Source of the DNA: Snodgrassella alvi
GTDB lineage: Bacteria; Pseudomonadota; Gammaproteobacteria; Burkholderiales; Neisseriaceae
Direction of reading: 5' to 3'
Length of the DNA stretch: 44,597 bases
Assembly (NCBI RefSeq): GCF_002777825.1
Contig: NZ_MEIR01000069.1
Location: 1 to 44,597, forward strand
Below are positions 1 through 44,597 of the stretch, piece by piece (the stretch's first letter is position 1; each line of letters starts with the position of its first letter). Below the pieces are notes generated by a model. It worked only from the letters and a program-made list of their open reading frames with translations. It did not search any database and was not told the DNA's origin. The translations under genes and the position numbers were made by a program.

Positions 1-69
1 AGAGCGTTGCTTTCGACTGCGTTCTACTTTAAACTGTTTAGTTCGTTTCGTGTCGCGTCATCAGCGAAG

Positions 70-105
70 AAGGCGAACTATACGCTTCACCTAACCCCCT
101 GTCAA
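70..105 (-). promoter_or_regulatory. Strong rRNA-operon-type promoter reading left out of the window
   Basis: On the minus strand a perfect -35 TTGACA (100-105) is followed after exactly 17 bp by -10 TATAGT (77-82). A GC-rich discriminator (TCGCC) comes next and a strongly AT-rich UP-element-like stretch (about 106-180) lies upstream. The predicted transcript then runs to the window edge, where CGCTCT (complement of 1-6) could begin a boxA antitermination site (GCTCTTTAAC). Known: this combination is typical of rRNA operon promoters and leaders in beta-proteobacteria. Inferred: a 16S gene lies just left of base 1. It could instead be another strong stable-RNA promoter. Confidence 0.75.
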
Positions 106-234
106 CTACTTCTTCCGCTTATTTTTGTATAAATTAATAACAAATTGATTCTTATAAAATTTATTTTGAAACTTAGTCTCAGATTATTTTTCGGCGTAAG
201 CCGCTCCCTTAGATATCTCTTTTACTTTAATGGC

Positions 235-1140
235 TTAGTCATCTATTGCTGAAATAATTTGCAGTATCTGTTGATGTTTGTCGCTGCTTAATGTGGTTAA
301 GTTTAAAGTTTGTTCTGCCAGTGCTTTATAAACTGCCTGCTCTGAAGAATTTAATGCCTGCCAGTGGTGAGCAATTGTGTTGCTGTCACCTCGTTTTATC
401 GGGCCTGTTAATGCTTCTGTTGGAGACATTATTTGCAGCTGATTCAGATTTTGCTGCATTAGCTGGTTTACCAGTTTTTCTGCTAAATCTTGCGGTAAGG
501 ATAAGGAAGCCAATATATTGCGTGCATAAGCATTTAATGTGACTAAAAAGTTAGCACTGATGGAAAGTGCTGCGTGATAGCGATTTTTTTGAGCAGAATC
601 AATACTGAAACTATTTAGATTTGCCGCCTGTGCTAACTGTTGTAATAGAGGTAATGCTGCACTATCACCTTCTATGGCGCACAGATGGCCGTTCAATGTA
701 CTAATTGCTGTTTCGATTGAGGCAAAAGCAAATACTGGATGTAATGAACCCGTTAGTGCTTTTTGCTTGTTCGGCATTAATACTTTGCTATTTAATGCTC
801 CGCTAAAATGAAGTATCAATGTGTTGGCTGTTATCCAGTCTGCCTGATTAATTTGTTGGCTAATTGTTTCTATGGCCTGATCACTGACACCTATGGCTAT
901 GATATCTGCTGGTGGTAAGGTATTTAGCTGTTTGTGTAGCTGAATATGCGGTATGTGGTTTTTAAGATGCTGTGCTGCTGTAAAACTGCGGTTCCAGGCT
1001 GCCTGTATATTTATTTGTCCACTTTGATGCCAGATGATGGCCAGTGTTGAGGCTACTTTACCGGTACCGATGATATTTATTCGTGGTATATATGACTTTG
1101 TTGGTTGAGTGGATTTGGTAAAGGTGTCAGTCATTATCAA
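235..1140 (-). CDS. Rossmann-fold DUF2520 oxidoreductase-like protein
   Basis: A 301-aa protein with a dinucleotide-binding motif near the N-terminus (IIGTGKVAS, about residues 23-31). A Rossmann domain resembling ketopantoate or pyrroline-carboxylate reductases is followed by an all-helical C-terminal half (from about residue 165, around SLHPVFAFAS and the helices after it). This is the usual two-domain layout of the DUF2520 family (Rossmann-like domain plus DUF2520). The substrate is unknown; an NAD(P)-linked dehydrogenase role is inferred from the fold only. The start at 1140 has another Met two codons in. It is the nearest gene to the rRNA promoter and is transcribed in the same direction. 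Its 5' end diverges from minC, with about 128 bp between them for both promoters. Confidence 0.8.
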   Translation of the reverse strand: MIMTDTFTKSTQPTKSYIPRINIIGTGKVASTLAIIWHQSGQINIQAAWNRSFTAAQHLKNHIPHIQLHKQLNTLPPADIIAIGVSDQAIETISQQINQADWITANTLILHFSGALNSKVLMPNKQKALTGSLHPVFAFASIETAISTLNGHLCAIEGDSAALPLLQQLAQAANLNSFSIDSAQKNRYHAALSISANFLVTLNAYARNILASLSLPQDLAEKLVNQLMQQNLNQLQIMSPTEALTGPIKRGDSNTIAHHWQALNSSEQAVYKALAEQTLNLTTLSSDKHQQILQIISAIDD

Positions 1141-1268
1141 TTTTTCTCGGCTAAAGGATGATTATTTTGTTTAAGGTCATTGGTTGTAATTGAAGCCGCT
1201 TAATCAAAACGGTACACTTCGGTACTTACTCTATATTCTAATCATAATTTACTTGGGCAAACACGTTA

Positions 1269-2012
1269 ATGAAAGCTGCTTTTAATGTGAAATCCGCGCG
1301 TCTGGATACACTATCAGTACAGTTACTGACTGATGATCTGACTTTGATTAACCATGAACTAAAGCAACGGGCAGAACGTTTCGGTAATTTACGTAATATG
1401 CCTTTTACTCTGGATCTGCAAAATCTTGTCAATCCGGCGACAGTGGATTTGGGAAAGCTGATTGCGCTGTTTGCACGATATCATTTGTGTATTATAGCCA
1501 TTCGTCATTCTGATGCAGTCTGGGCCAGTTTGGCTAAACAACAAAATATAGCTTTTAGTATTTTGCCGGAAGAGCAGGCTAATACACGGGTTAAAGCTGT
1601 AGCCGAGGCGCTGTCCCCACAAGCAGCAAATGTTAATAATGAAAAAATTATTTCATCAGTTGCCGCAAATGCCCTGCCAACACTGGTTATTGACCGTACG
1701 ATTCGTACCGGGCAGCAGGTTTATGCAGAAAAATCTGATTTGATTGTTCTGGGACTGGTTAGCGAAGGCGCGGAAATCATTGCTGATGGCAATATCCATA
1801 TTTACGGGCCTTTACGCGGACGGGCTTTAGCAGGTGCAGCGGGTAATAAGGATACACGTATTTTTGCTCAGTCTATGCAAGCTGAGCTTGTATCTGTGGC
1901 AGGTATTTATCGTATTTTTGATCAACAGTTACCGGCACATCTGGATCGTCACCCGGTGCAGATTTTTCTGCAAAATGACCGGCTGGTACTCAGTGCGATT
2001 CAGGCAAATTAA
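1269..2012 (+). CDS. minC: Septum site-determining protein MinC
   Basis: A 247-aa inhibitor of FtsZ polymerisation, recruited by MinD to keep the Z ring away from the poles. The N-terminal FtsZ-inhibiting domain spans about residues 1-105 (NMPFTLDL at 43-50). A variable linker at 105-135 leads into the beta-helical C-terminal dimerisation and MinD-binding domain (RTGQQVY at 146-152, then the family's Gly-rich signature with GPLRGRALAGA around 180-190). Length and domain order are normal for the family. It is the first gene of minC-minD-minE-oxyR, with an 83-bp gap before minD. The ATG at 1269 lacks a strong Shine-Dalgarno sequence. Confidence 0.96.
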   Translation: MKAAFNVKSARLDTLSVQLLTDDLTLINHELKQRAERFGNLRNMPFTLDLQNLVNPATVDLGKLIALFARYHLCIIAIRHSDAVWASLAKQQNIAFSILPEEQANTRVKAVAEALSPQAANVNNEKIISSVAANALPTLVIDRTIRTGQQVYAEKSDLIVLGLVSEGAEIIADGNIHIYGPLRGRALAGAAGNKDTRIFAQSMQAELVSVAGIYRIFDQQLPAHLDRHPVQIFLQNDRLVLSAIQAN

Positions 2013-2095
2013 TTTTTTCAGACTCATGAACTTTATGTGTTGCTGATTTGTGAATGTATTGATTAATTCATTTATATAACAAAAGGAATTTAATT

Positions 2096-2911
2096 GTGGC
2101 AAAGATTATTGTGGTGACGTCAGGTAAAGGTGGTGTTGGTAAAACCACGACCAGTGCCAGCATTTCAACAGGTTTGGCTTTAGCCGGCCATAAAACTGCG
2201 GTAATTGATTTTGACGTAGGCTTGCGTAATCTGGATTTGATTATGGGTTGTGAGCGTCGTGTGGTTTATGACCTGATTAATGTTATCCAGAATGAAGCTA
2301 CTCTTAATCAGGCGTTAATTAAAGATAAGCACTGCGATAATCTTTATGTTTTACCAGCCTCACAAACTCGTGATAAGGATGCACTTACTCGAGATGGTGT
2401 GGAAAAGGTTTTAAAAGACCTGACTGGCAAGATGGGCTTCGAATATGTAGTCTGTGATTCACCGGCGGGTATTGAGCAGGGTGCATTGATGGCTTTGTAC
2501 TTTGCAGATGAGGCCATTGTAACCACCAATCCGGAAATTTCTAGTGTGCGTGATTCTGATCGTATTCTGGGGATTCTATCCAGCAAATCCCGTCGAGCTG
2601 AAACGAATAGCGCTCCAGTAAAAGAACATTTACTGATTACGCGTTACTCACCTGAACGCGTAGAAAAAGGTGAAATGCTGTCTGTTCAGGATATTCAGGA
2701 TATCTTGCGTATTCCTTTAATTGGTGTAATTCCTGAATCGCAAAATGTGTTACAGGCTTCTAATTCGGGTACGCCTGTTATATTGCAGGAGAATTCTGTG
2801 GCCGCTGACGCGTATAAAGACGTGGTGGCGCGCCTGTTGGGTGAAGACCGTCCAATCCGCTTTCTGGATGCTGAGAAAAAAGGCTTTCTCAAGCGCCTAT
2901 TTGGAGGTTAA
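2096..2911 (+). CDS. minD: Septum site-determining ATPase MinD
   Basis: A 271-aa membrane-associated ParA/MinD-type ATPase that carries MinC to the membrane and oscillates under MinE control. The deviant Walker A motif is at the N-terminus (GKGGVGKTT, residues 10-18, with the signature Lys11 and catalytic Lys16). DFDVGLRNLD is the A' region, and CDSPAGIE is the Walker B-like segment. The C-terminus (EKKGFLKRLFGG) is the expected amphipathic membrane-targeting helix. Translation starts at GTG (2096), preceded by AAAGGAAT. The minE ATG lies only 3 bp after the stop, so the two are probably translationally coupled. Confidence 0.98.
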   Translation: MAKIIVVTSGKGGVGKTTTSASISTGLALAGHKTAVIDFDVGLRNLDLIMGCERRVVYDLINVIQNEATLNQALIKDKHCDNLYVLPASQTRDKDALTRDGVEKVLKDLTGKMGFEYVVCDSPAGIEQGALMALYFADEAIVTTNPEISSVRDSDRILGILSSKSRRAETNSAPVKEHLLITRYSPERVEKGEMLSVQDIQDILRIPLIGVIPESQNVLQASNSGTPVILQENSVAADAYKDVVARLLGEDRPIRFLDAEKKGFLKRLFGG

Positions 2912-2914
2912 GCT

Positions 2915-3193
2915 ATGTCTATAATGGATTTTCTTTTTGGCAAGAAGCAACAATCCGCTCAAATGGCACGCGACCGCTTGCAGATTATTATTGCGCAAGA
3001 GCGTGCTACACAAACGCCAGATTATTTGCCTACGTTGCGAAAAGAGCTCTTGGAAGTGCTGTCAAAATATGTTCATGTGTCTTTGAATGATATTCAGATT
3101 ACTCAGGAAAAGAAAGATGGTATGGATGTATTGGCACTCAATATTACCTTACCGGAAACGGGCAAGAAAAGGCCAGTGAATGACGCTGACTGA
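2915..3193 (+). CDS. minE: Cell division topological specificity factor MinE
   Basis: A 92-aa protein that stimulates MinD ATPase and drives Min oscillation. The N-terminal MDFLFGKKQ membrane-targeting segment is followed by the anti-MinCD helix ([13 protein letters not shown]) and the C-terminal topological specificity domain ([13 protein letters not shown] onward). Length is normal. The ribosome binding site GGAGG lies at the end of minD. The last 14 bp overlap the start of oxyR in another frame, an arrangement that favours coupled translation. Confidence 0.97.
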
Positions 3194-4106
3194 ATTGCGC
3201 TATATTGTGGCTGTAGCTCAGGAAAAACATTTTGGACGTGCGGCCCAACGATGTTTTGTGAGCCAGCCTACTTTATCTATTGCAATTAAGAAGCTGGAAG
3301 AAGAGTTAGGGCTGACATTATTTGACCGCAGCAGTAATGAAGTCATGACCACTGAAGCTGGCCAACGAATTGTGCTACAGGCACGTCGGGTGCTTGAGGA
3401 AGCTGATCGTATCAAGCTAATGGCAAATCAGGAACAAAGCGAGCTGGAAGGAATATTCAAGCTTGGTCTAATTTTTACAATTGCACCTTATTTATTACCA
3501 AAACTGATTTTGTCATTGCGGCAGCTAGCACCAGAAATGCCGTTGCAACTGGATGAAAACTACACTGATGTGCTAACGGAATCACTCAAGCGTGGTGCTC
3601 TGGATGCAATTATAGTTGCTGAACCGTTTCATGAAACGGGACTGCAAACCATTCCGCTCTATGATGAATCTTTTTTCGTTATTGTTCCAAAAGGCCATCC
3701 TTTTGAGCAATTAGACGAAGTTACGCCAAAACAATTGAGCGAAGAACGTGTATTGTTGCTTACAGAAGGTAATTGTATGCGTGATAATGTACTGGATAGC
3801 TGTCAGGAACTGGCTTCGCGTCAAAAAATTTTGGGTTTGTCGAATAGTATTCAAGGAAGTTCTATTAATACAATTCGGCATATGGTTGCCAGTGGTTTGG
3901 GTATCAGTGTAATGCCTGCTACAGCATTAACGGAAAATGACCATTTGTTATTCAGTATTGTTCCTTTTACCAATCCTACGCCTGAACGGCGTGTGGTATT
4001 GGCATCGCGACGTAATTTTGTCCGCCCCAAAGCCTTACGCATGATTAAATCAGCTATTTTGTCCTCGCGGTTGACCGGAGTACAGTTTATTCATGATTTT
4101 GATTAG
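3180..4106 (+). CDS. oxyR: LysR-family hydrogen peroxide regulator OxyR
   Basis: A 308-aa LysR-type regulator with an N-terminal winged HTH (residues about 1-60, [17 protein letters not shown] and [13 protein letters not shown]). The effector domain contains Cys199 and Cys208 ([11 protein letters not shown]), the same numbering as the redox disulfide pair of E. coli OxyR. This makes OxyR much more likely than a generic LysR protein. The ATG lies inside minE (14-bp overlap). Coupling of oxyR to the min genes is, as I recall, described for Neisseria gonorrhoeae. The known role in the family is peroxide-dependent control of catalase and other oxidative-stress genes. A strong terminator follows, so the cell-division and oxidative-stress genes look like one transcription unit. 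Confidence 0.93.
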
Positions 4107-4128
4107 GCCTTGTTGTCATAATAAAAAA

Positions 4129-4154
4129 CGCCTGTACTTAAGCAGGCGTTTTTT
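4129..4154 (+). terminator. Terminator of minCDE-oxyR
   Basis: CGCCTG (4129-4134), an 8-nt loop, CAGGCG (4143-4148), then six T. It is flanked by matching A6 on the left, so it may work in both directions. It lies 22 bp after the oxyR stop. Confidence 0.9.
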
Positions 4155-4297
4155 ATTGGGTAGGATTTTCTGATTGATACCAGACGGACAGTGTCTGGTT
4201 ATTTGCCTGTATGGTGTTTTTTTAATCTGTACTGATAGAATAATCTTCTAAAGGGCAAGAAATTAAAAAATTAGATAGATTTTAAACAGGATATTCA

Positions 4298-4732
4298 ATG
4301 ATTGCATTAATACAACGTGTTAAACAGGCCAGTGTCTGTGTAAATGCTGAAATTGTTGGCCAGATAGAACATGGGCTGCTGATTCTGTTAGGTGTTGAAC
4401 AGGGTGATGATCGACAAAAAGCTGAACGTCTTTGTGACAAGGTACTTGGTTACCGGGTTTTTAGTGATCAGGATGATAAAATGAATTTGAATGTTAGGCA
4501 GGTGAATGGGCAATTATTGGTTGTATCACAATTTACTCTTGCCGCTGATACTAAAAAAGGTACGAGACCAAGTTTTACTAAAGGTGCAACGCCTGCTGAA
4601 GCTAATTATTTGTATAATTATTTTGTTGAATTATGCCAAAAACAACTTACTACTAAATCTGGAATTTTTGCAGCCAATATGCAGGTTTCTCTGGTTAATG
4701 ATGGACCAGTAACGTTCTGGCTACAAGTTTGA
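4298..4732 (+). CDS. dtd: D-aminoacyl-tRNA deacylase
   Basis: A 144-aa protein of normal length for DTD, which removes D-amino acids (and mischarged glycine) from tRNA in the cytoplasm. It has the two active-site signatures of the family: [17 protein letters not shown] in the middle (about residues 77-93) and the NDGPVTFW motif near the end. The start MIALIQRV is conserved for the family. A weak AGGATATTCA precedes the ATG. It stands alone between the oxyR terminator and a convergent gene 46 bp downstream. Confidence 0.96.
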
Positions 4733-4778
4733 TTACTGATTGTTGCCTATACTTTGAAATATGATTATTAGTTTATTT

Positions 4779-5420
4779 TTAGTATCGGCTTAACTCTTGT
4801 TTCAATACGCGGATATTGGCCTGGCGATCGGTAACATTTTGCTGCCAGCGCTGAATTTGGGCAACAATGCCTTGTTTCTGTGCCCGACGCAGTTGTTGCT
4901 GAGCTGTCGCCAGCGCGCGTTGTTCGCTGGTAATATCACGTTGTACTAACTGCTTTGGGGTTAATTTGGGCACTACAATTATTTTTGCTGGTACTGTAGC
5001 GGCGTTATTTTTATTTTTAATTGCGGTGGCGGTATCTGGTTTGGGTGTTTGCTGGCGCAGAAAAATACCCATTTTAGGTGTTGGCGGTACTTTCATTAAA
5101 TCGCTGTCACGACCAAATTCAGCACTATACCAGAGACGTTGTAACTGCTCTAAACCGGGAGCATTCTGATTTTCGAGAGAATGTTTTTTTAAATCATCAC
5201 TGTCTGTGGGTGGATGTTTGGCAATCTGGCATTGAACATCTAATGGTTTAGTTGTATAGCTGACATGGTTATTTGCCAGCGGACATGCATACCAGGTTAT
5301 CGGCGCAGGTTCACTAGCCACAGATGCTGCTGTTTTATCTTCAGCCCAAACTGGGTTCAAATAGCTTGATAACAGTACGCAGGCACTAAAATAAAGACCA
5401 AGTCTGAACTTGTTTTGCAT
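4779..5420 (-). CDS. Secreted hypothetical protein with C-terminal coiled coil
   Basis: A 213-aa protein that I do not recognise as a named family. Residues 1-26 form a good Sec signal peptide (basic start, hydrophobic core ending SYLNPVWA before EDK). The mature part begins with a two-Cys module (YACPLANNHVSYTTKPLDVQC), loosely like the DUF4124-type Cys modules of envelope proteins. A low-complexity Pro/Lys/Thr linker and a Gln/Arg-rich helix (about residues 165-213) likely to form a coiled coil follow. Location is therefore probably periplasmic. It converges with dtd, and the downstream gap of 46 bp shows no clear terminator. Confidence 0.7.
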   Translation of the reverse strand: MQNKFRLGLYFSACVLLSSYLNPVWAEDKTAASVASEPAPITWYACPLANNHVSYTTKPLDVQCQIAKHPPTDSDDLKKHSLENQNAPGLEQLQRLWYSAEFGRDSDLMKVPPTPKMGIFLRQQTPKPDTATAIKNKNNAATVPAKIIVVPKLTPKQLVQRDITSEQRALATAQQQLRRAQKQGIVAQIQRWQQNVTDRQANIRVLKQELSRY

Positions 5421-5676
5421 GGCAACGGCTCATTGGGTCTAAACTAAATTATTAAACAATAAAAACAAATAGATTAACTACCCTGATTAGGTTAATTAAT
5501 CAATAAATCTGTATATTCTATACAAGGAATCTGATTGTACGACAAATTATTTGCTGTGCTTATGTTTTTTATCGCAGCTTTTACTTTTTTGTATATGATT
5601 TTTTAATTTTTGTATTTATTGCGGATGAATGTTGAGTTTATTCTGATTTTATGATGATGTGTACAAACTGGCTTTT

Positions 5677-6237
5677 TTAATGCTGAGCACAAAAACAGCT
5701 AGTTAAATGATCATTTACTAATCCCATTGATTGCATGAAAGCATAGCAAGTAGTAGGTCCAACAAAGCTGAAGCCATGTTTTTTTAACGCTTTAGACATG
5801 GCAGCGCTGACTTTTGTCTGGGCTGGTATGTCAGATAAAAATTTATAGTGATTGATAACCGGTTGATGATTGACAAATGACCAGATAAAATGGGCAAAAT
5901 CCTCTCCATGCTGCTGCATGGAGAGATAGGCATGGGCGTTATTTATAATGGCCTGCAATTTGGCCGGATGGCGAATCAATCCCGGATTTTGTAGTAATGG
6001 TTTGATATCTGTGATGGTAATAATTTTATGTGGATCAAAATTGTAAAAACAGCGCCGGTATTCATCACGTTTTTTTAACACGGTAATCCATGATAAGCCG
6101 GCCTGCTGGCCTTCCAAACAGATTTTTTCAAACAGCTTTTGTCCGTCTTTCTGCACCTGCCCCCATTCATAATCATGATAATGCTGATAAAGGGGATCTG
6201 TTTTAACCCAGTCACAGCGTTTTAACTGTTTTTGCAT
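5677..6237 (-). CDS. tag: DNA-3-methyladenine glycosylase I
   Basis: A 186-aa base-excision repair enzyme that removes 3-methyladenine from alkylated DNA. It starts with the family signature (CDWVKTDPLYQHYHDYEWG). It contains LFEKICLEGQQAGLSW with the conserved Glu of the base pocket. It ends with the zinc-binding region (HLTSCFCAQH), which pairs with the N-terminal Cys and His. Length is normal. It lies 55 bp downstream of the mntX reading frame on the same strand and could be co-transcribed with another minus-strand gene. Confidence 0.95.
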   Translation of the reverse strand: MQKQLKRCDWVKTDPLYQHYHDYEWGQVQKDGQKLFEKICLEGQQAGLSWITVLKKRDEYRRCFYNFDPHKIITITDIKPLLQNPGLIRHPAKLQAIINNAHAYLSMQQHGEDFAHFIWSFVNHQPVINHYKFLSDIPAQTKVSAAMSKALKKHGFSFVGPTTCYAFMQSMGLVNDHLTSCFCAQH

Positions 6238-6292
6238 GGTATTTTGATGAGTCCGGTAATATTAATCAATCTGCTCAGTCATGCCTGATATT

Positions 6293-6862
6293 TTAGTTTA
6301 GCCATGTCTGTACCAGGGTAATGATACCTAAAAGACAAAACAGGAAACAGGCACCTATGCGGATTCGATTGAGAGGTAAGCGTTGCATCAGCCAGTTGCC
6401 AAAAAATATCACTGGAACATTAGCCAATAATAAGCCTACGGTACTGCCCAACACTACTGAGTACAAATCACGATATTGAGCGGCCAGTAATATTGTGGCG
6501 ATCTGGGTTTTATCACCTACTTCTGCCAGAAAAAACAATACTGCTGTAGCCACAAATGGACCATAGCGCATAAAACGGGCATCGACCCCATCATCTTTAT
6601 CTGGTTTTAACAGCCATAAGCCAACTACTAGAAAACTGAACCCAACTACCCAGCCCATTAATTGAGGCGTAAAAAAACGCGCTACTTCAACCCCAAACCA
6701 AGCAGAAACAATATGATTAAGCAGGGTAGCACATAGCATACCGGTGATAATGGCATATTTTCGGGCAAAACGGGTAGCAAGAAATAAAGTCAGTAATTGA
6801 GTTTTGTCACCAATTTCAGCCAAAGCAACTGGTATAACAGAAGACAGAAAAGCATGAATCAT
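6293..6862 (-). CDS. mntX: Manganese exporter, UPF0016/GDT1 family (MntX-like)
   Basis: An integral membrane protein with two copies of the family signature: AEIGDKTQLLTLFLATRFA near the N-terminus and AEVGDKTQIATILLAAQY after the midpoint. The acidic E-x-G-D-K-T-Q motifs are the cation site of the UPF0016/GDT1 family, with about six membrane helices in two inverted halves. In Neisseria this family member is the Mn(II) exporter MntX. A longer frame opens with GTG at 6901, but that codon abuts the riboswitch hairpin. I prefer the ATG at 6862 (189 aa, MIHAFLSSVIPVALAEIGDK). The Mn riboswitch just upstream strongly supports a manganese role. Confidence 0.92.
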   Translation of the reverse strand: MIHAFLSSVIPVALAEIGDKTQLLTLFLATRFARKYAIITGMLCATLLNHIVSAWFGVEVARFFTPQLMGWVVGFSFLVVGLWLLKPDKDDGVDARFMRYGPFVATAVLFFLAEVGDKTQIATILLAAQYRDLYSVVLGSTVGLLLANVPVIFFGNWLMQRLPLNRIRIGACFLFCLLGIITLVQTWLN

Positions 6863-6901
6863 TTTTAGAATACCGTTGGCGGGCTTAAAGACAAAAGACA
6901 C

Positions 6902-6930
6902 GATAAAACGCCCGCCATAGCGGTTTTATC
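6902..6930 (-). promoter_or_regulatory. Expression-platform hairpin of the mntX riboswitch
   Basis: In the minus-strand RNA, GAUAAAAC (complement of 6923-6930) pairs with GUUUUAUC (complement of 6902-6909). An inner CGC/GCG pairing and a small bulge complete the stem. It follows the aptamer's last conserved element by about 10 nt and ends right at the first possible mntX start (GTG, 6901). The U-tract after it is imperfect, so it may act as a terminator or hide the translation start. Which of these applies cannot be decided by eye. Confidence 0.6.
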
Positions 6931-7060
6931 CTGTCTCAAGTCTCGTTAATCCACCATCTGGTCAGACGTTACGACCATACAGCAAATGCTGCAAATATGT
7001 TGACCGTAACCACAGGTACTGGAGAAATCACCTGTGCAACTACTCCCTTAAGGCAATGCA
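6930..7060 (-). ncRNA. yybP-ykoY (manganese) riboswitch upstream of mntX
   Basis: Read on the minus strand, the leader has the conserved pieces of the yybP-ykoY aptamer in order. P1 5' arm CUUAAG (7047-7052) is followed at once by GGGAGUAG (7040-7047). A first hairpin CACAGGU...ACCUGUG comes next, then the GUCAACAUA element (6996-7004). A second hairpin GCAGCAUUUGCUGU follows, then ACGAGAC (6940-6946) and the P1 3' arm CUUGAG (6935-6940). Known: this class senses Mn(II) and controls manganese exporters such as mntP and UPF0016 genes. It sits directly before the MntX-like gene and after the DASS terminator, so it should switch mntX on when Mn is high. Confidence 0.88.
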
Positions 7061-7123
7061 TCATAACCGATTCCAGACAGAAGCAACAAGTGAAATTCCT
7101 GCTAAAACCATTGAATTTGATTT

Positions 7124-7163
7124 TAAACAACAAAACAGGCTGCCATACTTTCTGGCAGCCTGT
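7124..7163 (-). terminator. Terminator of the DASS transporter gene, with a near-match uptake word
   Basis: Perfect 10-bp arms, ACAGGCTGCC (7135-7144) and GGCAGCCTGT (7154-7163), with a 9-nt loop. On the minus strand they are followed by TTTTGTTGTTT. It ends the transporter transcript before the mntX leader. The minus-strand arm plus loop reads AGGCTGCCAGAA (7150-7161), 11 of 12 bases of the Simonsiella-type DNA uptake sequence. Confidence 0.88.
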
Positions 7164-7182
7164 GAGGATGAACAGACTTGGA

Positions 7183-8652
7183 TTAATAGAAACCCAGAAT
7201 TTTCCACCATATACCACCGACAACAACAAATATCATCAGTTCAATTACGCTCATGATGAAACCCACTTTCCACCATTCACCCAAGGTAACGAAGCCAGAA
7301 CCGAATACCACTGGTGAAGTACCGGTAGCATAATGGGTAAGTGTCATCATGATGCTGGAGGCGGCAGCCATCATCAGCGCAAACAGCATCGGAGGTGCGC
7401 CTAGTGCCAGACCAGCAGAATAGAAGGCAGCAAACATGGCTGTGATATGTGCGGTGGTACTGGCAAACATATAGTGTGCATACATATAAGCCAGTAATAA
7501 CAGTGCACATGCACCCATCCAGCCCATGCCCAGACTACCAATACTGCTTTCCAGTACACCGGAGAACCAAGTAATCAGCCCCAGTTTATTCAGGAAAGTA
7601 GCCATCATTACCAGTGCAGCAAACCAAGTAATGGTATCCCATGCACTTTTTTCTTTCAGGATATCGTCCCAGCTTAATACACCGGTTAACAGCAATAGTG
7701 ACAAACCAATGAATGCAGTAGTGGTTGGGTCGACAGTAAAGGCTTTACCAAACAGCATGGCCGGAATACCTGCCCACAAAATCAGCAATACTGCAAAAAT
7801 ACCCAGCATGATTTTTTCATCACGGGTCATTGGTCCTTGTTCTTTCAGGCGCTCTTTAGCAAATGCAACCGCATTCGGAGTCTGCTTAATTTCAGGCGGA
7901 TACATCCAATATATAATCAGTGGCATCAGGAACATGGCTACCAGACCGGGCAATAACATGGCCAGCGCCCATGTACCCCAGGATAGATGAATATCATAGT
8001 TTGTTGCTTTGGCTACAAGATCCACAATTAATGGATTAGGCGCAGTAGCGGTAATAAACATGATTGAACTGATGGGATTGGCGTGGTAGTTTACTAGCGC
8101 AAGAAATTTACCCATGCGTTTTTCTGTACCTTTTTCCGGGTCAGAATCATAGCTGGATGCAATGGATTTCATGATTGGATGAATAATGCCACCACCACGG
8201 GCTGTATTACTTGGTGTAACCGGAGCCAGTAACAATTCCACTACGGCCAGACTATAGGCAACACCCAAGGTGCGTTTACCCCACAAACCAATAAACAGGT
8301 AGCCAACACGTGCGCCCAAGCCGGTTTTTAACAAACCACGTGAAATCATGATAGCCACACCGATCAGCCAAATCAGCGGATTACCGAAGCTGCTCAGGGC
8401 ATCATTCATGGCTTTGCTGGGGGTTTCTGCGGTGACTCCAGTTAATGCTACCAACATTATAGCAATAATGGATAGCGCGCCAATTGGCATGGCTTTGCCA
8501 ATAATGGCTGCAATCACGCCAACAAACATGGCCAATAAATGCCATGCCTGAGGTGAAACGCCTTCTGGTACCGGTATGGCAAACCAGATAATCAGGCTGA
8601 TTAACAGCGCTATGGCAGCGGGAATGGGTTTAAACCCAATTTTTACAGGCAT
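7183..8652 (-). CDS. DASS-family sodium/anion (di- or tricarboxylate) symporter
   Basis: A 489-aa inner membrane transporter of the SLC13/DASS (CitT, TtdT, 2-oxoglutarate/malate translocator) type. An N-terminal KPIPAAIALLISLIIWF segment is followed by many hydrophobic helices. The first substrate/sodium motif is PVTPSNTARGGGIIHP, and the second repeat has TATAPNPL and THYATGTSPVVFGSG. The reading frame is open back to 8835, but MPVKIGFKP at 8652 has TAGGAGT 8 bases upstream and matches the family start. Likely substrates are succinate, malate, tartrate, citrate or 2-oxoglutarate; the sequence alone does not say which. Together with lldD it suggests growth on organic acids. It is divergent from dnaK. 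Confidence 0.92.
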   Translation of the reverse strand: MPVKIGFKPIPAAIALLISLIIWFAIPVPEGVSPQAWHLLAMFVGVIAAIIGKAMPIGALSIIAIMLVALTGVTAETPSKAMNDALSSFGNPLIWLIGVAIMISRGLLKTGLGARVGYLFIGLWGKRTLGVAYSLAVVELLLAPVTPSNTARGGGIIHPIMKSIASSYDSDPEKGTEKRMGKFLALVNYHANPISSIMFITATAPNPLIVDLVAKATNYDIHLSWGTWALAMLLPGLVAMFLMPLIIYWMYPPEIKQTPNAVAFAKERLKEQGPMTRDEKIMLGIFAVLLILWAGIPAMLFGKAFTVDPTTTAFIGLSLLLLTGVLSWDDILKEKSAWDTITWFAALVMMATFLNKLGLITWFSGVLESSIGSLGMGWMGACALLLLAYMYAHYMFASTTAHITAMFAAFYSAGLALGAPPMLFALMMAAASSIMMTLTHYATGTSPVVFGSGFVTLGEWWKVGFIMSVIELMIFVVVGGIWWKILGFY

Positions 8653-8707
8653 ACAACATACTCCTAAATCATGAAGATATAGATACAGCCAGACAGAAAT
8701 CATTAAT

Positions 8708-8738
8708 ATTATAGAGTGATTGTAAACTCTTATTGCAA
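8708..8738 (-). promoter_or_regulatory. Possible promoter of the DASS transporter gene
   Basis: Minus-strand TTGCAA (8733-8738) and TATAAT (8708-8713) are separated by 19 bp, a little long. The -10 is perfect and lies about 55 bp before the ATG. An inverted repeat touches the -35 from upstream. Confidence 0.4.
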
Positions 8739-8779
8739 AATACCGTCTGATATAGCGCAAAAAAGTATCAGACGGTATT
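8739..8779. repeat. Perfect 14-bp inverted repeat with CGTCTGA core
   Basis: Arms 8739-8752 (AATACCGTCTGATA) and 8766-8779 are perfect complements around a 13-nt loop. Each arm contains ACCGTCTGAT, two mismatches from the Neisseria uptake core GCCGTCTGAA; paired inverted uptake words are common as terminators in Neisseria. No gene reads into it from either side, since it sits in the divergent gap before the DASS gene and dnaK. It could be an operator, an old terminator or a fossil paired uptake sequence. Confidence 0.7.
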
Positions 8780-8907
8780 GGCAAAAATAGAACGATTTTA
8801 CTGTTCAAGCCTGAATGAATATAACATATAACCATGTAAGCAAACGCTATTGATATTAAAGCAGACTTTTACCAAGCTATTATTTGGATAAAATTTGCAA
8901 AACTATG

Positions 8908-8935
8908 CTTGAAATCATCCCGGGCATACCCATTT
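8908..8935 (+). promoter_or_regulatory. Sigma-32 (RpoH) heat-shock promoter of dnaK
   Basis: CTTGAAA (8908-8914) is followed after 13 bp by ACCCATTT (8928-8935). The RpoH consensus is CTTGAAA, 11-16 bp, CCCCATNT, so the match is 7/7 and 7/8. The start point should fall near 8943, leaving a leader of about 98 nt before the dnaK ATG. Confidence 0.85.
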
Positions 8936-9040
8936 ACAATGCATTAGCAATAGTATAGCGGTGGTTTTGAACTACTGTATTTGCAGCCGTACGATAACGG
9001 CGCAAATTACGAAATTAAATTATTTGGAGATTTTTAAATT

Positions 9041-10975
9041 ATGGCAAAAGTAATCGGTATTGACCTGGGTACTACCAACTCTTGTGTTGCCATTTCCGAA
9101 GGCGGCCAGACTAAGGTAATAGAAAATGCTGAAGGTGCACGTACTACACCTTCTATTGTAGCTTATCTGGACGATAACGAAATTCTGGTAGGCGCCCCAG
9201 CCAAACGTCAGGCTGTAACCAACCCGAAAAACACTGTTTACGCAGTAAAACGTCTGATTGGCCGTAAATTCGATGATGCTGAAGTGCAGCGCGATATCAA
9301 ATCCATGCCTTTCCAGATTGTTAAGGCCAACAATAATGACGCTTGGGTAGAAGCGCATGGTGAAAAACTGTCACCTCCACAGGTTTCTGCTGAAGTATTG
9401 CGCAAAATGAAAAAAGCAGCTGAAGATTATTTGGGCGAAACAGTAACTGAAGCTGTGATTACCGTACCGGCCTATTTTAATGATAGCCAGCGTCAGGCTA
9501 CTAAAGATGCCGGCCGTATTGCTGGTCTGGACGTAAAACGTATTATTAATGAACCAACAGCTGCGGCTCTGGCTTTTGGTATGGATAAAGGTGAAAAAGG
9601 CGACCGCAAGATTGCCGTTTATGACCTTGGTGGTGGTACGTTTGATATTTCCATTATTGAAATCGCTGAAATTGATGGCGACAAACAGTTTGAAGTATTG
9701 GCCACTAATGGTGATACATTCCTCGGTGGTGAAGACTTTGACCAGCGTCTGATTAACTACATCATTGATGAATTCAAAAAAGATCAGGGCATCGACCTGA
9801 AAAATGATGTAATGGCCTTGCAACGTCTGAAAGAAGCTGCGGAAAAAGCCAAAATCGAACTGTCCAGCGGCCAGCAGACTGAAATCAACCTGCCTTACAT
9901 CACCATGGATGCTTCTGGTCCGAAACATTTGGCCATGAAAATTACCCGTGCCAAATTCGAAAGTCTGGTAGAAGACCTGATTACCCGCTCTATCGAACCT
10001 TGCCGCACCGCAATTAAAGATGCCGGTCTGAGTGTAAACGATATTAACGATGTGATTCTGGTAGGCGGTCAGAGCCGTATGCCGAAGGTACAGGAAGCGG
10101 TTAAAGACTTCTTTGGCAAAGAACCACGCCGTGACGTTAATCCGGATGAAGCCGTTGCTGTAGGTGCTGCGATTCAGGGTGCGGTACTGGCTGGTGACCG
10201 TAGCGACGTATTGTTGCTGGACGTAACGCCATTATCTCTGGGTATTGAAACCATGGGTGGTGTGATGACCAAACTCATCAATAAAAATACCACCATTCCT
10301 ACCAAGGCAACACAGACATTCTCTACCGCCGAAGACAACCAGAGTGCTGTAACCATCCATGTATTACAGGGCGAACGTGAACGTGCTTCTGCCAATAAGA
10401 GTCTGGGACAGTTTAATCTAGGTGATATTCCGCCAGCTCCGCGTGGTGTTCCACAGGTAGAAGTGACTTTTGACATTGACGCCAATGGTATTCTGCACGT
10501 ATCTGCTAAAGACAAAGGTACTGGCAAAGTAGCCAATATTACCATTCAGGCTTCTTCTGGCTTGAGTGAAGAAGAAATCGAACGCATGGTAAAAGATGCG
10601 GAGGCCAATGCTGAAGAAGACCGCAAGTTGGCTGAACTGGTAAGCAGCCGCAATCAGGCTGAAGCCCTGATTCACTCTGTACAGAAATCTCTAAGTGAAT
10701 ACGGCGACAAACTGGACGCTGCTGAGAAAGAAAAAATTGAAGCAGCCATCAAGGAAGCTGAAGAAGCTGTTAAGGGCGAAGATAAAGCTACTATTGATGC
10801 TAAAGCTGAGGCTTTGGGTACAGCTAGCCAGAAACTTGGCGAAATGATGTATGCTCAGGCACAGGCTGAAGGTCAGCAGGCTGGCGCTCAAGCAGAACAG
10901 CCACAAAACAAAGGCAACGACGATATCGTCGATGCTGAATTTGAAGAAGTAAAAGACAAAGAGAAAAAAGACTGA
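9041..10975 (+). CDS. dnaK: Chaperone protein DnaK (Hsp70)
   Basis: A 644-aa ATP-dependent cytoplasmic chaperone. The nucleotide-binding domain shows GIDLGTTNS (6-14), [14 protein letters not shown] and [11 protein letters not shown]. The hydrophobic linker [15 protein letters not shown] leads into the substrate-binding domain and a helical lid. The C-terminus carries the conserved EEV-like acidic tail ([17 protein letters not shown]). A good TTGGAGA ribosome site precedes the ATG. No dnaJ or grpE is adjacent, so it is a single-gene unit between a heat-shock promoter and its own terminator. Several long antisense open frames within it are composition artefacts. Confidence 0.99.
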
Positions 10976-10995
10976 TTTTTTCTCCTTACATGTAC

Positions 10996-11022
10996 AACCC
11001 CACTTACGAGTGGGGTTTTATT
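10996..11022 (+). terminator. dnaK terminator
   Basis: AACCCCAC (10996-11003), loop TTACGA, GTGGGGTT (11010-11017), then a T-rich run. Confidence 0.92.
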
Positions 11023-11054
11023 TTATGGATGATTTGTAACAGAAAAAGCCTATT

Positions 11055-11192
11055 TTATCTGACCAATTGCTCAGGCAGATAAGAACGATTACTTTCATCC
11101 AGATATTTTTGGTGTTCAAACCACAGTTTTGGTATTGCTGTCTGCCAGTATTTTTTACACAGATGAATACATATATGGACAGATACTACCAT
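11055..11192 (-). CDS. Possible 45-aa protein or gene remnant
   Basis: A short minus-strand frame from ATG 11192 to TAA 11055. Its C-terminal part looks protein-like (KLWFEHQKYLDESNRSYLPEQLVR) with ordinary codon choice. No Shine-Dalgarno sequence is visible, and the N-terminal half (VVSVHICIHLC) is less convincing. It could be a small cytoplasmic protein or the tail of a decayed gene. I do not recognise a family. It would converge on the dnaK terminator. Confidence 0.3.
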   Translation of the reverse strand: MVVSVHICIHLCKKYWQTAIPKLWFEHQKYLDESNRSYLPEQLVR

Positions 11193-11284
11193 TATATCTG
11201 TAAAAAAACTAACATGTTAGGAGGCTGGCCGTTACAATAATCATACCAATTATTTACAACAAAGCAATTCTACTGGAGCAGAAG

Positions 11285-11452
11285 ATGGACTTTTATATTT
11301 TGCTAATCCTACTGGGCATCTGTTGTGCCATATTAACGGCTGGATTTTGTGGACGTACGCAGCGTTGGGGACCTTGGACAATGCTGATTGGCATTAGCTG
11401 TCTGCTGCTTCTGATTATGGTGATGATTTATAAACTGTCACGTGTTGTCTGA
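11285..11452 (+). CDS. Small two-helix membrane protein (55 aa)
   Basis: ATG at 11285 preceded by TGGAGCAGAAG (GGAG, 6-nt spacing), TGA at 11450-11452. The product begins MDFYILLILLGICCAILTAG and ends LLLIMVMIYKLSRVV. It has two hydrophobic helices joined by a short polar loop with FCGRTQRWGPW. The good ribosome site, charge pattern and lack of rare codons favour a real gene. No family is recognised. It lies alone between dnaK and lldD; a role at the inner membrane is the only inference possible. Confidence 0.65.
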   Translation: MDFYILLILLGICCAILTAGFCGRTQRWGPWTMLIGISCLLLLIMVMIYKLSRVV

Positions 11453-11622
11453 TTATTGGCAGCCCTCTACCAGTTTGCTGTCCATTCAGGCAGACAACTT
11501 AACTAGTTTAAATGCAGACAGAAATCAATGACAATGATTACAACCAGATAGAATTGATGTATAACTTTATCTTGTCCAGTTAATACTATTCCCACTAAGA
11601 AAATTTGAAAATAGGTAACCAC

Positions 11623-12792
11623 ATGCAAAAAAAATTAAGCAAAATGACATGTATCGAAGATTTGCGCAAAGTTGCTAAGCGCAAAGTACCGAAAATGTTT
11701 TACGATTATGCCGATACCGGTTCGTGGACAGAATCTACCTATCATGCCAATAGTGATGATTTTCAAGGTATTAAGCTACGTCAGCGCGTACTGACGGATA
11801 TGACCGGCCGTACACTAGAAACAACGATGGTAGGACAGCAAGTAAAAATGCCTGTGGCACTGGCACCTACGGGATTAACCGGTATGCAACATGCTGATGG
11901 CGAGATTCTGGCGGCACGGGCGGCAGAAAAATTTGGTGTACCATTCACCCTGTCCACCATGTCTGTCTGCTCCATCGAGGATGTTGCAGAAAACACCAGC
12001 GCCCCTTTTTGGTTTCAACTGTATGTGATGCGTGATCGTGAATTTATGCGCGATCTGATTCGCCGTGCTCAAGCCGCACAATGCTCCGCGCTGGTGGTTA
12101 CTGCTGATTTACAGGTACTAGGACAAAGACATAAAGACATTAAAAATGGCCTGTCTACACCTCCTAAACCAACCCTGCGCAACTGGATGAATCTGGCTAC
12201 CAAACCAGAATGGTGTCTGGCCATGCTGAATACTCAGCGTCGCACTTTCCGCAACATCGTTGGCCATACCAAAGGTGTTGCTGACATGACCTCACTGTCC
12301 TCATGGACATCTGAACAATTTGACCCGCGTCTGAGCTGGAAAGACATAGAGGAAATCAAGGATTTATGGGGTGGAAAACTGATTATCAAAGGTATCTTGG
12401 ATGCTGAAGATGCTGAAATGGCAGTGAAATCTGGTGCAGATGCGATTGTGGTATCCAATCATGGCGGCCGCCAGCTAGATGGTGCACCCTCTACTATCCA
12501 TGCTTTACCCAATATTGTCTCTGCGGTAGGTAATAATATTGAAGTTTGGCTGGACAGTGGTATCCGCAGTGGTCAGGACGTTCTCAAAGCCATTGCCATG
12601 GGTGCCAAAGGTACATTGATTGGTCGAGCATTCCTATATGGTCTGGGCGCATATGGTGAAGACGGAGTAAAACGCGCATTAGAAATTATTTATGATGAAA
12701 TGGATACTACCATGGCCTTTACTGGACATACTGATATTAAAACCGTCAATACGGATATTTTGATACCCGGTACTTATCCTGTTGCCAGATAA
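11623..12792 (+). CDS. lldD: L-lactate dehydrogenase (quinone), FMN-dependent
   Basis: A 389-aa FMN alpha-hydroxyacid oxidase-family enzyme (TIM barrel) that oxidises L-lactate to pyruvate at the inner face of the membrane, feeding electrons to quinone. The N-terminus has CIEDLRKVAKRKVPKMFYDY with the conserved Tyr. The FMN/substrate region is ALAPTGLTGMQHADGE. The catalytic signature SNHGGRQLDGAP has His280 and Arg283 (numbered from this start). The frame opens with a TTG at 11605, but the ATG at 11623 has AGGT 6 bases upstream and gives the usual length. It stands alone with its own terminator and fits an organic-acid-based metabolism. Confidence 0.92.
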   Translation: MQKKLSKMTCIEDLRKVAKRKVPKMFYDYADTGSWTESTYHANSDDFQGIKLRQRVLTDMTGRTLETTMVGQQVKMPVALAPTGLTGMQHADGEILAARAAEKFGVPFTLSTMSVCSIEDVAENTSAPFWFQLYVMRDREFMRDLIRRAQAAQCSALVVTADLQVLGQRHKDIKNGLSTPPKPTLRNWMNLATKPEWCLAMLNTQRRTFRNIVGHTKGVADMTSLSSWTSEQFDPRLSWKDIEEIKDLWGGKLIIKGILDAEDAEMAVKSGADAIVVSNHGGRQLDGAPSTIHALPNIVSAVGNNIEVWLDSGIRSGQDVLKAIAMGAKGTLIGRAFLYGLGAYGEDGVKRALEIIYDEMDTTMAFTGHTDIKTVNTDILIPGTYPVAR

Positions 12793-12818
12793 ATTCATCT
12801 AACCCAAACAACATTTAG

Positions 12819-12849
12819 GGCTATTTGTTTCAAACAAATAGCCTTTTTT
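12819..12849 (+). terminator. lldD terminator
   Basis: GGCTATTTGTTT (12819-12830) and its complement (12832-12843) form a stem with a short loop at TTCA, followed by TTTTTT. Confidence 0.9.
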
Positions 12850-12971
12850 ATTGATACAGGCCGCTAATACATCTTATGGCAATATTTACTAGCGATTTTC
12901 ACATACAGGAACAGGTGACAAAGCTTCTATAGCCAGCTATGCTTGCCTTTTTGATTGCAGATTAAATTGTT

Positions 12972-15251
12972 ATGAACATCACTGAGAAAATTGCTTCAGA
13001 ACTGAATGTTGCTTCTGCACGGATTCAGGCTGCGATTGACTTGCTGGATGATGGCGCCACTGTACCGTTTGTGGCACGTTACCGCAAAGAAGCTACTGGA
13101 GGTCTGGATGATACTCAACTACGTACCCTTGCTGAACGCCTACAATACCTGCGTGAATTACAGGAACGCAAACAGACAGTACTATCCAGCATTGAAGAAC
13201 AGGGCAAACTCACTGATGAATTGCGGCAGACCATAGCAGCAGTTGATAACAAAACTGCATTGGAAGATATTTATCTTCCCTTTAAACCCAAACGCCGTAC
13301 TAAAGCCCAGATTGCCCGCGAGCATGGGCTGGCACCACTAGCTGAAGCTCTACTCACTCAGCCAGACCTGAATCCGGAAAGCGCCGCACAAAGCTATCTG
13401 AACGACAACGTAGCCGACAGCAAGGCGGCGCTGGATGGCGCGCGTGCAATTTTGATGGAACAATTTGCTGAAGATGCCAATCTAATTGGGCGCTTACGTG
13501 ATAAATTGTGGCGTGAAGGAGAAATCCATGCCACGATACTCGAAGGTCAGGAAAGTGTCGGCGAGAAATTCAAAGACTACTTTAATCACCGCGAACTGAT
13601 TCACAGTATGCCCAGTCACCGTGCACTGGCCATATTGCGCGGCCGCAATGAAGGTATACTGGCACTCAGTCTGAAATACCAGCCAGATGACACCCCACTG
13701 AGCGAACAGAGTATTTACGAACAACTGATTGCGCAACAGTTCGGCATTGCTGATATGGGACGTGCAGCCGACCGCTGGTTACGTGACACCGTACGCCTGA
13801 GCTGGCGTGCCAAAATCTTCCTGTCACTGGAACTGGAAGCGCTGAACCGACTAAAAGAAAATGCAGATCAGGCTGCCATTAGCGTTTTTGCCCAGAACCT
13901 GAAAGATTTACTGCTGGCCGCACCGGCCGGCCGTCTTACCACCATCGGGCTTGACCCCGGCATCCGTACTGGTGTGAAGGTAGCAGTAGTTGACGATACT
14001 GGCAAGCTGCTGGAAACCGCCACCATCTACCCGCATCAACCGCGTAACGACTGGAAAGGCGCACTAACCATACTGATGCATCTGGTTAAACAGTATAAAG
14101 TTCGGCTGATTGCCATCGGCAACGGTACCGCCAGCCGAGAAACCGACAAACTGGCCGGTGAGCTGATTCGCACCCTGCCCGATTACCACCTGCAAAAAAT
14201 TGTTGTCTCCGAAGCTGGCGCATCTGTTTATTCCGCTTCGGCTCTGGCAGCCAAAGAATTTCCCGATTTGGATGTTAGCCTGCGTGGAGCTGTTTCTATT
14301 GCCCGCCGCCTGCAAGACCCACTGGCTGAGTTAGTTAAAATCGACCCTAAGTCCATTGGCGTTGGCCAGTATCAGCATGATGTTAACCAAAGCCAGCTAG
14401 CCAAAAGCCTGGATGCTGTAGTTGAAGACTGTGTGAATGCAGTGGGTGTAGATGTTAATACCGCCTCAGTTGCGTTACTCGCGCGTATTTCTGGCTTGAA
14501 CAACACACTGGCACAGAATATTGTCAGCTATCGCGACCAAAATGGCGCTTTCTCCAATCGCAAGACTCTGCTCAAAGTACCTCGTCTAGGTAGCAAAACC
14601 TTCGAACAGGCAGCCGGCTTTCTGCGTATTCAGGGCGGAGATGAACCACTGGATGCCAGTGCCGTCCATCCCGAAAGTTATCCCATCGTTGCCAGAATGC
14701 TCCAGACAACGCAACTGCGTGCCGACCAGCTCATTGGCAACCGCAGCGTGCTTAAGGCACTGAAACCTGCCGATTACATCGATGCCAATGTGGGGCTGCC
14801 TACCATTAACGACATTCTGGCCGAACTGGAAAAACCCGGCCGCGATCCACGTGGTGAATTTCAAACCGCCACCTTTGCCGACGGTGTGGAAGACATTACC
14901 GACCTTCAGCCCGGCATGATACTTGAAGGCGTAGTCAGCAATGTGGCTGCATTTGGCGCCTTTGTTAATATTGGTGTCCATCAGGACGGACTGGTACATG
15001 TTTCCGCACTGGCCGACCGTTACATTGCCGACCCGCGCGATATTGTTAAAGCCGGTGATGTTGTTAAGGTTAAAGTAATCGAAGTTGATGTACTGCGCAA
15101 ACGTATTGCTCTGTCCATGCGTCTGAATGACGATGCCCAGACAACATCTCAACGAAACGAACGCCCGCGCAGACAGAATGGCAAAACGCCACACAAACCC
15201 AATAGTGCAGATAATGCCATGGCTGCAGCCTTTGCCCGTTTGAAACAGTAA
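12972..15251 (+). CDS. tex: Tex-family RNA-binding transcription accessory protein
   Basis: A 759-aa cytoplasmic nucleic-acid-binding protein. The N-terminal helical Tex domain has [19 protein letters not shown] YqgF/RuvC-like fold starts at [12 protein letters not shown] (about residue 325). Helix-hairpin-helix repeats around [18 protein letters not shown] follow, and a C-terminal S1 domain spans about 640-720 ([21 protein letters not shown]). The order and length match Tex of Bordetella and Neisseria. A basic, Asn/Arg-rich tail follows the S1 domain. The exact role is unsettled even in model species; effects on transcription and toxin expression are reported. It is monocistronic with a terminator shared with the convergent lipoprotein gene. 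Confidence 0.96.
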
Positions 15252-15276
15252 CAACACAACGGTAATCAAATAACAT

Positions 15277-15306
15277 CAGAGGGCGCATTAACTGCGCCCT
15301 CTGTTT
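15277..15306. terminator. Shared terminator between convergent tex and the lipoprotein gene
   Basis: Perfect 11-bp GC-rich arms 15277-15287 and 15293-15303 with a 5-nt loop. Short T-rich tails on both sides suit use from both strands. Confidence 0.85.
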
Positions 15307-15326
15307 ATGACAACCAGACATTACAT

Positions 15327-15767
15327 CTAGTGACAATCCTTGCCAGAAAGCAACACACTCACCTGCGAATGATCCTGAAAAGTATAAACATATACAAAAT
15401 CAAACCCGCCCAGCAACATACGCCGGGTTAGCGGCTGGCGGCAACTCTGCTGTAAATCCTTTTTTACCGATTCCACATTGAAATTATTCTGATTACGCTT
15501 GCTATCGAGCACCGTATACGAATAATAAATTGTCTGGTTATGCCGTACTGCTGCGTTAAACATAATCTGGTTATGCTTCTGCGGCAGCTTCTTCTGTAAC
15601 GCCAGCAACTGTTGGTCAACAGATGTTGTCAACGCCGGGTCAATCGCCAGCGGCATATGCGCAGGTTGGCTGGCTGCTTCAGATGAAGTAGTGGCTGAAT
15701 CCGCTGTTTGCTGGTTACAGCCGGCCAGCAAACACAGGCAGAATAGCACACAGAATATTTTTTTCAT
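15327..15767 (-). CDS. Hypothetical lipoprotein
   Basis: A 146-aa protein with a type II signal peptide: MKKIFCVLFCLCLLAGC, where LAGC is the lipobox and Cys17 the expected lipidated residue. A Ser/Ala/Thr-rich linker (about 18-40) precedes a small mixed domain with two Cys (QQSCRQP and GKDCH) that could pair. The final part (FDFVYVYTFQDHSQVSVLLSGKDC) looks like beta strands. No named family is recognised. Anchoring in the inner or outer membrane, facing the periplasm, is inferred. It converges with tex. Confidence 0.75.
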   Translation of the reverse strand: MKKIFCVLFCLCLLAGCNQQTADSATTSSEAASQPAHMPLAIDPALTTSVDQQLLALQKKLPQKHNQIMFNAAVRHNQTIYYSYTVLDSKRNQNNFNVESVKKDLQQSCRQPLTRRMLLGGFDFVYVYTFQDHSQVSVLLSGKDCH

Positions 15768-15881
15768 GATTTACACTTTCAGCGCAAATAGTAGGCAAGT
15801 TATCCAGTAGTACCTGTAAATTCTACCGTACACCCCTTAAATCTATTCCAGATAACCAGAAAATAGTGTAACACGCCTAGA

Positions 15882-16583
15882 CTAATTTTCTACCTGTTTA
15901 ATGACATTATTTAGATCATCCATTTTCAGGTTTGTACGCAAATATTCCTCGTCCTCAGGCAGCACAATTTCTATCGATTGCTTGCCCTCAAACGCCAGCT
16001 CAGCCTTACTGGCCATAAAATCAATTACATGCCCGCCCAGTTTACGCGTAGTATCAATAAAATGTAGATGAAAACCGGCTACCGATAACTCTTTGAAAAA
16101 TTCCGGTGTCCAGAAACCAATTAATGTACCGCTTACATCCTTTACACTATCTACTACCTGCTGTTCAAATACCTTTACTACAGACGGATAAGGTTTCTGC
16201 TGCGCAAACGGACGGCGGATTTTCAGCTTATTAAAGCGGCCACTGATTTTTACGGCTATAAATACATTATCCAGTGGCAAGTAGTGCGCCAGATGTGTAT
16301 ACAGATTATCTTTACTCACATCGGTGATATCCACTACTTTATCCGGCTGAAAGGTCGTTATCTGTAAAAATGGCAAAAGCTCATCATCACCCATCACCTT
16401 TACCGCTTTATCACCGTCTGCTTCCAGAAAATCCTTATCAATAACTACCTCACCGGCAAGTGCATGCGAGCAGCCCAAACCAAAATCACCATGTTTCTTT
16501 GCTTCCTCAACACTGAACACCCCATCAAATAACCCTGCCATCAATGCATTAATTGTTGAAAACTGCACGATTACCTTCTTCAT
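15882..16583 (-). CDS. budA: Alpha-acetolactate decarboxylase
   Basis: A 233-aa zinc enzyme converting (S)-2-acetolactate to (R)-acetoin and CO2 in the cytoplasm. The family start FSTINALMAGLFDGVFSVEE is followed by KKHGDFGLGC. The zinc-binding FHLHFIDTTRKLGGHV stretch (about residues 170-185) supplies the His ligands, and GTLIGFWTPEFF matches the family's conserved GTxxGFxTPE. Length is normal. No acetolactate synthase gene (alsS/budB) is next to it, so it may serve overflow from valine synthesis or pyruvate disposal. That fits with LldD-derived pyruvate, though this link is only an inference. Confidence 0.92.
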   Translation of the reverse strand: MKKVIVQFSTINALMAGLFDGVFSVEEAKKHGDFGLGCSHALAGEVVIDKDFLEADGDKAVKVMGDDELLPFLQITTFQPDKVVDITDVSKDNLYTHLAHYLPLDNVFIAVKISGRFNKLKIRRPFAQQKPYPSVVKVFEQQVVDSVKDVSGTLIGFWTPEFFKELSVAGFHLHFIDTTRKLGGHVIDFMASKAELAFEGKQSIEIVLPEDEEYLRTNLKMDDLNNVIKQVEN

Positions 16584-16860
16584 TTCTGTCTACTCCAGCA
16601 GAAAATTCTAAATTATTTACATATTAATATATTCTATATTACACCTTAAATTAATATATTTTTAGCTGTTTCTTACCTCAGCCTGATTTAATCCCAGAAG
16701 TTTTAAAGACGCCATAAACAACAAATTGCCCTGACAGATAGCTCCCATAAGTACTGCTGTATACGAAACAGCAGTGCCGATACTGTTATGGTATGAGCAA
16801 TTTTGATTCTGGCTATGATTTAGACTAGCGCAATCAACCAACCGCTCTCACAAGCAACCC
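16584..16860. other. AT-rich gap between budA and the YnfA remnant
   Basis: No gene seen. It holds the budA 5' region (very AT-rich, 16600-16670) and an 8-bp perfect hairpin ACTGCTGT/ACAGCAGT (16753-16760 and 16768-16775) with no T-tract. Confidence 0.6.
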
Positions 16861-17146
16861 ATGCAACTTTTGTTAATTATTTTCTGGCTGCCATTGCAGA
16901 AATCTGTACTCTGGCTGCTGCCAAGTACATTGTCTTGACTGCTATTTGCATAGCTGCTCACACTGGTGGAAAGTCAATTAAAGGTCGCGTGTAAACAACC
17001 TGTGGCGGCATTTATATCTATTGCTCGCTGTTGTAGCCGTGACTGGTCGATAGCTACCGGATAAATGGGATATCAATGGCACATTGATGTGTCTGCTTGG
17101 TACTGCAATTATGCTATTAGCACCACGAGGCCGAATTTTTGCTTAA
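16861..17146 (+). pseudogene. Decayed YnfA/UPF0060 family membrane protein gene
   Basis: Pieces of a UPF0060 (YnfA) small multidrug-resistance-like protein can be read only by changing frame. LAAIAEIC after the start resembles the family's ALAEI. QPVAAF comes next, then GGIYI with in-frame stops (TAG, TGA) where the family has a Trp-rich segment ending LVDG. A final intact stretch reads [23 protein letters not shown], which matches the family's conserved C-terminal segment, ending at TAA 17144-17146. Normal length would be about 108 aa. Frameshifts, stops and small deletions show it is dead. The following MFS gene is unaffected. Confidence 0.7.
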
Positions 17147-17255
17147 TTTATTAATTCTGCTGAATGTGGCATTTACCTGCGCGAAAAGTGACAAGCAGAC
17201 AAGCTACGTCTAAACTTGCTGTTTATAGCTGAACGAACTATGGCTGTAGATTATT

Positions 17256-18416
17256 ATGTTATTAAAAAGCTTACTTTCATTGTCGTTAGGTACATTTGCA
17301 CTAGGTATGGCAGAATTCAGTATGATGGGCATTCTGCCAGATGTGGCCGCTTCACTCGGTATCGATATTGCACAGGCCGGGCATTTTATTGCTGCTTATG
17401 CGCTTGGTGTATGCTGTGGAGCATGGCTGCTGGTATTAAGTTACCGCTTACCGCCCAAAACCATTCTGCTGTCCCTGTCGGTACTGATTGCGATTGGTAA
17501 TCTACTGGCGGCCATGGCACCCGGCTATATAACTTTGCTAGTGGCACGTTTTATTTCCGGCTTGCCACATGGCGCCTATTTTGGCATCGGTTCAATTGTT
17601 GCTACCAAACTGGCGCCTCCCGGACGTTCGGCGCAGGCAGTAGCCATGATGATTGCCGGCATGACGGTAGCCAATCTGCTTGGTGTACCAGTCGGTACAT
17701 GGCTGAGTCTGCATTTAAGCTGGCGGCTGGTATTTACTTTGGTTGCCGTAGTAGCAATTGTACTGGTGTTCACTTTGCAGCGTTTTATTCCATCAATAGA
17801 ACGACTACCAGATACCGGTATTCTGGGACAGTTCCATTTTCTGAAATCGGCGGCACCGTGGCTGATTCTGGCGGCCACTACTTTAGGTAATGGCGGAATC
17901 TTCTGCTGGTTCAGTTATATCAGCCCGTTATTAACGCAGGTATCCGGTTTCAGTGATAATCAGGTTAGTTTGTTAATGGTGCTGGCCGGTGCCGGTATGG
18001 TGGCTGGCAACTGGTATGGTGGCCGTCTGTCAGACCACTATACGCCGGGACAGGTAGCCGCCAGTTTACAGGGGCTGGCGGCTGTGGCACTGCTACTGAT
18101 TTTTCTGTTTGCTTCAACTGGCTGGCTGTCGGCGACACTGATGTGTATATGTACATTCTGCCTGTTTGCGGTATCGGCACCGCAACAATTGTTATTGCTG
18201 CGCCACTCCCCGGGCGGTGCGCTGCTTGGTGCAGCCAGTGTACAGATGGCATTTAATTTGGGTAATGCCATTGGTTCGTATGGCGGCGGACTGGCCATCA
18301 GCCAGCACTGGGGCTATCAATATCCAGCGTTACTGGGTGTACCACTGACATTATGCGGTTGTGCCTGTCTGATATGGTTTCACCGCCGCTATGAAAATCA
18401 GGGACAGCTTATCTGA
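17256..18416 (+). CDS. AraJ-like MFS efflux transporter
   Basis: A 386-aa, twelve-helix major facilitator of the DHA1 drug/sugar-efflux group. It resembles E. coli AraJ along its length: LGTFALGMAEFSMMGILPDVA at the start, LPHGAYFGIGSIVATKL in the first half, NLLGVPVGTWLS, and QFHFLKSAAPWL opening the second half. The substrate is unknown; AraJ itself has no firm physiological substrate. The ATG at 17256 lacks a good Shine-Dalgarno sequence, but the N-terminus aligns with the family. It is followed within 17 bp by a small gene, so the two are likely co-transcribed. Confidence 0.9.
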   Translation: MLLKSLLSLSLGTFALGMAEFSMMGILPDVAASLGIDIAQAGHFIAAYALGVCCGAWLLVLSYRLPPKTILLSLSVLIAIGNLLAAMAPGYITLLVARFISGLPHGAYFGIGSIVATKLAPPGRSAQAVAMMIAGMTVANLLGVPVGTWLSLHLSWRLVFTLVAVVAIVLVFTLQRFIPSIERLPDTGILGQFHFLKSAAPWLILAATTLGNGGIFCWFSYISPLLTQVSGFSDNQVSLLMVLAGAGMVAGNWYGGRLSDHYTPGQVAASLQGLAAVALLLIFLFASTGWLSATLMCICTFCLFAVSAPQQLLLLRHSPGGALLGAASVQMAFNLGNAIGSYGGGLAISQHWGYQYPALLGVPLTLCGCACLIWFHRRYENQGQLI

Positions 18417-18433
18417 AACTTACGGAGATTATG

Positions 18434-18640
18434 ATGAATGATTCTACACCATTGAACATCAGGCAACGCATGCAAGTGGCCATTAAAAATGGCAATAAAG
18501 CTGAACAGCAACGCCTGTGGCATGAATACAGTGGCCAGCAGGGCTTTTCCAATGAATGGGTGATGGCGGCGCGACTGGGTGAGCCCGGCTATACAGAAGA
18601 ACAGGCACATATGGTTGCCTGCCTGTTTGGCCGCTGTTAG
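18434..18640 (+). CDS. Small hypothetical protein (68 aa)
   Basis: A soluble, charged protein with sequence character of a real gene (IRQRMQVAIKNGNKAEQQRLWHEY, then FSNEWVMAARLGEPGYTEEQ). GGAG at 18424-18427 favours the second of two adjacent ATGs (18434) over 18431. It lies 17 bp after the MFS gene and 26 bp before the glycosylase-like gene, consistent with one transcription unit. A minus-strand frame over the same bases has no ribosome site. The family is not recognised. Confidence 0.7.
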   Translation: MNDSTPLNIRQRMQVAIKNGNKAEQQRLWHEYSGQQGFSNEWVMAARLGEPGYTEEQAHMVACLFGRC

Positions 18641-18666
18641 CCAGTACGATTACATTATGAGTATTT

Positions 18667-19260
18667 ATGGTTGAAATGATGGTTGAAACACATCCGCTTG
18701 CTCCCTTTTTACCAGCCAATGCCCGATTGCTGATGCTTGGCTCGTTCCCGCCACCGGCTGCACGCTGGAAAATGCATTTCTACTATCCGAATCTACAAAA
18801 CGATATGTGGCGCATTTTCGGGCTGGTGTTTTTTCAGGACAAACATTATTTTTTCACCGATAACAATAAAGCATTTAATGAATCGCTAATCCGTGCTTTT
18901 TTATCTGAACGAGGCATTGCCATTAATGATACTGCCTATCAGATCAGGCGCCTGCAAAACAATGCAGCAGACAAGTTTCTCGAAGTGGTTACTCCGGTAG
19001 ATTTACCGGCCTTACTGGCACAAATTCCGGATTGTCAGCACATAATGACTACCGGTGACAAGGCCACCAGCACACTACTACAGCTTCTGCCAGCCGGTAC
19101 AACCGCACCAACTATCGGCCATTCCAGTGATATCACTCTGGCTGGCCGACATCTAACTTTATCCAGACTGCCCTCTTCTTCGCGTGCCTATCCGCTCGCA
19201 CTGGAACGTAAAGCAGCCATTTATCAGGACTATTTTTATACCATCGGTTTATTAAACTGA
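18667..19260 (+). CDS. Uracil-DNA glycosylase-superfamily protein (Mug/deoxyinosine-glycosylase-like)
   Basis: A 197-aa protein with the superfamily's motif A-like segment LLMLGSFPPPAARWKMHFYYP near the N-terminus, then NDMWRIFGLVFF. A C-terminal motif B-like part (IGHSSD...LPSSSRAYPL) follows. It resembles DNA-deoxyinosine glycosylases, which recognise deaminated bases. An activity on uracil or hypoxanthine in DNA is inferred from the family only. Three in-frame ATGs (18667, 18676, 18679) are possible; 18679 would give MVETHPLAPF, which may be the true start. It is in line with the upstream genes. Confidence 0.8.
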   Translation: MVEMMVETHPLAPFLPANARLLMLGSFPPPAARWKMHFYYPNLQNDMWRIFGLVFFQDKHYFFTDNNKAFNESLIRAFLSERGIAINDTAYQIRRLQNNAADKFLEVVTPVDLPALLAQIPDCQHIMTTGDKATSTLLQLLPAGTTAPTIGHSSDITLAGRHLTLSRLPSSSRAYPLALERKAAIYQDYFYTIGLLN

Positions 19261-19287
19261 TTCTAACTATTTAGCGGGAGAACATTA

Positions 19288-19917
19288 ATGCATATTCTGG
19301 TTTTTGGAGCCACTGGTGGCGTTGGCAGGTCTTTAGTTGAGCAGGCATTGGCTAATGGTGATGAAGTTACTGCAGCAGTACGCACACCGGAAAAACTCAA
19401 CTTACAGCATCCTAACTTGCATATTCGCCGCTGTGATGCGTTTGAGGCAGTTGATGTTGCGGCACTGTTTGCCGCTAACAGCCATTACGATGCAGTAGCT
19501 TCAGCCCTGAATACCAATCATGGGGTCAAACCGGGTGATGATTTGCAGCGCATGCTCAGCAATATTGCCCCGCAATTGCAAAAACATGGCATTAAACGCA
19601 TCGTCTACTGCGCTTCCGCCGGTGTGAATAATGAGCTGGAAGGTGAACATGGTCAGGCTGCGATGGAATTTTTACGCCATCCACTGGCCGATCATCGTGC
19701 AGCAATTGAGCAGATTCAGGCGGCTAGTCTGGACGCAACGATTGTGCGCCCGCTGGGCTTAACCCATGATGCGCTTTCTGGTCATTATGTTGAAGCAGCA
19801 CAGGGCATTCCGGCTGGCAGTGGCCGTATTGCCCGCGCGGATGTAGCTCATTTTATGTTGAAAGCGCTACATAACGATGCTTATATCGGCCAGTCTATAG
19901 CGTTATCAGGTATCTGA
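19288..19917 (+). CDS. NAD(P)-binding oxidoreductase (atypical SDR, NmrA-like)
   Basis: A 209-aa protein with a Rossmann nucleotide motif GATGGVGRS at residues 7-15 and the SDR-a pattern AVRTPEKL after beta-2. YCASAGVNNE sits near the usual active-site strand, and IVRPLGLTHD later. No classical YxxxK pair stands out, as in NAD(P)H-binding PF13460 proteins. The substrate is unknown; flavin-reductase-like or sensor roles are both possible. A good GCGGGAGAAC ribosome site precedes the ATG. It is the last gene before a terminator. Confidence 0.85.
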   Translation: MHILVFGATGGVGRSLVEQALANGDEVTAAVRTPEKLNLQHPNLHIRRCDAFEAVDVAALFAANSHYDAVASALNTNHGVKPGDDLQRMLSNIAPQLQKHGIKRIVYCASAGVNNELEGEHGQAAMEFLRHPLADHRAAIEQIQAASLDATIVRPLGLTHDALSGHYVEAAQGIPAGSGRIARADVAHFMLKALHNDAYIGQSIALSGI

Positions 19918-19924
19918 ATAAACA

Positions 19925-19964
19925 ACTGCTGCCAGAAAATCAACTCATGGCAGCAGTATTTTTT
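19925..19964 (+). terminator. Terminator after the SDR gene
   Basis: Perfect 10-bp arms ACTGCTGCCA (19925-19934) and TGGCAGCAGT (19948-19957) followed by ATTTTTT. The reverse strand also has a T-rich tail, so the convergent acyltransferase gene may use it too. Confidence 0.88.
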
Positions 19965-19997
19965 GGCCGGCTGTTTGCTGTAGCGGATAGCCGGTTT

Positions 19998-20888
19998 CTA
20001 TTTGTGAATTTTCTGATAAAACGATGCCTCGCCCTCTGGGCGGGTTTTGAAACGTTTATGTAGCCAGTAATACTGTGACGGCTGTTCGCGCACCCGTGCC
20101 TCAATAAAATCATTCATACGCTGGGTATCAGCAACTATGTCTTTACTGGGGAAATTTTCCCACTGCGGATAAAAACGCAGGGTAACACTGCCATCTGCTT
20201 CACGGGTCGGAATCGCCGGAATAACCTTAGCTTTAGTTAAAGCTGCAATACGGCTAAGGCCGGCAATCGTAGCAGTGGGAATAGCGAAAAAATTCACAAA
20301 AATCGATTCACGCCGGCCAAAATCCTGATCGGGCAGATAAAGAAAAGGAGCACTGCTGGCTTTGATTTTCTTGATAATGGCACGCAGCCCTTCCGTACGT
20401 CCAATCAGAAAAGCATTGTTATAACGCTGGCGACCTTTGAGAATTTGCTCATCCAGCTGCTTGTTCTTCTGGTGCGAATAGACACTAATCAGAGGAACAT
20501 CCTGATTGAGGGCATACACCGCCGCCTCAAAAGCAGTAAAGTGCGGATAGAGTAAAATCACTTTCTCACCGGCAGCCAGTGCTTCATCCAGATAATGCCT
20601 GTCCTGATAGCGCACCAGTTTTTTCAACCGTCTGGCATTGCCATACCAGTATAGGCCATACTCCAGTAACAGCATGGACATATGATAAAAATGTTCACGC
20701 AGTACCTTGCGCCGCTGCCGTTCTGTCCATTCAGGAAAACATTGGCGCAAATTAATCAGGCCAATGCGCCGCCGTGGCGCTACCGCATAATAACTTAACC
20801 AGCCCACACATCGTGCCAGTGCATGAATCATACACAACGGCAGTAATTGCAGCACATATAAAAAAGCAAACGCCAATTTCATCATCAT
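19998..20888 (-). CDS. LpxL/HtrB-family lipid A acyltransferase
   Basis: A 296-aa inner-membrane acyltransferase (LPLAT/LABLAT family) that adds a secondary acyl chain to lipid A from acyl-ACP. An N-terminal hydrophobic anchor (about residues 4-30) precedes the catalytic H-x4-E motif (YPHFTAFEAA, about residue 115). LPDQDFGRRESIFVNFFA is the second conserved block, and the YYWLHKRFKTRPEGE ending is typical of the family. One of two such proteins in this window; the other is at 28067. The two differ in their catalytic signature (H-x4-E here, H-x4-D there). Three ATGs are stacked at the start. Confidence 0.9.
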   Translation of the reverse strand: MMMKLAFAFLYVLQLLPLCMIHALARCVGWLSYYAVAPRRRIGLINLRQCFPEWTERQRRKVLREHFYHMSMLLLEYGLYWYGNARRLKKLVRYQDRHYLDEALAAGEKVILLYPHFTAFEAAVYALNQDVPLISVYSHQKNKQLDEQILKGRQRYNNAFLIGRTEGLRAIIKKIKASSAPFLYLPDQDFGRRESIFVNFFAIPTATIAGLSRIAALTKAKVIPAIPTREADGSVTLRFYPQWENFPSKDIVADTQRMNDFIEARVREQPSQYYWLHKRFKTRPEGEASFYQKIHK

Positions 20889-21033
20889 TACTAATATTAC
20901 CTAACTGCTTATCGCTAGCCATGCACTTAAACGCTATCTATTGTACACAAGCTGCCACCACTTTACATTCACAGCTGTATATAAACATTTGCCTTACAAC
21001 AGATTGTAATAGTGTTGTGTATACGGAAAGGAT

Positions 21034-21075
21034 AAAAAAATAACACGGCCTGCACAGAATGCACAGGCCGTGTTA
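21034..21075 (-). terminator. emrB terminator
   Basis: Perfect 12-bp arms TAACACGGCCTG (21041-21052) and CAGGCCGTGTTA (21064-21075). On the minus strand they are followed by TTTTTTT. Confidence 0.93.
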
Positions 21076-21092
21076 GTAGATAACAAAGGATT

Positions 21093-22622
21093 TCAATGTG
21101 CCCCGCCGCCACCGCCACTACCAAACGGTGGCTTGGCAAACCATACCAGCACAATCAGAATTAAGAAAGTCAAACCATACAGCCAGAATAAATCATTCGC
21201 ACCCATAATATGCGCCTGCTGACCAATAGTATGCTCAATCGAACCTAAAGGCTGAACACCACTTAAACCGAGCTGATTCATACCCTGAATTGACTCATTC
21301 ATAGTGCTATTATAAGGATGGATGTTTTCCACCAATTGCGTATGATGCAAAGCTTCACGTTTATCCCACAATACATTTACCATTGAAGTACCAATACCAC
21401 CGGCCAGAATGCGTACAAAATTGGAAATACTCGACGCGCTGGCAATCTGCGAACCAGACATATTAGACAGGGTAATCTGAGTTAACGGCATAAAGAACAT
21501 CGCCATACCAATTCCCTGAACAAACTGCGGCCAGAATACATCCATAAAACCCATACCAGCATTAAAATTGGTACGCCAGAAGAAACAGATAGCGTATACG
21601 GTAAAGCTGATGGTTACCAGCGCCCGCATGTCCAGCCGGTTACCAAACTTACCAATCAGCGGCGACAACAATACTGGAAAAATACCAATAGGTGCCGTGG
21701 CCAGTCCCGCCCAGGTAGCGGTATAACCAAGCTGCATCTGCAACAGCATCGGCAGCAGTACAATCGCCCCCATATAGGTCATATAGGCTGTACTGAGGGT
21801 AATTACCCCTACGGTAAAATTACGGTCTTTAAACAGGCGCAAGTCTACAATCGGGTATTTGGCATACCATTCCCAGATAACAAAGTAGCCCAGACACACT
21901 ATAGCAATAACAGCCAAAACAATAATTTCATTGGATGAGAACCAGTCGAGCTCATGGCCACGGTCAAGCATCATCTGCAAGGCACCTACGCCTACTACCA
22001 TCAGCGATAAGCCCATGCGGTCGATTGGCTCGTGTACAGTTTCGGTTTCGCGTTTTTTCATCATCTGCCATGAAATACCGGCAGCCAGCAAACCAATTGG
22101 CACATTAATAAAGAAAATCCAGCCCCAATGCCAGTTATCACTGATGATACCACCCAGAATCGGCCCGAAAATCGGCGCCACAATGATTACCATCGACCAC
22201 ATAGCCAGAGCCATTGGGCGTTTTTCCGGCGGATAGGCAGCCATCAGCAAACTTTGCGACAGCGGAATCATCGGTCCGGCCACGGCACCCTGCAACACGC
22301 GGAAAAACACCAGCAATGCCAGACTAGGTGCAATACCACATAAAAACGAGGCCAACACAAACGACAGTGTCGCCACAACAAAGACTTTCACTTCACCAAA
22401 GCGGCGCGCTAGCCAGCCAGTAAGCGGTACTGAAATAGCATTCGCTACCGCAAATGCAGTAATCACCCACGTACCCTGACTATTGGCTGCACCCAGATTA
22501 CCAGTAATGGTTGGCAATGCCACATTGGCAATGGTGGAATCCAGCACCTGCATAAAAACGGCCAGTGACAATGCCACCGTAACCAGAGCCAGTGCCGGAC
22601 CTTTTAAAGGAGAATGCGTCAT
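21093..22622 (-). CDS. emrB: EmrB/FarB-type drug efflux permease (DHA2 MFS)
   Basis: A 509-aa, fourteen-helix major facilitator of the DHA2 (QacA/EmrB) subfamily. MQVLDSTIANVALPTI in helix 1 and the GPILGGIISDNWHWGWIFFINVP motif C are characteristic. The C-terminus is a Gly-rich tail (GSGGGGGAH). With EmrA and the outer membrane factor it should form a tripartite pump exporting hydrophobic compounds. In Neisseria the comparable FarAB pump exports long-chain fatty acids; the substrate here is unknown. It is the last gene of the operon and lies 205 bp after emrA, a longer gap than the others, with a hairpin in between. Confidence 0.94.
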   Translation of the reverse strand: MTHSPLKGPALALVTVALSLAVFMQVLDSTIANVALPTITGNLGAANSQGTWVITAFAVANAISVPLTGWLARRFGEVKVFVVATLSFVLASFLCGIAPSLALLVFFRVLQGAVAGPMIPLSQSLLMAAYPPEKRPMALAMWSMVIIVAPIFGPILGGIISDNWHWGWIFFINVPIGLLAAGISWQMMKKRETETVHEPIDRMGLSLMVVGVGALQMMLDRGHELDWFSSNEIIVLAVIAIVCLGYFVIWEWYAKYPIVDLRLFKDRNFTVGVITLSTAYMTYMGAIVLLPMLLQMQLGYTATWAGLATAPIGIFPVLLSPLIGKFGNRLDMRALVTISFTVYAICFFWRTNFNAGMGFMDVFWPQFVQGIGMAMFFMPLTQITLSNMSGSQIASASSISNFVRILAGGIGTSMVNVLWDKREALHHTQLVENIHPYNSTMNESIQGMNQLGLSGVQPLGSIEHTIGQQAHIMGANDLFWLYGLTFLILIVLVWFAKPPFGSGGGGGAH

Positions 22623-22763
22623 TCAAGCAGCCTTATTGCAGAAACATTACTCATCTTGCAGCATATCCAAATCTGTGCCCACAGACACAAATAATGCGGT
22701 TCACAAAGACGATGCTTCTGGAATTACAGTAAAATCAGGCCAAATCACTACCTGAGTAAAGCC

Positions 22764-22797
22764 TGCTGGTGACAGGGCTATTATTCCTGTACCAGCA
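22764..22797 (-). promoter_or_regulatory. Intercistronic hairpin between emrA and emrB
   Basis: TGCTGGT (22764-22770) pairs with ACCAGCA (22791-22797), and ACAGG (22772-22776) with CCTGT (22786-22790), leaving one bulged base. No T-tract follows on the minus strand, so a processing or mRNA-stability element is more likely than a terminator. Confidence 0.55.
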
Positions 22798-22827
22798 ACG
22801 TCCAGATAAGATTCAGCGTTAACAGAA

Positions 22828-24024
22828 TCAGGGAGCGTACTGGGCGAAAATCTGCTCAATCATATTATTGATTGGCGTCCAGTCAATTGCAGCCATATTG
22901 CCATTGGTGGGAATCGCATGCACCGATGTTAAATCCTGCCCATTCTGGTTACGCGTATTTACCTCAACATCCATTGATAACCCTACCCGCAACGGATGCG
23001 TAGCCAATTCCTTCGGATCCAGCGCAATACGCACCGGCACGCGCTGTACCACCTTAATCCAGTTACCAGTTGCATTCTGTGCCGGTAAAAGAGAAAACGC
23101 AGCACCAGTACCGGCAGATAAACCAGCTACCTTACCGTGATAAATTACTTTACTACCATACACATCCGCTTTGATTTCTACCGGCTGCCCGATACGGATT
23201 TTAGCCAACTGGCTTTCCTTGAAGTTGGCATCTACCCAGACATTATTCAACGGTACTACCGCCATCAGTGCCGCGCCTGTAGCCACTTTCTGACCCACCT
23301 GAGCATTGCGTTTGGCAACTTGTCCATCTACTGGCGCCTTGATTTGGGTACGCTGTAAATCCAGCCATGCACTTTTCAGATGGCTGACTGCTGTCATCAC
23401 TGCCGGCTGCTGGCGCAGCGGAACATTGTGCCCCAACACTGCTTTTGCCGCACTTTCCTGTCCTTGCACGGCTTTAAGTTTTGCCTGAGCCTCCAATACC
23501 GCATCACGAGCATGGCTTAACTCTTCAGCAGAAATAGCATCCGTACCAGCCAGACTTTGGCGACGCTGCAAGTCTGCTTGCAAGCGTTTTAACTGAACCT
23601 GTTGTGCGGCTACCTGTGCACTGGCCTGACGTGACTGGGCAGTCTGCTGCTGATTCTGGCGAATCGCATTAATCAGCTCATCATGTGCCCGTTCAAACGC
23701 TAGCTGCATATCACTGTTATCCAGTTCAACCAGCACCTGACCAGCTTTAACAGTTTGCGTGTCATCCACATTCACCTTTTGCACCGTACCAGTAATCTGC
23801 GGCGTAATCTGCACCAGATGACCATTCACATATGCATCATCGGTGGATTCTTTATGCTGCCAGACCAGCAGATACATCAGCAGAAAGCCCAGCGCAATCA
23901 GCAGGAATACAGCAGTCAGCACCACCAACTTGCGCTTGCGGCCTGCGGGTATATGTTCAGACTGCGGCTGAACCGCTGGTTGCGAGGTTGTTACCGCCTC
24001 GTTAGTTTGCTTTTGTTCACTCAT
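22828..24024 (-). CDS. emrA: EmrA/FarA-type periplasmic adaptor (membrane fusion protein)
   Basis: A 398-aa HlyD-family adaptor. One N-terminal membrane helix (about 37-60, LVVLTAVFLLIALGFLLMYL) is followed by a first lipoyl half (STDDAYVNGHLVQITPQITG). A Gln/Ala-rich alpha-hairpin (about 110-190) and the second lipoyl half (IKAPVDGQVAKRNAQVGQKV) come next, then the beta-barrel domain. It links EmrB to the outer membrane factor. The frame extends to a TTG at 24039, but the ATG at 24024 (MSEQKQTNEA) is the likelier start. It lies 38 bp after the outer membrane factor gene. Confidence 0.94.
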   Translation of the reverse strand: MSEQKQTNEAVTTSQPAVQPQSEHIPAGRKRKLVVLTAVFLLIALGFLLMYLLVWQHKESTDDAYVNGHLVQITPQITGTVQKVNVDDTQTVKAGQVLVELDNSDMQLAFERAHDELINAIRQNQQQTAQSRQASAQVAAQQVQLKRLQADLQRRQSLAGTDAISAEELSHARDAVLEAQAKLKAVQGQESAAKAVLGHNVPLRQQPAVMTAVSHLKSAWLDLQRTQIKAPVDGQVAKRNAQVGQKVATGAALMAVVPLNNVWVDANFKESQLAKIRIGQPVEIKADVYGSKVIYHGKVAGLSAGTGAAFSLLPAQNATGNWIKVVQRVPVRIALDPKELATHPLRVGLSMDVEVNTRNQNGQDLTSVHAIPTNGNMAAIDWTPINNMIEQIFAQYAP

Positions 24025-24062
24025 ACGTAAATAGCTCAATAAAATAAAAAAATAACAGTAAA

Positions 24063-25514
24063 TTAACGAGTAGCCTGAGTATCTGAAAGCTGGAAACCAC
24101 CACCCAGCGCAGCATGCAGACTATTCCAGCTCTGTTGCTGCCAGGCAATGGTTTTAACCCAATCAGCACGTGCCCTCAAAGCAGTATCTTCGCGTTGCAA
24201 TTTGGTAATGGCATTGTCCAGCCCGGCCGCGTGACGTTTGCTGCTGGATACCGCATTCTGCTGTGCCACCTGAAAAGCCTGCTGCTGCAATGACAATGCC
24301 ACAGTACTGTGCTGATAATCACTCATGGCATCGGCTGCCTGCTGCAAGGCTGTCAGTACCGTCTTATCATATTGGGCTACCTGTTCATTATAGGCAGAAC
24401 GTTTACCCGACAATGCCGCTTGCAAACTGCCCGAAGTAAAGATAGGCAACGAAATGGCTGGCACAATACCCAGCATCCGTGAAGAGGAATGCACCAGATC
24501 AAACGCATCCACGTGCGCCAGACCGGCCAAACCCTTAATTTCAATATTAGGATAAAATGCCGCCTCTGCCGCCTTGATACCAAAATAATTTGACTGTAAT
24601 AAAGCCCGTTGTGCAGCAATATCAGGCCGTTTTCCCAGAATATCCGCACGCAGCCCATCAACCGCCACCTCAGGCACTTTACCCAGGGGCTGAGGTATCA
24701 TTACTGGCAGCTGGTTTGGCGACAGACCAACCAGTGCCGCCATGCTATGGCGCGCACGTTCGATATCCGCCTGCGTTTGGCGCAAGGTACTTTGCAAGCC
24801 CAATACTGTTTGCGTAAAAGTATACTCATCACTGGCTGGTTGCAGACCAGCTCTAATCCGGTTGGCAACCAGCTTTTGCAACTGCTGATTCACACCAATA
24901 CGCTGTTGCAAAATATGCGCCTGTTCCTGCAACAACTGCCATTGTGTATATTGCGATACAATGCTCTGGCTTAACACCAGTCGTGCCTGTTCCTGCTGAT
25001 AAGCAGCAGCAAGACGCGCACCAAGTGCCGCCTTAATCAGATTACGCTGCTTACCCCAGAAATCAAAAGTATAATTAACGGCCACAGCAGCCATTTCATT
25101 ACGGAAAACATGATTCGGGTCATCACCAGCCCTATTTGAATCCGGCTTCGGATTCAAATAGGCAGCTACCCCATTTGCCTGTACTCCTACCTGTACACCA
25201 GCCTCACCTCTGGCACCACGCCATTGCGCCTCTGCTTGTGCAACACGTGCAGCAGCAATATGCAAATCCGGTGCATTAGCCAAACCAATATCCATCAGCT
25301 TATTCAACAGCGGCTGATTCAGACCCAGCCACCAGTTCTGCCTAGCATGGGCAGACTGACCGGCAGGTAATTGCAGTTGTGTCGCCTCCTGAGGCGTTTG
25401 CAAATCTGGTTGCTGGCCAAAATTGGCACAGGCAGACAACAGCAGTAAAGCAACCGGAGTAATAAGGGATAACTGACGTAATCGGAATCGGGGCACAGAC
25501 ACAGTTAATTTCAT
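24063..25514 (-). CDS. Outer membrane efflux lipoprotein (NodT/TolC family)
   Basis: A 483-aa outer membrane factor. A type II signal peptide with lipobox LLSAC marks it as a lipoprotein of the NodT group. Two repeats follow, each with the helical-coil and beta-strand segments of TolC-like proteins: the first around NAPDLHIAAARVAQAEAQWR with NYTFDFWGKQR, the second around KRPDIAAQRALLQSNYFGIK with PAISLPIFTSG. It forms the exit duct for EmrA-EmrB. Neisseria pumps often share MtrE, so a dedicated duct gene inside the operon is worth noting. It starts 19 bp after the MarR gene. Confidence 0.93.
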   Translation of the reverse strand: MKLTVSVPRFRLRQLSLITPVALLLLSACANFGQQPDLQTPQEATQLQLPAGQSAHARQNWWLGLNQPLLNKLMDIGLANAPDLHIAAARVAQAEAQWRGARGEAGVQVGVQANGVAAYLNPKPDSNRAGDDPNHVFRNEMAAVAVNYTFDFWGKQRNLIKAALGARLAAAYQQEQARLVLSQSIVSQYTQWQLLQEQAHILQQRIGVNQQLQKLVANRIRAGLQPASDEYTFTQTVLGLQSTLRQTQADIERARHSMAALVGLSPNQLPVMIPQPLGKVPEVAVDGLRADILGKRPDIAAQRALLQSNYFGIKAAEAAFYPNIEIKGLAGLAHVDAFDLVHSSSRMLGIVPAISLPIFTSGSLQAALSGKRSAYNEQVAQYDKTVLTALQQAADAMSDYQHSTVALSLQQQAFQVAQQNAVSSSKRHAAGLDNAITKLQREDTALRARADWVKTIAWQQQSWNSLHAALGGGFQLSDTQATR

Positions 25515-25533
25515 GCAAATCTCAGCAAAAAAG

Positions 25534-26028
25534 TTAAGCAGCAGTTAATAACTTGGTTAGCAACTGCTGCAATTGTTCATATTCCGGTTCACTCAGGGCT
25601 GACCATACCCGCCGGCGTACCTCATTGGTTTCCGGACTAACCAGCTGAATCAGATTTTCACCAGCCTTAGTTAACTTCAAGGTAATTTTACGCCGGTCTA
25701 AAGGATGAGTAGAACGCGTTACCCAGCCATTAAGCACCAAATCATCAGACAGACGCGTTGCACTGGTGCGGGTTAGATTCAGAATACTGCTCAGTTCTGA
25801 TGGTAAAATCTCATGATTCGGCCGCGCATAAACCGCTATCAGCGCATGCCACAGACTTTCTGACAGATGGTGCTGGCGCAAACGTTCATTCAGCTCACTT
25901 TGAATAGTCGTATGCACCAGACGTATTAACCGACTAAGCATTACCAGCTGAACATTCATGCTTGGCATTTTCACTGCCAGCACCCCTAAAGTAGCTTCCA
26001 GTTCGGTAGCAGGAAGAGAAAAACCCAT
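25534..26028 (-). CDS. MarR-family regulator of the efflux operon (EmrR/MprA-like)
   Basis: A 164-aa winged-helix regulator. The DNA-binding part is ILPSELSSILNLTRTSATRLSDDLVLNGWVTR followed by the wing (HPLDRRKITLKLT). It resembles E. coli MprA/EmrR more than generic MarR proteins (the PSELSSIL, RTSATRL and WSALS segments). A frame start exists at TTG 26043, but the ATG at 26028 is preceded by GAGGT with 8-nt spacing. As first gene of regulator-OMF-EmrA-EmrB it probably represses its own operon until a hydrophobic ligand binds. A palindrome 49 bp upstream is a candidate operator. Confidence 0.88.
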   Translation of the reverse strand: MGFSLPATELEATLGVLAVKMPSMNVQLVMLSRLIRLVHTTIQSELNERLRQHHLSESLWHALIAVYARPNHEILPSELSSILNLTRTSATRLSDDLVLNGWVTRSTHPLDRRKITLKLTKAGENLIQLVSPETNEVRRRVWSALSEPEYEQLQQLLTKLLTAA

Positions 26029-26076
26029 GTTAGAGCACCTCAAAATCCAAAAAATAAACCATTACAATAACCATAC

Positions 26077-26091
26077 CATTTATTATAAATG
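26077..26091. promoter_or_regulatory. Candidate MarR operator
   Basis: CATTTA-TTA-TAAATG, a perfect 6-bp inverted repeat with 3-bp spacer, lies 49 bp upstream of the regulator's ATG in the AT-rich promoter region. MarR proteins bind 15-20 bp palindromes of this kind. Binding is inferred. Confidence 0.5.
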
Positions 26092-26750
26092 AAGCTTATA
26101 GTTTGGCTGAAAATATTCCAACCCCAAAATAGTAACTATATTATCAAATTTATTGACAAGTACTCTTATATGCCCGTAAACCGCCCCATCAGCAAATGTC
26201 ATTAACGATGCACCTTTTCCAGTTCACAGACATAATCTGCCATATGCCATACCAGAAATCAGGCTGACCACACCACAATCATAGACTGCTTTGAACCATC
26301 ATTTAGACCAGGGCACCAGCCAGAACCAGTCACAGAAAAATCAACCAGCCGAATTTGTTAATAAACAGTCCCAAATTCCACACTGATAATTATTTTTCTA
26401 TACAAACCATAAGATAAAAATCCAGAACTATCCTTATGTGTTAAGGCATAATTATATTTGATAACAGATTAAATATTTAGTTATTTTGAATATTTTTACG
26501 CCATATTAACTAGATATCTGTTTTATTCCGCCTGTCTCAACAACCTTTCACACCTGCCTTAAACAAAATTGCACCTTTCCCCCTATACAAAACTGCAATT
26601 TTCTTAGCAAACACATCACTAACAACAACAAAAAACAGCAAGATTAGTTTATTTCCCAGACAAGCTTTCAGCCTGCCATAAACCCAACACGCACCTATTA
26701 TGACAAAATCCTGCAACTGTCAAAACCGTATCCGCAACCGGCACAACAAC
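26092..26750. other. Long non-coding or decayed stretch upstream of the efflux operon
   Basis: About 660 bp with no intact gene. On the minus strand around 26235-26400 protein-like fragments occur in different frames with stops between them: NLGLFINKFGWLIFL then LVLAGALV in one frame, and MADYVCELEKVHR in another. They suggest a badly decayed membrane-protein gene, but I cannot name it. The remainder is AT-rich with no strong hairpins. Confidence 0.5.
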
Positions 26751-26781
26751 TAGCAAAAAGGCTGCCTGAAAAGCAGCCTTT
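26750..26781 (-). terminator. metK terminator carrying a DNA uptake word
   Basis: AAAGGCTGC (26757-26765), loop CTGAAAA, GCAGCCTTT (26773-26781). On the minus strand the stem is followed by TTTTTGC. It begins 17 bp after the metK stop. The plus-strand arm and loop spell the uptake word described at 26759-26770. Confidence 0.92.
26759..26770 (+). repeat. Simonsiella-dialect DNA uptake sequence (AG-simDUS)
   Basis: AGGCTGCCTGAA is an exact 12-mer match to the DNA uptake sequence dialect I recall for Simonsiella (AG-simDUS) in Neisseriaceae. As in Neisseria it sits in a transcription terminator. Near matches in the window: 996-1007 (11/12), 7150-7161 minus (11/12, also in a terminator), 33916-33927 minus (11/12, inside dinG) and 11485-11496 minus (10/12). 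Confidence 0.65.
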
Positions 26782-26797
26782 CTCCATACAACCTGAA

Positions 26798-27967
26798 TCA
26801 AATACCCGCAGCTTCACGCAATAATTGCGCCTTATCCGTGCGTTCCCATGTAAATTCTGGTTCTTCACGCCCAAAGTGGCCATATGCAGCCGTTTTCGCA
26901 TAAATCGGCCGCTGCAAATCCAGCATTTTAATAATCCCTTTCGGACGTAAATCAAAATGTTTCTGCACAATCTCAATCAATCGATTTTCATCAATTTTAC
27001 CGGTACCGAAAGTATCAATCGCAATAGAAGTAGGCTGCGCAATACCGATAGCATAAGAAATCTGAATCTGACACTGGCTGGCCAAACCGGCAGCAACAAT
27101 ATTCTTCGCCACATAACGGCAGGCATAAGCAGCAGAACGGTCAACCTTGGTAGGGTCTTTACCAGAAAACGCACCCCCACCATGCGGCGCTGCACCACCA
27201 TAAGTATCCACAATAATCTTGCGGCCAGTCAGACCACAGTCGCCCTGCGGCCCGCCAATCACAAAACGGCCGGTTGGATTAATCAGATACTGCGTTTCAT
27301 CAGTTAACATATCAGCAGGCAATACCGGCTTAATGATACATTCTTTCACCGCTTCAACCAGTTCCTCACGCCCGACATCCGGTTCATGTTGCGTAGACAG
27401 CACCACCGTATCAATGCGTTTCACCTTACCAGTCTCACTGTCATACACACAGGTTAGCTGCGCCTTCGCATCCGGGCGCAACCATGGCAGCTCACCACTT
27501 TTACGCACTTCACTCTGGCGCTGCATCAGACGATGCGCATAATAAATAGCAAACGGCATCAGCGTAGGCGTTTCATCACAGGCATAACCAAACATCAGCC
27601 CCTGATCACCGGCACCCATATCCAGGTCAAGACCTTCCCCTTCATTGACACCCTGCGCAATATCAGGAGACTGCTCGTCATAACACATCATTACCGCACA
27701 GCCGCTGGCATCAAAACCCAGCTCCGATGAGTTATAACCGATACGTTTAATCGTATCGCGTGCAACCTGAATATAATTAATATGCGCACGTGTAGAAACC
27801 TCACCGGCCAGCACACACAAGCCGGTATTGACTAGAGTTTCAGCCGCCACGCGTGCGGCAGGGTCCTGAGTCAGGATAGCGTCTAAAATAGAATCGGAAA
27901 TCTGGTCGGCAACTTTATCTGGATGACCCTCAGATACCGATTCAGAAGTAAACAGAAATTCACTCAT
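26798..27967 (-). CDS. metK: S-adenosylmethionine synthetase
   Basis: A 389-aa cytoplasmic enzyme making SAM from methionine and ATP. It shows [20 protein letters not shown] at the start, the ATP-binding [12 protein letters not shown] and the [19 protein letters not shown] signature, all intact. Length is normal. It is divergent from the LpxL-type gene at 28067 across a 99-bp gap; metK lying close to an lpxL gene is, as I recall, also seen in Neisseria meningitidis. No SAM riboswitch is visible in the short leader. Confidence 0.98.
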
Positions 27968-28023
27968 AATTGGCGGATACTTTCTGATGCTAATAATGCT
28001 TTATGGGCAGTTGTAGATGCTTT

Positions 28024-28032
28024 TGTTATAAT
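28024..28032 (+). promoter_or_regulatory. Extended -10 promoter of the LpxL-type gene
   Basis: TGTTATAAT is a full extended -10 (TGnTATAAT) 34 bp before the ATG. No good -35 is seen, which is usual for extended -10 promoters. Confidence 0.6.
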
Positions 28033-28066
28033 GTCGCCCAAATTTTGAGTTTGAGATACAGAACAG

Positions 28067-28945
28067 ATGCAAAAGCTGGTTTATGTCGTATTTTCCTTGT
28101 TGGCATTAATTCCCTTGCCAATCTTACAAGGCATAGGTTCAATACTGGGGCGTCTTGGCTATTACTTTGCCACCAATGAACGTAAACGCACAACTAGAAA
28201 TCTACATTTTAGCAAACTTGCCGTCAACGACCAACAAGCAGAGAAACTGGTTAAATCCGTTTTCGCCGAAACAGCCAAAAGCGGGCTTGAACTGTCCATT
28301 GCATGGACCCGCTCCAGCAAACATATTGTCTCCTTGTTTAAAGAAGTGAACGGCTGGGAACATATCGAAGAAGCCATCGCCCGCAACGAAGGCCTGCTGC
28401 TTATTACCCCGCATCTGGGCAATTACGACCTTGCCGGCCGTTACCTGAGTGAAAAACTGCCCTTTCCTCTCACCGCCATGTATCGCCCACCCAAAATAAG
28501 TTGGCTGGAAAGCGTAATGAATAACGGCCGCGTCCGCGATAACGGCTATACCGCACCGGCCAATATGCAGGGCGTCAAACAAATCGTACGTGCATTAAAA
28601 AACAAAGAGGCCACCATCGTTTTGCCCGACCAGGTACCTAGTGAAGGCGAAGGTGTATGGGCAACTTTTTTTGGTCAACCAGCCTACACCATGACACTGG
28701 CCTCACGTCTGGCCGTCATGCCTAAAGTAACCGCCCTGTTCTTTTGTGGCGAACGTCTACCCCACGGCCGCGGCTTTGCTCTGCATATCGCTCCGCTGGA
28801 AGGTACACTCAATGACAATCGTGAACATGATGCACAGATCATCAACAACAATGTCGAACAGTGGGTAGCACGCTTTCCCAGCCAGTATTTGTTTGGTTAT
28901 AACCGGTATAAGCACCGTAATACCAAACCACCGACTATCCCATAG
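28067..28945 (+). CDS. lpxL: LpxL/HtrB-family lipid A acyltransferase (metK-linked copy)
   Basis: A 292-aa LABLAT-family acyltransferase. The hydrophobic N-terminus (about 3-30) is the membrane anchor. The catalytic H-x4-D motif is PHLGNYDLAG (about residue 116), with LPDQVPSEGEGVWATFFG as second block and SQYLFGYNRYKHR near the end. It adds a late acyl chain to lipid A at the cytoplasmic face of the inner membrane. Its place next to metK matches one of the two meningococcal lpxL genes, but which acyl position it serves cannot be read from sequence. The product ends in a Pro-rich tail. Confidence 0.92.
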   Translation: MQKLVYVVFSLLALIPLPILQGIGSILGRLGYYFATNERKRTTRNLHFSKLAVNDQQAEKLVKSVFAETAKSGLELSIAWTRSSKHIVSLFKEVNGWEHIEEAIARNEGLLLITPHLGNYDLAGRYLSEKLPFPLTAMYRPPKISWLESVMNNGRVRDNGYTAPANMQGVKQIVRALKNKEATIVLPDQVPSEGEGVWATFFGQPAYTMTLASRLAVMPKVTALFFCGERLPHGRGFALHIAPLEGTLNDNREHDAQIINNNVEQWVARFPSQYLFGYNRYKHRNTKPPTIP

Positions 28946-29383
28946 CAATTACAGAACATGCCTAGAATAAATCATCACAAACAGACTGATGACCACGCCA
29001 GAGACAAAATACTGGAAAGCCATTTTGACAGAACAGTTATTTAAATTTAAATAATAAATATATTATTACCAAAATCTGTATATCAGCATTGTAGTAATTA
29101 TTCATAGACACATAAATAAACTTGTATTTTAAATATATACCTTATCAGCGATAAATAAATTCTATTTTGTTAGAAATTACTCAATATAATTTTTATACAT
29201 AAGAAACCAATTTAAATAATTGCTTATATATAAAATATTTACAGATAAATATTTGTGCTTACTGCTTTGCCACTAAATCTAATAAATACTTTAATAAGTA
29301 GCATAATTTCATTTCTTAAGAATATCTATTGCTATAATGCAAAGCTTTTCAGTCATAGAGCTATTATTCATTAGCATAAAAAC
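28946..29383. other. Very AT-rich gap before the IS element
   Basis: About 440 bp of poly-A/T-biased DNA. A 28-codon frame at 28958-29044 has no ribosome site. No terminator, repeat or RNA gene is seen. Confidence 0.6.
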
Positions 29384-29403
29384 AAATTGTAAATACCCCA
29401 AAC

Positions 29404-30243
29404 TTAGTACAAGATTCCAGTAGAAAATAATACTGCTTGTTTTAGGGTTTTATATTCAATCAGCGTCATATTATTTAATGCTTCATGAAGCCTTTCCGTG
29501 TTATCAATGGTTAGCCATTCTTCGGTTACCTTTCTTGCTTGTTCCAGATTATTAAATAGATATAAATCTAGTACCTCTGTGCGATAGGTGCGATTAAATC
29601 GTTCAATATATCCGTTTTGATATGGGCTACCTGGTTGAATATAATCTATGGTTATACCATGTGACTTCGCCCAGTCGATGAATGTTTTTCCGGTAAATCC
29701 CGGTTTATTATCCACTCGTATTTTGAGTGGATAGCCATGATATTCGGCCAGTTTATCCAGATAACGGGTAATCCTACCAGCCGGTAAACTAACCGCAATA
29801 TCAATGCCTAACGCCTCACGATTAAAGTCATCTATCACATTGAAGGTTCTAAAACGCCGTTGATTGCGACTGCTGTCACTCATAAAATCCATTGACCAGC
29901 ATTCACCTTGTTTACTGGGTACTGATAGCCTTTTTGGGCTTCGTGGAGGAATGCGTTGTTTACGCTTTACCTGAGATTAAGCTTTAATTCACAATACACC
30001 CGATACACACGTTTATGATTCCATTTATAGCCGAGCTTTCTGATGCGATTAAAACATTTAGGAAAGCCCCAGCGTAAATGCTTATCGGCTTAGTACTGAC
30101 ATAATCACTGAATCATCCGGTAACTTGGGTTGATAATAGTAAGCACAGCGGCTTAAGCCAACAATAGCGCAGCTCATGGCAATAGTAACAGAATGATTTT
30201 TTTGCAGTTGTACAGCCCAAGCTTTACGTGCTTGAGTAGGCAC
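29404..30243 (-). pseudogene. IS3-family transposase OrfB, broken
   Basis: Compared with the intact orfB at 42163-42987, this copy has lost 8 bp (TAATAGCA, near 30088) and, further on, 1 bp (near 29969). The net loss is 9 bp, so the frame is restored, but the roughly 120 bp between are out of frame and a TAA arises just upstream of the second site. The normal stop is also mutated, extending the tail by eight codons (ending GILY). The catalytic domain contains WSMDFMSD and RVDNKPGF, where the other copies have DNEPGF or DNEPVF. Confidence 0.9.
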
Positions 30244-30500
30244 TATAGCTTTTTTATGATTTCCTCCTGAAGCTGAGATTTTAAACTGAGCTCAGCAAAC
30301 ATCTGCTTAAGCTTACGGTTTTCAGCCTCTAACTCCTTTAAACGTTTGATATCGGACGTTTCCATACCACCGTATTTATCACGCCATTTATAAAAAGTTG
30401 AATTGCCGATGCCATATTTACGGCAGAGTTCTTTGACGGGGATACCGGCTTCGGCTTCTTTTAAAATAGCTACGATCTGATGTTCAGTCATTTTTTTCAT
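30243..30500 (-). CDS. IS3-family transposase OrfA
   Basis: An 85-aa protein with a helix-turn-helix (TEHQIVAILKEAEAGIPVKELCRKYGIGNSTFYKWRDKYGG) and a C-terminal leucine-zipper-like coil (LKELEAENRKLKQMFAEL). This is the standard OrfA layout: it binds the terminal repeats and fuses to OrfB by -1 frameshifting at A6G. It is intact here, while copy 2 keeps only its 3' end. Confidence 0.92.
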   Translation of the reverse strand: MKKMTEHQIVAILKEAEAGIPVKELCRKYGIGNSTFYKWRDKYGGMETSDIKRLKELEAENRKLKQMFAELSLKSQLQEEIIKKL

Positions 30501-30576
30501 GCTTAAATCCTCAATGGGTTAATAAAGAGAATTTTCTACTTTTATGCTGTACTATTTTAGGGGATAGTTACAAAAT

Positions 30577-30880
30577 CTATTACTTTAAATAGAAGTGTAT
30601 TACAAAGCCGGGCTAGCTTGCTGCACAGAAAATATAAAACAGGCTGACCAGTACGATATCATTAGCTAATAGCAACAAACTTTTTTATATTACAAATTAG
30701 TTAAATTGATATCAAAATGCCTATACTTTTAAAAATAAAAAAATCTTTTGAATCCTTTTTCGCATTTCTATCCTCTACATAAATATAAGTGTTGATAAAA
30801 AGTATAGCTTGAATCTTTTTCCAACTTCAATATTTGTTCCAAATATAGCAAAATCCAAAGATAGCAACAGACAAATTGCC
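30577..30880. other. AT-rich gap upstream of the sigma-factor remnant
   Basis: About 300 bp with no gene. A frame opening at 30809 merely extends the sigma-factor remnant upstream. Any promoter of the dead sigma gene would lie here, but none stands out. Confidence 0.55.
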
Positions 30881-31360
30881 ATGAATCAGAATTTAGAAAA
30901 ATTAATTTCAGCCGCTTATTCCGATAATAAACAGACTTTAGAACAATTATTAATTTTATTCCCAAAGGATATTGGTGGATTTGCCAGAAAAACATGTTCC
31001 ATATCTAAAAACATACAAAATGCTATACAAATAACACTTTGGCTAATTCATAGAAAGATTGGCACATTAAAAACAATAAAAGCTTTTATCGATTAGCTCT
31101 TCCGAATTATAGAAAGAGAATGTTATTGGTTATTTAGTTCCCGACTATCAAAAAATACCGAGACAAAATTTAATCTAAATAACACAGCAACACCTGATTA
31201 TGATTTGAATCTACGCATTAATTTTACAAATGTAATTGTGACTCTGGCACCGATTTATCGCCAAATATTAATTATATGGGATAATGAAGAATATACTGCA
31301 CCTAGAGTTGCAAAAAAAATAAGTATTACTGTTGAAGCTGTAAAAAGTAGGCAGCACTGA
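30881..31360 (+). pseudogene. ECF sigma-70 factor gene with nonsense mutations
   Basis: Read straight through in one frame from ATG 30881, the product is an ECF sigma factor. Region 2 runs from EQLLILFPKDIGGFAR to LWLIHRKIGTLKTIKAFID, then W(stop) LFRIIEREC. Region 4 is LAPIYRQILIIWDNEEYTAPRVAKKISITVEAVKSR. TAG at 31094-31096 replaces a Trp (TGG) that ECF factors usually have before LFRI. TGA at 31358-31360 comes where the family continues with an Arg (SRLHRA), so it is probably a CGA-to-TGA change. No frameshifts are needed, so decay is recent. Amber read-through cannot be excluded but is unlikely. Confidence 0.82.
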
Positions 31361-31380
31361 ACCAGAATAATGATAAAAGA

Positions 31381-31405
31381 AAAAGAGCCATAAAGGCTCT
31401 TTTTA
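31381..31405. terminator. rpsI terminator (bidirectional)
   Basis: AAAAAGAGCC (31381-31390), loop ATAAA, GGCTCTTTTT (31396-31405). It has T-runs for both strands, ending rplM-rpsI on the minus strand. Confidence 0.92.
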
Positions 31406-31440
31406 AATTTATAAACTGTTTTTGGTAGTGGCAATACAGA

Positions 31441-31833
31441 TTAACGTTTGGAGAATTGTTTGGCACGGCGTGCTTTGCGCAGACCGAATTTTTTACGTTC
31501 AACTTCACGTGCATCACGAGTTACCAGACCAGCAGCAGACAGAGTTGGTTTCAGAGCTGCATCGTAGTCAATCAGTGCACGGGTAATACCGTGACGAATG
31601 GCACCAGACTGGCCAGTTTCACCACCGCCTACTACATTAACTTTAATGTCGAAAGCTTCCAGATTTTCGGTCAGTACCAATGGCTGACGTACAATCATGC
31701 GGCCAGTTTCGCGACCAAAGAATTCATCCAGCGGACGACCATTTACAATAATCTGACCGCTACCCTTTTGCAGGAAAACACGAGCCACTGAACTTTTGCG
31801 GCGACCCGTGCCGTAGTAATATTTACCGTTCAT
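31441..31833 (-). CDS. rpsI: 30S ribosomal protein S9
   Basis: 130 aa, the normal length. It shows [20 protein letters not shown] at the start, [19 protein letters not shown] in the middle and the invariant basic tail ending KRAKQFSKR-like ([12 protein letters not shown]), whose last residues reach the P-site tRNA. It is 9 bp downstream of rplM in the universal rplM-rpsI pair. Confidence 0.99.
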
Positions 31834-31842
31834 TGCGTGTCC

Positions 31843-32271
31843 TTAGATATCCAAAACTTTAGGTTGTTGAGCAGCATGGCCATGTTCTGCAGTAGCATAT
31901 ACTTTCAGCTTTTTAATCATGGCATAGCCCAACGGGCCTTTAGGTAACATACCTTTAACGGCTTTTTCCAGCGCACGACCTGGGAACTGGTTTTGCATTT
32001 CAGCAAAAGTACGCTCATAAATACCACCAGGAAAGCCTGAGTGGCGATAGTATTTTTTGTCAGTTTGTTTCTGACCAGTCACACGCAGTTTGTCAGCGTT
32101 GATTACAATAATGTAATCGCCAGTATCAACATGCGGCGTGTATTCTGGCTTATGTTTGCCACGCAGACGGCGAGCGATTTCAGCAGCCAAACGACCCAGA
32201 ACTTTGTCTTGAGCGTCAACTACATACCAATCGCGCTTCACCTCATGCGGCTTAGCTGAAAAGGTTTTCAT
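31843..32271 (-). CDS. rplM: 50S ribosomal protein L13
   Basis: 142 aa, the normal length. It begins [20 protein letters not shown] and contains [38 protein letters not shown] and [13 protein letters not shown]. It is the first gene of rplM-rpsI with a near-consensus promoter only about 36-64 bp upstream and AGGAGC before the ATG. Confidence 0.99.
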
Positions 32272-32306
32272 AGGAGCTAATCCAGATAAATATACGAAAG
32301 CTTCTA

Positions 32307-32335
32307 ATATTAAAGATTAATCAAGTGATTGTCAA
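32307..32335 (-). promoter_or_regulatory. rplM-rpsI promoter
   Basis: Minus-strand TTGACA (32330-32335), 17-bp spacer, TAATAT (32307-32312). The leader is about 30 nt. Confidence 0.85.
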
Positions 32336-32414
32336 TTACCACGCTTGGTTGATATGACAAACCCCCTGTACTCAGCAAGGTAGACAGACAATGCTTTTCA
32401 CCCCAGATTTATGC

Positions 32415-34547
32415 CTAACCGATGCGTTTGAATGGCGGTAAACACGCCAGTATCTGCTTGCCATAACGTGCTGTCAGAATGCGGTTATCCAGAATGGTTA
32501 CCCGGCCGTAATCGGTTTCAGTACGAATCAGCCGTCCTACTGCCTGTATCAGCTTGATACTCGCTTCCGGCACAGTAATTTCCATGAATGGATTTCCGCC
32601 GCGTGCTTCTATCCACTGGTTACGGGTTTTCTCAATCGGATTATCCGGCATGGCAAATGGCAACTTGGCAATAATTACCTGTACGCACATTTCACCAGGC
32701 AAATCCAGCCCTTCGGCAAAACTGTCCAACCCAAAAATGATACTGGGCTTCCCGGCAGCAATGGCTTCCTGATGGCGCTGCAATAATACCTGTTTGGATA
32801 TTTCTCCCTGTACCAATAATAGCGGCAAATGACTGTCTGGTAATTTCAGTGCCACTTCCTGCATTTGTCGGCGTGAAGAAAATAGCACCAGAGTACCAAT
32901 GGCTTCATTTTCGTTAATCAGCTTCGGCAACCATTTGACAATTTCACTGGTATGCGCAACAGCATCTTTCGGACTGGCAGCCAGTGCCGGTATATACAGT
33001 TCACCCTGTTCGGCAAAATGAAACGGACTATCCAGTGCCAGCATGGTGGTATCCGGCAACCAATTCAGGCCGGTTTGCTTCAAAAGTAAATCGAATGTTC
33101 CCAGCGAGCGCAGCGTTGCTGAAGTAAGCAGAGCACCGGCTGCACGCCGCCACAAACCACTGGCCAATTTGCTGGCACTGGTAATTGGTGAGGCATTAAA
33201 ACTGTAATCCACTTTATCTTTGAAAGTTCGCGTAATCCATTTAGCCAGTGGTGCTTCACCTTCTACATTCTCAGTAGAAATTAAATCCCATACATCAACA
33301 ACCTGCTCTATTCGCGCCAGCAACATACCCAAATCGCCACTTAGCCGGTCGAGCAGGCTGCTGTCCTGATTTTTATCGCGCCGTGCGGCCACTAGTGCTT
33401 CATTCATGCTGTTTATGTGCTTGAGTAACATGCGTGCTGCTATGGCAGTATTATTTACCAGCATACTTAAACTAGATGGAATTGCGCCATCTGGCCACAG
33501 CCAGCTACTTTCTTCACTGCCATCCTGTGAAGCTAAACTAGGTTCATCAGCCAGATGAATCAGCCACTCCTGCAAGCTTTCCTGCAAACCGGATGCAGCC
33601 TCGGTAGCCATTACAGCCAGCTCACTTTTATCCAGCACACCAGCCACCTTATCAATCACATTACCAATCCGATCCAAAAACCACAGTGCCTGATTCAGAC
33701 TGTGTTCAGCAGCAAACTGCTGCAAGGCCTTGTGTGATAAATGATGGGCCTCATCAATGCAATAAAAGCTGTTGGCTGGTGATGGCAGAATTACGCCCCC
33801 GCCCATACCAATATCAGCTAACAACAAATCATGGTTGGCCACAACTACATTCACCGTTTCCAGTGTTTCCCGTGCCAGAAAAAACGGACATTCCGGCCGA
33901 TTAGGGCAGCCGGCTTTCAGGCAGCCATGGCGATCATTGGTTACCCTTTGCCACAGGCTCTCATCCATCTGTTCCGGCCAAGTGTCACGGTCGCCATTAA
34001 AAGTACGCGCAGCAAACTGGTCTGCCATTTCACGTAATACAGCTAATTCTTCAGCTTTTGGCTTTCTGTCCCATAACTCCTGTTGTGGTTCAAACCCCTG
34101 CAAACTATCTTGCGCGTTTAATTGGGTTAATTGATACAGTTTATACGGACACAAATAACGTCCACGTCCTTTTGCCAGCGCAAAGCTCAGACTCAAGCCA
34201 CTGTGCCTGACGACAAACGGTAAATCCCGCCCCACCAGCTGCTCCTGTAAGGCCACCGTGGCACTGCTAACCACCAGAATTTTGCCACGTGTCTGCGCCA
34301 TAATTCCACCAGCCAGTAAATACGCCAGACTTTTCCCGACACCCGTTGGGCCTTCCACTATAACGATAGATTCACCATTGCGCTCCGGTGCATCCTCATC
34401 AGCCTGCTGTTGCTGAGTACGCGAAAATGCATTGGCAATGGCTGCAATCATTTCCCGCTGAGCCTGACGTGGCCGGAAATGGGGCAGGCTTTTAGCGATA
34501 TTCTGGTAATGTTCGCGTATGGCGTTTTTTTCTAAATCAGTGAGCAT
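32415..34547 (-). CDS. dinG: ATP-dependent DNA helicase DinG
   Basis: A 710-aa XPD-like superfamily 2 helicase, 5' to 3', acting on R-loops, G-quadruplexes and damaged forks. Walker A GPTGVGKS is at residues 66-73. Iron-sulfur cluster cysteines lie in RYLCPYKL and GCLKAGCPNRPECPFF, with four Cys positioned as in DinG. The DEAH box is CIDEAHHLSH, and C-terminal motif VI is QAVGRLIRTETDYG. Length is normal. It carries an 11/12 uptake word at 33916-33927. It is divergent from metQ and shows no visible LexA-type palindrome at its start. Confidence 0.96.
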   Translation of the reverse strand: MLTDLEKNAIREHYQNIAKSLPHFRPRQAQREMIAAIANAFSRTQQQQADEDAPERNGESIVIVEGPTGVGKSLAYLLAGGIMAQTRGKILVVSSATVALQEQLVGRDLPFVVRHSGLSLSFALAKGRGRYLCPYKLYQLTQLNAQDSLQGFEPQQELWDRKPKAEELAVLREMADQFAARTFNGDRDTWPEQMDESLWQRVTNDRHGCLKAGCPNRPECPFFLARETLETVNVVVANHDLLLADIGMGGGVILPSPANSFYCIDEAHHLSHKALQQFAAEHSLNQALWFLDRIGNVIDKVAGVLDKSELAVMATEAASGLQESLQEWLIHLADEPSLASQDGSEESSWLWPDGAIPSSLSMLVNNTAIAARMLLKHINSMNEALVAARRDKNQDSSLLDRLSGDLGMLLARIEQVVDVWDLISTENVEGEAPLAKWITRTFKDKVDYSFNASPITSASKLASGLWRRAAGALLTSATLRSLGTFDLLLKQTGLNWLPDTTMLALDSPFHFAEQGELYIPALAASPKDAVAHTSEIVKWLPKLINENEAIGTLVLFSSRRQMQEVALKLPDSHLPLLLVQGEISKQVLLQRHQEAIAAGKPSIIFGLDSFAEGLDLPGEMCVQVIIAKLPFAMPDNPIEKTRNQWIEARGGNPFMEITVPEASIKLIQAVGRLIRTETDYGRVTILDNRILTARYGKQILACLPPFKRIG

Positions 34548-34562
34548 AACTATTCAATCATA

Positions 34563-34591
34563 TTGACAATAGCATAAATTCTTATTCTATT
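34563..34591 (+). promoter_or_regulatory. Possible metQ promoter
   Basis: TTGACA (34563-34568) with 17-bp spacing to TCTATT (34586-34591), a poor -10. It is about 90 bp before the metQ ATG. Confidence 0.35.
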
Positions 34592-34679
34592 TAGTAGTAA
34601 AGTTATTTAAAATCAGTATATTTGCAGACTAATTCCAATTATATACTGAAATTCCATATTAAATTTCAGCAGGTACATT

Positions 34680-35513
34680 ATGAACAAAATTATCTATCTT
34701 GTTTTATCCTGTTTAGTAGCAACAGGCCTGATTGCCTGCTCCAAAACCCAGCAGGACACAGCACCTACTACTCCAACCACAAAAAAAGAACTGGTTTTTG
34801 GTGCTTCCGCCATGCCCTATAGCACTGTCTTTGAACAAGGTATCAAACCCATTCTGGAAAAACAGGGCTACACAATCAAAACCCTGAATTTTTCCACGCT
34901 GGAAGTGAATAATCAATCAGTTAATAATGGTCAGGTTGATTTTAACCTCGATCAGCACACCGCTTACCTTAACGTTTTTAACCATGAAAAAAACACACAC
35001 CTGTATCCTCTGGTACATACTCCTACAGTTCCAGCCGCCATTTATTCAGATAAATACACTTCTATCCAGCAGGCACCCAATGGCGCCAGCGTGCTGATTC
35101 CCAGCGACCCAGCCAATACTTCCCGTGCATTGCGCATCCTCACCGACAACCATTTAATTCAGCTAAAACCCAATACCAATCCGATACTGGCTACCACCAG
35201 AGATATTGCCAGCAATCCCAAACAACTGAAAATCAGGGAAATTGATTCCGTAATGATTCCGCGCACATTGAATGAAGTAGATTTCGGTTTTGCCTCCGGT
35301 GGCATTGCTTATCAGTCGAAACTGGATCCGAAAAAAGCTGTCTTACGCGAAAAAGTAGTTCCAGAAATGGAAATGGTGGTTACCATCAATGAAAAAAACA
35401 AAGACATGCAATGGGCAAAAGACCTGAAAGCAGCCTATCAGTCACCAGAATTCAAACAATTTATGCAGAAATACAATCAAAACCAGATGTGGGTAATGCC
35501 ACAGGGAGAATAA
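34680..35513 (+). CDS. metQ: MetQ/NlpA-family methionine-binding lipoprotein
   Basis: A 277-aa substrate-binding protein. A type II signal peptide ends in lipobox LIAC, followed by a Thr/Pro-rich linker. The two-lobed NlpA/MetQ fold follows: VFGASAMPYSTVFEQGIKP, FNLDQHTAYLNVFN, LIPSDPANTSRAL, and GFASGGIAYQSKLDP for the second lobe. It should deliver D/L-methionine (or a methionine-containing dipeptide) to MetNI. No metN or metI is adjacent, so this is an orphan binding protein; a partner transporter must lie elsewhere. Divergent from dinG; a strong hairpin follows. Confidence 0.88.
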   Translation: MNKIIYLVLSCLVATGLIACSKTQQDTAPTTPTTKKELVFGASAMPYSTVFEQGIKPILEKQGYTIKTLNFSTLEVNNQSVNNGQVDFNLDQHTAYLNVFNHEKNTHLYPLVHTPTVPAAIYSDKYTSIQQAPNGASVLIPSDPANTSRALRILTDNHLIQLKPNTNPILATTRDIASNPKQLKIREIDSVMIPRTLNEVDFGFASGGIAYQSKLDPKKAVLREKVVPEMEMVVTINEKNKDMQWAKDLKAAYQSPEFKQFMQKYNQNQMWVMPQGE

Positions 35514-35539
35514 AGTATTTCAGCCCCCCATTACTCTGA

Positions 35540-35578
35540 AAACTGCCGGTAATATTATTCCTGTATTACCGGCAGTTT
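35540..35578 (+). terminator. metQ terminator-like hairpin
   Basis: Perfect 15-bp arms 35540-35554 and 35564-35578 (AACTGCCGGTAATA type) around a 9-nt loop. The T-tract is short and already part of the stem. Confidence 0.75.
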
Positions 35579-35801
35579 ATATATCAGTAACAGCCCAAAG
35601 GCCACGTCTGCCTCTCAACCACCAGCCCCATAGATACCAAAATAAATTATTCGCTACAAAATAATATAAATTTCTTATCACCGATTAGCAGCATCACCAG
35701 ACAAATCGTTTCTAAAGCAAAATACCTTTAATAAAAATAACATAACAACAATATTAAATACATTTTATAATAGAAAAATTACACCACATACTTGCATAAG
35801 C

Positions 35802-36401
35802 ATGACTCTCTACAAAATCAAACCTGCTTTCCAAAAACTTTTACGTCCACTTATGTTCTGGCTATACAGAACGGGCATTACCGCCAACCACGTAACCCTT
35901 GGCGCTATAGGCCTTTCAGTCATTATTGGTGTCATACTGGCCATTTTCCCCTATCCCGGGCTATTCTGGCTGCTACCTATTACCTTGTTTATTCGCATGG
36001 CACTCAATGCGCTGGATGGTATGCTGGCACGCGAATGCAACCAGCAAAGCCGGCTTGGTGCGGTTTTAAATGAGCTGGGCGACGTATTATCTGATATCGC
36101 CCTGTATTTACCCTTTATCCTATTACCGGGCAGCAATACTACAGTAGTACTGATTATGCTGTTTTGTGCTGTGCTCACCGAATTTTGTGGCATTCTCGCC
36201 CAAACAATTAACCGGATTCGCAGCTATGCAGGCCCAATGGGTAAAAGTGACCGCGCCCTGATTTTTGGCACATGGTCATTACTGCTGGCCATATGGCCCG
36301 AGTTAACCTCATGGAATAATCTACTGTGGTGTGTATCCATCATCTTACTGCTATGGACTTGCGTTAACCGCTGCCGTAGTGCCTTAACCGGAGGCCACTA
36401 A
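35802..36401 (+). CDS. ynbA: CDP-alcohol phosphatidyltransferase, YnbA-type
   Basis: A 199-aa inner membrane enzyme with about six helices that joins a CDP-activated lipid to an alcohol. The family motif D-x2-D-G-x2-A-R-x8-G-x3-D-x3-D appears as N69-A-L-D72-G73-M-L-A76-R77 ... G86-A-V-L-N90-E-L-G-D94, with an extra D98. The first and third Asp positions are therefore Asn, which may change metal binding or substrate. The sequence closely resembles E. coli YnbA as I recall it, which shares this pattern. The acceptor alcohol is unknown. It heads a tight operon, with ynbB starting 1 bp after its stop. The ATG has no clear Shine-Dalgarno sequence. Confidence 0.9.
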   Translation: MTLYKIKPAFQKLLRPLMFWLYRTGITANHVTLGAIGLSVIIGVILAIFPYPGLFWLLPITLFIRMALNALDGMLARECNQQSRLGAVLNELGDVLSDIALYLPFILLPGSNTTVVLIMLFCAVLTEFCGILAQTINRIRSYAGPMGKSDRALIFGTWSLLLAIWPELTSWNNLLWCVSIILLLWTCVNRCRSALTGGH

Positions 36402-36402
36402 T

Positions 36403-37317
36403 ATGCTGCTGCAAAAGTCCTTACTAGTTATCTTCTGCCTGTTATTGCTGGCAACAGTTATTAATGGGCTGCTGGTATGTCTAAAACCGAACAAAGACTG
36501 GCACGAACTAACATTACGCATTCGCACTTGGTGGATTATTATCATCCTGTTTTCTCTGGCACTGATTAGCCCGCATTGGCTCGGATTAAGTTTTTTTGCG
36601 CTGGTCAGCTTCATGGCCTTAAAAGAATATTTAACACTGGTACCTGCCCGCCATGCCGACCGGATGCCCATTTTATGGATGTTTATCACCATTCCGATTA
36701 ATTACTGGTTAATCGGAATCGACTGGTATGGGCTGTTTATCGTATTTATTCCCGTATATATGTTCCTGTTCTTACCAGCACGCATGGTGATTGCCGGAGA
36801 TACCAGACACTTTCTGCGCACTGTCTCTCAGCTACAATGGGGATTGATGACCACTGTATTTACTTTTAGCCATGTTGCTTTTCTCTTGGTACTACCCAAC
36901 GATAATCAACAAACTGGTGCACTGCTGGTACTGTTTCTGGTAGGTTTAACCGAATTCAACGATATTACCCAATATCTATGGGGCAAATCTCTGGGCAGAA
37001 TCAAAATCACCCCTAAAGTCAGTCCGAATAAAACACTAGCCGGCTTACTTGGTGGAATTGGCAGCACCACCATTGCCGCCATGCTATTAGGCCCGCTACT
37101 CACTTCACTGAACTGGGGTATGGCCTTACTGGCCGGCCTGATTATCAGCATAAGCGGTTTCTGTGGCGATATCGTCATGTCTGCAATCAAACGGGATATC
37201 GGTATTAAAGACAGCGGTACACTGTTACCCGGACATGGAGGCATCCTCGACCGTCTGGATTCACTGATTTTTACCGCCCCCGTATTTTTTCACTTTATTC
37301 GTTATTTCTATTACTAA
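36403..37317 (+). CDS. ynbB: CdsA-like phosphatidate cytidylyltransferase, YnbB-type
   Basis: A 304-aa polytopic inner membrane protein carrying the complete CdsA signature near its C-terminus (SAIKRDIGIKDSG, then PGHGGILDRLDS). It should make CDP-diacylglycerol (or a related CDP-lipid) from CTP and phosphatidic acid. E. coli YnbB is a CdsA paralogue that, as I recall, has been tied to biosynthesis of the glycolipid MPIase used in membrane protein insertion. It is probably not the housekeeping CdsA, which is usually located with dxr/uppS. It begins 1 bp after ynbA and ends 3 bp before the acyltransferase gene. Confidence 0.92.
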   Translation: MLLQKSLLVIFCLLLLATVINGLLVCLKPNKDWHELTLRIRTWWIIIILFSLALISPHWLGLSFFALVSFMALKEYLTLVPARHADRMPILWMFITIPINYWLIGIDWYGLFIVFIPVYMFLFLPARMVIAGDTRHFLRTVSQLQWGLMTTVFTFSHVAFLLVLPNDNQQTGALLVLFLVGLTEFNDITQYLWGKSLGRIKITPKVSPNKTLAGLLGGIGSTTIAAMLLGPLLTSLNWGMALLAGLIISISGFCGDIVMSAIKRDIGIKDSGTLLPGHGGILDRLDSLIFTAPVFFHFIRYFYY

Positions 37318-37320
37318 ACC

Positions 37321-37965
37321 ATGCTGAAATCATTACTCAAACCAATATTTGCCTTATGCATAGTATGGCCGGTTATGCGTTTATGGATGGGTTTACGTAT
37401 TCACCAACACCACAACTTGCCCAAACAGGGTCCAGCCATCATTGTTGCCAACCACAATAGTCACATGGACGTTTTTGCGTTGATGTCACTCTATTCACCC
37501 TTACAACAACGCCACATTCATCCTGCGGCAGCAGCTGATTACTTTCTCAGTAATAAATGGATGGCCTGGTTTGCACTCAACGTCCTGAATATTATTCCAG
37601 TGACCCGGCAGAATAGTGGTCAGGGCAATCCTCTGCAAGGCTGCGAAGAAGCCTTGCGCAAAAATAAAATTCTTATTCTTTTTCCAGAAGGTTCACGTGG
37701 TGAACCCGGGAAAATGCAGCCATTAAAATCAGGCTTATGGTATCTAAGTGCCGCCATGCCCGATGTACCGATTATTCCAGTGTGGTTACAAGGCACTGAA
37801 CAGATTATGGCCAAAGGCAATCGCATCCCCTTACCCTTGTTTATCGATGTCAACATTGGCCGTCCCATGTACTACCACCCCGACAAAGAACAATTCAAGG
37901 CTAAATTATTAAACAATTTACTAGCATTGCGTCCGCAATATACAAAAAGAGACTCCAATGACTGA
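37321..37965 (+). CDS. PlsC-type 1-acyl-glycerol-3-phosphate acyltransferase
   Basis: A 214-aa membrane-associated acyltransferase of the PlsC/LPLAT family. The catalytic H-x4-D motif is VANHNSHMDVFALM (about residue 40), and the substrate-binding motif is FPEGSRGEPGKMQPLKSG (about residue 120). Expected reaction: acylation of a lysophosphatidic-acid-like acceptor to give phosphatidic acid, the substrate for the CdsA-like neighbour. E. coli ynbABCD lacks such a gene, so its insertion here extends the pathway. Its last 8 bp overlap the next gene, which favours coupled translation. Confidence 0.92.
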   Translation: MLKSLLKPIFALCIVWPVMRLWMGLRIHQHHNLPKQGPAIIVANHNSHMDVFALMSLYSPLQQRHIHPAAAADYFLSNKWMAWFALNVLNIIPVTRQNSGQGNPLQGCEEALRKNKILILFPEGSRGEPGKMQPLKSGLWYLSAAMPDVPIIPVWLQGTEQIMAKGNRIPLPLFIDVNIGRPMYYHPDKEQFKAKLLNNLLALRPQYTKRDSND

Positions 37966-39718
37966 ACAACGCCAAGCAAAAGAAAGTATTTTTCATACCA
38001 GTGATAAACAAGAATTATTTTACCGCCACTGGCCTGCCATCACCACCGGCACAATACGCAAAGTTATTGTCCTGTTTCACCGCGGGCATGAACATTCTGG
38101 CCGCTTACAACACATTGTTGATGAGCTGAACATGCCAGATACAGATTTTTATGCATGGGATGCCCGCGGCCATGGCCGCTCACCTGGCCTTCGTGGCTAC
38201 AGTCCGTCACTAGCACGCTCAGTACAGGACGTAGATGAATTTGTGCAATTTGTTGCCGCCGATAGCCAGACACCTCTTGCCAATATTATCGTTATTGCTC
38301 AGAGTGTGGGTGCGGTATTGGCTGCAACTTGGGCGCACGATTACGCACCACAAATTCGCGGTCTGGTACTTGCTTCTCCGGCTTTCAAAGTAAAACTATA
38401 TGTCCCATTTGCCCGTCCCCTGTTAGCAATTAGTCAACATTTCAAAGGTCTGTTTTTCGTTAATTCATACGTCAAAGGCAAGTACCTAACTCATGATACA
38501 CAACGCATTAACAGTTTTAATAGCGACCCACTGATTACCCGCGCCATTGCAGTCAATATCCTGCTGGATTTGTACCGCACAGCTGATCGCATTATTGAAG
38601 ATGCCGCAGCCATTACGTTACCTACCCAATTGCTGATCTCCGGTCAGGATTACGTTGTGCATCGACAGCCACAACTGGATTTCTATCAGCGTATTCGCAA
38701 TCCGCTGAAAGAAATGCACATTCTTCCTGGTTTTTATCACGACACATTGGGTGAACTTAACCGCGAAGAAGCATTTGCAAAAATTCATAGCTTTGTCGAT
38801 ACCCTGTACCAGCAACCAGTTCACACCTTTAACTACCAACATGAAGATCGCTGGAGCCCAAGTGCAGATAACTGGCGCCAACTGAGCGGCGGCCCTGTGC
38901 CATTTTCACCCAGTGCCTTTGCTTATCGTGCCTTACATAAAGGCATAACTACTCTTGGTACACTCTCCAATGGCATTAAGCTGGGTTGTGAAACTGGCTT
39001 TGATTCTGGCAGCACATTGGATTATGTCTACCAAAACCAACCACAAGGTAAAAACTGGCTGGGAAAACAGTTTGATAAAGCCTATTTGAATAGTATTGGC
39101 TGGCGAGGTATCCGGCAGCGCAAAATCAATCTGGAATACATGATTAAACAGGCGGTATCTAAATTACAAGCACAAAAAATGCCTATTCGCGTAGTTGACA
39201 TTGCTGCTGGCCATGGCCGATACGTGATTGAAGCATTATCCAGTATTGATACCGTTGAACAAATCCTGTTACGCGATTACAGCCAAATCAATGTCAACAA
39301 AGGACAGCAGATGATAGCTGCCTACGGTTTGATCGCTAAAGCACGATTTGAAATCGGCGATGCATTCAATCAGCAACAATTAGCTTCACTCTCGCCCAAG
39401 CCTACACTGTGCATCGTTTCCGGCCTGTACGAACTTTTTCCAGACAATAGCCTATTACGCACCTCACTGAACGGTTTAGCCGCTGCTATTCCTGTTGGCG
39501 GTATCTTGATATATACCAACCAGCCATGGCATCCACAACTGAAAACCATTGCATGGTCACTCACCAGCCATCGTGAAGGTCAACCATGGATTATGCGCAA
39601 TCGCACTCAGGGTGAAATGGATGCATTAGTAAACGCTGCCGGCTTCGATAAATGCACACAAATTATCGATGAATGGGGCATATTTAGCGTTTCTATAGCA
39701 ATACGCCGTGCATCATGA
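37958..39718 (+). CDS. ynbC: Fused alpha/beta hydrolase and SAM-dependent methyltransferase, YnbC-type
   Basis: A 586-aa two-domain protein. The N-terminal half (about 15-285) is a monoglyceride-lipase-like alpha/beta hydrolase. It has LFHRGHEHSGR near the oxyanion strand, AWDARGHGRSPG, a nucleophile elbow AQSVGA (Ser with Ala in place of the usual first Gly), the acid in SGQDYVV and the His in GFYHDTLGE. The C-terminal half (about 400-586) is a class I methyltransferase with SAM motif VVDIAAGHGRY. No signal peptide is seen, so it likely works at the cytoplasmic membrane face. Overlaps plsC by 8 bp and ynbD by 4 bp (ATGA). Hydrolysis and methylation of the same lipid is inferred from the fusion. 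Confidence 0.92.
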   Translation: MTEQRQAKESIFHTSDKQELFYRHWPAITTGTIRKVIVLFHRGHEHSGRLQHIVDELNMPDTDFYAWDARGHGRSPGLRGYSPSLARSVQDVDEFVQFVAADSQTPLANIIVIAQSVGAVLAATWAHDYAPQIRGLVLASPAFKVKLYVPFARPLLAISQHFKGLFFVNSYVKGKYLTHDTQRINSFNSDPLITRAIAVNILLDLYRTADRIIEDAAAITLPTQLLISGQDYVVHRQPQLDFYQRIRNPLKEMHILPGFYHDTLGELNREEAFAKIHSFVDTLYQQPVHTFNYQHEDRWSPSADNWRQLSGGPVPFSPSAFAYRALHKGITTLGTLSNGIKLGCETGFDSGSTLDYVYQNQPQGKNWLGKQFDKAYLNSIGWRGIRQRKINLEYMIKQAVSKLQAQKMPIRVVDIAAGHGRYVIEALSSIDTVEQILLRDYSQINVNKGQQMIAAYGLIAKARFEIGDAFNQQQLASLSPKPTLCIVSGLYELFPDNSLLRTSLNGLAAAIPVGGILIYTNQPWHPQLKTIAWSLTSHREGQPWIMRNRTQGEMDALVNAAGFDKCTQIIDEWGIFSVSIAIRRAS

Positions 39719-41019
39719 ATCTACGCAGTAAAATAAATTTGCAGGCAGTAGGTTGGTTATGTCTTCTTGGCCCCTATTTCTTCCTGACCTATAGCCAAGT
39801 AAACCAGTTTACTGCCACACGTATTAATATAGGTAGCATTGTTTTTAACTGGGAACAATATATTCCTTTTATACCCCTAACCATTATTCCTTACTGGAGC
39901 CTAGATTTTCTCTACGGTATATCATTATTTATTTGCCGCTCCTTATCCGAACAGAAGCGTCTGGCTTGCCGGCTATTGTTAGCATCTACCTTTGCCTGCA
40001 TTGGCTTTTTGTTGTTCCCACTCCGTTTTAGCTTTACCCGGCCGAAAGTAGAAGGTTTTGCGGGATGGTGGTTTAATCAACTGGAACAATTTGACTTACC
40101 TTATAACCAGTCACCATCACTACATATCATCCTGAGCTGGCTATTGTGGCAACATTTTCTGCGACATACTGCCAAACGCTATCATTGGCTGATCCATGGC
40201 TGGTTTCTGCTAATTGCCATGTCCGTACTGACTACATGGCAACACCACTTTATTGATGTCATTACTGGTATAGCTATCGGCATGTTTATCGACTGGTTGA
40301 TACCAACCAATAAATTATTACATTCACATACAAAATCTTCACAATCAATAAAGCTGGCAAGATACTATGGTTTGGCAGCTTTATTGTGTGCATGTCTTAG
40401 TCTGTGGTTAACATTTTGGTTATTATGGCTTACACTTGCTTTATTTATCGTAAGTTTTACCTATCGTTTTGGTGTTGGTTTGGTATATAAATCACAGCAG
40501 GGTAAATATACCGCCGCAGCCTATTGCTTACTCCTCCCATGGCGTTATTTAATGACCATTTCCCGCTGGTTATACACGCGTAAAATTCCTGCGGTCAGTC
40601 CAATCAGAAGACATATCTTTTTGGGTAGTTACCCTTGCAGCACAGTAGAGCAGCGAGCCGTGCTTGATTTAACTTTCGAATTTTCGCGCTCATATTCAAC
40701 TCGTAATCGTGTCTACAGCTCTATACCCATGCTTGATTTGGTTTGCCCCCCCATGCCTCAATTACAGCAAGCAGTAATTGAGCTGGAAAAGTTACGCCTA
40801 CAAAACAGCAGTGTACTAGTACATTGTGCATTGGGGTTGTCGCGCAGTGCAATTGTGGTTATTGCATGGCTACTGGCTTTTGACAATTTCAAAACCGTAG
40901 AGCAGGCATATTCCTTTGTGCAACAACAACGCCCGCAAATTGTGCTTGGCACCCAACATATGGAGTTACTTCGACAATGGCAAACCAGAATAGCTCAGAA
41001 CCCACTGATCCTTACTTAA
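39715..41019 (+). CDS. ynbD: Fused PAP2 membrane phosphatase and dual-specificity phosphatase, YnbD-type
   Basis: A 434-aa protein with about seven hydrophobic helices forming a PAP2 lipid phosphatase: FTRPK (107-111), PSLH (134-137) and QHHFID (176-181) correspond to the KxxxxxxRP, PSGH and SRxxxxxHxxxD motifs, with departures from each. A C-terminal cysteine phosphatase follows (HCALGLSRS, residues 370-378, nucleophile Cys371). Each domain could remove phosphate from a lipid phosphate; the DSP part recalls PTPMT1-like phosphatidylglycerophosphate phosphatases. E. coli YnbD has the same layout. Its start overlaps ynbC by ATGA. Confidence 0.9.
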   Translation: MNLRSKINLQAVGWLCLLGPYFFLTYSQVNQFTATRINIGSIVFNWEQYIPFIPLTIIPYWSLDFLYGISLFICRSLSEQKRLACRLLLASTFACIGFLLFPLRFSFTRPKVEGFAGWWFNQLEQFDLPYNQSPSLHIILSWLLWQHFLRHTAKRYHWLIHGWFLLIAMSVLTTWQHHFIDVITGIAIGMFIDWLIPTNKLLHSHTKSSQSIKLARYYGLAALLCACLSLWLTFWLLWLTLALFIVSFTYRFGVGLVYKSQQGKYTAAAYCLLLPWRYLMTISRWLYTRKIPAVSPIRRHIFLGSYPCSTVEQRAVLDLTFEFSRSYSTRNRVYSSIPMLDLVCPPMPQLQQAVIELEKLRLQNSSVLVHCALGLSRSAIVVIAWLLAFDNFKTVEQAYSFVQQQRPQIVLGTQHMELLRQWQTRIAQNPLILT

Positions 41020-41384
41020 ACAGACAGTTAATCAGACAAACATTAGCCAGCTGGCGCTTTTTGCTGCTGATGGCTTTAGTACCATTATTATGGGTAATCT
41101 TCAGCGCGCCTGTTGGTTTTATACGGGTACTGATTGCAGGAAATGCCGGCTTTGTTATCTATCAGTGCTGGCGCCTGTGGCTGGACGACCATTATTTCTC
41201 TGAACTCACACCTAAAAATAATCAGCAGGCGGGTATTGCTCTTGTTTTCATCTGGCAAAAAGAAAAATTGCAATACTTTTCCTTACAACAAAGATATGAG
41301 GGTGCAATAAAGCAACTCAAATACGCCTTGGCCAGCTGCGCCATATTATGGCTAATCTGGCTAATTGCTTTACTTTTCAAATAA
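40977..41384 (+). CDS. Small membrane protein closing the ynb-like operon
   Basis: A 135-aa protein with a polar N-terminus, two adjacent helices (about 28-62, RFLLLMALVPLLWVIFSAPVGF and IRVLIAGNAGFVIYQCW), a cytoplasmic-looking charged loop and a final helix (about 114-134). I do not recognise a family. It overlaps the 3' end of ynbD by 43 bp in another frame, a strong sign of coupled expression and of a shared job. Absent, as far as I recall, from E. coli ynbABCD. It could be a partner subunit of YnbD or YnbA. Confidence 0.78.
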   Translation: MANQNSSEPTDPYLNRQLIRQTLASWRFLLLMALVPLLWVIFSAPVGFIRVLIAGNAGFVIYQCWRLWLDDHYFSELTPKNNQQAGIALVFIWQKEKLQYFSLQQRYEGAIKQLKYALASCAILWLIWLIALLFK

Positions 41385-41716
41385 AATTACTATAAAAATA
41401 GTGAATTAAATAAAGCATTAGCTTTAACTACTTCACAGTAAAGATATGTTTGCAGCTATTTCTATACAAGTTCAAAAAACGATTCTTACATTTTTCGCCA
41501 AATAAACTACAAAATCAAAATATAACAAATCATTATTGATAATATAACTATTACACTCAGGAGCGGAAAGATTTTTGATTTCAAATTAAGCAATGATATT
41601 TTTGCTACAACAAACTGCTCAAACAAAACCAATAATAAGGGCATAACTGCTCCCATCACTAAACCCAATATATAGTTATGAGCTTAAGCATCAAAGTAAA
41701 AATGTCATGGTTTTAA
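41385..41716. other. AT-rich gap after the ynb-like operon
   Basis: About 330 bp with no clear terminator for the operon. The only protein-like signal is the short minus-strand frame listed separately. Confidence 0.6.
41507..41656 (-). CDS. Possible 49-aa membrane peptide or gene remnant
   Basis: From ATG 41656 to TAG 41507 the minus strand encodes a hydrophobic product with two potential helices (GAVMPLLLVLFEQFVVA and FPLLSVIVILSIMICYILIL) joined by NLKSK. Protein-like residues continue a few codons upstream to a stop (HNYILGLV), and no good ribosome site exists. It may be the tail of a lost membrane protein cut by the IS arrivals. Low confidence. Confidence 0.3.
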   Translation of the reverse strand: MGAVMPLLLVLFEQFVVAKISLLNLKSKIFPLLSVIVILSIMICYILIL

Positions 41717-42122
41717 TGTAAATACCCCAAAGTTAGTACAAGATTCAGGTAGAAAATTACGCTGCCTGTTTTAGGGTTTTATATTCACTCGGCGTCATAT
41801 TATTTAATGCTTCATGAGGCCTTTCCGTGTTATAAATGGTTCGCCATTCTCCGGTTACCTTTCTTGCTTGTTCTAGATTATTAAATAGATATAAATCTAG
41901 TACCTCTGTGCGATAGGTGCGATTAAATCGTTCAATATATCCGTTTTGATATGGGCTACCTGGTTGAATATAATCTATGGTTATACCATGTGACTTCGCC
42001 CAGTTGATGAATGTTTTTCCGGTAAATACCGGTTCATTATCTACTCGTATTTTAAGTGGATAGCCATGATATTCGGCCAGTTTATCCAGATAACGGGTAA
42101 TCCTGCCAGCCGGTAAACTGAC
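41717..42122 (-). mobile_element. IS3-family element fragment (copy 3)
   Basis: Begins with the terminal repeat TGTAAATACCCC and carries the 3' part of orfB up to the GGTAAACTGAC point. There the terminal repeat of copy 2 begins in the same orientation. The remaining two thirds are missing; nothing matching it follows copy 2. The catalytic motif reads DNEPVF. Confidence 0.9.
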
Positions 42123-43050
42123 TGTAAATACCCCAAACTTAGTACAAGATTTAAGTAGAAAATTATGCTGCTTGTTTTAGGGTTTTATATTCACTCGGCG
42201 TCATATTATTTAATGCTTCATGAGGTCTTTCCGTGTTATAAATGGTTAGCCATTCTTCGGTTACCTTTCTTGCTTGTTCCAGATTATTAAATAGATATAA
42301 ATCTAGTACCTCTGTGTGATAGGTGCGATTAAATCGTTCAATATATCCGTTTTGATATGGACTGCCTGGTTGAATATAATCTATGGTTATACCATGTGAC
42401 TTCGCCCAGTCGATGAATGTTTTTCCGGTAAATCCCGGTTCATTATCCACTCGTATTTTGAGTGGATAGCCATGATATTCGGCCAGTTTATCCAGATAAC
42501 GGGTAACCCAACCAGCCAGAAAACTAACTGCAATATCAATGCCTAACGCCTCACGATTAAAGTCATCTATCACATTGAAGGTTCTAAAACGCCGTTGATT
42601 GCGACTGCTGTCACTCATAAAATCCATTGACCAGCATTCACCTTGTTTACTGGGTACTGATAGCCTTTCTGGATTTCGTGGAGGAATGCGCTGTTTACGC
42701 TTTACCCTGAGATTAAGCTTTAATTCACAATATACCCGATACACGCGTTTATGATTCCATTTATAGCCGAGCTTTCTGATACGATTAAAACATTTAGGAA
42801 AGCCCCAGCGTAAATGCTTATCGGTAATAGCACTTAGTACCGACATAATCACTGAATCATCCGGTAACTTGGGTTGATAATAGTAAGCACAGCGGCTTAA
42901 GCCAACAATAGCGCAGCTCATGGCAATAGTAACAGAATGACTTTCTTGCAGTTGTACAGCCCAAGCTTTACGTGCTTGAGTAGGCACTATAGCTTTTTTA
43001 TGATTTCCTTCTAAAGCTGGGATTGTAAGCTTAGCTTAGCCAACATCTGC
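42123..43050 (-). mobile_element. IS3-family element, 5'-truncated (copy 2)
   Basis: Starts with TGTAAATACCCC at 42123 and is alignable to copy 1 through orfB, the A6G slip site and the last codons of orfA. Similarity stops at AACATCTGC (43050). Most of orfA and the other terminal repeat are gone. The remaining orfA bases have diverged more than orfB. Confidence 0.9.
42163..42987 (-). CDS. IS3-family transposase OrfB, intact frame
   Basis: 274 aa from GTG 42987, the usual OrfB entry point after the frameshift site. An N-terminal HTH_21-like region ([28 protein letters not shown]) precedes the RNase H-like integrase core with the DDE residues: Asp in WSMDFMSD, Asp in RVDNEPGF, and Glu in NGYIERFNRTY. 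It ends TLKQAA. Because orfA is truncated, no OrfAB fusion can be made from this copy; it could act only with OrfA from elsewhere (copy 1 has an intact orfA). Confidence 0.92.
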   Translation of the reverse strand: MPTQARKAWAVQLQESHSVTIAMSCAIVGLSRCAYYYQPKLPDDSVIMSVLSAITDKHLRWGFPKCFNRIRKLGYKWNHKRVYRVYCELKLNLRVKRKQRIPPRNPERLSVPSKQGECWSMDFMSDSSRNQRRFRTFNVIDDFNREALGIDIAVSFLAGWVTRYLDKLAEYHGYPLKIRVDNEPGFTGKTFIDWAKSHGITIDYIQPGSPYQNGYIERFNRTYHTEVLDLYLFNNLEQARKVTEEWLTIYNTERPHEALNNMTPSEYKTLKQAA

Positions 43051-43182
43051 ATAAAAATATAGTCATTGCCAATAATAGTATCAGTAAGTACGTAATAGAA
43101 ACCTTTAATATAAAGATTTCTATTGCGGTATGGATGTTGATTTAAATTAAATAACAATACGTATTAATGCATGTTAATTGCC

Positions 43183-44388
43183 TCAACGCTCTTTAAGTAA
43201 TGCCCGCAATGTTTGTTTTTCATACACTTGACGAATTATTTCAATGACCGACTTAGTAAAAGTACTCTCCTGAGGATGGGAAAAACTTATCCATGTTTCG
43301 TCTTCTATGAATTTTGGCATAGCATTTTTTTCGGGTGAATCCCAAGCAGGCCACCACAATTCATTTGATTGTGGTGATGAAAGAATACCTTCCATTTGCT
43401 CTGCAATATGTTTGTATAGTTTTTTGTTAGGCTGAACAGTAGCATCTTTTCGACGAATCCCATAAATTATATCTCTTTGCATTGTACCTTGAGATTCCCA
43501 ACGCAAAACAAAATAATCGTTTGGATCAAACTTTATTTGAAAACCTGCATAACGTTTTTCAATTTCAGTATCTCCTTCAATTTTGATACCTACCATACCT
43601 AAATTGGCTGTTTGGTCTCGTAAATTTTTAATAAATTTATCAAATAATTCCTTTTTTACTACTTCAATATTATTTGCAATAAGAAGTGCTGAATTAAGGT
43701 TGTTAGAATTTGAAAGAATCATTTTAACTAACTCATTTTGTTGTTTCATATTAATTTCTCCATTTACGTTTTCTTGAATATATTGAATTAAATCCTCAAC
43801 AAGTAATTTTATTTTAGGTGCTTGGACATATAAAGCACAATCAATTAACCAATTGCGTAATTCATAAAAAGTGATGTGTAATACATTATCGCGAATAGAC
43901 TCATCGGTATCTTCAGACAAAGTATATTCGTTAATCTCTCTATTACATAAATAGATCAATAGCCAATTTTTATCATTTTTTGCTTCTCCATGTAGCCACG
44001 TGCCATAATCTTTTAATTGATCTTTTTGATCACATGCCCATGGTTTATTTTCAATTGCAATATAATTTTTATGATCTGTGAGGAGAATATCAATCCGCTG
44101 TCCTGTAGGAATTTTATATTCAGTAACAACCTGATATTTTGACTCAAGCTGTATGTTTTTTTGTGAAGAAAATAACTCATAAAACTTGTTAATAAATAAG
44201 TCTTGTTGACCATGTGTTTCATTTTTATCCAATAAAAATGCTAAGCAATTGGATAATGCCATTTCATTGATACAAAATAGATTCAATAAACGAAAAGCAG
44301 GCGCAAGTTGGCGATCAAATAATGCATTAGCCTTTTTATAACTTTCACGCCATAACGTAACATCATCTAATAATTTTTGAATGCTCAA
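43183..44388 (-). CDS. PD-(D/E)XK nuclease-superfamily protein (PDDEXK_4-like)
   Basis: A 401-aa protein. Residues 86-130 carry the nuclease core: Glu90 in VVTEYKI, Asp100 in GQRIDILL, then Glu113-Asn-Lys115 in YIAIENKPWA, with Gln124-Leu after it. The helical N-terminus (LLNLFCINEMALSNCLAFLLD) is typical of the PDDEXK_4 group. The C-terminal half (about 215-401) is a mixed domain I do not recognise. The start is TTG (44388) with a strong AAGGAGATAGC before it. It has an AT-rich, Lys/Asn-rich composition unlike its neighbours and lies next to IS debris, so horizontal arrival is likely. A defence role is possible but unproven; no partner methylase is in view. Confidence 0.8.
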   Translation of the reverse strand: MSIQKLLDDVTLWRESYKKANALFDRQLAPAFRLLNLFCINEMALSNCLAFLLDKNETHGQQDLFINKFYELFSSQKNIQLESKYQVVTEYKIPTGQRIDILLTDHKNYIAIENKPWACDQKDQLKDYGTWLHGEAKNDKNWLLIYLCNREINEYTLSEDTDESIRDNVLHITFYELRNWLIDCALYVQAPKIKLLVEDLIQYIQENVNGEINMKQQNELVKMILSNSNNLNSALLIANNIEVVKKELFDKFIKNLRDQTANLGMVGIKIEGDTEIEKRYAGFQIKFDPNDYFVLRWESQGTMQRDIIYGIRRKDATVQPNKKLYKHIAEQMEGILSSPQSNELWWPAWDSPEKNAMPKFIEDETWISFSHPQESTFTKSVIEIIRQVYEKQTLRALLKER

Positions 44389-44597
44389 TGCTATCTCCTT
44401 TTTGATTTTTTGGTTTATAAATGCAAATATTTGTTAATATTTATGGTTTATTGCCGCAATTCAAAGAATGTAATGACCTGATTTAATGTTGATTTATCTA
44501 GTGATATTATATATCACTACTCTCGAATACAAGCAAAAAACAATTTTAATAATTTCAGGCTCAATTATCTTTTCTATTTCTGTCACAATCAAAAATT
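44389..44597. promoter_or_regulatory. Promoter region of the nuclease gene with palindrome at 44499-44519
   Basis: An AT-rich leader. TAGTGATAT (44499-44507) and ATATCACTA (44511-44519) form a perfect 9-bp inverted repeat with a 3-bp spacer, 111 bp before the TTG start. It looks like an operator for a dimeric repressor. No gene is recognised to the window edge. Confidence 0.5.

Follow-up and report, generated by a model that had tools for sequence, protein, structure and literature searches.

Which lipid does a packed set of six genes make in a member of the Neisseriaceae, and what is this lipid for? The window analyzed here, i.e., the whole stretch of 44,597 nucleotides of a Snodgrassella alvi contig, raises this question. 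The comparison made here ties together three loose ends: the ynbABCD genes of E. coli, which lack a firm function, the arc1 cluster of Pseudomonas, which lacks a known mechanism, and the present lipid operon, whose host is probably a bee-gut symbiont.

Gene content of the operon and the altered site of its transferase

The set consists of six ORFs on the plus strand, in the order A-B-PlsC-C-D-S. The ORF listing places gaps of 1 and 3 bp and overlaps of 8, 4 and 43 bp between them, and these coordinates confirm the genes, gaps and overlaps reported in the initial annotation:

35802..36401, + strand: gene A (ynbA / arc1A type), CDP-alcohol phosphotransferase, 199 aa; CDP-OH_P_transf 3.1e-10 (Pfam)
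36403..37317, + strand: gene B (ynbB / arc1F type), CdsA paralogue, 304 aa; CTP_transf_1 4e-70 (Pfam)
37321..37965, + strand: PlsC-type acyltransferase with HX4D and FPEGSR motifs, 214 aa; Acyltransferase 3.1e-24 (Pfam)
37958..39718, + strand: gene C (ynbC type), monoacylglycerol-lipase-like hydrolase and Methyltransf_20 in a single chain, 586 aa; Hydrolase_4 5.3e-68, Methyltransf_20 2.9e-138 (Pfam)
39715..41019, + strand: gene D (ynbD type), PAP2-type membrane domain and dual-specificity phosphatase (DSP) in a single chain, 434 aa; PAP2_3 3.7e-06, DSPc 2.7e-22 (Pfam)
40977..41384, + strand: gene S, small protein without known family, 135 aa; best Pfam match T4SS_pilin, E 0.0058, short of the cut-off

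The Pfam matches back the earlier labels of five genes and leave the 135-aa protein without a family above the cut-off. The idea of a dedicated lipid operon is supported by the catalytic motifs: those of B, PlsC, C and D are conserved across relatives, and all six genes are open in the window. B has the C-terminal CdsA/YnbB signature S..KRD...KD.G......HGG..DR.D, which is near-invariant in 68 sequences. The hydrolase half of C matches monoacylglycerol lipases (1.3e-20), and the viral contigs and phage records that we searched held no relatives of C. The phosphatase half of D is closest to protein dual-specificity phosphatases (8.2e-10, against 1.5e-4 for the lipid phosphatase PTPMT1). S is predicted to be all-helical and, we infer, is membrane-bound. 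Its residues R66, D70 and R106 are invariant in 44 aligned sequences, members among which we found no convincing Pfam family; the best Foldseek matches, to the diacylglycerol kinase DgkA, are a hint only (E 0.36). The promoter/terminator scan is uninformative, as it gave 12 sites against a shuffle mean of 17.0, and 5 against 6.3.

The signature of class I CDP-alcohol phosphotransferases, DxxDGxxAR...GxxxDxxxD, has eight residues termed absolutely conserved (PMC4634129). The protein A departs from it, though the fold is kept: positions D1 and D3 are asparagines (N69 and N90). The same change (hereafter NDND) is found in 96 of 96 A sequences, with both glycines, D2, D4 and the alanine kept in all 96 and the arginine in 95. 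Two metal-ligand aspartates are thus missing, and standard CDP-alcohol chemistry may not apply. Among solved structures, A is closest to PIP synthases, and its predicted fold is PIP-synthase-like. It resembles mycobacterial PgsA1 (6h59) with a TM-score of 0.78 at 22% identity, and the phosphate-binding R155 and R195 of PgsA1 align with R151 and R190 of A, which are invariant in 39 sequences. The two proteins differ in the asparagines at D1 and D3 and in the inositol-contact residues of PgsA1 (R94, S132, K135), which are not kept in the alignment. Among NCBIfam models, the best match was a partial one to archaetidylinositol phosphate synthase (69.3 bits, under the 180-bit cut-off). The host genome encodes two further CDP-alcohol transferases, both with the canonical DDDD motif. 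The fixed change of the metal site in A poses a well-defined question for biochemistry and offers a signature by which to search for the lipid.

Linkage across genomes and decay in the host genus

To describe the linkage of these genes we used 80 loci retained from a genome scan, in which counts are profile hits. Of these loci, 64 contained hits to every one of the six genes and came from 22 named genera, so the grouping exceeds chance. Whether plsC and the 135-aa gene accompany ynbABCD had been left as a question by the initial annotation; in these 64 loci they do. The A profile was polluted by over-extended ORFs, giving a false A in locus L098; a direct check of the motif found A in 78 of the 80 loci (absent from L061 and L103), including 64 of 64 six-gene loci. 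The latter come in two gene orders. The order A-C-D-S-PlsC-B occurs in 43 of the 80 loci, 32 of which are from Pseudomonas or Phytopseudomonas.

Within this set, three genes also occur as a trio. PlsC lies at most 1.5 kb from YnbB in 66 of 67 YnbB loci, and an NDND transferase lies at most 6 kb away in 50; no A-type transferase was found within 6 kb in 16 loci, with L226 counted apart. A second transferase family (A') carries the same asparagine change and accompanies plsC and ynbB-type genes. Three-gene PlsC-YnbB-A' clusters, with the trio composition of the window, occur in Morganella and on plasmids of Nitratireductor, Rhizobium and Paracoccus. They differ from the window in that C, D and S do not adjoin them in these four loci, and A' is only distantly similar to A, scoring 32-80 bits against the profile of the latter.

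In the host genus, the six genes are kept in 3 of 14 genomes and only A-B-PlsC in 5. Remnants of the operon are present in G001, G003, G004 and G005. In G003, G004, G009 and G011, the break points have copies of a single IS-like repeat at a distance of 0-250 bp. The operon is eroding within the genus. The dN/dS values are 0.02-0.07 for A-B-PlsC in the trio-only pair G008/G013, and 0.03-0.25 over the six genes when the window is compared with G010 and G006, with D and S the highest. The window C groups with enterobacterial copies, apart from six of the seven other Neisseriaceae copies in the tree; the seventh (G036 = L034/L067) shares a 33-row group with the window and the Enterobacterales. An AU test rejected the grouping of the three C proteins of the host genus with the six other Neisseriaceae copies (p-AU 6e-94, G036 left out), and did not reject trees in which 20 enterobacterial copies are kept apart from the host genus (p-AU 0.096). 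The Tle1-like lipase family PF09994 was detected in 6 of the 14 genomes, and all three that keep the six genes are among them; this association is weak (Fisher p 0.055, uncorrected for kinship). The T6SS sheath protein VipB is encoded in 12 of the 14 and is uninformative.

Proposed function and alternatives

A set of this kind has been described in P. aeruginosa as antagonism resistance cluster 1, arc1A-F (PA2541-PA2536), which like the window set has six genes. Five of the arc1 genes are lipid-related and four resemble enzymes of PG synthesis (PMC8926400, eLife). The gene content of the window equals that of the Pseudomonas loci in our scan (CDP-alcohol transferase, hydrolase, phosphatase, small unknown, acyltransferase, CDP-DAG-synthase type). 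Published annotations of PA2536 as phosphatidate cytidylyltransferase (PMC8190622), PA2537 as acyltransferase (PMC2246019) and PA2540 as putative phospholipase (PMC5541441) fit B, PlsC and C, and the PA numbering agrees with the A-C-D-S-PlsC-B order of other Pseudomonas loci. No P. aeruginosa copy was present among the 80 retained loci or in the plasmid search; from published annotation and gene order, rather than PA sequences, we infer that PA2541-PA2536 is the same set as the window operon. Further sources are PMC4066749, PMC9603957 and PMC6506517.

Strains with arc1 deleted survive poorly against the T6SS of B. thailandensis (PMC8926400). Sensitivity to V. cholerae is raised in a tssM1 arc1A mutant, though less so when TseL is inactive, and this mutant is also more sensitive to A. 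baylyi carrying only Tle1; a strain without arc1A, arc3A and aas shows no added sensitivity to Tae1 or Tse2 (PMC12663445). It counts against a role in defense that no single tested B. thailandensis effector accounted for the Arc1 defect, that just one Arc1 gene was over the cut-off for defense against Tle3 (PMC8926400), and that arc1A was auxiliary to arc3A in the 2025 work (PMC12663445). The CsrA/RsmA family was not found in the host genome (0/1; 97.8% complete) and was detected in 3 of 14 control genomes, including E. coli. Hence, the Pseudomonas control circuit is probably not applicable here; arc clusters are wider in occurrence than Gac/Rsm (PMC8926400).

We favor, with a probability of about 0.6, the reading that this is an arc1/ynb-type operon, that it makes a minor specialized phospholipid in parallel to the housekeeping route, and that this lipid helps the envelope withstand phospholipase-type toxins injected by rivals. 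Points against this reading are the two aspartates missing from A, the likeness of D to protein phosphatases, the 16 YnbB loci that showed no A-type transferase within 6 kb and the erosion of the operon in the genus. The gene set, its conservation and linkage, the motifs and the predicted fold of A come from the present analysis, and the protection by arc1 from the P. aeruginosa literature; by analogy, the operon may be protective in this host as well. A plausible order of reactions would start with PlsC completing a phosphatidic-acid-like lipid, which B would activate with CTP. A would then join the activated lipid to an acceptor, presumably a soluble phosphorylated alcohol, and the DSP half of D would strip the extra phosphate. 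C, as a monoacyl-lipid hydrolase and methyltransferase, could with S tailor the product or clear lysolipids. We propose that the core trio (PlsC, YnbB, NDND transferase) makes the specialized phospholipid and that the other three proteins tailor it; the trio-only genomes point to these three genes for a first expression. A wider generalization, which we hold tentatively and at less than even odds, is that the trio would be an undescribed lipid module across Proteobacteria, with two transferase lineages, and would make a phospholipid whose head group lies outside known pathways. In the six-gene arc1/ynb operon, the lipase-methyltransferase, the phosphatase and S would then turn this lipid into an inducible shield against injected phospholipases.

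The operon might instead salvage ordinary lipids: C would hydrolyze the lysolipids and monoacylglycerol that lipases produce, PlsC would re-acylate lyso-PA, and B, A and D would convert PA into common phosphatidylglycerol. The likeness of C to monoacylglycerol lipases, the four arc1 products akin to PG-synthesis enzymes (PMC8926400) and the contribution of arc1A to lipase-effector resistance (PMC12663445) would fit. We regard it nevertheless as unlikely: core phospholipid enzymes are encoded elsewhere in P. aeruginosa (PMC8926400), the host has its two canonical transferases, the altered site of A is fixed, YnbB does not replace CdsA (PMC6362211, given as data not shown), and the trio is found without C. 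The operon could also be a relic in this host, acquired horizontally, now eroding and of little present function, as the few full copies, the remnants and the copies of the IS-like repeat in the genus would suggest. The open genes with conserved motifs and the low dN/dS values, which indicate purifying selection also on the surviving A-B-PlsC sets, make this quite improbable.

Two specific products seem very improbable. The initial annotation had mentioned a link of YnbB to the MPIase glycolipid, whose synthesis the operon might feed. Overproduction of YnbB does raise MPIase in E. coli, but the ynbB knockout caused no significant change, and in the view of the authors the effect is marginal or auxiliary (PMC6362211). 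The link is thus weak, it leaves A, PlsC, C, D and S unexplained, and we set MPIase aside on the result of the knockout. Alternatively, A could make phosphatidylinositol phosphate, which D would dephosphorylate to phosphatidylinositol, as the PIP synthases among the solved relatives and the partial NCBIfam match might suggest. Yet the inositol contacts of PgsA1 have no like residues in A, and neither the host genome (PF07994, 0/1) nor the other carriers searched (PF01658, 0/23) yielded an inositol-1-phosphate synthase, so this product was set aside, although inositol might be scavenged.

Comparison with ynbABCD and arc1

In the window, homologues of A, B, C and D share a single locus, which thereby belongs to the ynbABCD family. 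In E. coli these genes have the same relative order, and YnbC is around 69% identical to the window C. The E. coli locus (L024) differs in being without plsC and S, and its C falls among six-gene relatives in the tree: with that of E. whittamii (L055), it belongs to a ten-row group with Serratia and Citrobacter (SH-aLRT 95). The Serratia and Citrobacter loci of this group are mostly six-gene, as are the next rows outwards. Since the four-gene ynbABCD is nested inside six-gene relatives, plsC and the small gene were most simply lost there, and the Escherichia locus looks reduced from the six-gene form. Together with the 64 six-gene loci, this contradicts the previous description of plsC and the last gene as added or extra.

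With arc1, the window operon shares the number of genes and, to judge from the published annotations, probably the gene set; it differs in gene order, which is A-B-PlsC-C-D-S in the window. The excerpts of the arc1 papers of 2022 and 2025 (PMC8926400, PMC12663445) do not mention ynb, and joining ynbABCD with arc1 seems to be new within the literature searched. If the link holds, the mechanism of arc1 becomes open to study in E. coli K-12.

Gene content and order of the operon

Six genes occupy the operon, in the following order:
35802-41384, forward strand of the window: CDP-alcohol phosphotransferase (A, ynbA/arc1A type), CdsA paralogue (B, ynbB/arc1F type), acyltransferase (PlsC), hydrolase-methyltransferase fusion (C, ynbC type), PAP2-DSP phosphatase fusion (D, ynbD type), and a 135-aa small protein (S).

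A listing of open reading frames placed the six genes where the initial annotation had put them and confirmed its two gaps (1 and 3 bp) and three overlaps (8, 4, and 43 bp). Pfam backed its domain labels, both fusions included. S matched no Pfam family above the cut-off. The host genome comprises 2.58 Mb in 90 contigs.

To study linkage, we searched one genome per species for relatives of C and analyzed the 80 best among 553 candidate stretches, a set skewed to close relatives in which not all loci are independent. At 64 of these best 80 loci, which span 22 named genera, profiles of all six proteins had hits no farther than 6.5 kb from C. Hence, plsC and S do travel with ynbABCD, as the initial annotation had asked us to check. 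Among the same 80, the order A-C-D-S-PlsC-B was found in 43 loci (Pseudomonas, Cupriavidus, Variovorax, and others), and the order A-B-PlsC-C-D-S in 21 (Enterobacterales and betaproteobacteria such as Chromobacterium). The latter is also the order of the window, which was counted outside the 80. Sixteen loci fell short of the full set: four close to the end of a contig (L067, L093, L098, L103), eight from Enterobacterales in which A-C-D-S alone were matched, and L055, L061, L062, and L071. A YnbB-type gene lies away from the C locus in all seven Providencia, Xenorhabdus, and Morganella genomes searched, and adjoins a PlsC gene in six of them. The same search placed YnbB at the C locus in the genomes of L055 and L062, and gave only a CdsA-like match in that of L058 (Enterobacter).

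The set is also found on plasmids. A plasmid of Citrobacter TSA-1 carries the six genes in an order identical to that of the window. On a Shinella plasmid, A is divergent from C-D-small gene-PlsC-B, where the small gene resembles S weakly (27 bits), and a Burkholderia plasmid has the five enzymes and, at the position of S, a small ORF without a hit to the S profile. Because the six genes travel together (64 of the best 80 loci) and plasmids carry the set, plsC and S are not additions to ynbABCD. The operon is a real and widespread lipid operon of the arc1 type, and its reading as a novel extension of ynbABCD was not borne out.

Other plasmids hold related arrangements. An E. coli faecal plasmid (L021:4839-8979) has matches to A, B, PlsC, and C, and a short one to D; this is a mobile copy, separate from the chromosomal ynbABCD. 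On a Moraxella osloensis plasmid (L026:5820-11737), a C-type methyltransferase, a patatin-like phospholipase, an SDR oxidoreductase, a CdsA-type gene, and a PAP2 gene adjoin, possibly forming a variant pathway. A distant relative of C on a Kosakonia cowanii plasmid (L027:901-6626) is lined up with acyl carrier, ketosynthase, dehydratase, and FabG genes.

Probable transfer, loss, and erosion

We built a tree from 98 C proteins by a quick search, with SH-aLRT as the only support measure. In it, the C proteins of the window and of two congeners form a group with those of Serratia, Citrobacter, Mixta, and Escherichia (14 rows, SH-aLRT 99). The host's family has seven other copies in the tree, six of which fall outside this group. 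The seventh (genome G036), identical in its C protein to L034 and L067, falls with Enterobacterales inside the same larger group of 33 rows. AU tests rejected holding the genus together with the six other family copies (p-AU 6e-94), and did not reject a separation of 20 enterobacterial copies from those of the genus (p-AU 0.096). Taken together, these results make horizontal transfer between the genus and Enterobacterales groups likely. The source was probably the Enterobacterales, with the step and its direction short of proof. YnbC of Escherichia falls in a group of 10 rows (SH-aLRT 95) with copies from Serratia and Citrobacter, most of them at six-gene loci, so the simplest explanation is that Escherichia lost plsC and S.

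Within the genus, all six genes are kept in 3 of 14 genomes. Five others (G002, G008, G009, G011, G013) have open A, B, and PlsC (the PlsC start of G011 being uncertain); in these, D and S are absent, and C is largely or wholly missing. G001, G004, and G005 carry fragments of the operon, and G003 just the first 38 bp of A. In G007 (60% complete) and G012, we found no match to C and no close match to the neighboring metQ-like gene. The window contains two like repeats (29387-30548 and 42123-43054) that read as a candidate IS3-type element. Since copies of a similar repeat lie 0-250 bp from the operon break in G003, G004, G009, and G011, the erosion is probably IS-driven. In the pair G008/G013, which has only A, B, and PlsC, dN/dS is 0.02, 0.03, and 0.07, respectively, by a crude method and from few changes; such values would be expected of a trio that works alone.

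The trio and its altered transferase

Of the whole operon, the trio of A, B, and PlsC, with its altered transferase, most deserves to be tested. The signature of the CDP-alcohol transferase family, DxxDGxxAR...GxxxDxxxD, has eight residues called absolutely conserved, of which D1-D3 are described as binding metal and D4 as the likely base (PMC4634129, PMC6506517). A departs from it: Asn replaces both D1 and D3 in 96 of 96 sequences, a set that includes the window and is not fully independent, whereas D2 and D4 are intact. We call this arrangement NDND. The two other CDP-alcohol transferases of the host genome are canonical (DDDD).

In Morganella, a second, distant transferase (A') adjoins the PlsC and YnbB-type genes; it is also NDND, but lacks the R of the AR pair. 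Among 398 genomes sampled from the phylum, 21 have a relative of A', in every case NDND, and in 18 of these the short locus also contains a strong match to YnbB-type genes (353-513 bits). Of the remainder, one (L198) has a 77-bit YnbB fragment and two have no YnbB match in the short locus. Of these two, G344 has the A'-YnbB pair in a wider stretch (L210), and G481 has the two genes far apart. Plasmids of Nitratireductor, Rhizobium, and Paracoccus also carry PlsC-YnbB-transferase operons.

PlsC-YnbB-A' clusters, all with the second NDND-type CDP-alcohol transferase family
L173:7776-10094, Morganella
L199:4410-6639, Alphaproteobacteria plasmid
L200:4021-6636, Alphaproteobacteria plasmid, one extra small gene
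L201:4428-6633, Alphaproteobacteria plasmid

The L199 cluster is flanked by genes for glycerol-3-phosphate uptake on one side and for inositol catabolism on the other. YnbB-type genes are found in 66 of the 398 genomes, in 67 places (66 fetched loci and the window). PlsC lies within 1.5 kb of YnbB in 66 of the 67 loci. Fifty of them have an NDND transferase no more than 6 kb away, with L226 undecided. In the other 16, neither an NDND transferase within 6 kb nor, by pattern search, a canonical one was found. Eight loci of one bacterial family (L255-L262) have the PlsC-YnbB pair without an A-type transferase within 6 kb. Beside nif genes, a Pseudanabaena plasmid (L028:2658-5813) has A-B-PlsC together with a methyltransferase gene that lacks the hydrolase half.

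The predicted model of A (pLDDT 91.4) has a fold like that of mycobacterial PIP synthase (TM 0.78). The arginines that hold the acceptor phosphate in that enzyme align with R151 and R190 of A, invariant in 39 sequences, whereas its inositol-contact residues have no match in the alignment. Inositol-1-phosphate synthase was found neither in the host genome nor in 23 other carriers. Together, these observations suggest that the acceptor would be phosphorylated, and other than inositol phosphate. At aligned positions occupied by a residue, the catalytic motifs of B, PlsC, C, and D are conserved in all but a few cases. The first half of C resembles monoacylglycerol lipases; the phosphatase half of D best matches protein dual-specificity phosphatases, and weakly the lipid phosphatase PTPMT1. 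E. coli YnbB is reported to be unable to replace CdsA (PMC6362211, data not shown there), which also points to a non-housekeeping lipid as the product.

Comparison with arc1 of Pseudomonas aeruginosa

PA2541-36 were named arc1A-F, six Gac/Rsm-controlled genes of which five are described as lipid-related and four as resembling PG-synthesis enzymes (PMC8926400). CsrA/RsmA was not found in our host genome. The annotations of PA2536 as phosphatidate cytidylyltransferase (PMC8190622), PA2537 as acyltransferase (PMC2246019), and PA2540 as putative phospholipase (PMC5541441) fit the A-C-D-S-PlsC-B order of other Pseudomonas, a match made through published annotation and gene order. The term "ynb" is absent from the main text of PMC8926400 and of PMC12663445, neither paper came up in literature searches on ynb, and the link between ynbABCD and arc1 appears unmade in the literature searched.

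Mutants of arc1 are reported to survive poorly under B. thailandensis T6SS attack (PMC8926400). A tssM1 arc1A mutant showed raised sensitivity to A. baylyi with Tle1 alone and to V. cholerae, the latter effect being smaller when active TseL was lacking, and arc1A is described as auxiliary to arc3A (PMC12663445, 2025). The host genome has three Tle1-like lipase domains (contigs C41, C44, and C74), so the host may itself deliver phospholipase effectors. No single B. thailandensis effector tested explained the Arc1 defect (PMC8926400, 2022), which counts against a narrow role in resisting lipases.
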